From a virus, in IMG/VR virus record IMGVR_UViG_3300004369_000559, positions 1 to 43,014 of that record: DNA of 43,014 nt, one strand, 5' to 3'. The notes beneath the pieces were generated by a model. It ran no database searches. It was not told where the DNA came from and saw only the letters and a list, made by a program, of their open reading frames with translations. This document shows positions 1-43,014 of the stretch, in pieces (positions within the stretch are counted from its first letter, which is position 1; each line of letters begins with the position of its first letter). A program made the position numbers and the translations under genes.

Positions 1-2
1 AT

Positions 3-782
3 GTGTTGGTTGGGACTACTTCTTATAACTCTGCCTTAAAAGGTATATTGTTATCTAATAATGGTACATTATATACAACTGTTTCTCAAAATGTTTGTTT
101 TGAGGTTAATAGGTTAATAGATGATGGTGATTTAGTTTTACTTAGACAAGCTAATGTTACTGAAGGAACAATATCAGTATCAGGTGCAACAGTATCTTAT
201 AATGGATTTACTGGAACTCACTGGTCAAGATTTACAGATAACTCAACACCTACAATTTTAAGAGGAACAGTTTTAGAAACTTTAGATGAGATGTGTGATT
301 GGTATAATTTAGAGTTTGATGTAGTAACTCAAGACGAAGATGGTAATGATGTAACTACTCCACAAAAAATACCTCATGTATTAACAGATACAGAATCTAA
401 TGGAGATGTAATTACTTACAACCATGAAGGAACAAATTACCAAGCAACGATTGTAAAAGAAACTGACATCAAACACATGAAAGCAAAAGTATCAGATACA
501 GTAGATGCTAAAAATGTTTATGGTGTATTTGTAGCTTATGATTTAGATGGCGAAGGCTATAATGATTTTTATGTAGCATCTGTTGGTTCATTTGTAGTTA
601 GAATAAAAGCGAATGAAACAATCGCTAAAGGAGATTTACTTCAATCAAATGGAGATGGAACTGCAAAAGTACAAACAGATGATGCTGTAAGGTCTAGCAG
701 TTTTGCAAAAGTATTATCAACAACAGTAATAGAAACTTATGAAGATGGCTCTTATTTAGTTCCATGTTCATTAATGTGTTAA
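3..782 (+). CDS. Fibre-like virion structural protein, 5' end cut off by the window
   Basis: The reading frame is open from the window edge, so the true start probably lies upstream and the first visible GTG should not be taken as the start. The 259 visible residues are rich in Thr, Ser, Asp and Gly with alternating beta-type sequence. About residues 170-255 contain the pattern G-V-F-V-A-Y-D...D-F-Y-V-A-S-V-G, then A-K-G-D-L-L and S-F-A-K-V-L. This resembles the compact beta domains at the C-termini of phage fibre and appendage proteins, such as Peptidase_G2/IMC-like ends. It sits just before gene 13, where T4 carries wac (fibritin). A virion fibre or whisker role is therefore likely, but the exact family is not recognised. 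Confidence 0.5.
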   Translation: MLVGTTSYNSALKGILLSNNGTLYTTVSQNVCFEVNRLIDDGDLVLLRQANVTEGTISVSGATVSYNGFTGTHWSRFTDNSTPTILRGTVLETLDEMCDWYNLEFDVVTQDEDGNDVTTPQKIPHVLTDTESNGDVITYNHEGTNYQATIVKETDIKHMKAKVSDTVDAKNVYGVFVAYDLDGEGYNDFYVASVGSFVVRIKANETIAKGDLLQSNGDGTAKVQTDDAVRSSSFAKVLSTTVIETYEDGSYLVPCSLMC

Positions 783-795
783 GGAATATAAAAAT

Positions 796-1608
796 ATGGC
801 CACTCCAGCATCAAGAGAAGAATTAAAATCATATGCTTTAAGAGCATTAGGTCAGCCAGTTATAGAAATCAACGTTGATAATGATCAATTGGAAGATAGA
901 TTGGATGAAGCTTTACAATTTTATTCTCAGTTTCATATGAATGCAATAAGAAGATGTTATTTAAAATATCAATATACATCACAAGATTACACTAGAATTG
1001 TAACAAACGGTGACGTTTCGGAATCACAAACTAAAAATGGTGTTACTACAGCATGGAAAGAGAATAGTAATTTTTTAATTGTTCCTGAAAGCGTTATCTC
1101 AGTTACAAATATATTTCCTTTTTCTAGTAAGGCAAGTATGAATTTATTTGATGTAAGATATCAAATGAGGCTAAATGATTTATACGATTTTTCGTCAACG
1201 TCTGTGGTTAACTATGATATAGTAATGAGACAACTTGATTTTTTAGACCACATACTTGTAGGTGAAAAACCATTAAGATTTAATCAAAACGATAATCGTT
1301 TATATATTGATATGGATTGGGCGGAAGATTTACAGGTCGGTGAATATCTGATTATAGACTGTTATAGAAAACTAGACTCAGCAACTTTTACGGATGTGTT
1401 TAATGACCAATGGTTAAAAAGATATACAACAGCATTATTTAAAAAACAATGGGGTGCCAATTTAAGTAAATTTGATGGAGTAGTTATGTTAGGTGGAGTT
1501 AAATTAAATGGCGAAAAATTATATTCTGAAGCCATAGAAGCAATGGCAAAATTAGAAATAGAAATTAGAACAACTTTTGAAGAGCCCCATAACTTTATGA
1601 TAGGGTAA
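796..1608 (+). CDS. gp13: Neck protein gp13
   Basis: This is the T4-type head-completion neck protein, which with gp14 closes the portal vertex after packaging and offers the docking surface for the tail. The N-terminus (S-R-E-E-L-K-S-Y-A-L-R-A-L-G-x-P-V-I-E-I-N-V) followed by D-R-x-D-E-A-L-Q-F-Y is the marine T4-like gp13 pattern. It has 270 residues against about 309 in T4. An AAGGA Shine-Dalgarno lies about 10 nt before the ATG. It starts 13 nt after the preceding structural gene and is followed by gp14 and gp15, the order found in T4, which supports the call. Confidence 0.88.
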   Translation: MATPASREELKSYALRALGQPVIEINVDNDQLEDRLDEALQFYSQFHMNAIRRCYLKYQYTSQDYTRIVTNGDVSESQTKNGVTTAWKENSNFLIVPESVISVTNIFPFSSKASMNLFDVRYQMRLNDLYDFSSTSVVNYDIVMRQLDFLDHILVGEKPLRFNQNDNRLYIDMDWAEDLQVGEYLIIDCYRKLDSATFTDVFNDQWLKRYTTALFKKQWGANLSKFDGVVMLGGVKLNGEKLYSEAIEAMAKLEIEIRTTFEEPHNFMIG

Positions 1609-1624
1609 ATAAAGGTAAATAACT

Positions 1625-2428
1625 ATGGTAATAATGAATCCATACTTTCAACACGGAGACGGCATTGGAAGTGCTTCAGAAAAATATTTATATGAAGATT
1701 TAATTATAGAAGGATTGAAGATATATGGTAATTTAATTTACTATATGCCAAGAAGTATTATAAACCGAGATTTAATTTTAGGTGAAGATGTTAATAGTAA
1801 ATTTAGAAATGCTTTACCTATTGAAATGTATTTTGAAACTACTGAAGGATTTGCAGGTCAACAAGAATTAATTAATAAATTTGGATTAGAAATAAGAGAA
1901 GACACAACACTTGTTGTTTCTAAAAGAAGATTCCAAAATAGGATATCCAGTAAAGTTGATTTAATTGCATCAGGTAGACCTAATGAAGGAGATATTTTAT
2001 ATTTTCCTTTAATGGATAGTTTTTTTGAAATACAATTCGTAGAAGATCAGGAACCTTTTTTTCAATTAGGTAGTTTGCCTGTTTATAAATTAAGAGTTAC
2101 ACGTTGGGAATATTCAAACGAAAGTCTTGATGTTGGAATATCTCAAATTGACGACAAAGAACAACTGGTATCAACTAACTTATTATTACACAGAGTGTCG
2201 TTAGAGACTGGTACTGGAACATTAAGATTAGAACAAGATGATTTATCAACTGAAAGAGCTAACTTCTTATTGAATGAAGAACATGACTCAACAATAACTG
2301 TACAAACTCAATCTGAGTATGCACAGAATTTGGATTTGGATACGGCAGCCGGTTTTGATACAGCGTCTGTAACAGATGATGTGCTAGATTTTACTGAAAG
2401 AAATCCTTTTGGAGAAGTGGATATTTAA
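1625..2428 (+). CDS. gp14: Neck protein gp14
   Basis: This is the second neck/head-completion protein, partner of gp13 at the portal vertex. It shows the family opening N-P-Y-F-Q-H-G and Y-E-D-L-I-I-E-G-L-K-I-Y-G, and has 267 residues (T4: 256). Two in-frame ATGs are available. The first, at 1625, is preferred because AAAGG lies 9 nt upstream, against 18 nt for the ATG at 1634. Its last base is the A of the gp15 ATG, so translation of the two is probably coupled. The acidic C-terminus contains several E/D-rich turns and no other recognisable domain. Confidence 0.88.
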   Translation: MVIMNPYFQHGDGIGSASEKYLYEDLIIEGLKIYGNLIYYMPRSIINRDLILGEDVNSKFRNALPIEMYFETTEGFAGQQELINKFGLEIREDTTLVVSKRRFQNRISSKVDLIASGRPNEGDILYFPLMDSFFEIQFVEDQEPFFQLGSLPVYKLRVTRWEYSNESLDVGISQIDDKEQLVSTNLLLHRVSLETGTGTLRLEQDDLSTERANFLLNEEHDSTITVQTQSEYAQNLDLDTAAGFDTASVTDDVLDFTERNPFGEVDI

Positions 2429-3381
2429 TGTTTGGAACACCATTTTATAACGAAGGATTAAGAAAAGTTATTATTGCTTTTGGGCAACTATTTAATAATA
2501 TAGTTATTGAAAGTGCCAATAAAGACACTGGTGCTATATTAAAAAGAATAAAAGTTCCTTTAGCATATGCTCCTAAAGAAAAGTTTTTAATTCGTTTAGA
2601 TGAACAAAGTAATTTAGACAATAGAGCAATGGCAATAACTTTGCCTAGACTTGGATTTGAAATATCAGAATTACAATACGATCCTAGTAGAAAGTTAACA
2701 AGAGTTCAAAAATTTAGAACAGAAACAACACCATTAACTAGAAGTCAATCTGTTGCCAATATGGATAGAATGTCTTTAGAGAGTTCTTTAGGCAGCGGAT
2801 ATATTGAATTTGAACAACCAAATACTGCAACTGGCAATGCTGAATATCCTTTATTAGAAACATCGCCAACAGATTTTGATGATTCAAAAAAACAAAGTTT
2901 TAACTATACGCCTGTACCCTATAACATAAGTTTAAATTTATATTCTTTTACAGCAACTGCTGAAAATGGTTTACAGATTATAGAACAAATACTACCTTTC
3001 TTTCAGCCAGATTATACGATAACAGTAAATGTTATGCCTGATATTAACATGAAAAGGGACGTACCTGTTGTTCTTGACAGTGTAACCTATGAAGACACTT
3101 ATTCTGGAGATTTTACGACTCGTAGAGCTGTTATATACACTCTTAAATTTACTGCTAAAACATACTTATTTGGTCCTACTACTAATCAAGGTATCATTAA
3201 AAAAGTACAATCAGAATTATATGCAGATACAAACACAACAACGGCTAAAAGAGAAGGCAGAATAACAGTTGTACCTGATCCACTATCAGCTGATCCTAAT
3301 GATGATTTTGGATTTACAACAACAATCCAAAATTTTAATGACGGCAAAAAATATAACGTGATTACAGGAGTTGATGAATAA
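2428..3381 (+). CDS. gp15: Proximal tail sheath stabiliser / tail completion protein gp15
   Basis: gp15 caps the finished tail and joins it to the neck. The first 80 residues carry the conserved F-Y-N-E-G-L-R-K-V-I-I-A-F-G-Q-L-F-N-N, then K-V-P-L-A-Y-A-P-K-E-K-F-L-I-R, typical of gp15 in marine T4-like phages. It has 317 residues, longer than T4 (272). The extra length lies in a polar middle region (about residues 105-165) and the C-terminal tail. It shares one base with gp14 and is followed 2 nt later by gp16. No separate Shine-Dalgarno is needed if it is coupled to gp14. Confidence 0.87.
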   Translation: MFGTPFYNEGLRKVIIAFGQLFNNIVIESANKDTGAILKRIKVPLAYAPKEKFLIRLDEQSNLDNRAMAITLPRLGFEISELQYDPSRKLTRVQKFRTETTPLTRSQSVANMDRMSLESSLGSGYIEFEQPNTATGNAEYPLLETSPTDFDDSKKQSFNYTPVPYNISLNLYSFTATAENGLQIIEQILPFFQPDYTITVNVMPDINMKRDVPVVLDSVTYEDTYSGDFTTRRAVIYTLKFTAKTYLFGPTTNQGIIKKVQSELYADTNTTTAKREGRITVVPDPLSADPNDDFGFTTTIQNFNDGKKYNVITGVDE

Positions 3382-3383
3382 TT

Positions 3384-3872
3384 ATGGCAAAACTAGAAGA
3401 TAAGGTAAATGAAATTTTAGGTATTGAAAAAGTAACTGAAACAACACAACTAAAAGAATTTCAACCGCCGGTGGAAAGACCGAAAGGAGAAATTGAAGTA
3501 AAAACAGAAAAAGATATTAATCAAGATTATGTTTATAGCAGAGATAGTTATTATAATTTAATAGATAAAGGTAATGAAGCTATTGAAGGCATACTAGAAA
3601 TTGCAAAAGAAGGCCAACACCCACGAGCTTATGAGGTTGCCGGTCAACTTATTGGTCAAGTTGCTACTACAGTAGACAAATTACAAGACTTACAAAAGAA
3701 ATTAAAAGAATTAAAACAGGTGCCAAAAACTGCAAGCACAAATGTTAAAAATGCTCTTTTTATTGGATCAACAGCTGAGTTGCAGAAAATGTTAAATAAG
3801 AATAAATATAAAGATGAAATTATTGAAAGCAAAAACGTTACACCCGAAGAAAACGATAATACCAATAAGTGA
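3384..3872 (+). CDS. gp16: Terminase small subunit gp16
   Basis: gp16 recognises concatemeric DNA and stimulates the gp17 packaging motor. The 162 residues nearly equal the T4 length (164). The protein is highly charged and helical: a long amphipathic stretch (about residues 55-115, I-L-E-I-A-K-E-G-Q-H-P-R-A-Y-E-V onward) matches the central coiled-coil oligomerisation helices of small terminases, followed by a basic Lys-rich tail. It starts 2 nt after gp15. Its last 59 nt overlap the next small gene in another frame. The call rests on position, length and helical character. Confidence 0.82.
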   Translation: MAKLEDKVNEILGIEKVTETTQLKEFQPPVERPKGEIEVKTEKDINQDYVYSRDSYYNLIDKGNEAIEGILEIAKEGQHPRAYEVAGQLIGQVATTVDKLQDLQKKLKELKQVPKTASTNVKNALFIGSTAELQKMLNKNKYKDEIIESKNVTPEENDNTNK

Positions 3873-4104
3873 TCTAACTTATATTAAATTTTACGGTGTG
3901 CCATTAAAAGAATTATTAGATGGTGAAGAATTAATAGATCCTATTCAAGTTATTAAACATAAGATAAGTCAAACAGTTAGATATGGAGTTAATGGAACAA
4001 TATATATGGAAAAGAAATGGAGTGTACACAAAGGCAACCAAAGAGTAAAAGCTGCCATACAATTAGGTTATACACATATAGAGGCAATAGTAATAAATGA
4101 GTGA
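3814..4104 (+). CDS. Small ParB-like domain protein between the terminase genes
   Basis: A 96-residue ORF bridges gp16 and gp17. Its C-terminal half, with W-S-V-H-K-G-N-Q-R-V-K-A-A-I-Q-L-G-Y at about residues 69-86, matches the G-N-x-R-x-x-A-x-x-x-L-G motif of ParB/sulfiredoxin-like N-terminal domains. The preceding I-P-I-S-D-L and D-P-I-Q-V-I segments fit the same fold. The ATG at 3814 is the only clear start but makes a 59-nt overlap with gp16 and has no good Shine-Dalgarno. A downstream GTG at 3898 is the alternative. It overlaps gp17 by 8 nt. Packaging-related DNA or nucleotide binding is a guess from position; the role is unknown. Confidence 0.6.
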   Translation: MKLLKAKTLHPKKTIIPISDLTYIKFYGVPLKELLDGEELIDPIQVIKHKISQTVRYGVNGTIYMEKKWSVHKGNQRVKAAIQLGYTHIEAIVINE

Positions 4105-5728
4105 AAATTATCTTGGAAATCCGCAACTTAAAAAAATTAATACTCCATTTGAGTATACACAGGATCAAATAGTAGAATATCAAAAATGTGCTGAAGATCC
4201 GATACACTTTATGGAGAAGTATATAAAGATAGTATCTTTAGATGAAGGTTTAATACCTTTTAGCATGTATGGTTTTCAAAAAACAATTGTAAATACAATA
4301 CATGCTAATAGATTTACGATATGTAAATTACCAAGACAATCAGGAAAATCTACAACAACTATTTCTTATCTATTACATTATGCATTGTTTAATCCAAATT
4401 CAAACATAGCCATACTTGCAAACAAAAGTTCTACTGCTAGAGATATATTAGGTAGATTACAACTTGCATATGAAAACTTACCAAAGTGGTTACAACAAGG
4501 TGTTATAAACTGGAACAAAGGTAATATAGAATTAGAAAATAAATCAACCATTGTTGCAGCCGCTACATCTTCAAGTGCAATACGAGGAGGTTCTTATAAT
4601 ATTATTTTCTTAGACGAGTTTGCTTTTGTACCTACAAACATTGCTGAGATGTTTTTCAGTTCAGTTTATCCTACAATATCTGCTGGTACAAAAACAAAAA
4701 TGATAATTGTTTCTACTCCTTACGGTATGAATCAGTACTATAAATTATGGACGGATGCAATCAATAAAAAAAATGATTATGTTCCTATAGAAGTTCATTG
4801 GTCGGAAGTTCCTGGAAGAGATGATGTTTGGAAAGAAATGACCATACGTAACACAAGTGAAGAACAATTTCAGCAGGAATTTGAATGTGAATTTTTAGGT
4901 TCTGTAAATACTTTGATATCAGCTTCTAAAATAAAATCAATACCTTATATGGCGCCTTTAAAGTCTGCTCATGGTGTTGATGTCTATGAAGAAAAAATAG
5001 AAGGACATACTTACGTAGCTGCTGTTGACGTATCACGTGGTGTAGACAAAGATTATTCTGCCTTTATAATATTTGATGTAACACAAATGCCTTACAAAGT
5101 TGTGGCAAAATATAAAAGTAATGAAATTAAACCTTTTGTATTTCCTAATATAATATCTAAGGTTTGTTTAGGATACAATCAAGCACATATATTAACTGAG
5201 GTTAATGATATAGGCCAGCAGGTTGCGGAAGCTTTACAATTTGAAATTGAGTACCCTAATATATTAATGACTACACAAAAAGGTCGTGCTGGTCAAATAT
5301 TAGGTGCTATGTATAGTGGTCGTGGTTCATCTATGGGTGTTCGTATGACAAAGTCAATTAAAAAAGTAGGTTGTTCTAACTTAAAAACATTAATTGAGGG
5401 TGATAAACTTTTGATTAACGACTTTAATATTATACAAGAGATGTCAACCTTTACTAAAAGAGGTCAAAGTTGGCAGGCTGAAGAAGGATCAAACGATGAC
5501 TTAATGATGTGTTTAGTTATATTTGGTTGGTTATCAAATCAACCATATTTCAAGGAGTTGACAAATACCAATGTACGTCAAAGAATGTACGAGGAACAAA
5601 AGAATTTGATTGAACAGGACATGGCTCCATTTGGCTTTGTTGATGATGGAGTGACTGATCCTGAAGACAAAGAGATTGTAGATGAGTACGGAACACGATG
5701 GTTTCCTGTATCTCGAAAAGGTCAATAA
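4097..5728 (+). CDS. gp17: Terminase large subunit gp17
   Basis: This is the ATPase-nuclease that cuts concatemers and pumps DNA into the prohead through the gp20 portal. The N-terminal ATPase carries Walker A L-P-R-Q-S-G-K-S-T (residues 78-86) and Walker B I-I-F-L-D-E-F-A-F (169-177), with the coupling S-T-P-Y-G at about 206-210. The RNase H-like nuclease has its acidic triad at A-V-D-V-S-R-G (D311), T-E-V-N-D (E368) and S-N-D-D-L (D467/D468). It has 543 residues (T4: 610), lacking some of the T4 N-terminal and C-terminal tails. It is the last gene before a late promoter that starts the tail genes. Confidence 0.95.
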   Translation: MSENYLGNPQLKKINTPFEYTQDQIVEYQKCAEDPIHFMEKYIKIVSLDEGLIPFSMYGFQKTIVNTIHANRFTICKLPRQSGKSTTTISYLLHYALFNPNSNIAILANKSSTARDILGRLQLAYENLPKWLQQGVINWNKGNIELENKSTIVAAATSSSAIRGGSYNIIFLDEFAFVPTNIAEMFFSSVYPTISAGTKTKMIIVSTPYGMNQYYKLWTDAINKKNDYVPIEVHWSEVPGRDDVWKEMTIRNTSEEQFQQEFECEFLGSVNTLISASKIKSIPYMAPLKSAHGVDVYEEKIEGHTYVAAVDVSRGVDKDYSAFIIFDVTQMPYKVVAKYKSNEIKPFVFPNIISKVCLGYNQAHILTEVNDIGQQVAEALQFEIEYPNILMTTQKGRAGQILGAMYSGRGSSMGVRMTKSIKKVGCSNLKTLIEGDKLLINDFNIIQEMSTFTKRGQSWQAEEGSNDDLMMCLVIFGWLSNQPYFKELTNTNVRQRMYEEQKNLIEQDMAPFGFVDDGVTDPEDKEIVDEYGTRWFPVSRKGQ

Positions 5729-5746
5729 TCTATAATTTACTGATAT

Positions 5747-5754
5747 TATAAATA
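5747..5754 (+). promoter_or_regulatory. Late promoter (TATAAATA) for gp18
   Basis: A perfect T4-type late -10 octamer, with no -35 box. In T4 this element is read by host core polymerase with gp55 and activated by the gp45 clamp; this window encodes both. The predicted +1 is about 5760, giving a leader of about 98 nt before the sheath gene. Confidence 0.8.
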
Positions 5755-5783
5755 TCTTATAACTGATAACGTTTAAATATGGA

Positions 5784-5830
5784 TGTAAGAAAACTTACAA
5801 ATTGTGAAATATATAATAATTAGCTAATTA
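5784..5830 (+). promoter_or_regulatory. Hairpin and 14-bp palindrome in the gp18 leader
   Basis: TGTAAG-AAAA-CTTACA (5784-5799) forms a 6-bp stem with a 4-nt loop. TAATTAGCTAATTA (5817-5830) is a perfect 14-bp palindrome. Both lie in the sheath leader, downstream of the predicted late start and just before the AGAGGAG Shine-Dalgarno. They could stabilise the mRNA or serve as a binding site; no function can be assigned from sequence. Confidence 0.45.
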
Positions 5831-5857
5831 ATAAAAAAATAAGAGGAGAATACCCAT

Positions 5858-7783
5858 ATGGCATTTCAAGTATCACCAGGCGTTCTCGTTCAGGAAAAAG
5901 ATTTAACAAGAATCATTCCTGCTGTATCAACATCTATAGGCGCTTTTGCTGGCGAGTTCAGAAAAGGTCCTTTAAATGAAGTTACATCAATCTCTAGTGA
6001 ACAAGAGTTAGTACAAGTTTTTGGTAAACCGGATAATTCTAATTTTGAAGACTTTTTTTCGGCCGCAAACTTTTTACAATACTCTAACGCATTACGAGTT
6101 GTACGAGCACAAAATACTGGTCTTTCAAACGCTACTGTTTCAGGTAGTGCGTTTGTAATAAAAGGCACACAAGACTACCAAGATAATTGGTCAACAGGAG
6201 CAGCTTCAGTTGGAGAATGGGCAGCTAGAACAGCAGGAGCTTGGGGTAATACCTTAAAAGTTTCTGTATGTCATAGCGCAACAGGTTTTCAAGAAGACGC
6301 TAAAACAACAATAGATGATGCTGCTATGGCGGTAGGCCATACGACAGTAACATTAACATCTACTGCAGGCATTGTAGTTGGAGATATTATAGAGTTTTCA
6401 ATTACAGCAGCTGGAACAGATTATGATGGTTACAAATATAAAGTTACGGCTGTATCTTCACCGAACGTTACAATTGTTCGAGCAGATACACTTCAAGGCG
6501 GTTTACATCAAGTACCACCTAACGGAGCAAACGTAAGAAGATTTTGGGAGTTTTATGATCAAGTATCATCAGCTCCAGGAACTTCTCCTTATGCTGCTTC
6601 TAAATTAGGTGCAAATGATGAAATGCACATTGTAGTAATAGACGAAGATGGTGTTATTACAGGATCAAGAGGTGAAGTATTAGAAGTATTTGATAAAGTA
6701 TCAAAAGCTGCAGATGCTAAAACACCACAAGGTGATACAAATTACTATGCAAATGTAGTTTATAACAAATCAAACCACATTTACTGGACGGATCATCATT
6801 CTACAGGATCAAACTTTGGTTTAAACGCTGCTGGAATAACTTTTGATGCAATTGACACACCAAAAACTGACTCATTACAATCGGGTTCTGATGGTTCAGC
6901 TGCTACTACAGGTCAAAGGAAAACAGCATATGAAAAATTTGCTGATGCTGAAACCGTAGATGTTGGATTAATCATCGGAGGTAAATGTGATAGTACACAT
7001 ATCGATGACTTAATAACACTTGCAGAAAATAGAAAAGATGCTATCGCATTCGTTTCTCCAGAGAGAACAGATGTGGCTGGTATTGTTTCTTCAATCACTC
7101 AAACACAAAACGTAATAGCGTTTATGAACGGAGTACGTTCTTCATCTTACGTTGTGTTAGATAGTGGTTACAAATATATGTACGATAGATATAATGACGT
7201 ATATAGATATGTACCATTAAACGGAGACACAGCGGGTTTAGCTGCTAGAACTGACTTAATTGCAGACGCTTGGTTTTCACCAGCTGGTTTAAACAGAGGT
7301 GTTGTTAGAGGTGCAGTTAAATTAGCATATAATCCTAAAAAATCAGAAAGAGATGAGTTATACAAAGCTCGTATCAATCCTGTGGTAACTTTCCCAGGTC
7401 AAGGCACTGTTCTTTTTGGTGACAAAACTGGTTTATCAGCTCCTAGCGCATTCGATAGAATTAACGTTAGAAGACTTTTCATAGTATTAGAAAAGGCAAT
7501 CTCTGTTGCTTCTAAATTCCAATTGTTCGAGTTTAACGATGAGTTTACTAGAGCAAACTTTAGAAACATTGTAGAGCCTTTTTTAAGAGAAGTACAAGGT
7601 AGACGAGGCATTACAGACTTTTTAGTAGTATGTGATGAAACAAATAATACAGGTGAAGTAATTGATAGAAATGAATTTATTGCTGAGATTTTTATTAAAC
7701 CAGCAAGAAGCATCAATTTTATTACATTACAATTCATCGCAACACGAACTGGCGTTTCTTTTGAAGAAGTCGCAGGCGGTTAA
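5858..7783 (+). CDS. gp18: Tail sheath protein gp18
   Basis: This is the contractile sheath subunit that surrounds the gp19 tube and drives DNA injection. The N-terminus (F-Q-V-S-P-G-V-L-V-Q-E-K-D-L-T) is the standard T4-like sheath start. The C-terminal third has the sheath core signatures (residues about 470-640): W-F-S-P-A-G-L-N-R-G, N-P-V-V-T-F-P-G-Q-G, N-V-R-R-L-F-I-V-L-E-K and F-L-x-V-C-D-E-T-N-N. It has 641 residues (T4: 659). A strong AGAGGAG Shine-Dalgarno precedes the ATG, behind a late promoter and a structured leader. gp19 follows after 20 nt. Confidence 0.95.
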   Translation: MAFQVSPGVLVQEKDLTRIIPAVSTSIGAFAGEFRKGPLNEVTSISSEQELVQVFGKPDNSNFEDFFSAANFLQYSNALRVVRAQNTGLSNATVSGSAFVIKGTQDYQDNWSTGAASVGEWAARTAGAWGNTLKVSVCHSATGFQEDAKTTIDDAAMAVGHTTVTLTSTAGIVVGDIIEFSITAAGTDYDGYKYKVTAVSSPNVTIVRADTLQGGLHQVPPNGANVRRFWEFYDQVSSAPGTSPYAASKLGANDEMHIVVIDEDGVITGSRGEVLEVFDKVSKAADAKTPQGDTNYYANVVYNKSNHIYWTDHHSTGSNFGLNAAGITFDAIDTPKTDSLQSGSDGSAATTGQRKTAYEKFADAETVDVGLIIGGKCDSTHIDDLITLAENRKDAIAFVSPERTDVAGIVSSITQTQNVIAFMNGVRSSSYVVLDSGYKYMYDRYNDVYRYVPLNGDTAGLAARTDLIADAWFSPAGLNRGVVRGAVKLAYNPKKSERDELYKARINPVVTFPGQGTVLFGDKTGLSAPSAFDRINVRRLFIVLEKAISVASKFQLFEFNDEFTRANFRNIVEPFLREVQGRRGITDFLVVCDETNNTGEVIDRNEFIAEIFIKPARSINFITLQFIATRTGVSFEEVAGG

Positions 7784-7803
7784 TAGTAAAGGAGAAATGA
7801 AAA

Positions 7804-8331
7804 ATGGCAAACATTAATGACTTCAAAGCTAAACTTGCCGGCGGTGGCGCAAGAGCCAATCAGTTTAAGGTTACAATGCCTTTTCCTGGTTACGCACAAG
7901 TTGGTGGAGAAATAGAAGACTTAGCGTTTTTATGTACATCTACATCTATACCTGGTATGACGATAGGAAATATCAACGTACCTTTTAGAGGTAGAGCTAT
8001 AAAAATAGCAGGTGATAGAACAATTCCGTCTTGGTCAATTACAGTACTAAACGATACAAATTTTAAAATCAGAAATGCTTTTGAAAGATGGTCAAATGGT
8101 ATTAATAATATGACTGATAATGAGGGGTTAACTAATCCAGTTGACTACCAAGTAGACGCATTTGTTGATCATCTTGACAGAAACGGTAATAATATTAAAT
8201 CGTATACTTTGAGAGGATTATTTCCTACAGAGATCGGTGGTATTGATTTAAATATGGCTGAAGCAACAGAAATTGAAAGATTTTCTGTAACTTTTGAGTA
8301 CCAATACTTTGAAACAAATACTACAACGTAA
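7804..8331 (+). CDS. gp19: Tail tube protein gp19
   Basis: This is the major tube subunit inside the sheath, through which DNA leaves. It has 175 residues (T4: 163). Tube-fold signatures are R-A-N-Q-F-K-V-T at about 18-25, the F-L-C-T-S-T-S-I-P-G-M loop at about 43-53, and the C-terminal beta strand I-E-R-F-S-V-T-F-E-Y-Q-Y-F-E. An AAAGGAG Shine-Dalgarno lies upstream. It is cotranscribed with gp18 and followed directly by a strong terminator. It shares its pattern with the 206-residue protein at 14517-15137, which looks like a tube-fold paralogue. Confidence 0.94.
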   Translation: MANINDFKAKLAGGGARANQFKVTMPFPGYAQVGGEIEDLAFLCTSTSIPGMTIGNINVPFRGRAIKIAGDRTIPSWSITVLNDTNFKIRNAFERWSNGINNMTDNEGLTNPVDYQVDAFVDHLDRNGNNIKSYTLRGLFPTEIGGIDLNMAEATEIERFSVTFEYQYFETNTTT

Positions 8332-8342
8332 TATAGATTTAG

Positions 8343-8367
8343 AGGGCGGCCTTAAAACCGCCCTTTT
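8343..8367 (+). terminator. Rho-independent terminator after gp19
   Basis: AGGGCGG (8343-8349) pairs perfectly with CCGCCCT (8358-8364) around an 8-nt loop, followed by T residues. The GC-rich stem stands out in this AT-rich sequence. It ends the sheath-tube transcript before the portal gene. Confidence 0.88.
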
Positions 8368-8375
8368 AAAACTAT

Positions 8376-8383
8376 TATAAGTA
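8376..8383 (+). promoter_or_regulatory. Possible late promoter variant for gp20
   Basis: TATAAGTA differs at one base from the late octamer and lies right after the gp19 terminator. Its predicted +1, near 8389, keeps the AGGAG Shine-Dalgarno (about 8398-8402) in the mRNA. A nearby GATAAATA at 8390-8397 would start after that Shine-Dalgarno and fits less well. Confidence 0.4.
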
Positions 8384-8409
8384 ATGGTTGATAAATAGGA
8401 GATTAAATT

Positions 8410-9933
8410 ATGGCAGAATTTTTTGGATTTAAGATTACACGAGATAAACCTAAATCTGACCCAAAACAAAACTTTAGTACCCCTCAAGCCGAAGACGGCA
8501 CACAAGTTGTCGCCGCTGGTGGGTATTTTGCGTCTCACCTCGATATGGAGGGAAACGCAAAGACTGAAGCAGATCTAATAAGAAGATACAGAGAAATTTC
8601 ACTACATCCAGAATGTGACATGGCTATTGAAGATATTATCAATGAGGCAATAGTTGCAAACGAAAACAAACAACCGGTTAGATTAGTAACCGATTCTGTT
8701 CCTTACAGTAAAAATATAAGATTTAGAATAGAAGAAGAATTTACAGAAATATTAAGATTATTACAATTCAATACTAGAGGTCACGATATTTTTAGACGTT
8801 GGTACATTGATGGTAGAATTTATTTTCAAAAAATAATAGATACTGAAACAGGCAAATTAGGTATTACTGAACTTAAATATTTAGACCCTCGAAAAATTAA
8901 AAAAATCAGAGAAGTAAGAAAAAGAAGGCCTGACGGGGTTGCTCCATCAGTTACAAATTTGGTAGACGAAGTTCAGGAATACTTTTTATTTAATGAAAGA
9001 GGTGTAGGTGGTGCTAGTTTACAAGGTATTAAAATTGCAGTAGACACTATCGCATTTTGTCCATCAGGTTTAATAGACCAAAACAAAAATATGGTGTTGT
9101 CTTATTTACATAAGGCGATTAAACCTGTTAATCAATTAAGAATGATTGAAGACGCTGCTGTTATTTACAGAATAGCTAGAGCGCCTGAAAGAAGAATATT
9201 TAAAATTGATGTTGGTAATTTGCCTAAAATGAAAGCTGAACAATATTTGAGAGACGTTATGGCAAGATATAGAAACAAACTTGTTTATGACGCACAAACA
9301 GGTGAAATCAGAGATGATAGAAATTACATGTCAATGTTAGAAGACTTTTGGTTACCAAGTAGAGAAGGTGGCAGAGGTACAGATATTACAACTTTACCAG
9401 GTGGTCAAAATCTAGGAGAAATTACAGACATAGAATACTTTAGAGCAAAACTTTATAGATCGTTGAATGTTCCTTCAAGTAGATTAGAAGCTTCTACAGG
9501 TTTTAACTTAGGAAGATCAACCGAAATAACAAGAGACGAATTAAAATTTACTAAATTTGTTCAAAGATTAAGAAAAAAATTTACTGAACTATTTAATGAT
9601 ATTTTAAAAACACAATTGGTGATAAAAGGAATTATTGCTGAAGAAGAATGGTCAATGATTAGAGATAATATTTTTTATGATTTTTTACAAGACGGTCACT
9701 TTGCAGAATTAAAACAGTCTGAAATCTTAAAAGATAGAATAACACTGGCTAACGATGTAAGAGACTATGTTGGTAAGTACTTTTCGGTTGAGTATGTCAG
9801 AAAAAATATATTAAAACAATCTGATAAAGACATAGAAGAAATTAATAAACAAATTAAAAAAGAAATTGACGATGGAATCATATCATCACCTGGCAACCAG
9901 GTTGTTGATAGTGAGGACTCGATCAATCAATAA
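8410..9933 (+). CDS. gp20: Portal vertex protein gp20
   Basis: This is the dodecameric portal that nucleates prohead assembly and is the channel for packaging by gp17. It has 507 residues (T4: 524). Recognised T4-like portal segments include C-D-M-A-I-E-D-I-I-N-E-A (about 62-73), Y-L-D-P-R-K-I-K-K-I-R (about 157-167), Y-R-I-A-R-A-P-E-R-R-I-F-K-I-D-V-G-N-L-P and the S-S-R-L-E-A-S-T-G-F-N-L-G-R loop near residue 356. The ATG follows TAGGAG by 8 nt. It begins the head operon that runs to gp23. Confidence 0.95.
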   Translation: MAEFFGFKITRDKPKSDPKQNFSTPQAEDGTQVVAAGGYFASHLDMEGNAKTEADLIRRYREISLHPECDMAIEDIINEAIVANENKQPVRLVTDSVPYSKNIRFRIEEEFTEILRLLQFNTRGHDIFRRWYIDGRIYFQKIIDTETGKLGITELKYLDPRKIKKIREVRKRRPDGVAPSVTNLVDEVQEYFLFNERGVGGASLQGIKIAVDTIAFCPSGLIDQNKNMVLSYLHKAIKPVNQLRMIEDAAVIYRIARAPERRIFKIDVGNLPKMKAEQYLRDVMARYRNKLVYDAQTGEIRDDRNYMSMLEDFWLPSREGGRGTDITTLPGGQNLGEITDIEYFRAKLYRSLNVPSSRLEASTGFNLGRSTEITRDELKFTKFVQRLRKKFTELFNDILKTQLVIKGIIAEEEWSMIRDNIFYDFLQDGHFAELKQSEILKDRITLANDVRDYVGKYFSVEYVRKNILKQSDKDIEEINKQIKKEIDDGIISSPGNQVVDSEDSINQ

Positions 9934-9950
9934 ATTAATGGAGAAAAAAA

Positions 9951-10247
9951 ATGCCAAATAACGAAGTAAAAAACTTTATAGACAAATTAAGTGCAGGTAA
10001 AAACGCAGACGCTGGTGACGCTTTTAAAGCTGCATTAAGAGATAAGGTAGGTGACGCATTAGACCAGAGAAGACAAGATATTGCTGGTACTATGTTTACC
10101 CCAACATCTTATAGTGATAAAAAACCTGAGGCAGCAGTTCCAGGACAATTTAATCCAGACGGATCAATTACAAATATTGATGGCACAGTTGGTCAAACAG
10201 CTAGTGAATTACTAGCATCAACTAAACCTGAACTTTCAGATATATAA
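9951..10247 (+). CDS. Probable prohead core protein (gp67/gp68-like)
   Basis: A 98-residue protein sits where T4 has genes 67 and 68, between the portal and the gp21 protease. The N-terminal half (F-I-D-K-L-S-A-G-K-N-A-D-A-G-D-A-F-K-A-A-L, then V-G-D-A-L-D-Q-R-R-Q-D-I-A-G-T-M-F) is a predicted helix of the type seen in small head-scaffold proteins, which are degraded by the prohead protease. The C-terminal half is Pro/Gly-rich and probably disordered. A GGAG Shine-Dalgarno is present. The role is inferred from position and composition. Confidence 0.55.
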   Translation: MPNNEVKNFIDKLSAGKNADAGDAFKAALRDKVGDALDQRRQDIAGTMFTPTSYSDKKPEAAVPGQFNPDGSITNIDGTVGQTASELLASTKPELSDI

Positions 10248-10251
10248 TTAA

Positions 10252-10509
10252 ATGCTGACAGTAAGTAATATTGTAGAAGAACAAAAATTATTTGACAGTA
10301 ATTCGTTTAAACAATTAACTCCTGTTTTGCAATCTACTGTCAAACAAATTTTCAAGTTTTGTGAAGAAGATACTAGTGCTAACGACTTGGTAGTTAAATT
10401 TGAAAATGCTTTAGAACTTCTTGTTGGTGTTAATAAAATAGAAAGAAAACAATTGGAAGATTATTTTGATGATGAAATTAGTGAACGATTAGGAAAATTA
10501 GGAGAATAA
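10252..10509 (+). CDS. Small acidic helical protein in the head operon
   Basis: This 85-residue, mostly helical, acidic protein has two predicted amphipathic helices (about 20-45 and 55-80). It starts 4 nt after the preceding core-protein gene and ends 3 nt before the next one, so it is translated as part of the same head-assembly message. Its slot matches T4 gene 68 (prohead core), but it is shorter than T4 gp68 (141 residues) and I see no diagnostic motif. A prohead core or assembly role is the simplest guess. Confidence 0.5.
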   Translation: MLTVSNIVEEQKLFDSNSFKQLTPVLQSTVKQIFKFCEEDTSANDLVVKFENALELLVGVNKIERKQLEDYFDDEISERLGKLGE

Positions 10510-10512
10510 TAA

Positions 10513-10905
10513 ATGGCAGATGTAGTTACAACTCAAACAATATCAGATACGTCTGGTGTAAAATATGTTGTTAAAATAACTAACGTATCAGATGGTACTG
10601 GAGAAAGTTTAGTACAAAAAATAGATGCTTCAGCAACTACCTTTATGACTGAAGACGGCAATAGAAAGTTAAGTAAGATTTGGTATTCTATTAACACAAA
10701 TAATAATAAGTCAGCGGTTCAGTTATTGTGGGCAGGAAATACAAATGCAACTATTGTTTTATTGTCTGGAAATGGTCATTGGGATTTAAGAACATCTGGA
10801 AATGAAATAGGTAATAATTCTACAACACCTACAGGTGATGTATTGTTATCAACTTTAAATTTTTCAGCTGGAGATAATTATACTATTTTACTAGAGTTTA
10901 GGTAA
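10513..10905 (+). CDS. Predicted beta-rich structural protein in the head operon
   Basis: A 130-residue protein with alternating beta-strand pattern, rich in Thr, Ser, Asn and Val and with no Cys. The N-terminal segment V-K-Y-V-V-K-I-T-N-V-S-D-G-T-G-E-S-L-V and the C-terminal Y-T-I-L-L-E-F resemble small compact beta-sandwich virion proteins. It lies 3 nt after the previous gene and just before the late promoter of the protease gene. Position and composition suggest a head decoration or minor structural protein. No named family is recognised. Confidence 0.5.
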   Translation: MADVVTTQTISDTSGVKYVVKITNVSDGTGESLVQKIDASATTFMTEDGNRKLSKIWYSINTNNNKSAVQLLWAGNTNATIVLLSGNGHWDLRTSGNEIGNNSTTPTGDVLLSTLNFSAGDNYTILLEFR

Positions 10906-10912
10906 GAAATCT

Positions 10913-10920
10913 TATAAATA
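10913..10920 (+). promoter_or_regulatory. Late promoter (TATAAATA) for gp21
   Basis: A perfect late octamer 29 nt before the protease ATG. The predicted +1, near 10926, gives a leader of about 24 nt that includes the GAGAG ribosome-binding segment. Confidence 0.78.
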
Positions 10921-10949
10921 TTAGCAATCTTTAAACACAGAGAGAATTT

Positions 10950-11594
10950 ATGAAACTAATATCAGAAGAAGTACAAAATGCCGAATATATTGTTGAAGAA
11001 ACAAACGGTAAAAAGAATTATAGGATTAAAGGGGTTTTTTTACAATCCGAGATAAGAAATAAAAATGGTCGTGTTTATGAAAAAGACATACTTGAAAAAG
11101 AAGTAAAAAGATATTCTACAGAATTTATCAATAAAAAAAGAGCATTTGGTGAACTTGGACATCCAGACAGTCCAACAGTAAATTTAGAGAGAGTGTCACA
11201 CATGATCACCAATTTATATGCGGATGGTAATAATTTTATTGGTGAAGCTAAAATAATGGATACACCATACGGTAAGATTGTAAAGAGTCTTATTGATGAA
11301 GGCGCTAAGTTAGGCGTATCATCACGTGGTATGGGTTCATTGTCACAAAGAGGTGGTGTTAATTATGTAGGTAAAGACTTTTATTTAGCTACAGCCGCTG
11401 ATATTGTTGCAGATCCAAGCGCTCCAGACGCTTTCGTAGAAGGAATAATGGAGAGTAAAGAATGGGTATGGGACAATGGTGTACTCGTTGAAAAGGATAT
11501 AGCGTCCTGGAAACGAGATATAGAGACTGCTAAAAGGTTTGCGCTGGCTGAGGCTAAAGCGGAAGTCTTTAAAAAGTTTCTTAAAAAACTGTAG
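10950..11594 (+). CDS. gp21: Prohead core protease gp21
   Basis: This serine protease of the herpesvirus-assemblin type digests the scaffold and trims gp23 during head maturation. It has 214 residues (T4: 212). The catalytic region is visible as F-G-E-L-G-H-P (H71) followed by L-G-V-S-S-R-G-M-G-S (S124/S125). R-N-K-N-G-R-V-Y-E (36-44) is also family-typical. It lies directly before the scaffold gene, as in T4, and each has its own late promoter. Confidence 0.93.
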   Translation: MKLISEEVQNAEYIVEETNGKKNYRIKGVFLQSEIRNKNGRVYEKDILEKEVKRYSTEFINKKRAFGELGHPDSPTVNLERVSHMITNLYADGNNFIGEAKIMDTPYGKIVKSLIDEGAKLGVSSRGMGSLSQRGGVNYVGKDFYLATAADIVADPSAPDAFVEGIMESKEWVWDNGVLVEKDIASWKRDIETAKRFALAEAKAEVFKKFLKKL

Positions 11595-11597
11595 TTG

Positions 11598-11605
11598 TAT
11601 AAATA
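11598..11605 (+). promoter_or_regulatory. Late promoter (TATAAATA) for gp22-gp23
   Basis: A perfect late octamer just after the gp21 stop. The predicted +1 is near 11611, giving a leader of about 48 nt before gp22. This would drive the most abundant late transcript (scaffold and major capsid). Confidence 0.78.
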
Positions 11606-11658
11606 TAACTAGAGAATTTAATAAATAGTTAAACATAATATAATAAGGAGATATCTCA

Positions 11659-12837
11659 ATGTCAGAAGAATTAAGAAACATTGAAGCAATAAAAGATCAA
11701 CAAGTGATAGTAGAGAACACTGCTAATACTAATGCTGATCTTCCAAAAAAGAATGCTGTAGCGGCTGAGCCGAACCATCTGAAAAATGATGCTGAAGACT
11801 TAGGCGCAGCTGTTGTTAAACCAACAGATAGCAATCCGGATGCTTCAAAATCAACTAAACAAGTTTCTGGTGACCCTCAACAAAAAGCTCAAGGTACAGC
11901 TGACGTTATGCCTAAGTTAAAAGAGGGAGACGAAACTGAAATGTCGGATAAGAAAAAATCTGAAATTAAAGAAGGAGAGATGCCAAAAGCAGCTCTTGAC
12001 GCTCTTAAAAAATCGCAAGATAAAAAAGAGATGTCACACGAAGGCGAAAAGAAAGACAAAGACATAGACGTAAAAGAACATGTTGCTGCTCTTATTGCAG
12101 GACAATCTGATTTATCGGAAGAGTTTAAAGACAAAGCTGCAACTATTTTTGAAGTTGCGATTAAATCTAAAGTAAAAGAAATCGCTGAAGAAATGGAAAC
12201 AGATTACAATAAAAAATTCGAGGAAGAAACCTCTACATTAAAAGCAGAGTTAGTTGAAAAAGTTGATTCTTACCTATCATACGTGGTAGAAGAATGGATG
12301 AAAGAAAACGAACTCGCTCTTGAAAGAGGAATCAAAGGCGAAATCGCTGAGGACTTTATCAGTGGTCTAAAAAAATTATTTGAAGATCATTACATAAACG
12401 TACCAGACGAAAAATATAATGTACTTGAAGATCAAGCATCAAAAATTGAGGAGTTAGAAAACAAACTTAACGAATCAATTGAGAAAAATGTTGAATTGAC
12501 TAAGCAACGTAGTAAGTATAAAGCGGCTGAAATCTTAGATGAAGCTTCTAAAGACTTAACTGAAACTGCTAAAGAAAAATTTAACAAGCTTGCTGAAGAG
12601 GTAGATTATTCAACAGAAACAGATTATAGAGAAAAAGTTAAGACAATTAAAGAGTCTTACTTTAAATCCAAAGACGTTTCTGGTGACGGTATAGACGATG
12701 TAGCGGCTAGCGAAGGAACTCATAACGAGAACCTTAGCAATGCGATGGCTGCTTATAGTGCCGCTATTAGTCAAACAAAAGAAATAAAATTGTCAAATAA
12801 TGGTAATTTTAAATTAAATAAAAACATAGGGAGATAA
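11659..12837 (+). CDS. gp22: Prohead scaffold core protein gp22
   Basis: This is the main internal scaffold of the prohead, digested by gp21 before DNA packaging. The 392 residues are much longer than T4 gp22 (269). The first 130 residues are a low-complexity acidic/lysine region with repeated K-E-G-E/D and S-D-K-K segments. The rest is long charged helix and coiled coil (about 160-330), as expected for a scaffold. It has an AAGGAG Shine-Dalgarno and starts after a late promoter. gp23 follows 5 nt after the stop. Confidence 0.88.
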   Translation: MSEELRNIEAIKDQQVIVENTANTNADLPKKNAVAAEPNHLKNDAEDLGAAVVKPTDSNPDASKSTKQVSGDPQQKAQGTADVMPKLKEGDETEMSDKKKSEIKEGEMPKAALDALKKSQDKKEMSHEGEKKDKDIDVKEHVAALIAGQSDLSEEFKDKAATIFEVAIKSKVKEIAEEMETDYNKKFEEETSTLKAELVEKVDSYLSYVVEEWMKENELALERGIKGEIAEDFISGLKKLFEDHYINVPDEKYNVLEDQASKIEELENKLNESIEKNVELTKQRSKYKAAEILDEASKDLTETAKEKFNKLAEEVDYSTETDYREKVKTIKESYFKSKDVSGDGIDDVAASEGTHNENLSNAMAAYSAAISQTKEIKLSNNGNFKLNKNIGR

Positions 12838-12842
12838 AATAC

Positions 12843-14177
12843 ATGTATTTATCAGAACAATACGAAAAAAAATGGCAGCCCGTTCTTGAGCATCCTGATT
12901 TACCAAAAATTAGCGATTCTTATAAACGTGCCGTTACTGCTACGATCTTGGAAAACCAAGAAAGAGCTATGAGAGAAGACAGCGCCTTCTTAAATGAAGC
13001 TGCGCCTGCAAACAACACTACTGGAACTTCAAATTGGGATCCAATTTTAATTTCATTAGTACGAAGAGCAATGCCAAACTTAATCGCTTACGATATAGCT
13101 GGTGTTCAACCAATGACTGGTCCAACTGGACTTATTTTCGCAATGAGATCAAGATTCACTTCAAAAACAGGTGCAGAAGCATTGTTTGACGAAGCTGATA
13201 CTGACTTCTCATCTAGAAATGCTGCTGGAGATTCTGGTTCTGGAGACGGAGTAACTGAACAGAGAGGAACTAATCCTTCTGTACTTAATGACTCTCCTGC
13301 TACTGAATTTACTAGAGGTCAAGGTATGACAACTGCTGAAGCTGAAGCTTTAGGTGATGCTGGTGCAAATCTATTTGCTGAAATGGCTTTCTCAATTGAG
13401 AAAACTACTGTAACAGCTAGATCAAGAGCTCTTAAAGCAGAATACACTATGGAACTTGCACAAGATTTAAAAGCAATCCATGGTTTAGATGCTGAAACAG
13501 AACTTGCAAACATTCTATCTGCTGAAATCCTTGCGGAAATCAATAGAGAAGTTGTTAGATCTGTTTACATTAACGCAGAAAAAGGTGCTGCAACTAACAC
13601 AACTACTGCTGGTATTTTCGATTTAGATACTGACTCAAACGGTAGATGGTCTGTTGAGAGATTCAAAGGTCTTATGTTCCAATTGGAAAGAGACGCAAAC
13701 AGAATCGCTCAAAGAACGAGAAGAGGCAAAGGGAACTTAATTATATGTTCAGCTGATGTCGCTTCTGCTCTTCAAATGGCTGGCGTGTTAGACTATACAC
13801 CTGCTTTAAACAACAGTCTAAACGTTGATGACACTGGTTCAACATTCGCCGGTGTATTAAACGGTAGATTCAAAGTATACATCGATCCATATAGTGCAAA
13901 CTCAAGCGCATCACAATATTATGTTGTGGGTTACAAAGGTACTTCACCTTATGACGCTGGTATGTTCTATTGTCCATATGTTCCACTACAAATGGTGAGA
14001 GCAGTTGGTCAAGATACTTTCCAACCAAAAATTGGTTTCAAAACTAGATACGGTTTAGTTGCGAATCCATTTGCGGAAACTGGAGCTATCTCTGGTGCTG
14101 TTACTGCTATAACTGACTCTGGTACACCTAATTCAAACAGGTACTACCAAAGAGTTAAAGTATCAAACATCATGTAA
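12843..14177 (+). CDS. gp23: Major capsid protein gp23
   Basis: This HK97-fold hexamer subunit forms the head shell. It has 444 residues, shorter than T4 (521), as in marine T4-like phages. The diagnostic N-terminus Y-L-S-E-Q-Y-E-K-K-W and W-D-P-I-L-I-S-L-V-R-R-A-M-P-N-L-I-A-Y-D are present. A maturation site of the gp21 type (L-x-E) is visible as L-N-E at residues 50-52, so cleavage after E52 would remove the N-terminal scaffold-binding segment. A GGGAG Shine-Dalgarno lies upstream. Codon third positions contain more C than in neighbouring genes, as expected for high expression. A tetraloop terminator follows. Confidence 0.97.
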   Translation: MYLSEQYEKKWQPVLEHPDLPKISDSYKRAVTATILENQERAMREDSAFLNEAAPANNTTGTSNWDPILISLVRRAMPNLIAYDIAGVQPMTGPTGLIFAMRSRFTSKTGAEALFDEADTDFSSRNAAGDSGSGDGVTEQRGTNPSVLNDSPATEFTRGQGMTTAEAEALGDAGANLFAEMAFSIEKTTVTARSRALKAEYTMELAQDLKAIHGLDAETELANILSAEILAEINREVVRSVYINAEKGAATNTTTAGIFDLDTDSNGRWSVERFKGLMFQLERDANRIAQRTRRGKGNLIICSADVASALQMAGVLDYTPALNNSLNVDDTGSTFAGVLNGRFKVYIDPYSANSSASQYYVVGYKGTSPYDAGMFYCPYVPLQMVRAVGQDTFQPKIGFKTRYGLVANPFAETGAISGAVTAITDSGTPNSNRYYQRVKVSNIM

Positions 14178-14205
14178 TACGTTGTTACAACGATTATTAA
14201 AGAAG

Positions 14206-14237
14206 AAAAAGGGGGGCTTCGGTTCCCCTTTTTTTTT
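14206..14237 (+). terminator. Strong UUCG-tetraloop terminator after gp23
   Basis: A5G6 (14206-14216) and C14217 pair with G14222, TT and CCCC, then T residues (14222-14233), closing a C(UUCG)G tetraloop at 14217-14222. Two G-U wobbles lie next to the loop. A run of nine T residues (14229-14237) follows the CCCC. This is the strongest terminator in the window, placed after the most expressed gene. Confidence 0.93.
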
Positions 14238-14252
14238 GGTTTTTATTTAGAT

Positions 14253-14260
14253 TATAAATA
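14253..14260 (+). promoter_or_regulatory. Late promoter (TATAAATA) for the small membrane protein
   Basis: A perfect late octamer downstream of the gp23 terminator. The predicted +1 near 14266 gives a leader of about 68 nt before the 55-residue ORF. Confidence 0.68.
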
Positions 14261-14333
14261 GGTTTATGATAGACAAAAGAAGAAGACAAAGAATTTCAAA
14301 CTAACTAATAGGATTAATGTATAATTTTGTATT

Positions 14334-14501
14334 ATGAAAAATTTATTAAGAACCATATTAGGAATGCTTGTGATAATAGTTTGTATCAAGATATTTGTTT
14401 TGTTGTTTTTTATATGTTATGTTCGTTTTTATGATTATAATATACATTTACACCTTGAAAAACCAGCACAGGTAGAAACTATAAAAGACTTTTCTAAATA
14501 A
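14334..14501 (+). CDS. Small membrane protein, 55 residues
   Basis: The ORF begins M-K-N-L-L-R and continues with a hydrophobic stretch from about residue 8 to 28 (I-L-G-M-L-V-I-I-V-C then F-V-L-L-F-F-I-C-Y-V). This is followed by a polar, cytoplasm- or periplasm-facing tail ending in D-F-S-K. One transmembrane helix is predicted. It fills the gap between the gp23 terminator and the next gene and has its own upstream late promoter; its stop is 3 nt before the next late octamer. There is no clear Shine-Dalgarno. A holin, spanin or superinfection-exclusion role is possible from size alone; none is demonstrated. Confidence 0.5.
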   Translation: MKNLLRTILGMLVIIVCIKIFVLLFFICYVRFYDYNIHLHLEKPAQVETIKDFSK

Positions 14502-14503
14502 TA

Positions 14504-14511
14504 TATAAATA
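14504..14511 (+). promoter_or_regulatory. Late promoter (TATAAATA) giving a leaderless start
   Basis: A perfect late octamer ending 5 nt before an ATG. With the T4 spacing (last A at -6), +1 is 14517, the A of the start codon. Confidence 0.65.
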
Positions 14512-14516
14512 ATATT

Positions 14517-15137
14517 ATGACAACTACTCAGAACCGACAACCTACAAAACTAGATTATGCTAGTCCAACACAGTTCAAATTTAGTATAGCTAAACTACCA
14601 AAAGTAGAATATTTTTGTGTATCGTGTAATATACCTGGTATATCATTATCTAATGTACCAACACAAGCTACACCATTTAAAAGCATACCTTTGCCTGGCG
14701 ATAAATTAAATTATGAAACTTTAACAATGACTTTTATGGTAGATGAAAATTTAGAAAACTATCAAGAAATACACGGTTGGCTACGAGGTCTAGGTTTTCC
14801 TCAAGATCATGCAGAATTTCAAAATCTTTTATCAAGTGGTAATGATAGATTTCCTGGTAGTACAAGCAGTATATTAAGTGACGCAGGTCGAACAAAATAT
14901 GCACCACCAAGAACAGGCGGCATTTATTCAGATGCTACGTTGAGTGTACTGTCAAGTAAAAATAATTCGCTTGTAGAAGTTAGATTTAGAGATGTGTTTC
15001 CTGTTTCTCTTTCTGGTCTTGGTTATAATCAACAAGCTACAAGTGTTGAGTATCTTACGGCGTCTGTTACTTTTGACTATAGAATATATGATTTTGCTAC
15101 AGCAGGGGCGTCTAGAACAGCAGTTACAACATCTTAA
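14517..15137 (+). CDS. Tube-fold virion protein (gp19/gp54-type paralogue)
   Basis: A 206-residue protein that follows the gp19 pattern: P-T-Q-F-K-F-S-I (about 17-24), the Cys-containing loop F-C-V-S-C-N-I-P-G-I-S (about 33-43), P-G-D-K-L-N-Y-E-T-L-T-M-T-F and a C-terminal strand S-V-T-F-D-Y-R-I-Y-D-F. An insertion of about 50 residues in the middle (G-F-P-Q-D-H onward) distinguishes it from gp19. T4 tube-fold proteins of similar kind are the baseplate tube initiators gp54 and gp48 and the tube terminator gp3, so it is probably one of these. The ATG has no Shine-Dalgarno and coincides with the predicted late +1. Confidence 0.6.
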   Translation: MTTTQNRQPTKLDYASPTQFKFSIAKLPKVEYFCVSCNIPGISLSNVPTQATPFKSIPLPGDKLNYETLTMTFMVDENLENYQEIHGWLRGLGFPQDHAEFQNLLSSGNDRFPGSTSSILSDAGRTKYAPPRTGGIYSDATLSVLSSKNNSLVEVRFRDVFPVSLSGLGYNQQATSVEYLTASVTFDYRIYDFATAGASRTAVTTS

Positions 15138-15177
15138 TAAATAAGATTGAACAATATTATGAACAAGCGGAGATATA

Positions 15178-15606
15178 ATGGATTTAGAACAATTACAAGA
15201 CTTAGCAGATAAAGACTTAAAACTTAACGATATTGAGTTAGATTTAGAATCTTTAAAAACACCACAACTTCATAACAAATATTTAAAATTTTTAACTAAA
15301 TTTAAGTTGTTATTAACACGTGCTGAAGACGAATACAGGACGATCAAGTTAACTAAGTGGGAATATTATACAGGCAAAGCTGACCCACAAGTATACGTAA
15401 ATAAACCTTTTAATTTAAAAATATTAAAAACAGATATACAACAATATATTGACGCAGACTTAGAGGTGCAAAAAGGAAATCAAAAAGTAAAGTATTTAGA
15501 AACGGTTGTAGATTTCTTAGATAGATCACTAAGACAAATTAACAATAGAACATTTACTATTAAGAACGCAATAGACTGGAAAAAATTTACTAGTGGAGCT
15601 GTATAA
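15178..15606 (+). CDS. uvsY: Recombination mediator UvsY
   Basis: UvsY loads the UvsX recombinase onto single-stranded DNA coated with gp32. The 142 residues closely match T4 UvsY (137) in length, with K-Y-L-K-F-L-T-K-F-K-L-L-L and K-L-T-K-W-E-Y-Y-T-G-K-A at the expected places and a C-terminal helix ending in N-A-I-D-W-K-K-F. A GGAG Shine-Dalgarno is present. The last base of its stop is the first base of the oxygenase ATG. uvsW follows after the oxygenase; uvsX lies at the far end of the window. Confidence 0.88.
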   Translation: MDLEQLQDLADKDLKLNDIELDLESLKTPQLHNKYLKFLTKFKLLLTRAEDEYRTIKLTKWEYYTGKADPQVYVNKPFNLKILKTDIQQYIDADLEVQKGNQKVKYLETVVDFLDRSLRQINNRTFTIKNAIDWKKFTSGAV

Positions 15607-16166
15607 TGTATTTAACCAACAACCATTGTCTTTCAGTATCAGCGTTTTCAGAAAGTTGGTGCAAAGAAGTAATAAAAAATGCGGAAAATTTAAAAATACA
15701 AAAAGCGTCAATACAAGACGGCAACAATAATAATAGAAGTTCCAGGGTCGCATGGATTAAAGAAAATGAAGAATTATATAAATCGTTAGAAAATATAATC
15801 TATGGTCATAATGCAAAGGCTGGTTGGAATTTTGACATAAGAGAGTTTGAACCTTTTCAATATACAATATACGAAAAAGGAGACCACTACAATTGGCACA
15901 TAGATTCACATACTAAGCCTTACAACAATGGTTCTATCAGAAAGATAAGTTTTACTTTGTGTTTAAATGACGAGTACGAAGGAGGACAATTTGAAATTGC
16001 AAGTCTAAATCCTAAAGGAATTGATCAGAACATAAGGTTTGATAAAAAGTTTACTATAGGTACAGTAATATCTTTTCCTTCATTTAGTTGGCATAAAGTG
16101 CATCCAGTGACCAAAGGAACAAGAAAAGTTTTGGTAGGTTGGATTGTTGGTCCTTCTTTTGTATAA
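15606..16166 (+). CDS. 2-oxoglutarate/Fe(II)-dependent oxygenase (prolyl hydroxylase-like)
   Basis: The double-stranded beta-helix metal site is complete: H98-x-D100 in Y-N-W-H-I-D-S-H, the distal H163 in S-W-H-K-V, and R173 in K-G-T-R for 2-oxoglutarate. S-F-T-L-C-L-N-D-E-Y-E-G-G-Q-F-E-I is the usual central strand pattern of the P4H branch. It has 186 residues, about the size of single-domain phage enzymes. It overlaps uvsY by 1 nt and uvsW by 1 nt, so it is embedded in a recombination operon. Marine T4-like phages often carry such enzymes; the substrate (protein prolines or nucleic acid) cannot be read from the sequence. Confidence 0.85.
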   Translation: MYLTNNHCLSVSAFSESWCKEVIKNAENLKIQKASIQDGNNNNRSSRVAWIKENEELYKSLENIIYGHNAKAGWNFDIREFEPFQYTIYEKGDHYNWHIDSHTKPYNNGSIRKISFTLCLNDEYEGGQFEIASLNPKGIDQNIRFDKKFTIGTVISFPSFSWHKVHPVTKGTRKVLVGWIVGPSFV

Positions 16167-17662
16167 TGCCCAATATCAGATACATTATAGTTGACAAGTT
16201 AAACGATGTCTATTTAAAGATAGATACGGAAGCGGATATTCGTAGAGAATTATCGGAATATTTCTGCTTTGAGGTCCCAGGATATAAATTTATTCCCGCT
16301 TATAGAAATCGGATGTGGGATGGTAAGATAAGACTATTTTCTTATGCAACTGGCCAAATCTATGTTGGACTTTATCCTTATATACTTAAATGGTGCGAAG
16401 ATAATAAAATACAAGTCGTAGATGGCACTAAAATAAAAGATACAGATTTAGATATAGAAGGCGTTGTTGGTTTTATTAAAGCATTAAAGATACCTTTGGA
16501 GTTAAGAGATTATCAAAAAGCTGCCTTTATACACGGCTTAAAAAAGAATCGTTGTTTATTATTGTCGCCAACAGCATCAGGTAAATCATTAATTGTTTAT
16601 CTATTGGTAAGATTTAATATATTGAGATTGAAAGAAAAAACAAATAATAAGATACTGATTATAGTGCCAACAACATCATTGGTCGAACAATTATTTAAAG
16701 ACTTTGAAGATTATGGTTGGAATCCTGATAAAAATGTACACAGAATATATCAAGGCCATGATAAAGAAACAAATAAAAATGTGATTATATCTACTTGGCA
16801 ATCAATATATAATTTACCTAAAAAGTGGTTTAATCAATTTGGCATGGTGATTGGCGATGAATGTCATTTGTTTAAAGCGGTTTCACTAACAAAGATAATG
16901 ACCAAACTAGAAAACTGTAAATATAGAATAGGTCTTACAGGTACTTTGGATGGTACTAAAACACATAAGTTGGTATTAGAAGGATTGTTTGGTACCGTAA
17001 ACAAGATTATATCTACAAGTGAATTGCAAGAGAAAAAACAATTAGCGGAATTAAAAATCATATGTTTGGTATTACAACACGATAAAGATGTTAGACACAT
17101 GTTAAAGGATAAAACTTACCAAGAGGAAATGGATTATCTGGTCAGAAATGAAAAACGAAACAAATATATCAGAAATTTAGCTTCTAACCTACAAGGCAAT
17201 ACTTTGTGTTTATTTCAATACGTAGAAAAACACGGCAATGATTTATACAATATGATAAAAGAAAAGGCCGAAGATAAAGTTGTTTTTTATGTGCATGGAG
17301 GAGTTGAAACAGATGATAGAGAAAGTATTAGAGAAATCACAGAAAAAAGTGACAACGCCATTATTGTGGCTAGTTACGGAACTTTTTCAACCGGAATTAA
17401 TATACGTAATTTGCATAACATTATTTTTGCTAGTCCTTCTAAGTCTCGCATAAGAAATTTACAATCAATTGGTCGTGGATTAAGGTTAAAAGATAATAAT
17501 TCAGCTGCGACCTTATATGATATAGCCGATGATATAAGTTATAAAGAAAAAGAAAATTATACTTTAACACACTTTCGTGAACGGATAAATATTTACAACA
17601 GTGAAGATTTTAATTATGAAATACACAACATAGAACTAAATGGTAGCAAAGATGGAAAATAA
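16166..17662 (+). CDS. uvsW: DNA/RNA helicase UvsW
   Basis: UvsW is a superfamily 2 helicase that unwinds branched recombination intermediates and R-loops and, in T4, ends origin-dependent replication. The ATG at 16166 (in TAATG with the oxygenase stop) gives 498 residues (T4 about 503). The N-terminal domain contains F-E-V-P-G-Y-K-F-I-P-A-Y-R-N-R-M-W-D-G-K-I-R-L. Motif I is S-P-T-A-S-G-K-S (134-141), motif II D-E-C-H (231-234), motif III L-T-G-T (about 257-260) and motif VI Q-S-I-G-R-G-L-R (433-440). A longer frame from 16139 exists but lies inside the oxygenase and is not needed. Confidence 0.94.
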   Translation: MPNIRYIIVDKLNDVYLKIDTEADIRRELSEYFCFEVPGYKFIPAYRNRMWDGKIRLFSYATGQIYVGLYPYILKWCEDNKIQVVDGTKIKDTDLDIEGVVGFIKALKIPLELRDYQKAAFIHGLKKNRCLLLSPTASGKSLIVYLLVRFNILRLKEKTNNKILIIVPTTSLVEQLFKDFEDYGWNPDKNVHRIYQGHDKETNKNVIISTWQSIYNLPKKWFNQFGMVIGDECHLFKAVSLTKIMTKLENCKYRIGLTGTLDGTKTHKLVLEGLFGTVNKIISTSELQEKKQLAELKIICLVLQHDKDVRHMLKDKTYQEEMDYLVRNEKRNKYIRNLASNLQGNTLCLFQYVEKHGNDLYNMIKEKAEDKVVFYVHGGVETDDRESIREITEKSDNAIIVASYGTFSTGINIRNLHNIIFASPSKSRIRNLQSIGRGLRLKDNNSAATLYDIADDISYKEKENYTLTHFRERINIYNSEDFNYEIHNIELNGSKDGK

Positions 17663-18089
17663 CATTAAAATCATTAAGTTGGCGAACGGAGACGATATCG
17701 TTGGTGTAGTAGATATTTCAAAAAGGCAGTTAGATCCAAAAAACAAAACAATTAATATAGAGAAGCCTTTACAAATAAAATATGTGCCACAAATAACTCC
17801 ATTAGGATTTAGAGACTATATAGCGTTGATTCGTTGGACGGCCTATACTGATGATGAACAAATTACTATCCCAAAAGACAAGATTATGACTATTACAAAT
17901 GCCAATGATAGTATGAGTAAAAGTTATCTTGGTGTTGTTGACACATATGAAGATATTCCTTTAACTAATAATAAAAAAACAAAAACAGCCGCTGTTAAAT
18001 TTTCTACTTCCGATAATAAGAAAATAAATGAAATATTTGAAGATGGCTTTTTTGATGATGATGATAATGATAGCGGAACTTTACATTAA
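17652..18089 (+). CDS. Sm-like small beta protein, paralogue of the protein at 35712
   Basis: The start at 17652 is chosen because it aligns with its paralogue: M-E-N-N-I-K-I-I-K-L-A-N-G-D-D-I-V-G-V-V here, M-E-E-V-K-I-L-R-L-S-T-G-E-D-V-I-A-K-V there. An earlier ATG at 17640 is possible. The segment L-x-x-G-x-x-I followed by strands and an I-P-K-D-K-I-M-T-I-T motif resembles the Sm/Hfq-like fold, which often binds RNA. The last 40 residues are acidic (a D-D-D-D-N-D cluster). It overlaps uvsW by 11 nt. Similar unnamed proteins occur in marine T4-like phages; the role is unknown. Confidence 0.65.
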   Translation: MENNIKIIKLANGDDIVGVVDISKRQLDPKNKTINIEKPLQIKYVPQITPLGFRDYIALIRWTAYTDDEQITIPKDKIMTITNANDSMSKSYLGVVDTYEDIPLTNNKKTKTAAVKFSTSDNKKINEIFEDGFFDDDDNDSGTLH

Positions 18090-18206
18090 GAATAAAAAAT
18101 ACTTAGAACGGTACCTGGAGCTTCTTCTTCAAACGGACACACCGTTCATTATACATAAAATTATTAAAAAGTCAATGCTGGTTTCTACCAAAACTGAAAT
18201 TTTTTT

Positions 18207-18281
18207 GCGGGCATAGCTCAGTGGTAGAGCGTCTCGTTGCCAACGAGAAGGTCGAGGGTTCGACCCCCTTTGCCCGCTCCA
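18207..18281 (+). tRNA. tRNA-Gly (GCC), CCA encoded
   Basis: A full cloverleaf is visible. The acceptor GCGGGCA pairs with TGCCCGC, followed by discriminator T and an encoded CCA (18279-18281). The D arm contains AGCTCAGTGGTAGAGC. The anticodon stem TCTCG/CGAGA holds loop TTGCCAA (anticodon GCC at 18239-18241). The T arm is GAGGG-TTCGACC-CCCTT. It is canonical and looks like an alphaproteobacterial tRNA-Gly, much more GC-rich than its surroundings, so recent host origin is likely. It reads GGC and GGT. The 117 nt between the preceding gene and this tRNA hold an imperfect hairpin (18106-18147) and no promoter I can support. Confidence 0.96.
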
Positions 18282-18297
18282 ATTAGCAAGAGGAACA

Positions 18298-18326
18298 TTG
18301 ACAAAAATGATAAAGTATAGTATATT
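18298..18326 (+). promoter_or_regulatory. Early sigma70-type promoter for gp55
   Basis: A perfect -35 TTGACA (18298-18303), a 17-nt spacer and -10 TATATT (18321-18326). A start 7 nt after the -10 is 18333, the A of the gp55 ATG, so the message would be leaderless. Confidence 0.82.
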
Positions 18327-18332
18327 AAATAT

Positions 18333-18920
18333 ATGAAACAAAAAAAAGAACACTACGTAAACAATAAAGAATTTTTAGAGGCGATGAATGTTTATAGAAG
18401 TTCCGTGGAAAAAGCAAAAAAGGCAAAAAAACCTAAACCATTAGTAGGAGATTATCTTGGTTCTTGTTTTTTAAAGATTGCCAATCACCTTTCATATAGA
18501 CCTAATTTTATAAATTATACTTTTAAAGATGACATGATATCGGATGGAATAGAAAACTGTCTACAATATCTTGACAATTTTGACGGTAAAAAATCAAAAA
18601 ATCCTTTCGCTTACTTTACTCAAATAATTTATTATGCTTTTATAAGAAGAATAATAAAAGAAAAAAAACAAACAACCATTAAACACAAGTTAATTAACAA
18701 ATCTAATCTAGATGACTTTACTTTACAACCAGGTGATGAACACATGAAGTCAGAATTAAAACATTTAATGGCCGATTATCTACAAAAAAATCTGCCATTG
18801 AACTCTCAGGAAAAGATTGCTGAAGAAGTTGAAAAAAGTAAAAAGAAACGAAAAAAAAGAACAAGCAAGAATAGTTTAGTTTCCTTTTTTGAAAATTATG
18901 AAGATAGCGCTACTAAATGA
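18333..18920 (+). CDS. gp55: Late transcription sigma factor gp55
   Basis: gp55 binds host RNA polymerase core and recognises the TATAAATA late promoters found in this window; in T4 it acts with gp33 and the gp45 clamp. It has 195 residues (T4: 185). The sigma-like region F-K-D-D-M-I-S-D-G-I-E-N-C-L-Q-Y-L-D-N-F-D (about 64-84) followed by N-P-F-A-Y-F-T-Q-I-I-Y-Y-A-F-I-R-R-I (about 89-106) is the gp55 hallmark, matching sigma region 2. It has a perfect early promoter and no Shine-Dalgarno, since +1 falls on the ATG. The C-terminus overlaps gp47 by 23 nt. Confidence 0.92.
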   Translation: MKQKKEHYVNNKEFLEAMNVYRSSVEKAKKAKKPKPLVGDYLGSCFLKIANHLSYRPNFINYTFKDDMISDGIENCLQYLDNFDGKKSKNPFAYFTQIIYYAFIRRIIKEKKQTTIKHKLINKSNLDDFTLQPGDEHMKSELKHLMADYLQKNLPLNSQEKIAEEVEKSKKKRKKRTSKNSLVSFFENYEDSATK

Positions 18921-19944
18921 TACACACTTTGGTTGTCGTAATGATTCTCCACATTTTATAAACTATCAGAATAGATTTTATGAGGAACAATTTTTTCCTT
19001 ATATTATTAAAAATGATATAAAATGTTTAGTACATTTAGGCGATGTAGTAGATAGACGAAAGTTTATTAACCACAATACGGCACACAATTTCAAAATAAA
19101 ATTTTGGGATAAATTAAAAAATTTAAATATTGATACTCATATTATATTAGGCAATCACGACACTTATTATAAGAATACAAATGAAGTTAATGCTTTACAA
19201 AATCTTAATTTAAGTGGTGAAGTTAAAATATATTCAAAAGCTACCGAAGTAAATCTTGGTGGTTTAGACATATTATTCATACCATGGATATGCGAAGATA
19301 ATATAGAAGACACTTTGTATAAACTAGATAACTCCACATCACAAATTGCCTTTGGACATTTAGAGATAAAAGGTTTTGAAATGCACAGAGGTATTATAAA
19401 CGAACATGGGTTAGAAAAAGAACAATTAAGAAGATTTGAACAAGTATTGTCTGGTCACTTTCATAAAAAATCAGATGACGGACATATTTTTTATTTAGGT
19501 ACACAATATCAAATTATGTGGTCAGACTATAATTGTCCTAAAGGCTTTCATGTATTTGATACAAAAACCAGAGAGCTAGAACGAATAGAAAATCCTTTAG
19601 CTATATTTAAAAAATTAGTATACGATGATAAAAAAGAAAACTATAACAATTTAGATTTATCTTCTTATGAAAATTGTTTTGTAAAACTGTTTGTAAATAG
19701 AAAAACTAATACAGAAATGTATGGTAATCTAGTAGAAAGATTTTATAATAACGCAAACGTACATGAATTAATTATTAATGAAGATACAAATGATATAACA
19801 CAAACAGTTAGAGTGGACACCATAGATCAAGGAGAAGATACTTTAACATTTTTAGGTAACTATATTGATCAAGTAGATACTAAATTAGATAAAACAAAAC
19901 TAAAAGAGTTTGCAAAAGAATTATATACAGAGGCTAGTGAGTGA
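18898..19944 (+). CDS. gp47: Recombination endonuclease subunit gp47 (Mre11/SbcD-like)
   Basis: This is the nuclease subunit of the gp46-gp47 complex, which resects DNA ends for recombination-dependent replication. The ATG at 18898 is used; a TTG 9 nt upstream is unnecessary. It gives 348 residues (T4: 339). Calcineurin-type phosphodiesterase motifs are complete: D8-x-H10 in N-D-T-H-F-G, G-D-V-V-D (D49), G-N-H-D (85-88), F-G-H-L-E (152-156) and S-G-H-F-H (185-189). It overlaps gp55 by 23 nt and gp46 by 4 nt (GTGA), so translation is coupled. Confidence 0.94.
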   Translation: MKIALLNDTHFGCRNDSPHFINYQNRFYEEQFFPYIIKNDIKCLVHLGDVVDRRKFINHNTAHNFKIKFWDKLKNLNIDTHIILGNHDTYYKNTNEVNALQNLNLSGEVKIYSKATEVNLGGLDILFIPWICEDNIEDTLYKLDNSTSQIAFGHLEIKGFEMHRGIINEHGLEKEQLRRFEQVLSGHFHKKSDDGHIFYLGTQYQIMWSDYNCPKGFHVFDTKTRELERIENPLAIFKKLVYDDKKENYNNLDLSSYENCFVKLFVNRKTNTEMYGNLVERFYNNANVHELIINEDTNDITQTVRVDTIDQGEDTLTFLGNYIDQVDTKLDKTKLKEFAKELYTEASE

Positions 19945-21656
19945 TAGTATTTAAAAAGATAACATATAAAAACTTTTTATCTACAGGTAATATACCTATA
20001 GAAATAGAATTAAACAAATCACACACAACATTAATAGTAGGACAAAACGGATCGGGTAAATCCACCTTACTTGATGCTCTATGTTTTGTTTTGTTTAATA
20101 AACCATTTAGAATGATAAAAAAAGAACAAATAGTAAATTCAATAAACAATGCTGATTGTGTTGTAGAAATAGAATTTAATATAGGCACGAAACAATATAA
20201 AATCATACGTGGCATAAAACCAAACATATTTCAAATATATCAAGACGGCACTCTTATTAATCAAGACGCAAACAGCATTGACTACCAAAAATATATAGAA
20301 GAAAATATAATGAGACTTAACTATAGATCATTCTTACAAGTTGTATTATTAGGTTCATCAGCATATGAACCTTTTATGAAAATGAAACCAAGATATAGAC
20401 GAGAAGTTGTTGAAGAAATATTAGATATAAGAGTATTTGGACTTATGGATTTAATATTAAGAAGCCAACAATCAGACCTGTCAAGAAAAACTGTAGATAT
20501 GAGACACCGTGCCGATCTTATACAAACCAAGTATGAGACAGAGTTAAATCACTTCAATGCACTCTCCGACCTTAATATGAACGACCTGGACGGTAAAAAG
20601 CAGGTGTTTATCAAGAACCAAGAAGATAGTACAAAGTATAGTGATAATATAGAAAAATTGAACAAACAGATAGGTTACTACAAGAAAGACATAGAGGATA
20701 AAGATAAAGTAGAAAAAAAAGTAAACCAACTATTAAAACTAGAAGCTAAGATAGAAACCAATCTTAATACTCATCAAAAATCATTAGAGTTTTTTAATAA
20801 CAATGATAACTGTCCTATTTGCACACAATCTATAGATCAAGAATTTAAAGTAAAAAAAATAGAGGATACTAAGACAAAAGTAAAAACTCTATCAGACGGT
20901 ATGAAAGAATTATTAAGTGAATTAACTAATACAGAATTAAAACTATCAGAAATGAATAAGATTTCCGAAAAAATAAATGAATTAAATATTAATATATCTA
21001 AATTTGAAACCTCTCTGGACGAGATAAACAAATTTAGCAATAGAATACATGAAGAAATCAAGATGTTAGAAAATAAACAAACTGATGGTAAAGAAGTTAA
21101 GGCACAACTAGAAGAACTTAACAAACAGTTAAATGAAACTAAAGTTGAAAGAGACAGAATAATCGAACAAAAAAACTACGTGGACATATTGAGAGAGATA
21201 TTAAATGATAAAGGAGCTAAAGCTCAGATTATACGTAAGTATGTACCTATAATGAACAACCTAATTAATCAACATTTACAGGCAATGGATTTCTTTGTAT
21301 CATTTCATTTAGACGAGGAGTTTAATGAAACAGTTAAAAGTAGATTTAGAGACACCTTTAACTATAATAACTTTAGCGAGGGTGAAAAAATGAGAATAGA
21401 CCTTGCATTATTATTTACATGGAGACATATTGCCAAAATGAAAAACAGTACAAATACAAATCTATTAATATTAGATGAAATATTTGATGGTAGTTTAGAC
21501 GGACAAGGTACTGATGATTTTTTTAAAATCATAACACAATTAACAAAAGAAAACATTTTTATCATATCACATAAAGGCGATATACTGTTTGATAAATTTA
21601 CCAATATAATTAAATACGAAAAGTATAAAAATTTTACAAGATTACAACTAACATAG
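19941..21656 (+). CDS. gp46: Recombination endonuclease subunit gp46 (Rad50/SbcC-like)
   Basis: This SMC-type ATPase partners gp47 in end resection. It has 571 residues (T4: 560) from a GTG start coupled to the gp47 stop. Walker A G-Q-N-G-S-G-K-S (35-42) follows the family N-terminus F-K-K-I-T-Y-K-N-F-L-S-T-G. Two coiled-coil arms flank a zinc hook C-P-I-C (291-294). The C-terminal signature F-S-E-G-E-K-M-R-I-D-L-A-L-L-F and Walker B L-L-I-L-D-E-I-F-D-G-S-L-D are intact. It ends 8 nt before the deformylase gene. Confidence 0.95.
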   Translation: MIVFKKITYKNFLSTGNIPIEIELNKSHTTLIVGQNGSGKSTLLDALCFVLFNKPFRMIKKEQIVNSINNADCVVEIEFNIGTKQYKIIRGIKPNIFQIYQDGTLINQDANSIDYQKYIEENIMRLNYRSFLQVVLLGSSAYEPFMKMKPRYRREVVEEILDIRVFGLMDLILRSQQSDLSRKTVDMRHRADLIQTKYETELNHFNALSDLNMNDLDGKKQVFIKNQEDSTKYSDNIEKLNKQIGYYKKDIEDKDKVEKKVNQLLKLEAKIETNLNTHQKSLEFFNNNDNCPICTQSIDQEFKVKKIEDTKTKVKTLSDGMKELLSELTNTELKLSEMNKISEKINELNINISKFETSLDEINKFSNRIHEEIKMLENKQTDGKEVKAQLEELNKQLNETKVERDRIIEQKNYVDILREILNDKGAKAQIIRKYVPIMNNLINQHLQAMDFFVSFHLDEEFNETVKSRFRDTFNYNNFSEGEKMRIDLALLFTWRHIAKMKNSTNTNLLILDEIFDGSLDGQGTDDFFKIITQLTKENIFIISHKGDILFDKFTNIIKYEKYKNFTRLQLT

Positions 21657-21664
21657 GAGATAAT

Positions 21665-22384
21665 ATGGGAACCACACAAAAAAATGTAATTAAACAACCA
21701 CAACAAAAGGTAAATAAAATCAGTAGTGGTATAAACAAGCGAAATACTGAATCTTACACCGATAAAACTACGGAAGAAACGATAAAGAATAAACCTGTAA
21801 ATAAGATTTTGATTGAGCCAAAAGAAAATGTTAATGATGGTACGTTTAAACTAATACCACCAACAGACGCTAGAGTGAACTCAGCAATAGCACCTTTTTC
21901 AGATGATATGTTAAAAGATTATAACATAAAAGATAGAACAGAACTAAAAGATAGAATGTTTAAAACCATGTTAAAATATGGAGGCATAGGACTTTCAGCG
22001 AATCAAGTAGGCCTACCTTTTAATATGTTTGTTTTAGGCGCTCACGAACATGTAGAAAAAGGGTTAAAGATGACATGTTTTAATCCAATTATAATTAACA
22101 AAAGCGAAGAAACTATAGTAATGAAAGAGGGATGTTTAACCTTTCCTTATTTATTTTTATCTATAACAAGGCCAAGAAAAGTGGTTGTTAAATACCAAGA
22201 CGAAAACGGCGATCTACAAGAAGGACATCTTGACGGTACTGTTAGTAGAATATTCCAGCACGAGTATGAACATATGTTAGGTAAGAATTTTACTAATGGT
22301 GTATCTAAAATGAAATTAGATTTTGCATTTAAAAAAGCAGGAAAACAAATAAAAGCTTATCAAAAACACAAGTCGGAGATGTAA
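21665..22384 (+). CDS. def: Peptide deformylase with a polar N-terminal extension
   Basis: This enzyme removes the formyl group from nascent N-terminal methionine. All three deformylase motifs are present: G-I-G-L-S-A-N-Q (107-114), E-G-C-L-T-F-P (155-161) and Q-H-E-Y-E-H (198-203), giving the metal ligands C157, H199 and H203 and catalytic E200. It has 239 residues, longer than typical phage versions. The first 60 residues are Lys/Asn/Thr-rich, probably disordered, and have no matching domain. It has an AGGAG Shine-Dalgarno and sits after gp46. Marine phages are known to carry deformylases that favour fast-made phage proteins. Confidence 0.92.
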   Translation: MGTTQKNVIKQPQQKVNKISSGINKRNTESYTDKTTEETIKNKPVNKILIEPKENVNDGTFKLIPPTDARVNSAIAPFSDDMLKDYNIKDRTELKDRMFKTMLKYGGIGLSANQVGLPFNMFVLGAHEHVEKGLKMTCFNPIIINKSEETIVMKEGCLTFPYLFLSITRPRKVVVKYQDENGDLQEGHLDGTVSRIFQHEYEHMLGKNFTNGVSKMKLDFAFKKAGKQIKAYQKHKSEM

Positions 22385-22394
22385 AAACATAAAC

Positions 22395-22423
22395 TTGACT
22401 TTTTTAAAATTTTATGATATCCT
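22395..22423 (+). promoter_or_regulatory. Early-type promoter upstream of the GNAT-like gene at 22439
   Basis: -35 TTGACT (22395-22400), 17-nt spacer, TGA directly before -10 TATCCT (22418-22423). The predicted +1, near 22430, gives a leader of about 9 nt (TTATTATTA-like) with no Shine-Dalgarno. Confidence 0.6.
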
Positions 22424-22438
22424 AATATTATTATTATT

Positions 22439-23818
22439 ATGACAGCAGTAGCAAAAGAAGATTTTGATATACATGCCAAGCAAGATTTAGAAGGCGTTGA
22501 GAGGAAGTGGAAAAAGTTCCAAGAAGAAAACGATATTGAGGCTATTGAACAAGTAGACGAGAGAGTACTTAAAGAAGCTATTCAAAAAGATTTAGGATAC
22601 GTGTCAAAGATGACTGTACAAGAGTATACCCTATTTCAAAAGTGGCAAGAAGTACATAGAAAATTCCCTACAACCGAATCAACTACATTGTATGGTACTG
22701 AAAAAATACTAACATCACCTGAACAAAGAACTCAAATAGATACAGTTAGAAACAATATCTGGATTCCCGAATCACCTGAAGACTATGAAAAATTAGAACC
22801 GATATTAGAATTTACAGATGATAGATTAAGTCAAAATCTAGGTGCATTAGATATTATAGATGAAACTAATACCATCAAAGGCAAAGCAGTAAGAACATCC
22901 AAACTATCAGAGAACTGGAATACATTAAGAACTTTCTTATCTACCATGAAAAACAATAGTAATATTGGTAGACAATTATTCTTTAATGTAAATGATAATA
23001 GATCAGGTAAACATTTAGGTGTCATTTGTATATCTGGTGACTTCATGGATTTAACACCTAGAGACAGTGCTATTGGTTGGGACAGACAGAGTAAAACATT
23101 TGGTGGCATGATTAATCATACAGCAATTGGTTCTTCTATTGTACCTACACAACCATTAGGTTACAGTTATACAGGTGGTAAACTATTAGCATATCTATGT
23201 TTATCAGATGAGGTACAGAAATTATGGCATGACAAGTATGGCGACAAGTTAGTAGGAGTTACTACAACATCTTTATATGGTAAGGCGAAAGCAAACACTT
23301 TAAGTCAATATGATGGATTAAAATATTGGAAACGCATGGGTTTCACTATGGGTTCTGTTTCATATGAACCACAAACAGCAACTAAAAAATTAATTAAACA
23401 ATGGTTAAAGAAAAACCATACTAGAAAATACTTTGAATGGTATGAAGCAACCAGAGCCAACGGCCAACCATTAAAAAGAGATCATAAGAATAGATCATAT
23501 ATGTTTACTTATTCTAAAATGGGCATAGAAAAATCTTTAATCAAAACAGACCATGCCAGAGGTATCTATTTTGCAAGACTATTTGAAAACACTTATGAAT
23601 ATTTAAGAGGTGAAGTAAAAGATGATGGTCTTATTAAACGATTCGATTCTTCTACAGAGGCATTAGTCAAAGTATGGAAACAAAAACATGCTTCAAATAG
23701 AATTAAAAACCTATTAGCAACTAATAGGTTCTCCAAAGAATCACACTTCTATGATGATTTGATATACTTGGATTGGGAAGAAACAAAGAAAAAATACCTT
23801 TTTCAAGTCGGCCGGTAA
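22439..23818 (+). CDS. GNAT-like protein, DruA/DUF4338-resembling (paralogue of 39404-40501)
   Basis: The 459 residues have no confident family match by eye. The central block (about 195-300) reads L-G-V-I-C-I-S-G-D-F, R-D-S-A-I-G-W-D (from R208), I-V-P-T-Q-P-L-G-Y-S-Y-T-G-G-K-L-L-A-Y (V235 on), K-Y-G...T-T-S-L-Y-G (T275 on), and Y-W-K-R-M-G-F. The order strand, basic/Gly loop, helix, strand, and aromatic-x-x-x-G-F end is that of a GNAT acyltransferase. The R-D-x-x-I-G-W and ...K-Y-G... spacing recalls DUF4338 (DruA of the Druantia defence system). The N-terminal 130 and C-terminal 150 residues are charged helices. A second copy of the block lies at 39404-40501. Substrate unknown. Confidence 0.5.
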   Translation: MTAVAKEDFDIHAKQDLEGVERKWKKFQEENDIEAIEQVDERVLKEAIQKDLGYVSKMTVQEYTLFQKWQEVHRKFPTTESTTLYGTEKILTSPEQRTQIDTVRNNIWIPESPEDYEKLEPILEFTDDRLSQNLGALDIIDETNTIKGKAVRTSKLSENWNTLRTFLSTMKNNSNIGRQLFFNVNDNRSGKHLGVICISGDFMDLTPRDSAIGWDRQSKTFGGMINHTAIGSSIVPTQPLGYSYTGGKLLAYLCLSDEVQKLWHDKYGDKLVGVTTTSLYGKAKANTLSQYDGLKYWKRMGFTMGSVSYEPQTATKKLIKQWLKKNHTRKYFEWYEATRANGQPLKRDHKNRSYMFTYSKMGIEKSLIKTDHARGIYFARLFENTYEYLRGEVKDDGLIKRFDSSTEALVKVWKQKHASNRIKNLLATNRFSKESHFYDDLIYLDWEETKKKYLFQVGR

Positions 23819-23893
23819 CAACCTTTGACACAATTTGAACACAATCTTTCAAAAATCGTTGACCTACATACGTTTTTTTATGGCGCTTTTTGC

Positions 23894-23922
23894 TTGAAAA
23901 GTATATAATAGTATGATAGGAT
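23894..23922 (+). promoter_or_regulatory. Early-type promoter giving a leaderless start for the CobT-like gene
   Basis: -35 TTGAAA (23894-23899), 17-nt spacer, TGA before -10 TAGGAT (23917-23922). Seven nt after the -10 is 23929, the A of the ATG. A tandem near-repeat, TTTGACACAAT then TTGAACACAAT, lies upstream at about 23824-23845. Confidence 0.55.
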
Positions 23923-23928
23923 ATACGT

Positions 23929-26220
23929 ATGATCAAACTTAATAAAGTAAATATAGAATCAAAGTCGCAATTAGCAAAACTATTTGCTACAGAAAATTTA
24001 TCAGTAGAACACAATAACGTAAAAACAGCTTCTTTTGACTTAGAGAACAGAATTGTTACTTTACCAATATTCAAAAATCCACAAGGTGATGTTTACGATA
24101 TGTTAACAGCACACGAATGTTCACACGCATTACACACTCCTATGAAAGCGTGGTCTAAATTAAAAGATCCAAAATACAGAGCTTATGTTAACGTTATTGA
24201 AGATACTAGAATAGATAAACTTATTCAAAAAAAATATCCAGGTATTGTAAGAAATTATATTAATGCTTTTGAAATCTTAATGAAAGATAATTTCTTTGGT
24301 TTAAAAGATAAAAATGTAAATACTGATTTAATGTTAATTGACAAAATTAATATGTATTATAAATCATCTAAAAAATTAAATATTGAATTTTCAGATGAAG
24401 AAAAAGTATGGGTAGATAAGATTGACAATATTAAAACATTTAAAGATGTATTAAGAATAGCAAAAGAATTATACGGATGGCAAGAAAAGCAATTAGAACA
24501 ATTAGCTAAATTACCAGACTTTGATCTACACCCTTTAGCAAAAAATTACAAACTAGGCAAAGACGGCAAACCAAAAAAAATTGAAGTTGCAACACAGAAC
24601 GGTGATGAAACACCAGGTGGTGATAACACTGATGCTGATGACAAAAAAGAATCAGACGACAAAGAGGCTTCTTCAAAAGTTGGTAATCCAGATGGCGCTG
24701 GTGGTCAAAACGTATTAGTAGATACAAATCTAGGTTGTCTTACAGATCAAAACTTTGAAGAAAAAAAAGATAACTTATTAGACAAAACAAAAACTTATAG
24801 ATACGCTACTTTACCTGAACCTATTTTAAAAAATGGTTTAGTGTCTTATGATCAATTCTTAAAAGACATGAGAACAAACATTAACAGTTATTTGTTTAAT
24901 GTTAGGGATAATGATAGCATAAGAGGATATAAACAGTATTACAGTTGGGTTAAACAAGAATTTAAAAAATTCAAAAAAGACAATGCAAAAACTGTTATGT
25001 ACCTTGTTAAAGAATTTGAAATGAAAAAAGCGGCGACCGCTTATAAGAGAGCAACCACTGATAAAACAGGTGTTATTGATCCTCTTAAATTAAAAAATTA
25101 TAAATTCAGCGATGACATTTTTAAAAGATTGACTATAATACCTAATAGTAAAAATCACGGTATGATTATGTTATTAGACTGGTCAGGTTCTATGTGTGAT
25201 ATTATTGATAAAACTGTACAGCAATTATGTAATCTAGTATGGTTCTGCCAAAAAACAAATATACCATTTGAAGTTTACTTGTTTAAAGATACTAGAAATG
25301 TCTCTGTAGGTAAAGAGGCACCTACTGATATGTTTAAATTTAAAAACGGCGATGTATTTGCTGAAAAAGCAGTAATAGTAAATGTTGTCAGCCATAGAAT
25401 GAAAAAAACAGTATTAAATGAATCATTATTTCATTTATATAATATGTGTGCTTATTTTAATAGAAGTTACAATCCTTTTTCAACACTTTCTTCAAAAAAA
25501 TACGAAGGCTATCCTATTCCTGTTTCGGAAGAATATTACTTATCTTCTACTCCATTAAATGAAGCAATACTTATATGCCAAAAATTAATACCTATGTTTC
25601 AATCAAAATACAATGTAGAAAAACTTTCATTTATTACTCTTACTGATGGTGACTCTAACGGCGATATGAGTGCCTATACTATTGATAAAAATACAGAAAA
25701 TGGTAAAAAACCTTGCTCTGGATATAATAGTCCTCAAACTATTATCAAAGACGGCAATAAAAGATACACTACGGTAAGGAGGCTGCAAACGAATTATATG
25801 ACAAATAGCCAATCTATAACAGCTACATTATTAAAAATGATACAAAAAAAATTCAAGGCTACAACAATCGGTTTCTTTTTATCTAAAAAAAGTAGTAGAA
25901 ATTCTTTCTCAAGGTTTGTACCTGAATCAATTTGGACTAGACATAAAGATGGTGGTGCAAACCAATACGTAGGTATTAATAAAAATTTTGATAAGTTAAG
26001 AAAACAATATTTAAAAGACAAAGTAATTGAAATAAAAGAACCTGGTTACGATTCTTACTACATTGTTAATATTAAAGATACTAATATTGAAAACTTTAAT
26101 TTACCAAATATTAAACAAGACGAATCAACAGCTAATATTAAAAAAATGTTTACGAAATCTATGAAGAATCGTATTCATTCCAGAGTATTACTAAACAAAT
26201 TTATTGAAAAAATTGCATAA
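23929..26220 (+). CDS. VWA-domain protein with N-terminal zincin motif (CobT-like)
   Basis: A 763-residue protein. The N-terminus carries a metalloprotease-like H-E-C-S-H (62-66) followed by N-V-I-E-D-T-R-I-D (88-96), the arrangement seen in CobT/CoxE-related proteins. A disordered acidic linker spans about 215-265. The C-terminal von Willebrand A domain has the MIDAS motif D417-W-S419-G-S421 and a later T-D573-G-D-S. Downstream lies its expected partner, a MoxR-type ATPase. In cyanophages and pelagiphages the pair is annotated CobT/CobS after cobaltochelatase. No CobN, the chelating subunit, appears in this window, so metal chelation is not shown; a MoxR-VWA chaperone or protease role is equally possible. 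Confidence 0.75.
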   Translation: MIKLNKVNIESKSQLAKLFATENLSVEHNNVKTASFDLENRIVTLPIFKNPQGDVYDMLTAHECSHALHTPMKAWSKLKDPKYRAYVNVIEDTRIDKLIQKKYPGIVRNYINAFEILMKDNFFGLKDKNVNTDLMLIDKINMYYKSSKKLNIEFSDEEKVWVDKIDNIKTFKDVLRIAKELYGWQEKQLEQLAKLPDFDLHPLAKNYKLGKDGKPKKIEVATQNGDETPGGDNTDADDKKESDDKEASSKVGNPDGAGGQNVLVDTNLGCLTDQNFEEKKDNLLDKTKTYRYATLPEPILKNGLVSYDQFLKDMRTNINSYLFNVRDNDSIRGYKQYYSWVKQEFKKFKKDNAKTVMYLVKEFEMKKAATAYKRATTDKTGVIDPLKLKNYKFSDDIFKRLTIIPNSKNHGMIMLLDWSGSMCDIIDKTVQQLCNLVWFCQKTNIPFEVYLFKDTRNVSVGKEAPTDMFKFKNGDVFAEKAVIVNVVSHRMKKTVLNESLFHLYNMCAYFNRSYNPFSTLSSKKYEGYPIPVSEEYYLSSTPLNEAILICQKLIPMFQSKYNVEKLSFITLTDGDSNGDMSAYTIDKNTENGKKPCSGYNSPQTIIKDGNKRYTTVRRLQTNYMTNSQSITATLLKMIQKKFKATTIGFFLSKKSSRNSFSRFVPESIWTRHKDGGANQYVGINKNFDKLRKQYLKDKVIEIKEPGYDSYYIVNIKDTNIENFNLPNIKQDESTANIKKMFTKSMKNRIHSRVLLNKFIEKIA

Positions 26221-26253
26221 ACTATTGAAAATGAATGATTTTTTCTTTAAAAA

Positions 26254-26282
26254 AAGACATAATGCTGACACAATGTTATGTT
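26254..26282 (+). promoter_or_regulatory. Possible early-type promoter for the MoxR/CobS-like gene
   Basis: -35 AAGACA (26254-26259, two mismatches), 17-nt spacer, TGT before -10 TATGTT (26277-26282). The leader would be about 34 nt and contains AAGGA about 10 nt before the ATG at 26323. Confidence 0.45.
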
Positions 26283-26322
26283 ATTATGGTACATATAAAC
26301 AAATGAAAAGGACTAATATATA

Positions 26323-27534
26323 ATGATAAACGATAAACAAAGAGAATTTGTTGAATACGCTTATGGCCTATTTAACAAAAGTGTGTTGACCAAGAGTGAG
26401 TTAATACAAGCCAACAAAAAATTTGGTTGTAAATATGCTCCTCAATGGTTAATCAAAAATAAAGATTACAAAGTTGACAAAGGTACTTTCAAATTGCCAC
26501 TTGATGGTGATATGAAAAAAACAGTTGTTGTAGAAGCAACTGATACTGTTGTCGAACCTAAAAGAGTAGAAGCTGCTTATATTGTATCTTCTCTTACAGG
26601 TGACATAGTGCCTAAAAAAGACCCAGTATTCGTACCATTCGGTAATTATACTGATGTTAAATCAATTATTAAATCTGGTAAATTCTATCCTGTATTCGTA
26701 ACAGGTCTTTCTGGTAACGGTAAGACAATGTCTATTTTACAAGCGTGTGCTGATAATAAAAAAGAATGTATTAGAGTTAACGTTACAATTGAAACAGACG
26801 AGGACGATTTACTTGGTGGTTATAGATTAAAAGACGGACAAACTGTATGGCAGAACGGTCCAGTTATCGAAGCCATGGAAAGAGGCGCTCTTCTTTTATT
26901 AGATGAGATTGACCTTGCTTCAAATAAGATTATGTGTTTACAACCAATCTTAGAAGGTTCAGGTGTGTTTGTTAAAAAGATTAACAAATATATAAAACCA
27001 AAACAAGGCTTTAACGTAGTCGCTACAGCGAATACCAAAGGTCAAGGTTCCGAAGATGGTAAATTTATCGGTACTAACATTCTTAACGAAGCTTTCCTTG
27101 AAAGATTTCCGGTAACGTTTGAACAGAAATATCCAAATGCTAAAACCGAAGAAAAAATCTTAAACAATACATTAGAAGCTTCAGGTAAAAAAGATACTAA
27201 CTATGTAAATAAATTAGTAACTTGGGCAGATGTCATTAGAAAAACTTATTTTGATGGCGGTGTTGATGAGATTATTTCAACTAGAAGATTGGTACACATT
27301 GTACAAGCGTATTCCATCTTTAAAAACAAAATCAAAGCAATCGAATTGTGTACAAATAGATTTGATGAGGATACTAAAACCTCATTCGTAGATTTATACA
27401 CTAAAGTTGATGCAGGTGCTACTGCTGATCAGATTATCGAATCAAATAGACAAGCTGATGTAAATGCACAATCACAAGCTGATGATGATGAAAAGAATTC
27501 CGATGACGGTGAGGAGGAAGAAGTAACTATATAA
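26323..27534 (+). CDS. cobS: MoxR-type AAA+ ATPase (CobS-like)
   Basis: A 403-residue ATPase. The first 60 residues form the small helical domain seen in phage CobS, with Y-A-P-Q-W-L-I-K-N. The AAA+ core has Walker A G-L-S-G-N-G-K-T (128-135), the MoxR/CobS insert L-L-G-G-Y-R-L-K-D-G-Q-T-V-W-Q-N-G-P (163-180) and Walker B A-L-L-L-L-D-E-I-D (189-197), then T-A-N-T (sensor 1) and L-E-R-F-P (arginine finger region). The C-terminus is acidic. CobS works with CobT and CobN in aerobic cobalamin synthesis, while MoxR ATPases remodel protein complexes together with VWA partners; the adjacent VWA gene fits either reading. Confidence 0.85.
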   Translation: MINDKQREFVEYAYGLFNKSVLTKSELIQANKKFGCKYAPQWLIKNKDYKVDKGTFKLPLDGDMKKTVVVEATDTVVEPKRVEAAYIVSSLTGDIVPKKDPVFVPFGNYTDVKSIIKSGKFYPVFVTGLSGNGKTMSILQACADNKKECIRVNVTIETDEDDLLGGYRLKDGQTVWQNGPVIEAMERGALLLLDEIDLASNKIMCLQPILEGSGVFVKKINKYIKPKQGFNVVATANTKGQGSEDGKFIGTNILNEAFLERFPVTFEQKYPNAKTEEKILNNTLEASGKKDTNYVNKLVTWADVIRKTYFDGGVDEIISTRRLVHIVQAYSIFKNKIKAIELCTNRFDEDTKTSFVDLYTKVDAGATADQIIESNRQADVNAQSQADDDEKNSDDGEEEEVTI

Positions 27535-27568
27535 TAGGTACTTTTCCAAAATCCGTTATATTAGTCCT

Positions 27569-27606
27569 GAGGTGGTCAGTTTTCATAGTTGTAATCTGAC
27601 CACTTC
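27569..27606 (+). promoter_or_regulatory. Stable hairpin between cobS-like gene and bS21
   Basis: GAGGTGGTCAG (27569-27579) pairs with CTGACCACTTC (27596-27606), 11 bp with one G-U, around a 16-nt loop. It is GC-rich for this genome but lacks a T run, so it is a weak terminator at best; an mRNA processing or stability element, or a regulatory site upstream of bS21, is possible. Confidence 0.55.
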
Positions 27607-27660
27607 CTTACTTATAGAAAAAACAAATGATAAACAAAAAAATAACAATATAAAAAAGTA

Positions 27661-27864
27661 ATGGGTATAAAAATAGAAGTTAGAAACGGTAACCTAGAAC
27701 AGGCTATGCGTGTCTTAAAACGTAAGACTCTTAAAGATAATTTTATTAAAACATACAGAGAAAAAATGTATTATGAAAAGCCTTCCGAGAAAAAACGAAG
27801 GAAGAAAAAAGAAATGATTGCTAATTTTAAAAAAAAACAAAAATTAAAAGAAAGACTATTATAA
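27661..27864 (+). CDS. rpsU: Ribosomal protein bS21
   Basis: Sixty-seven residues with the complete bS21 pattern: I-K-I-E-V-R-N-G-N-L-E-Q-A-M-R-V-L-K-R-K, then Y-R-E-K-M-Y-Y-E-K-P-S-E-K-K-R-R-K and a basic helical tail (E. coli 71 residues). bS21 sits near the anti-Shine-Dalgarno end of 16S rRNA on the 30S platform and supports initiation on Shine-Dalgarno messages. Phage bS21 genes are known in pelagiphages and may replace the host copy. The ATG has no Shine-Dalgarno; TATAAAAA at 27649-27656 (one mismatch to the late box) would place +1 at about 27661-27662. Confidence 0.93.
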   Translation: MGIKIEVRNGNLEQAMRVLKRKTLKDNFIKTYREKMYYEKPSEKKRRKKKEMIANFKKKQKLKERLL

Positions 27865-27901
27865 ATTTACCGAATTTAGCTTATATTGATATATATATAT
27901 T

Positions 27902-28030
27902 ATGGTCAAGGCTGCTCGTAAGTCCTCTGACAGCGAATCGGTGTTTGGTGGTTTACTCCGTAATAAACAAACCACCAGTAAAATCAATGATTTTTTAGGG
28001 CTTGTAATTAAAAAATTAATGATTATATAA
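27902..28030 (+). CDS. Short basic ORF, 42 residues
   Basis: ATG at 27902 opens a 42-codon frame: M-V-K-A-A-R-K-S-S-D, then F-G-G-L-L-R-N-K, and I-N-D-F-L-G-L-V-I-K-K-L-M-I-I. The basic N-terminus and amphipathic C-terminal helix could be a real small peptide. TGATATATA (27887-27895) ends 6 nt before the ATG, the same spacing as the leaderless early genes, but its -35 is poor. The DNA also folds: GGTGGTTT (27947-27954) pairs with AAACCACC (27969-27976). So the 227-nt gap between bS21 and hsp20 may instead hold a structured RNA. Low confidence. Confidence 0.35.
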   Translation: MVKAARKSSDSESVFGGLLRNKQTTSKINDFLGLVIKKLMII

Positions 28031-28033
28031 ATA
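28026..28033 (+). promoter_or_regulatory. Late promoter (TATAAATA) for hsp20, with a 5'-end hairpin
   Basis: A perfect late octamer; predicted +1 about 28039. TAGAAC (28038-28043) pairs with GTTCTA (28054-28059), putting a 6-bp stem right at the predicted 5' end of the mRNA, followed by an AAGGAG Shine-Dalgarno at 28081-28086. Confidence 0.72.
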
Positions 28034-28091
28034 AACGTAGAACGCCGTAAAGGGTTCTATACAAATTAACTTGCTTAACAAAGGAGATAAT

Positions 28092-28544
28092 ATGACAAAT
28101 CATAAAGCAATTTCAATCTTTAATCAATTAAGACCAGTAACAGTTGGATTCGATAATGTATTCGACCACTTTGAAAGATTAATTGATAATGACTTTAGAG
28201 GACTTTCTGTCCCTAATTTCCCACCATACAATATCGTAAAGACAGGTAAAAATACCTATGATGTTGAACTAGCATTAGCTGGTTATTCTAAAAAAGATAT
28301 TGATGTATCTTTAGAGGAAGGTGTACTATCTATTAAATCAGTAAAATCTGAGAAAGAAAAAGAAGTAGAAGACAATAATGGTGTATTACACCAAGGTATT
28401 GCTAAAAGATACTTCTCTAAATCTTTCACTATTGCTGAAGACGTAGAAGTTAAAGGTGCCGAATTAAAAGACGGCCTTTTAAAAGTGTCTATGGAAAGAA
28501 TTGTTCCAGAACACAAAAAACCAAGAACAATTAATATTAAGTAA
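28092..28544 (+). CDS. hsp20: Small heat-shock protein Hsp20
   Basis: An ATP-independent holdase chaperone of the IbpA/alpha-crystallin family. The ATG at 28092 follows AAGGAG by 5 nt; the frame extends upstream to a TTG at 28071, which would put the Shine-Dalgarno inside the gene, so 28092 is chosen (150 residues). The alpha-crystallin domain spans about 44-138, with P-P-Y-N-I-V, Y-D-V-E-L-A-L-A-G-Y-S-K-K-D-I-D-V, G-V-L-S-I-K, a G-I-A-K-R-Y-F-S-K-S-F segment and L-K-D-G-L-L-K-V-S. Many marine T4-like phages carry one, usually late and possibly aiding virion assembly. A bidirectional terminator follows. Confidence 0.93.
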   Translation: MTNHKAISIFNQLRPVTVGFDNVFDHFERLIDNDFRGLSVPNFPPYNIVKTGKNTYDVELALAGYSKKDIDVSLEEGVLSIKSVKSEKEKEVEDNNGVLHQGIAKRYFSKSFTIAEDVEVKGAELKDGLLKVSMERIVPEHKKPRTINIK

Positions 28545-28554
28545 TTAATATCCT

Positions 28555-28582
28555 AAAGAGGTCGATTCAATTCGGCCTCTTT
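28555..28582. terminator. Bidirectional terminator between hsp20 and the minus-strand gene
   Basis: AAAGAGGTCG (28555-28564) pairs with CGGCCTCTTT (28573-28582), 10 bp with one wobble and an 8-nt loop. The A-rich and T-rich ends give short U tails on both strands. It lies exactly between two convergent genes. Confidence 0.82.
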
Positions 28583-29968
28583 CTAAGCCTTTGATAAAAA
28601 AGTTCGCAAAAGTTCGCCAGTAGTAATAAAATTTCTATAATTTCCACCTACATACCTAGAATTTACGGAAAGCAATTCATCATCACCTACTTTATATTTT
28701 ATTTGTTTAGTTATACCTAATCCTCCACCAGTTCTAACTTCAGCTGTCATTCTTTTATTTTGTAAAGTTTTACCCATACTTTCTAAGTTTTTCATAAAAT
28801 ATGTTTTAAGTCCTGAACCTATATCCACAGTGCTTAATGTTTTAGCTTCGTTAGCAGTAAAAGCTATAAAAAATGTTATGCCTTGTACTATACCTTTTAA
28901 GTTTGCCTTTGATAACTGCTTATAAACTATTTCGTATATTTGTCCTTGTATTTTTCCATCATTAATCTTTGGTTTTAATTTACTAGCAAGATTGTCTATT
29001 TTTTTCATATCTGCATTAGTTAATTTTACTCCAAAATGATTAGTTAATCGACCAAATGCTTCTCCAGTAATACCTGTAACTTGGCCTACTTGCGTAACGT
29101 GATTTATTTTCACAGATAATTTTAAAAAAAATTTTGTTTGTTTACCTGTTCCAGGTTTACCCTCATATCCTTCATAATATGTGGTTCCTATATCTGCTTT
29201 GGTTTCTCCTTGTCCCATTACACCTAACGAAACTATATCAATTCTATCTTTGCGGCCATTTGCAAAAAAATATTCGGAGTGTTTTTGTACATTACCACTA
29301 TTTGCAAACGCAGCAGCATCGTTAAAATAAGTTTGTAGGTCTGATGGTACAGATGTTCCTGATAACTTGCTTTTCAGCCAGTTAAAAGCTCCATCATTCA
29401 GTGCGTAATAAACAAAAACATGATCTTCTATCCTTGGATTTTTATTTTTACCTACGTATTCAAATGCTTTATTTACAGTTAATGATTTTACAGGTGGTTT
29501 ACCTACTATGTAACCCTCAATAGTTTTATTTGTTGGTTTATTAAAATAATCTTTTAGTTTAGCAATAATATCTGTAATAGTTACAGCACCATCTCTTTTT
29601 GCTGTAAACTTAGCAACTATTGCGGCCTGCACTATTGCTTCTGCTAGGTAACCAAAAGGAACCTTTTCACCATTTTTCATAACATTACCTACATGAGGAG
29701 TAAAATCAATACGTTCACTTACTTCAATTGGTATTTTTTTTAATCCATCTTTATAAGTTATTAAATTTAATTTTTGTTTAGACATAGATTCTAACGATTT
29801 AATTGCTTTAGAATTTGTGGGTGAAGGTTTTTTTAACGTATATATATTAGCATCACCGGTAGCACCTTTGATTAAAGTTATTTGAGTTCCTTTTAATTGA
29901 GATAAAGCATGGGATATGTGTCCTTGTAAACTAGATATACTGGTGGTATTAATAATTGAATTTGCCAT
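28583..29968 (-). CDS. Unrecognised 461-residue protein, possible PD-(D/E)XK nuclease
   Basis: The only minus-strand gene in the window. By eye it matches no named family, but the spacing of key residues suggests a restriction-endonuclease fold: F-G-Y-L-A-E-A-I-V (E about 109), then T-K-A-D-I-G (D about 259), then F-L-K-L-S-V-K-I-N (K about 287) followed by Q-V-G-Q-V. The x-S-V-K strand and a following Q-x-G are common in PD-(D/E)XK enzymes. The N-terminal 90 residues are basic and Ser/Thr-rich. It diverges from the Mom-like gene across 79 nt and converges with hsp20. The start ATG has no Shine-Dalgarno and lies 1-2 nt from the predicted +1. Structural or other roles cannot be excluded. Confidence 0.55.
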   Translation of the reverse strand: MANSIINTTSISSLQGHISHALSQLKGTQITLIKGATGDANIYTLKKPSPTNSKAIKSLESMSKQKLNLITYKDGLKKIPIEVSERIDFTPHVGNVMKNGEKVPFGYLAEAIVQAAIVAKFTAKRDGAVTITDIIAKLKDYFNKPTNKTIEGYIVGKPPVKSLTVNKAFEYVGKNKNPRIEDHVFVYYALNDGAFNWLKSKLSGTSVPSDLQTYFNDAAAFANSGNVQKHSEYFFANGRKDRIDIVSLGVMGQGETKADIGTTYYEGYEGKPGTGKQTKFFLKLSVKINHVTQVGQVTGITGEAFGRLTNHFGVKLTNADMKKIDNLASKLKPKINDGKIQGQIYEIVYKQLSKANLKGIVQGITFFIAFTANEAKTLSTVDIGSGLKTYFMKNLESMGKTLQNKRMTAEVRTGGGLGITKQIKYKVGDDELLSVNSRYVGGNYRNFITTGELLRTFLSKA

Positions 29969-29974
29969 ATACTA

Positions 29975-30003
29975 TATTTATCACATATATATTTTTATTG
30001 TAA
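29975..30003 (-). promoter_or_regulatory. Promoter for the minus-strand gene
   Basis: Read on the minus strand, GATAAATA (29982-29975) resembles the late octamer with one mismatch and puts +1 at 29969. The same sequence can also be read as TTACAA-N17-TAAATA with TGA before the -10, giving +1 at 29968. Either way the transcript is leaderless or nearly so; whether it is early or late cannot be settled here. Confidence 0.5.
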
Positions 30004-30005
30004 GC

Positions 30006-30034
30006 TTGACTGTTTAGATTATATGTGATATAGT
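30006..30034 (+). promoter_or_regulatory. Early sigma70-type promoter for the Mom-like gene
   Basis: -35 TTGACT (30006-30011), exactly 17 nt, TGA extension and -10 TATAGT (30029-30034). The predicted +1, near 30041, gives a 7-nt leader with no Shine-Dalgarno. Confidence 0.82.
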
Positions 30035-30047
30035 ACATACAGACAAT

Positions 30048-30860
30048 ATGAAAATTAATTATATAATTAAAGAAATTACAAGATTTGAAGCCACAGAATT
30101 TGTGCAAAAATTTCACTATTCTCCTGTAATGCCTTCTATTACTAAACATTTTTTAGGATTTTTTGTTGATAATAACATCAAAGGTGTAATGACTTTAGGC
30201 TGGGGTACTCAACCTAGACAAACAATAAACAAACTATTTCCTGGATTAGAATCAAAAGATTATTATGAGATAGGCAAAATGTGTATGGATGAAGATATGC
30301 CTAAAAACTCAGAAAGTCAAATGGTATCTTCTGCTATAAAGTGGTTAAAAAAAACTCATCCTAGTGTTTCTTTTCTTTACACAATGGCCGATGGCATAAT
30401 GGGTAAATGTGGATATGTTTATCAAGCTTCTAACTTTTATTTCGGAGAGAAATACTGGACAGACGTTTACTTAATGGAAAACGGCGAGAAATTACATCCA
30501 AGAAGCGCTAAATCTTTATTAGTAGAAAACGCCAATTTTTCAGGTAAGAAAAAATTATTTTGGTTTACCACAGATTATATGAAACACAAAGGCATTAAAA
30601 AGATAAAAGGTTATATGTTTAGATACATCTATCCATTAAATGATAAGGCTAAAAAATTGATGAAAACAGGTTCTACTTTACAATGGTCTTTAAACTATCC
30701 TAAAGATTCAACTCTGGAGTGGCTAGATGCCACTGATTCTAAAAACAAAATTAAAATAAAACAACCAAATTTTACCTTTGAAAAGGCAAAATACAACACA
30801 AAAAACATAGATAAACACAATAAAAACAAATTTACAGGAACACTTGATAAATTCTTGTAG
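30048..30860 (+). CDS. Mom-like GNAT protein, candidate DNA base-modification enzyme
   Basis: 270 residues. The pattern F-H-Y-S-P-V-M-P (about 22-29), L-G-F-F-V-D-x-x-I-K-G-V-M-T-L-G-W-G-T-Q-P (about 36-56), a central E-I-G-K-M-C-M-D, S-E-S-Q-M-V-S-S-A-I-K-W-L-K-K, then A-D-G-I-M-G-K-C-G-Y-V-Y-Q-A-S-N-F (about 119-135) follows phage Mu Mom and its relatives (H-Y-S...; ...G-x-x-Y-Q-A-x-N-W). Mom is a GNAT-fold enzyme that converts adenine in DNA to a carbamoylmethyl form and protects against host restriction. The early promoter fits a protective enzyme made before replication. The C-terminal 90 residues are Lys-rich and specific to this protein. The family call is by eye; activity is inferred. 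Confidence 0.65.
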   Translation: MKINYIIKEITRFEATEFVQKFHYSPVMPSITKHFLGFFVDNNIKGVMTLGWGTQPRQTINKLFPGLESKDYYEIGKMCMDEDMPKNSESQMVSSAIKWLKKTHPSVSFLYTMADGIMGKCGYVYQASNFYFGEKYWTDVYLMENGEKLHPRSAKSLLVENANFSGKKKLFWFTTDYMKHKGIKKIKGYMFRYIYPLNDKAKKLMKTGSTLQWSLNYPKDSTLEWLDATDSKNKIKIKQPNFTFEKAKYNTKNIDKHNKNKFTGTLDKFL

Positions 30861-30902
30861 ATGTATTATAGTAAAATAAAAAAATATATGGTCAAAGGAG
30901 CA

Positions 30903-30931
30903 TTGACTTATTCGGCCATATCTGATATATT
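30903..30931 (+). promoter_or_regulatory. Early sigma70-type promoter for the tRNA-like gene and gp45
   Basis: -35 TTGACT (30903-30908), 17 nt, TGA extension, -10 TATATT (30926-30931). The predicted +1 is 30938-30939, the first base of the tRNA-like fold. Readthrough would also supply gp45 and the clamp-loader operon. Confidence 0.8.
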
Positions 30932-30938
30932 AAATAAT

Positions 30939-31012
30939 GCGGATGTCGTATAAAAGTAATATGATAGGTTTCCAACCTGTAGAAGATTGGGCAGTACAAT
31001 CCATCCGCTCCA
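30939..31012 (+). tRNA. Degenerate tRNA-Gly (UCC), CCA encoded
   Basis: Acceptor GCGGATG (30939-30945) pairs with CATCCGC (31002-31008); discriminator T and an encoded CCA follow (31010-31012). The D stem is GTAT/ATAT with loop AAAAGTA, lacking the conserved GG. Anticodon stem ATAGG/CCTGT holds loop TTTCCAA, anticodon TCC (30971-30973). The variable loop is 4 nt. The T stem GATTG/CAATC closes loop GGCAGTA in place of the usual TTCRANY. All stems pair (three G-U or T-G), so it is not random decay, but the D-loop/T-loop tertiary contacts would be altered. It could be a specialised or decaying glycine tRNA reading GGA. Confidence 0.6.
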
Positions 31013-31042
31013 AAACAAACAATGAATAGGAGTGAATATATA

Positions 31043-31714
31043 ATGAACTTGTCAACTGACACGATAGCGATGTTAAAAAATTTTTCTGATATTAATCAGC
31101 AAATTTTAATTACGCCAGGAAATAAAATACAAACTATTTCCAATATGAGAAATATTTTAGCAGAGGCTGAAATAAAAGAAAAATTTGATAGCGAATTTGC
31201 TATCCATGATTTACCACAACTTTTGAGATCGTTGGATTTATTTAAAAATCCTGAACTTAAATTTAATGGTGGATCTTCAATGACGATTAGTGATTCTAAT
31301 TCTAAAAATAGTAGCAAAATAGTTAAGTACTTTTTTTCTGAAAAAAGCTCGGTATTTAAACCGACCAAAATTAATATGCCTGATAAACATGTTACATTTA
31401 CATTAAAAAATGATGACTTAGTAGAATTGCACAAAGGCGTTTCTACTTTAAATTTGCCAGATGTTGTAGTAACAGGTGATGGTACAAATATCAAATTAAT
31501 TGCTACTGATAGAAAAAATAAAACTTCAAATGAAGTGGCTATTACAATAGGACAATCAGATATTAAGTTTAATGCTTACTTTAAATCAGAAAACTTTAAA
31601 ATGATACCAGATGATTACGATGTAGGAATAAGTAAAGAAAGAATATCTAGTTTCATATCCAAAGGTAAAAACGTACAATATTGGATCGCATTAGAACCTG
31701 ATAGCACTTTTTAA
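31043..31714 (+). CDS. gp45: Sliding clamp gp45
   Basis: This trimeric processivity clamp serves DNA polymerase gp43 and is also the activator of late transcription with gp55. The ATG at 31043 is chosen over one at 31022 because TAGGAG lies 10 nt upstream and the start M-N-L-S-T-D-T-I-A-M-L-K-N-F matches T4 gp45 (M-K-L-S-K-D-T-T-A-L-L-K-N-F). It gives 223 residues (T4: 228). The tRNA-like gene lies directly upstream and probably shares its early promoter. The C-terminus ends in the usual beta strand region, W-I-A-L-E-P-D-S. Confidence 0.92.
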   Translation: MNLSTDTIAMLKNFSDINQQILITPGNKIQTISNMRNILAEAEIKEKFDSEFAIHDLPQLLRSLDLFKNPELKFNGGSSMTISDSNSKNSSKIVKYFFSEKSSVFKPTKINMPDKHVTFTLKNDDLVELHKGVSTLNLPDVVVTGDGTNIKLIATDRKNKTSNEVAITIGQSDIKFNAYFKSENFKMIPDDYDVGISKERISSFISKGKNVQYWIALEPDSTF

Positions 31715-31746
31715 ATATAAAATTTAAATTTTTAATAGTGCATACC

Positions 31747-31770
31747 TGATTCAAAAAATTTATTGAATCA
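31747..31770 (+). promoter_or_regulatory. Hairpin in the gp44 leader
   Basis: TGATTCAA (31747-31754) pairs perfectly with TTGAATCA (31763-31770) around an 8-nt AT loop, in the 104-nt gap between gp45 and gp44. There is no T run, so it is not an obvious terminator; it may affect gp44 translation, for example as a RegA-type target. Confidence 0.5.
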
Positions 31771-31818
31771 ATTAGAAAACAAGTTTAACAACTTATTATA
31801 TAATGAAAGAGGTGAAAA

Positions 31819-32769
31819 ATGGAAGACAAAATATTTCTTTGGACAGAAAAATATAGACCTAAGACAATAGAAGACTGTATTCTACCAGATGAAACAAAAA
31901 ATACTTTTCTAGAGTTTCTATCAAAAAAAGAATTACCAAATATGTTATTATCTGGTACCGCTGGTACTGGTAAGACAACTGTTGCTCGTGCTTTATGCGA
32001 TCAATTAGATTTAGATTATATTATAATTAATGGTTCAGATGAAGGCCGACAAATAGATACTTTGAGATATAAAGTAAAAAATTTTGCGACAACCGTTTCT
32101 TTCAATATAAATTCTAAACACAAAGTAGTTATTATAGATGAAGCTGATTATATGAACGCCGAATCAGTACAACCTGCTTTGAGAAATTTCATAGAAAGTT
32201 TTTATAATAATTGTAGATTTATATTTACTTGTAATTATAAACACAAAATCATACCAGCTTTACATAGTCGTTGTACCGTAATCGATTTCAAAGTTTCTAA
32301 TGGCCAGGTTAAAAAGACGGCTCTTGCGTTTATGGAACGTACGGAAACTATTTTAAAAGAAGAAAAGATTGAATATGATAAAAACATATTAGCTCAATTA
32401 ATTGAAAAACATTATCCGGATTTTCGTAGAACTATAAATGAACTTCAAAGGTATTCTGTACGTGGTAAGATTGACAGTGGTATTTTATTTAATCTAAAAG
32501 AAACCGACTATAAAAATCTTATGAGTTACCTAAAAAGTAAAGAGTTTGATAGTATGAGAAAGTGGGTGGTAAATCATTTAGATATGGATTCTACGGACCT
32601 ATTCAGAGGTGTATACGATAGTCTACGTCAAAACCTAGAACCCAAATCTGTGCCTCAAGCAATATTAATAATAGCTGGTTATCAATACAAAGCTGCTTTT
32701 GTGGCAGACCATGAGATCAATACAATAGCTTGTTTAACTGAAATCATGGCCAACTGTAAGTTTAAATGA
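31819..32769 (+). CDS. gp44: Clamp loader large subunit gp44
   Basis: This AAA+ ATPase forms the 4:1 loader with gp62 and opens gp45 onto DNA. It has 316 residues (T4: 319). The N-terminus F-L-W-T-E-K-Y-R-P-K-T-I-E-D-C is the family start. Walker A is G-T-A-G-T-G-K-T (46-53), Walker B V-V-I-I-D-E-A-D (103-110), the arginine finger region L-H-S-R-C about 153-157. A GAGGTG ribosome-binding segment precedes the ATG. Its stop overlaps the next gene (ATGA), which separates it from gp62, unlike T4 where 44 and 62 are adjacent. Confidence 0.95.
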   Translation: MEDKIFLWTEKYRPKTIEDCILPDETKNTFLEFLSKKELPNMLLSGTAGTGKTTVARALCDQLDLDYIIINGSDEGRQIDTLRYKVKNFATTVSFNINSKHKVVIIDEADYMNAESVQPALRNFIESFYNNCRFIFTCNYKHKIIPALHSRCTVIDFKVSNGQVKKTALAFMERTETILKEEKIEYDKNILAQLIEKHYPDFRRTINELQRYSVRGKIDSGILFNLKETDYKNLMSYLKSKEFDSMRKWVVNHLDMDSTDLFRGVYDSLRQNLEPKSVPQAILIIAGYQYKAAFVADHEINTIACLTEIMANCKFK

Positions 32770-33314
32770 TAACTCCTTGTATATATTTTATATTAGATAC
32801 AGGCACTAATAAAGTTAAACTTGGATTTGCTTCAGATTTAGAAAAAAGACTTGTAGCATTAAGTACAGGCGCCCCTAGTGAATTAATTGTAATTGCCACC
32901 ATTTCTTGTTTAGAACAACAAAAAAATAGTGAAGAAAAAAAAGCTCATAATTATTTTAAAAAATACAAATCAAAAAATAAACATAATAGAGAATGGTTTG
33001 AACCGGAAATATTACCTTTTATTCCCGCTTATGTTAAAGAAAGAAAAGGCGTATTAATTGATGAAAATAATTCTTTAAACAATAAAAAATCTAAAAAGGT
33101 AGAAGATAGATTTGTAATCAATACATTATGGGGTCCTGAAACATTAGAAAGAAAGATACCTAGATGTTATTTTTTTACAGATCAAAATGCTGACCTTTTA
33201 ACTTACGCCGGAATAAATGAAAGATATCGAACAATATCTTGGAAGAGCAAAAGAATACATATATCAAAAAAATTTCACGATATAATGTCGCAATTAAGAA
33301 AAGAAGGATATTAA
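32766..33314 (+). CDS. GIY-YIG-type (MUG113/T5orf172-like) nuclease domain protein
   Basis: 182 residues. The N-terminal domain reads C-I-Y-F-I-L-D...K-V-K-L-G-F-A-S-D-L-E-K-R-L-V-A-L-S-T-G-A-P-S-E-L (about 5-40), then E-x-x-A-H-N-Y-F-K-K-Y and N-R-E-W-F-E-P (about 58-80). This is the pattern of the MUG113/T5orf172 branch of GIY-YIG nucleases. The C-terminal 80 residues are unrelated and basic. It is translationally coupled to gp44 (ATGA) and lies 3 nt before gp62, inserted between the two clamp-loader genes. A homing or host-DNA role is possible; the regular GIY-YIG branch used by homing enzymes looks different. Confidence 0.7.
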   Translation: MITPCIYFILDTGTNKVKLGFASDLEKRLVALSTGAPSELIVIATISCLEQQKNSEEKKAHNYFKKYKSKNKHNREWFEPEILPFIPAYVKERKGVLIDENNSLNNKKSKKVEDRFVINTLWGPETLERKIPRCYFFTDQNADLLTYAGINERYRTISWKSKRIHISKKFHDIMSQLRKEGY

Positions 33315-33317
33315 TAA

Positions 33318-33710
33318 GTGTACGAATTGAAAGATTATTTAAAAGCTATTAACGAATCAAAAGAGAATCTATTGGACACTACTGATATTGCCTGGACTAA
33401 AAAATATCCACCATATATAATAAACAAGTGTTTATCTCAATATGTCGATACACTTCCACATGCAAATGAAATGAACGGGTACCACTTCTTGGATAAAGAT
33501 ATACAATTTACCTTTTTACTAAATAGTATTAGACCAAAAAAACGATTTGGAGGAAGATGGTTAGCACCTCAAAAACTTAATGATTTGGGGATGATTAAAG
33601 AGTATTATGGATATAGCAACGAAAAAGCGAGGCAAGCTTTACAAATTTTAACAACAGAACAAATATCTAAAATTAAACAAGCCACATACAAAGGCGGGAG
33701 AAGTAAATGA
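33318..33710 (+). CDS. gp62: Clamp loader small subunit gp62
   Basis: This is the single small subunit of the gp44/gp62 loader. It has 130 residues from a GTG start, shorter than T4 gp62 (187) but typical of marine T4-like phages. Segments Y-E-L-K-D-Y-L-K-A-I-N, W-T-K-K-Y-P-P-Y-I-I-N-K-C-L-S and D-K-D-I-Q-F-T-F-L-L-N-S-I-R-P-K-K-R-F-G-G-R-W match the family core. It lies 3 nt after the GIY-YIG gene, and its stop overlaps the regA start (ATGA). Confidence 0.9.
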   Translation: MYELKDYLKAINESKENLLDTTDIAWTKKYPPYIINKCLSQYVDTLPHANEMNGYHFLDKDIQFTFLLNSIRPKKRFGGRWLAPQKLNDLGMIKEYYGYSNEKARQALQILTTEQISKIKQATYKGGRSK

Positions 33711-34162
33711 ATGAAGAAATAAATTGGTCGCAAGACTTGATGTTGGAGGTAACCTTAAATAAACCAGACGATTTTTTAAAAGTTAGAGAGACACTTACGA
33801 GAATTGGTATTTCAAGTAGAAAAGAAAAAATACTTTTCCAGTCTTGTCATATACTACATAAACAAGGCAAGTATTACATAGTACATTTTAAAGAGTTATT
33901 TGCTTTAGATGGTAAAAAAGCAACTCTTAATAATAATGATATACAACGAAGAAATACGATTTCTAATTTACTACAAGATTGGAAATTAATAGATATTGTT
34001 AATAAAGAATTAACCATAACAAATAAAGCGCCATTATCACAAATTAAAGTATTACCGTTTAAAGAAAAAAAAGATTGGATTTTATCCGCTAAATATAATA
34101 TAGGTAAAAAATTAGTTAAAGAAGAAAGCACTGATACTGATAATGCAAATACCGAAATTTAA
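33707..34162 (+). CDS. regA: Translational repressor RegA
   Basis: RegA binds initiation regions of early mRNAs, including those of replication genes, and blocks their translation. The core is nearly identical in pattern to T4 RegA: L-N-K-P-D-D-F-L-K-V-R-E-T-L-T-R-I-G-I, L-F-Q-S-C-H-I-L-H-K-Q-G-K-Y-Y-I-V-H-F-K-E-L-F and R-R-N-T-I-S-N-L-L-Q-D-W. It has 151 residues (T4: 122); the extra length is a basic/acidic C-terminal tail. It overlaps gp62 by 4 nt and the RimK-like gene by 20 nt. Confidence 0.94.
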   Translation: MNEEINWSQDLMLEVTLNKPDDFLKVRETLTRIGISSRKEKILFQSCHILHKQGKYYIVHFKELFALDGKKATLNNNDIQRRNTISNLLQDWKLIDIVNKELTITNKAPLSQIKVLPFKEKKDWILSAKYNIGKKLVKEESTDTDNANTEI

Positions 34163-35651
34163 AGATTTTATTATTGAACAAAATACAGAACGTAAGGATA
34201 ATCCAATTACGGTTGCGATTATTACGAAATCAAATCCTAATATCAAAAAACAAAAAGCTGGCGAAACACCTAAAAAAGAACGTACTATTTCTTTTATAGA
34301 AAACGCTTGTGAAAAACGAGGTTTTAAATGTGTTATCATCAATACAAAACACGCTATCATCACAGGTAAAGATGAAGAAAAAAATACACTTACAGTTTAT
34401 AACTTTGACGGTAAAGATAGCGAACACACCTTTGTAGGTAAAGATACTGTTTGTATTACACGAGCAGGTTCAATAGAAGACGAAGCTGGTCTATCATTAA
34501 TATCAGCATTTCAAAACTCATCAGCGTTTATGTTAAACACAAGGTCGGCTATGTTGACTTGTGATAACAAATTAACAACAGCGTTACTATTTGAAAAGTT
34601 TGGTATACCTACACCAAAAACTGCCTTTGTTTCTAATGAAAAAAACTTAGATGACGCATTAAAATTAGTCGGTGGTAAGTTTCCAGTTATATTAAAAACA
34701 CTAACAGGTACACAAGGTATTGGAGTTGTAAAAGTAGAAAGTTATGAAAACCTTGTATCTACTGTACAAGCATTATGGAATCACGATGCCGAAGTATTAT
34801 TACAAGAGTTTATGGAAGTACCTTTTGATATAAGAACTTTTGTAGTAGATAATAAGATATTTGCTTCCACAAAAAGAATACACTCTAAAGAAGATTTTAG
34901 ATCCAATATTCATAGAGGTGGTACAGCAGAACCATATAAGTTAAATGAAGAAGAAATGGAAATTATTTTAAAAGCAAGTAGAGTTTCAAAGGCATATCTT
35001 GTAGGGGTTGACCATATTGTTTATAAAGGTAAACCTTACGTATTAGAAGTAAATGGTAGTCCAGGTACAGGTGCTAATTATATGTCATATACATATGAAG
35101 ATTATTATTCAGATGCACAAGCTTCTAAATCAATTACAGGCGAAAAATTAGTAGATAATTTAATTAAATGGGTTTCAAAAAGAAGTCATTGGGATAGACA
35201 GGCCGCTAGTGAATGTGGTTGGTTAGAAACTGTAGAATTAAATGACATAGGAAAAGTCAGAGCAAAATTTGACACAGGTAATGGTACAAAAGCTTGTGCT
35301 TTACACGCAGATGAAATTTTAGAAGACAGTAAATCAACAATTAAATGGAAATATAATGGTAAAACTTTTTCTAAACCAAGACACGGCACAAGTGAAGTGT
35401 ATAGAGCAAATGCTGATGGTGAAGAACCTTCTGAAACAAGACCTACAGTATTATTAGATTTAACATTTAACGGATTTACATATAAAGATATAGAAGTAGG
35501 TTTAGACGCAAGACCAAGATCAGGCTCAGACTTATTAATTAATAGAGATTTAATGCGACAGATGAATGTAAGTGTTAACCCTAACAGAACATTTGTATTA
35601 AGTAAAAAGTTAAAACCGGTTGATAAACAAGAAGAACAAGAACAAGAATAA
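34143..35651 (+). CDS. RimK-type ATP-grasp ligase fused to an aspartic-protease-like domain
   Basis: 502 residues with two parts. Residues about 1-350 form a RimK-like ATP-grasp enzyme: N-K-L-T-T-A-L-L-F-E-K-F-G-I-P-T-P-K-T, P-V-I-L-K-T-L-T-G-T-Q-G-I-G-V, L-L-Q-E-F-M-E-V-P-F-D-I-R-T-F-V-V and L-E-V-N-G-S-P-G (metal and ATP site). Residues about 365-485 match the small protease usually encoded beside RimK (ATP-dependent zinc protease family, retropepsin-like), with F-D-T-G-N-G (D377), A-L-H-A-D, and G-L-D-A-R-P-R-S-G-S-D-L-L-I-N-R. RimK adds glutamates to ribosomal protein S6; the phage substrate is unknown. The fusion is clear in a single frame. Confidence 0.85.
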   Translation: MQIPKFKDFIIEQNTERKDNPITVAIITKSNPNIKKQKAGETPKKERTISFIENACEKRGFKCVIINTKHAIITGKDEEKNTLTVYNFDGKDSEHTFVGKDTVCITRAGSIEDEAGLSLISAFQNSSAFMLNTRSAMLTCDNKLTTALLFEKFGIPTPKTAFVSNEKNLDDALKLVGGKFPVILKTLTGTQGIGVVKVESYENLVSTVQALWNHDAEVLLQEFMEVPFDIRTFVVDNKIFASTKRIHSKEDFRSNIHRGGTAEPYKLNEEEMEIILKASRVSKAYLVGVDHIVYKGKPYVLEVNGSPGTGANYMSYTYEDYYSDAQASKSITGEKLVDNLIKWVSKRSHWDRQAASECGWLETVELNDIGKVRAKFDTGNGTKACALHADEILEDSKSTIKWKYNGKTFSKPRHGTSEVYRANADGEEPSETRPTVLLDLTFNGFTYKDIEVGLDARPRSGSDLLINRDLMRQMNVSVNPNRTFVLSKKLKPVDKQEEQEQE

Positions 35652-35653
35652 CA

Positions 35654-35682
35654 TTGACATTTTATAGTTAATATGTTAAGAT
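35654..35682 (+). promoter_or_regulatory. Early sigma70-type promoter for the 35712-36343 genes
   Basis: -35 TTGACA (35654-35659), 17 nt, TGT extension, -10 TAAGAT (35677-35682). The predicted +1 is about 35689, with a leader of about 23 nt containing AGGAG before the ATG at 35712. Confidence 0.75.
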
Positions 35683-35711
35683 TAAGTAACATAAGTAAAT
35701 AGGAGAAAATT

Positions 35712-36017
35712 ATGGAAGAAGTGAAAATATTAAGACTATCTACAGGCGAAGATGTAATTGCTAAGGTAGAAGAAAACGACCAAGGGGTAAGTTTAAAGAA
35801 CCCATTTGTAATCATACCACAACAAAAAGCACCAGGACAACCAGTACACTTAATGATGTCACTGTATAATGCCTTTGGTAAAAAAGATACTGTCACAATA
35901 TCTAGAGATAAAATAATATTTATGACAGAACCTAAAGATGAAATAAGATCATCTTATCAAACAAATACAAGCTCAATTATAACAAAGAACAAAAAACTCA
36001 TAACAGAAGCGTTGTGA
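35712..36017 (+). CDS. Sm-like small beta protein, paralogue of the protein at 17652
   Basis: 101 residues, beginning M-E-E-V-K-I-L-R-L-S-T-G-E-D-V-I-A-K-V, followed by N-P-F-V-I-I-P, then V-T-I-S-R-D-K-I-I-F-M-T-E-P. The strand order and the L-x-x-G-E/D-x-I core match the 145-residue protein at 17652-18089, without its acidic tail. The pattern is that of Sm/Hfq-like barrels, which commonly bind RNA; this is inferred. It has its own early promoter and an AGGAG Shine-Dalgarno, and its stop overlaps the ferredoxin start (GTGA). Confidence 0.65.
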   Translation: MEEVKILRLSTGEDVIAKVEENDQGVSLKNPFVIIPQQKAPGQPVHLMMSLYNAFGKKDTVTISRDKIIFMTEPKDEIRSSYQTNTSSIITKNKKLITEAL

Positions 36018-36343
36018 TAACTGTAAATTTTATACGGACAAATAATGAAAAAGTCCAAGTAAAAATACCTGAAGGCTGGACTATAATGGAAGCCGCTAGA
36101 GAGGCTATGTTAGAAGAAATTCCTGCCGTTTGTGGTGGTTGTTGTGCATGTGGAACTTGTCACGTGTATGTTAATAATGCCTGGATTGACAAATTAGATA
36201 AAATAGATTATAATACTGCTGAACAAGAATTATTAGAATACGAAAAGGGTTATAAAAAAGGAATTAGTAGATTAGGTTGTCAGATAATGTTAACAAAAGA
36301 ACTTGACGGTATAACTTTACATTTACTCGATGAAGAACTTTGA
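36014..36343 (+). CDS. Adrenodoxin-type 2Fe-2S ferredoxin
   Basis: 109 residues from a GTG that overlaps the previous stop. The cluster ligands fit C-x5-C-x2-C...C: C40, C46, C49 and C89, within V-C-G-G-C-C-A-C-G-T-C and R-L-G-C-Q. Two extra cysteines (C43, C44) lie inside the loop, which is unusual. The N-terminal beta-grasp strands (V-N-F-I-R...V-Q-V-K-I-P-E-G-W-T) and the long acidic helix D-Y-N-T-A-E-Q-E-L-L-E-Y-E match the adrenodoxin branch. It may feed electrons to a phage or host oxygenase or reductase; no reductase is in this window. DNA polymerase follows after 41 nt. Confidence 0.88.
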   Translation: MITVNFIRTNNEKVQVKIPEGWTIMEAAREAMLEEIPAVCGGCCACGTCHVYVNNAWIDKLDKIDYNTAEQELLEYEKGYKKGISRLGCQIMLTKELDGITLHLLDEEL

Positions 36344-36384
36344 ACAAAGAAGAAAAAACCAAGAAGATAGTGAAGGTAAGTTAA

Positions 36385-38874
36385 GTGAATTTCTATAAGT
36401 CAGTAATTGAATTTAAAGGCAAACTTCTTGTAAGAGGCATACACGAAGACCAAGAATATAAAGAAAAAATAGATTTTAGTCCTACTCTTTATTCATTAAC
36501 ACAACAACAAACAGAATTTAAAACCTTACAAGGCCAATTTCTTAAACCCATTACATTTAAAACTATTGATGATGCTCGTAGATTTAGACGAGATGTAGCA
36601 ACAGAAAACTCACCAATTTACGGTTTAGAAAGATACAACTATCAATATATTAATAAACAACATCCTGAAAATATACAGTGGGATAAAAAACTTATAAAAA
36701 TATTTACATTAGATATAGAAACTTCTTGCGAAAATGGTTTTCCAGACGTAGAAAATCCTATTGAAGAACTGCTTTGTATTACAGTTAAAAATCAATCCAA
36801 TAAACAAATCATTACTTGGGGTATTGGCGACTATAAAACAGACAGGCCAGATGTTACTTATGTTAAGTGTAAAGACGAAAAACAATTACTGTTTGAGTTT
36901 ATGAATTTCTGGATGAAAAACTATCCTGATATTATTACAGGCTGGAATACTAAATTCTTTGACTTACCTTACTTAATGAATAGAATTATATTGATTGCAG
37001 GTGATAAGGTTGCAAACAAAATATCGCCTTGGGGATTATTTCAAAGAGAAACAATTTTGGCAAGAGGCAGACCTAAAACAGTTTATGATATAAAAGGTAT
37101 TACAAATTTAGATTACTTAGACCTATATCAATGGTTTATTCCTACTCGACAAGAAAGTTACAAACTTGATTTTATCGGCGAATTAGAACTTGGCCGTGGT
37201 AAAGATGAAATGCCTTATGATACATTTAAAGAATGGTATACAAAAGATTTTCAATCATTTATTGATTACAATATACAAGATGTTGAAATCGTTGACGCAT
37301 TAGAAGATAAACTTGGCCTCATTGATTTATCATTAACTGTTGCCTATGAATCTAAAGTAAATTATGGTGACATCTTTTCACAAGTGCGAGTATGGGACAC
37401 ACTGATTGCAAATCATCTATTAAAGAAAAACATTTGTATACCACCAAGAGAAGATAATATAAAGAATGAAAAGTATGAAGGCGCTTATGTAAAAGAACCA
37501 CAACTTGGTATGCACAAGTGGATTGTTTCGTTTGACATTAACTCTCTATATCCGCATATCATTATACAATATAATATATCGCCAGAAAAAATTATAGGTG
37601 AAAAACCATCTGGTATTTCTGTAAATAAAATGTTAAATCAATCTACACCTCTTGCATATCTTAAAACAGATGGCGCTTGTATTACGCCTAATGGTGCATT
37701 GTTTAAAACAGACAGTCAAGGTTTTTTACCTGAAATGATGGAAACAATGTATAACGAGCGTGTAGTTTTTAAAGATAGAATGTTGAAAGCAAAGAAAGAA
37801 TATGAACGAACTAAAAATCCTGAATTAATAAAAGAAATATCTCGTTGTCACAATATTCAATGGGCAAGAAAGATTGCTTTAAACTCAGCTTATGGTGCAG
37901 TTGGTAATCAATACTTTAGATACTATGATGTAAGACAGGCCAGTGCCATTACTACAGCAGGCCAGTTTATCATTCGTTTTATAGAAGAAAAGGTAAATGG
38001 TTATCTTAATAACATATTAAAGACACACGACAAGATAGATTATATTGTGGCTTCAGATACAGATTCAATTTATGTTACGCTTGATAAACTTGTAGAACAT
38101 ACTTGTAAGGGTAAAACAGATGACCAGATATGTAACTTTATAGACAAAGTAGTAAACAGTAGAATAGAACCATTTTTAAATAAATGTTTTGAAGAACTTG
38201 CAGATTATACAAACGCATTTAAAAATTGTATGGTAATGAAACGAGAAGTAATCGCCAACAAAGGTATATGGGTTGCAAAGAAAAGATATATGTTAAATGT
38301 ATTAGATGAAGAAGGCGTAAGACTTTCTGAAACTAAACTAAAGATTATGGGTATCGAAGCCGTTAAATCATCAACACCTAAAGTATGTAGAGGTAGAATT
38401 AAAAAGGCCATAGAAATAATAATGAATAAAGATGAAGATACATTACAAAAGTTTATTGCTAATTTCAAAAAAGAGTTTTTTAATATGTCGGCAGAAGAAA
38501 TATCTTTTCCTAGGTCTTGCAATAACATAAAGAAATATAAAGACAGTAATAATATCTTTTCCAAAGGCACACCAATACACGTAAAAGGCGCTTTAATATA
38601 TAATTATCATGTTAAACAATTTAAACTATCAAACAAATATCCTTTTATACAAGAGGGTGATAAGATTAAATTTCTTAAATTGTTAGAAGCTAACCCATTT
38701 AGATTTGATGTAATTAGTTATATTACCACTCTACCTAAAGAGTTTAAATTACAACAGTACATAGATTATGAAACACAATTTGAAAAGACATTTTTAGACC
38801 CTATGAGATTTGTTTTACAGGCCATTGGTTGGCAGCAAGAGAAACAAGCAAATCTGGAGTTATTCTTTCAATGA
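36385..38874 (+). CDS. gp43: Family B DNA polymerase gp43
   Basis: This is the replicative polymerase with 3'-5' exonuclease. It has 829 residues (T4: 898) from a GTG start. Exonuclease motifs are D-I-E-T (110-113), G-W-N-T-K-F-F-D and Y-N-I-Q-D (295-299). Polymerase motifs are S-F-D-I-N-S-L-Y-P (D384), K-I-A-L-N-S-A-Y-G (496-504) and S-D-T-D-S (D558, D560). The C-terminal end (L-E-L-F-F-Q) is the probable clamp-binding peptide, matching the T4-type Leu-Phe ending. The N-terminal region is shortened relative to T4. Its stop overlaps the methyltransferase ATG. Confidence 0.97.
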   Translation: MNFYKSVIEFKGKLLVRGIHEDQEYKEKIDFSPTLYSLTQQQTEFKTLQGQFLKPITFKTIDDARRFRRDVATENSPIYGLERYNYQYINKQHPENIQWDKKLIKIFTLDIETSCENGFPDVENPIEELLCITVKNQSNKQIITWGIGDYKTDRPDVTYVKCKDEKQLLFEFMNFWMKNYPDIITGWNTKFFDLPYLMNRIILIAGDKVANKISPWGLFQRETILARGRPKTVYDIKGITNLDYLDLYQWFIPTRQESYKLDFIGELELGRGKDEMPYDTFKEWYTKDFQSFIDYNIQDVEIVDALEDKLGLIDLSLTVAYESKVNYGDIFSQVRVWDTLIANHLLKKNICIPPREDNIKNEKYEGAYVKEPQLGMHKWIVSFDINSLYPHIIIQYNISPEKIIGEKPSGISVNKMLNQSTPLAYLKTDGACITPNGALFKTDSQGFLPEMMETMYNERVVFKDRMLKAKKEYERTKNPELIKEISRCHNIQWARKIALNSAYGAVGNQYFRYYDVRQASAITTAGQFIIRFIEEKVNGYLNNILKTHDKIDYIVASDTDSIYVTLDKLVEHTCKGKTDDQICNFIDKVVNSRIEPFLNKCFEELADYTNAFKNCMVMKREVIANKGIWVAKKRYMLNVLDEEGVRLSETKLKIMGIEAVKSSTPKVCRGRIKKAIEIIMNKDEDTLQKFIANFKKEFFNMSAEEISFPRSCNNIKKYKDSNNIFSKGTPIHVKGALIYNYHVKQFKLSNKYPFIQEGDKIKFLKLLEANPFRFDVISYITTLPKEFKLQQYIDYETQFEKTFLDPMRFVLQAIGWQQEKQANLELFFQ

Positions 38875-39407
38875 TTGATTTTCCAAATAAAAAATATAAA
38901 GTAATTTATGCCGACCCACCTTGGTATTTTAAATCATATAGTAAAAAAGGTGAAGGAAGAAATGCTACACAACACTATGATTGTATGAATATAGAAGATA
39001 TAAAAAAATTACCTGTAAATAATATTGCTGAAGACAACTCAACTTTATTAATGTGGGTTACCGACCCCTTTTTAGAATTATCTTTTGATGTTATAAAATC
39101 TTGGGGATTTAAATATAAAACGGTTGCATTTACTTGGGTGAAAACAAATAAAAAAAGTCCTGGATATTTTAAAGGTTTAGGTTATTGGACTAGAGCCAAT
39201 CCAGAAATGTGTTTGTTAGCAACTAAAGGTAAACCAAAAAGAATATCTAATGGCGTGAACCAATTAGTAGTATCTAAACTAAGAGAGCATTCAAAAAAAC
39301 CCGATGAAGTATATAATAGTATTGAAACTTTATTAGAGGGGCCATATATAGAATTATTTGCTCGTAATAGAAAAGAAAATTGGGATTGTTGGGGTAATGA
39401 GACATGA
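38871..39407 (+). CDS. MT-A70-family adenine methyltransferase
   Basis: 178 residues from the ATG at 38871, which overlaps the gp43 stop (ATGA); a longer frame from a TTG at 38829 lies inside gp43. The catalytic motif D-P-P-W (15-18) is preceded by Y-K-V-I-Y-A and followed by M-W-V-T-D-P-F-L, F-T-W-V-K, a W-T-R-A-N-P-E-M-C-L-L-A-T-K-G-K-P motif and E-L-F-A-R. These define the MT-A70/IME4-like family, which methylates N6 of adenine. In phages it is usually a DNA methyltransferase. Its stop overlaps the downstream GNAT-like gene, so the two are probably made together. Confidence 0.9.
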   Translation: MIDFPNKKYKVIYADPPWYFKSYSKKGEGRNATQHYDCMNIEDIKKLPVNNIAEDNSTLLMWVTDPFLELSFDVIKSWGFKYKTVAFTWVKTNKKSPGYFKGLGYWTRANPEMCLLATKGKPKRISNGVNQLVVSKLREHSKKPDEVYNSIETLLEGPYIELFARNRKENWDCWGNET

Positions 39408-40501
39408 AAACATTAACCAAAGAACAAGCATTATACTGTGCTAATATATTCAATAACTACTTTAAAAAATTTAGTCGTATAGATGAATATATGAAAGATC
39501 AAAAGTTATCTCAAATAGAAAATGTGCCATCGGCTTTGCCTGGTATGGGTCTACAGAATACTATATTTTCAAAATTTGATATGTCACCTAAAGACATGGA
39601 CTTTGAACTGTTAGAACCAGATAATAATACATATGATACGTTATTAAATATGATTTCTTCTCATACTAATATGTCAAGTGTACCCGGTAAAAATTTAAAG
39701 ATTGCAGTAAGAGAAAAGAATAGTGGTCAATGGGTAGGTTTTATAAGATGTGGTTCTCCTGTTATAAACATGAAACCAAGAAACAATTTATTAACTCATG
39801 TACCAGAATTAGTAAGTTTCAATAAGACTTCTATTATGGGATTTGTTATAGTACCAACTCAACCTTTTGGTTTTAATTACCTAGGTGGTAAACTATTAGC
39901 AGCTATATGTTGTAGTCACACTATAAGAGAAAAATTAAATTCAAAATATGGTATGAACTTATCATTATTTGAAACTACAAGTTTATATGGTAATAGTAAA
40001 TCATCAAGTCAATATGATGGCATGAAGCCTTATTTAAGATACAAAGGTTTAACTGATAGTGATTTTATACCTTTAATGCATGGTAAACCTTTTTATGATC
40101 TTGCAACATTTGTTGAAAATAATGTAGGTAAACTTATTAAAGATAATGCCTCCAGCAGAAAATTAAAGCTAACTACGGCAATTATAGGTTTAATTAAAAA
40201 AAATTTAAACAAAAGTGATTTAGAAGAATTTAATACAACTATAAGTAATGCAAAGAAACTAACTGAAAGAAAAAGATACTATGTTAGTGACTATGGTATT
40301 AAGAACTATCTAGATATAGTAAAAGATAACACTAAAGAAATAATCAAAGGTGAGAATTGGGATAAATTTGAACTAAATAATATCATACAATGGTGGAAAA
40401 AGAAAGCAGAATCAAGATATAATAAACTAAAAGAAGATGGTAGATTAAGGAATGATTTAGAAATCTGGACACCAGAGGCAGAAATAGACATTATAAGATG
40501 A
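39404..40501 (+). CDS. GNAT-like protein, paralogue of 22439-23818
   Basis: 365 residues. It repeats the core of the 459-residue protein: I-V-P-T-Q-P-F-G-F-N-Y-L-G-G-K-L-L-A-A-I-C (V150 on), then S-K-Y-G-M-N-L...T-T-S-L-Y-G-N-S-K (T191 on), S-Q-Y-D-G-M-K and L-R-Y-K-G-L-T. The distance from V-P-T-Q-P to T-T-S-L-Y-G is 41 residues here and 40 there. The R-D-x-x-I-G-W-D motif of the longer paralogue is not kept. A GNAT-type acyl-CoA fold and a DruA/DUF4338 relation are inferred. It overlaps the MT-A70 gene by 4 nt and the next small gene by 4 nt. Confidence 0.5.
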   Translation: MKTLTKEQALYCANIFNNYFKKFSRIDEYMKDQKLSQIENVPSALPGMGLQNTIFSKFDMSPKDMDFELLEPDNNTYDTLLNMISSHTNMSSVPGKNLKIAVREKNSGQWVGFIRCGSPVINMKPRNNLLTHVPELVSFNKTSIMGFVIVPTQPFGFNYLGGKLLAAICCSHTIREKLNSKYGMNLSLFETTSLYGNSKSSSQYDGMKPYLRYKGLTDSDFIPLMHGKPFYDLATFVENNVGKLIKDNASSRKLKLTTAIIGLIKKNLNKSDLEEFNTTISNAKKLTERKRYYVSDYGIKNYLDIVKDNTKEIIKGENWDKFELNNIIQWWKKKAESRYNKLKEDGRLRNDLEIWTPEAEIDIIR

Positions 40502-40725
40502 AAACTTATATACACGTTAACCAGCATATAATACGTGCCAATAAAAAGAGTGGTAACAATGACCCCGTTATTACAATTAAACAAGGTAGTAAAAATACAT
40601 ATTGCCATGAAGTAGAAATACTAGGACCAAGTAAAATGATATATGGAGGTAATGATAAACCTATATTATCTTGTGGTGCTAGAGTTGTTATAGAAACTGA
40701 AAGTGAAGTAATGATAATTAGATAA
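40498..40725 (+). CDS. Conserved-looking small protein, 75 residues, unknown
   Basis: The ATG overlaps the previous stop (ATGA). The sequence pattern is beta-rich with K-T-Y-I-H-V-N-Q-H-I-I-R-A-N, P-V-I-T-I-K-Q-G and C-H-E-V-E-I-L-G-P-S, ending in A-R-V-V-I-E-T-E-S-E-V. The compact strand pattern with two cysteines and polar turns suggests a folded small domain. It resembles short hypothetical proteins of marine T4-like phages known to me, but I cannot name a family. It belongs to the MT-A70/GNAT-like cluster by translational coupling, so a helper role there is possible but unproven. Confidence 0.6.
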   Translation: MKTYIHVNQHIIRANKKSGNNDPVITIKQGSKNTYCHEVEILGPSKMIYGGNDKPILSCGARVVIETESEVMIIR

Positions 40726-40727
40726 AT

Positions 40728-41015
40728 ATGTACATGACTATCTCAGAGAAATCTTACAAAGATTTAAAAGAGTATTGGGACTTTCAACGTACAAAAGAGT
40801 ACAATTGGGAGAAAATATGTCATATGTGTGATAACATGGAATCTAAATTTATATTTACAAACGATAATAACGGCTTAGCAGGTATAACTGGTATGGAATT
40901 AAAGAAAAATTTATGGAATCATATTAAAGAAAGCGAATTTGAAATCCCTCCTAAGAGTTGGATTCCCAAAGACAAAAAATATAGATTATGGAATGAAAAA
41001 TATACATTAGAATAG
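40728..41015 (+). CDS. Small hypothetical protein, 95 residues
   Basis: This starts 2 nt after the preceding gene. It is rich in Trp (five), Tyr and Lys, with a C-x-x-C (I-C-H-M-C-D, about residues 31-36) in the first half, and W-I-P-K-D-K-K-Y-R-L-W-N-E near the end. The two cysteines alone are not enough for a zinc site. A second ATG 6 nt downstream is possible. No family is recognised. Tight spacing on both sides puts it in the same transcript as the methyltransferase cluster and the membrane protein downstream. Confidence 0.5.
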   Translation: MYMTISEKSYKDLKEYWDFQRTKEYNWEKICHMCDNMESKFIFTNDNNGLAGITGMELKKNLWNHIKESEFEIPPKSWIPKDKKYRLWNEKYTLE

Positions 41016-41022
41016 GAAAAAC

Positions 41023-41997
41023 ATGTTTACAATTATAATCGTATTTTTAAGTGCCATATCCATATCTGTAATAGCCGCTGGTTATTCCATTGCTGGATTG
41101 ACGGCCTTATTTGCAGGTGCAGTAGTACCTATTATTGCTATGGGTAGTGCATTAGAGGTCGGTAAACTTGTAGCCGCCTCATGGTTATATAACAATTGGC
41201 GAAACAAACTAGTACCTAAAACCATACGAGCATACTTAACACTTGCTGTTATAGTTTTAGTTTTCATTACATCTATGGGTATCTTTGGTTTTCTATCAAA
41301 GGCACACCTAGACCAAGTACAACCACAATCAGGTAATAATATTAAGATTGAATTGATAGATAGTCAACTTAATCAACAACAAATTATTATAGACAGGTCA
41401 CAAAAGACATTAACTTTATTAGACCAGACACTTGAAAAATACCTTGACATGGAGTATGTCACAAGAGGTCTAAAAGAAAGAGAAAAACAAAAACCTGAAC
41501 GAGAAGCTTTAACGCTTGCCATTAACGAGGCAAGTGATAAGATATCAGAGTTATCAAATAAAAAAGGTACTTTGCAATTAGAACAAGATAAGATTGAAGC
41601 TGAAGTTGGTCCAATCAAATATATTGCAGAGTTAATATATGGTGATACGGCAAAAGACCATTTTGATGAGGCTGTAAGGTGGGTAATAGTAGTATTGATA
41701 TTCGTATTTGACCCATTAGCAGTATTATTGTTAATAGCGGCCAATATATCATTACAGAGTAGAAACAATGTTAAAGAAGAAGAAAAAACCAAAATCGAAA
41801 AAGATTACCAAAAAGAAGCTACTAACGCAAAAGCTAGGGCGAAAAGAGTCAGAGATAGAGAAAAAGTTTATAAAGGTTTTTTTAAAAAAATAGCTAGTGG
41901 TGAACTAAAGACTAAAGATTATGAAGAAATGCGTAAAATGGGTCTAAGTCCAGATGAAATCAAGATAAAACTTAATCAAATAATGGATTTATCATAA
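41023..41997 (+). CDS. Membrane protein with a large coiled-coil loop
   Basis: 324 residues. Three hydrophobic segments lie at the N-terminus (about 2-18, 22-42 and 68-92), then a charged coiled-coil region (about 105-195, with L-I-D-S-Q-L-N-Q-Q-Q-I-I-I-D-R-S-Q-K-T-L) and a fourth transmembrane segment (about 218-245, V-I-V-V-L-I-F-V-F-D-P-L-A-V-L-L-L-I-A-A-N). A basic cytoplasmic tail with a second coiled coil follows, ending in M-G-L-S-P-D-E-I-K. An AGGA Shine-Dalgarno is present. Similar proteins are common in T4-like cyanophages without assigned function. Possible roles include a membrane anchor or superinfection exclusion. Confidence 0.65.
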   Translation: MFTIIIVFLSAISISVIAAGYSIAGLTALFAGAVVPIIAMGSALEVGKLVAASWLYNNWRNKLVPKTIRAYLTLAVIVLVFITSMGIFGFLSKAHLDQVQPQSGNNIKIELIDSQLNQQQIIIDRSQKTLTLLDQTLEKYLDMEYVTRGLKEREKQKPEREALTLAINEASDKISELSNKKGTLQLEQDKIEAEVGPIKYIAELIYGDTAKDHFDEAVRWVIVVLIFVFDPLAVLLLIAANISLQSRNNVKEEEKTKIEKDYQKEATNAKARAKRVRDREKVYKGFFKKIASGELKTKDYEEMRKMGLSPDEIKIKLNQIMDLS

Positions 41998-42032
41998 ACA
42001 GGTGGTTGCCAATTAGGTATAAATGATACATA

Positions 42033-42155
42033 ATGCAAATAGTGATATACAAAAACGGTAAGTACATGATACACAACTTCAACAAAGAGGAGCTTGACAA
42101 TATAAAAAAAATATGTTATGATATGGGTATAAAATATTACGTTATTATAGAATAG
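42033..42155 (+). CDS. Short ORF, 40 residues, upstream of uvsX
   Basis: [16 protein letters not shown] then [22 protein letters not shown]: a beta-helix-beta composition that looks coding. The early promoter of uvsX lies inside it. TATAAATG (42018-42025), one mismatch from the late octamer, ends 7 nt before the ATG, so a near-leaderless late start is possible. There is no Shine-Dalgarno. It could be a real small gene or an accident of AT-rich spacer. Confidence 0.45.
42094..42122 (+). promoter_or_regulatory. Early sigma70-type promoter for uvsX
   Basis: -35 TTGACA (42094-42099), 17 nt, TGT extension, -10 TATGAT (42117-42122). The predicted +1 is about 42129, with a leader of about 43 nt containing TAGGAG before the uvsX ATG. 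Confidence 0.82.
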
Positions 42156-42171
42156 TAGGAGTGAACAAAAT

Positions 42172-43014
42172 ATGAATGATTTTTTAAAAGATATAATAAA
42201 AGAAAGCGGTAATGAATATGCAGGTTTAGTAAGTGATGGCATGGACAGTGATGTAAGTAGTTTTATAGACACAGGTTCATATTCATTTAATGCTTTACTA
42301 TCAGGCAGTATATATGGTGGTCTACCAGGAAATAAAATCACAGCAATTGCAGGTGAAGCGGCAACAGGCAAAACTTTTTTTGCATTAGGTATCGTAAAAA
42401 ATTTTTTAGATGTAAATAAAGAAGCAGGTGTTATTTACTTTGAGTCAGAAAGTGCTATATCAAAGGACATGATTGAAAGTCGTGGTGTTGATGGCAGTAG
42501 GATGGTTATAGTACCAGTTGCTACAGTACAAGAATTTAGAAATCAATCAATAAAAATATTAGACAAATACTTAGAACAACCACAAGATAAAAGAAAACCT
42601 TTAATGTTTGTATTAGATAGTTTAGGTATGTTATCTACAACTAAAGAAATGGAAGATACAGCAGAAGGAAAAGAAACAAGAGATATGACTAGATCACAAA
42701 TAGTCAAATCAACATTTAGAGTTTTAACATTGAAACTAGGTAAGGCAAATATTCCTATGATTATGACTAATCATACGTATGATGTTATTGGTTCAATGTT
42801 TCCACAAAAAGAAATGGGTGGCGGTTCAGGCTTAAAGTATGCCGCTTCATCTATCATCTATCTTAGCAAAAGAAAAGAAAAAAACGGCACCGAAGTTATC
42901 GGTAATATTATACACTGTAAAAATTACAAATCACGTTTAACAAAAGAAAATGCACAAATTGATGTCAAACTAACTTATAAACACGGACTAGACAAATATT
43001 ATGGTCTATTAGAA
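42172..43014 (+). CDS. uvsX: Recombinase UvsX (RecA-like), 3' end cut off
   Basis: This is the strand-exchange recombinase of T4-like phages, loaded by UvsY. 281 residues are visible (T4: 391), open to the window edge. Walker A is G-E-A-A-T-G-K-T (61-68), followed by a conserved E-S-E-S (91-94) after V-I-Y-F, Walker B L-M-F-V-L-D-S-L (144-151), and the DNA-binding loop region around M-T-N-H-T-Y-D and G-G-G-S-G-L-K-Y. The ATG follows AGGAG by 10 nt and an early promoter. The end beyond residue 281 lies outside the window. Confidence 0.95.

Follow-up and report, generated by a model that had tools for sequence, protein, structure and literature searches.

A Mom-family gene and a divergent gene for a predicted PD-(D/E)XK-like nuclease as a movable pair in marine T4-like phages

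The window analysed here, i.e. the whole stretch of DNA under study, is a 43-kb virus record (IMG/VR IMGVR_UViG_3300004369_000559, positions 1 to 43,014). Among named phages, its closest relative is Mosig, a T4-like Pelagibacter phage of the Kyanoviridae, and this likeness suggests a SAR11-type host. At the locus described below, a gene for a protein of 461 aa and a gene for a Mom-family protein of 270 aa diverge across 79 nt. Both ORFs and their spacing were found as a sequence-only reading of the window had described them, and the former gene is the single minus-strand gene as far as substantial genes are concerned; the remaining minus-strand ORFs are nested in plus-strand genes. The features of the locus are:

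28547..30898, no strand assigned: movable cassette (hairpin, nuclease gene, promoters, Mom gene and about 40 nt), a segment missing at the same place in Mosig
28555..28582, no strand assigned: 11-bp hairpin at the convergent ends of the hsp20 and nuclease genes, possible bidirectional terminator
28583..29968, minus strand: 461-aa PHROG_3560 protein, predicted PD-(D/E)XK-like nuclease, key residues E110, K257/D259, S285/K287 and Q293/Q296
29975..29982, minus strand: putative T4-type late promoter box of the nuclease gene, GATAAATA, 6 nt 5′ of its ATG
30006..30034, plus strand: predicted sigma-70-type promoter of Mom, TTGACT-N17-TATAGT, with TTGAC and the TGATA downstream of it unchanged in all five distinct copies
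30018..30046, minus strand: sigma-70-like site of the nuclease gene, TTGTCT-N17-TATAAT, present in some copies only
30048..30860, plus strand: predicted 270-aa Mom-family DNA modification enzyme with matches to PF25680 and PHROG_1384

Further features were observed in the surroundings. Between the cassette and gp45, a tRNA that was missed by ARAGORN was found at 30939-31009 (Rfam RF00005, 39.6 bits), and a homologous RNA lies at the same place in Mosig. Directly 5′ of the phage hsp20 gene, a weak match to ROSE-type heat-shock RNA thermometers was seen at 28036-28097 (26.7 bits; curated cut-off 43). Two window genes, at 22439-23818 and 39404-40501, are similar to DruA, a component of Druantia defence (PF14236 with E 1.5e-16 and 5e-7; PADLOC DruA1). 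One of them adjoins an adenine methyltransferase-like gene at 38829, and a DruA-like gene is also found after Mom in loci L105-L109.

The 270-aa protein matches Pfam PF25680 with an E value of 7.9e-56 (189 bits versus a curated cut-off of 27.1) and PHROG_1384, annotated as 'Mom-like', with an E value of 2.9e-41. By these profiles the assignment to the Mom family, made earlier from the letters alone, is certain. The dN/dS of Mom is about 0.05, corresponding to purifying selection. In one carrier of the pair (L018 1954-2769; same contig as L095) the Mom ORF is broken into 171 + 94 aa and the divergent nuclease gene is intact; this may be either an assembly or sequencing error, or a loss of protection and evidence against strict dependence.

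The 461-aa protein matches phrog_3560 (E 4.8e-18), as do all 43 aligned relatives. PHROG_3560 is a family without assigned function that occurs in cyanophages and pelagiphages. The family alignment comprised 43 sequences, with relatives taken from IMG/VR and identities down to 17-26%. Ten non-initiator positions are invariant in 43/43 sequences (G106, E110, F121, D182, N237, Q253, K257, D259, S285 and K287), Q293, Q296 and G299 are almost invariant, and the motifs follow each other in the order G-x3-E, TKxD, SxK and Q..Q. The AlphaFold model of the protein (pLDDT 88, pTM 0.78) has strands at 241-247, 260-266 and 276-288. E110 sits in helix 105-121, TKxD lies at the start of strand 260-266 and SxK ends strand 276-288. 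The order of strands and other secondary-structure elements in the model agrees with a PD-(D/E)XK core, and the catalytic acid, D and xK residues of such a core are found in the expected order as E110, D259 and S285-x-K287, with a serine at the third acidic position as a variant of (D/E)xK. The invariance of E110, D259 and K287 at 17-26% identity is well beyond chance. These three residues had already been proposed from the sequence; all of them stood, and only the numbering changed, 'E109' being E110 when M is counted as 1. D244/E255-x-K257 was considered as active site and dropped; E110/D259/S285-K287 was favoured because E255 and D244 vary in the alignment.

The search for a PD-(D/E)XK core by AlphaFold, which had been suggested as a check, had a divided outcome: the residue pattern and strand order fit, and a Foldseek comparison of the model with the PDB gave nothing significant. 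Against BFVD, only the protein's own cyanophage relatives were returned. Since Foldseek gives no solved relative, the nuclease fold is a predicted one. PADLOC, NCBIfam, Pfam and PDB sequence searches yielded no name for the protein; the best Pfam matches of the family lie below cut-off (DUF5881 sub-threshold, and a weak PDDEXK_10 match of one relative). Relatives were not found in plasmids or GTDB genomes, and therefore an origin of the gene from a bacterial restriction system is not traceable. The gene is under purifying selection (dN/dS about 0.13-0.16). On the strength of its conserved motif, the 461-aa protein is very probably a PD-(D/E)XK-like nuclease.

The 79-nt gap had been read as carrying a promoter for each gene, which was confirmed with TTGACT-N17-TATAGT for Mom and with GATAAATA as well as TTGTCT-N17-TATAAT for the nuclease gene. 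Judged by its sequence, the promoter that drives Mom is of the host sigma-70 type. On the opposite strand, NATAAATA, which is the late promoter of T4-like cyanophages (PMC2984593), is located 6-7 nt 5′ of the nuclease ATG in 5/5 distinct copies. As in T4-type late genes, which have a TATAAATA-like box just upstream, the window has its box at 6 nt. Within 60 nt of a gene start, NATAAATA occurs in the window only before the genes at 8410, 10950, 11659, 14517, 15178 and 17640 and before the nuclease gene. The first four are portal, protease, core and tail-tube type genes according to their translations and the gene order of Mosig, and from about 18.3 kb onward the nuclease gene is the sole gene with such a box. 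Of the Mosig genes examined, 12 of 34 structural ones and 8 of 57 others have NATAAATA in front of them. Because the box is kept and is otherwise found near the starts of structural genes in the window, the nuclease is most likely expressed late despite the location of its gene among early genes. The sequence-only reading had left the minus-strand promoter as late or else early; the late box is present in all distinct copies and the sigma-70-like site in some of them only, and middle expression via overlapping early and late sites is possible.

The hairpin at 28555-28582 has a folding energy of -16.3 kcal/mol (z -4.5 on the plus strand and -11.5 on the minus strand), and relatives have a hairpin of different sequence at the matching place. 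A terminator scan of the hairpin detected no U-rich tail. The hairpin behind the bidirectional terminator claimed earlier is thus real, with termination as a possible role.

The pair was found in seven contigs (the window, L002, L003, L004, L017, L018 and L090) representing five distinct sequences; L089, L091, L092, L093 and L095 are repeat entries of carrier contigs under other locus names. In all carriers the two genes are divergent across 74-79 nt and located next to gp45; DUF3310 separates Mom from gp45 in every carrier but the window. The opposite flank is hsp20 wherever the contig extends that far, except for L002, which has a different gene there. Mosig lacks the pair at the same hsp20/tRNA-gp45 site and has the order hsp20, small ORF, gp45. 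The homology between the window and Mosig (L007) ends 2 nt past the hsp20 stop codon and picks up again at about 30899, just ahead of the tRNA and gp45. Between the window and L002, dS amounts to 0.41 for the nuclease gene and 0.43 for Mom, compared with 1.31 for gp45 and 1.49 for gp44, and hsp20 of the window is 91% identical to that of Mosig and 63-72% identical to those of the other cassette carriers. Since the site is empty in Mosig, the dS values of the two genes are equal and hsp20 is closest to that of Mosig, the pair was probably inserted as a single piece into a phage backbone like that of Mosig. The empty site and the equal dS values bear out the earlier suggestion of a movable cassette bounded by the hairpin.

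The two halves of the pair differ in their divergence. In comparison to the distant carriers L090 and L017, the nuclease is 53-59% identical and Mom 89-93%. In L094, a Mom gene with 88% identity is found at the same site with its promoter retained, and the 461-aa gene is substituted. On account of these identities and this substitution, the nuclease half is, as far as sequence comparison goes, fast-evolving and replaceable, with Mom staying. Upstream of Mom in L094 (758-3312), genes for a distant 370-aa PHROG_3560/33928 protein and a 460-aa HNH protein are present instead of the 461-aa gene. The HNH protein matches a PADLOC profile of type II REases (E 5e-13), and the L094 replacement nuclease, used as a query, returned no sequence but its own. 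All distinct copies with the 461-aa nuclease (5/5) keep both genes linked.

For a wider view of the genes beside Mom, lineages of Mom were defined at 97% identity (n = 40). In 21 of the 40 lineages, a direct neighbour of Mom belongs to one of four families of nuclease-like genes, a count that is biased upward because the four partner families were picked out by their position beside Mom. In representative loci, 21/21 such nuclease-like genes are adjacent to Mom, whereas 4.9 would be expected at random placement. Where Mom and the nuclease gene have the same direction, they mostly overlap or lie end to end (spacing -14 to +9 nt, and +31 nt in one case). The partner families are PHROG_3560, PDDEXK_11 with a Pfam match above cut-off, a family of 169 aa with EPD...EIK, and a weaker family with KSD...SVK (SxK). 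EPD...EIK is invariant in the 169-aa family, and its AlphaFold model (pLDDT 88.5) has NaeI as best match (prob 1.00, E 1.7e-3), followed by other restriction enzymes (prob 0.93-1.00, E to 3e-2); this family is found without Mom, too. When profiles were compared, the window's family showed no similarity to any of the other three, and the four families were therefore treated as separate. The adjacency pattern on the side of Mom is suggestive of a functional tie. Some PDDEXK_11 neighbours of Mom (L097-L104, L110 and L114) have DCT instead of ECK and have lost the lysine; these proteins are possibly inactive or have a relocated lysine.

Beside the gene identities, nuclease-type residues, promoters, empty site, mosaic divergence and recurrent adjacency of Mom and nuclease genes read from the sequences, we infer catalytic activity, timing, protection by Mom and target DNA as follows. 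With moderate confidence, an early-mark/late-cut pair resembling a restriction-modification system is favoured, in which Mom marks the phage DNA and the late nuclease cuts unmarked host or rival DNA. Mom, expressed from its sigma-70 promoter, would attach a bulky mark to adenines of the phage DNA. The 461-aa nuclease would be produced later from the T4-type late promoter, once the phage DNA has been marked, and would cleave unmarked DNA, be it what remains of the host chromosome or the genome of another phage in the same cell. The pair would pass between marine T4-like phages as one unit, with the nuclease half swapped and Mom kept.

The occurrence of the nuclease elsewhere has to be weighed against this. 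Mom was absent from 20 records with nuclease relatives, whole genomes included, in a search that recovered Mom in 4/4 positive controls; the nuclease is therefore not dependent on Mom everywhere. Relatives without Mom occur in cyanophages, and in marine T4-like phages their neighbours are gp41, UvsX, MazG, DUF6267 and a nucleotidyltransferase-like gene. The question whether both genes always occur together, raised by the sequence-only reading, was thus answered in the negative, with these 20 nuclease records on one side and about half of the Mom lineages lacking a recognised nuclease neighbour on the other. Late boxes precede 11 of 39 nuclease relatives without Mom versus 39 of 321 other genes (p = 0.01). 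Because Mom-less relatives also carry them, late expression would not have evolved for the pair with Mom; it looks like a trait of the family and not an adaptation to Mom. The location among replication genes and beside DUF6267, the late boxes and the 20 Mom-less records all fit a nuclease that processes DNA late in infection, in branch resolution, packaging or recombination, and is functionally unrelated to Mom, the two genes having been brought together by chance and hitch-hiking as one insert. This main alternative is nevertheless unlikely: the 461-aa gene is dispensable because Mosig lacks it and carries its own RuvC, the pair and its promoters are kept in all distinct copies, and other nucleases adjoin Mom where the 461-aa nuclease is missing.

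Two further observations concern the neighbourhoods of the nuclease relatives. In Synechococcus phage ACG-2014f (L005 3896-6132), a gene for a D12-class Dam methyltransferase directly follows the nuclease relative. It was considered as a second modification pair and not taken as general support, as no amino-methyltransferase motif was found among the nearest neighbours elsewhere. Moreover, MKSFxxFLxE-like N-termini, which resemble T4 capsid-targeting sequences, were seen in the window (34143-35651) and in L012, L015, L019-L024 and L025-L036. Several genes of this type beside nuclease relatives also have late boxes, suggesting that they, DUF6267 included, may encode packaged and injected enzymes.

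Mom of phage Mu is an anti-restriction enzyme with no known nuclease of its own. Mom of the window might likewise be a classic anti-restriction protein directed against host enzymes, the nuclease an independent accessory and the site a hotspot for extra genes. Such a role, already supported by Mu, would agree with the Mom lineages without a recognised nuclease neighbour, e.g. the Melnitz phages, and with the other genes that other phages have at the site. We regard it as improbable, since it leaves the adjacency with several nuclease families and the overlapping reading frames unexplained. In addition, just one of >100 SAR11 genomes has been reported with restriction-modification (PMC7029224), a rarity that in a SAR11 host would leave Mom little to counter and makes plain anti-restriction a less likely purpose.

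A type IV-like nuclease recognising foreign modified DNA, with the Mom mark ignored by the nuclease or blocking it, is very improbable, as no modification-reading domain was detected in the 461-aa protein in PHROG and Pfam profile searches. In its favour, the HNH protein beside Mom in L094 has a PHROG_2598 region, and HNH proteins of this kind are sometimes met in modification-dependent restriction. Equally hard to credit is a virion or late structural protein in place of a nuclease, which would fit the late promoter, the capsid-targeting-like N-termini of some relatives' neighbours and the weak match of 1/43 relatives to a tail-protein PHROG, but not the E/D/K pattern invariant in 43/43 relatives, the absence of a capsid-targeting-like start from the protein itself and its patchy distribution.

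The favoured early-mark/late-cut pair has counterparts among known systems. In T-even phages, phage DNA is marked by hydroxymethylcytosine and unmarked DNA is cut by EndoII and EndoIV, which act early. The principle proposed here, with own DNA marked and unmarked DNA cut, is the same, but the chemistry is another, the genes are unrelated and the nuclease has a late-type promoter. With com-mom of phage Mu the locus shares a member of the Mom family (PF25680), but beside Mom of the window no Com-like gene was seen and a nuclease gene adjoins instead. Type II restriction-modification systems are similar in that a modification gene lies beside a PD-(D/E)XK-like gene, that a divergent layout is common and that they are mobile; here, the modification enzyme is a GNAT-type, phage-borne Mom and the nuclease gene has a late promoter. 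Because the partner is Mom and not a DNA methyltransferase, the pair would work like a classical type II system and is not classed as one. Closest in concept are the predicted Mom-REase fusions of jumbo phages, in which momylation was proposed to shield the phage DNA and the nuclease to be aimed at superinfecting or host DNA (PMC7824862). The concept itself is therefore already published. The likeness consists in a Mom-family enzyme coupled with a REase-fold nuclease, here a predicted one. Unlike in the fusions, two separate genes are found on opposite strands with early-type and late-type promoters, the nuclease belongs to PHROG_3560, the phage is a smaller, T4-like marine one and partner exchange is visible between relatives. 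What is new here is the division into two divergent genes with early-type and late-type promoters, a predicted nuclease from PHROG_3560 and nuclease partners that are swapped at one site; in the open-access literature, no paper was found on a split divergent Mom/nuclease pair, a PHROG_3560 nuclease or such partner exchange.

More tentatively, and with the odds somewhat against it, Mom may be a general self-mark in marine T4-like phages, with PHROG_3560, PDDEXK_11, the NaeI-like fold, the SxK family and HNH proteins as exchangeable weapons of a restriction-like kind, aimed at the DNA of rivals or of largely restriction-free hosts. In the divergent version the late promoter would delay the weapon, the transcription programme of the phage replacing a restriction control gene.

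The favoured reading offers a testable reason for the presence of Mom in lytic marine phages of restriction-poor SAR11-type hosts, namely protection from the phage's own nuclease and not from that of the host. It also offers a function for PHROG_3560, together with named residues to mutate. The promoter arrangement suggests that the early/late programme of the phage does the job of the control proteins in bacterial restriction systems. If Mom is indeed a shared mark for exchangeable nucleases, its gene neighbourhood would provide a handle for finding further phage weapons.
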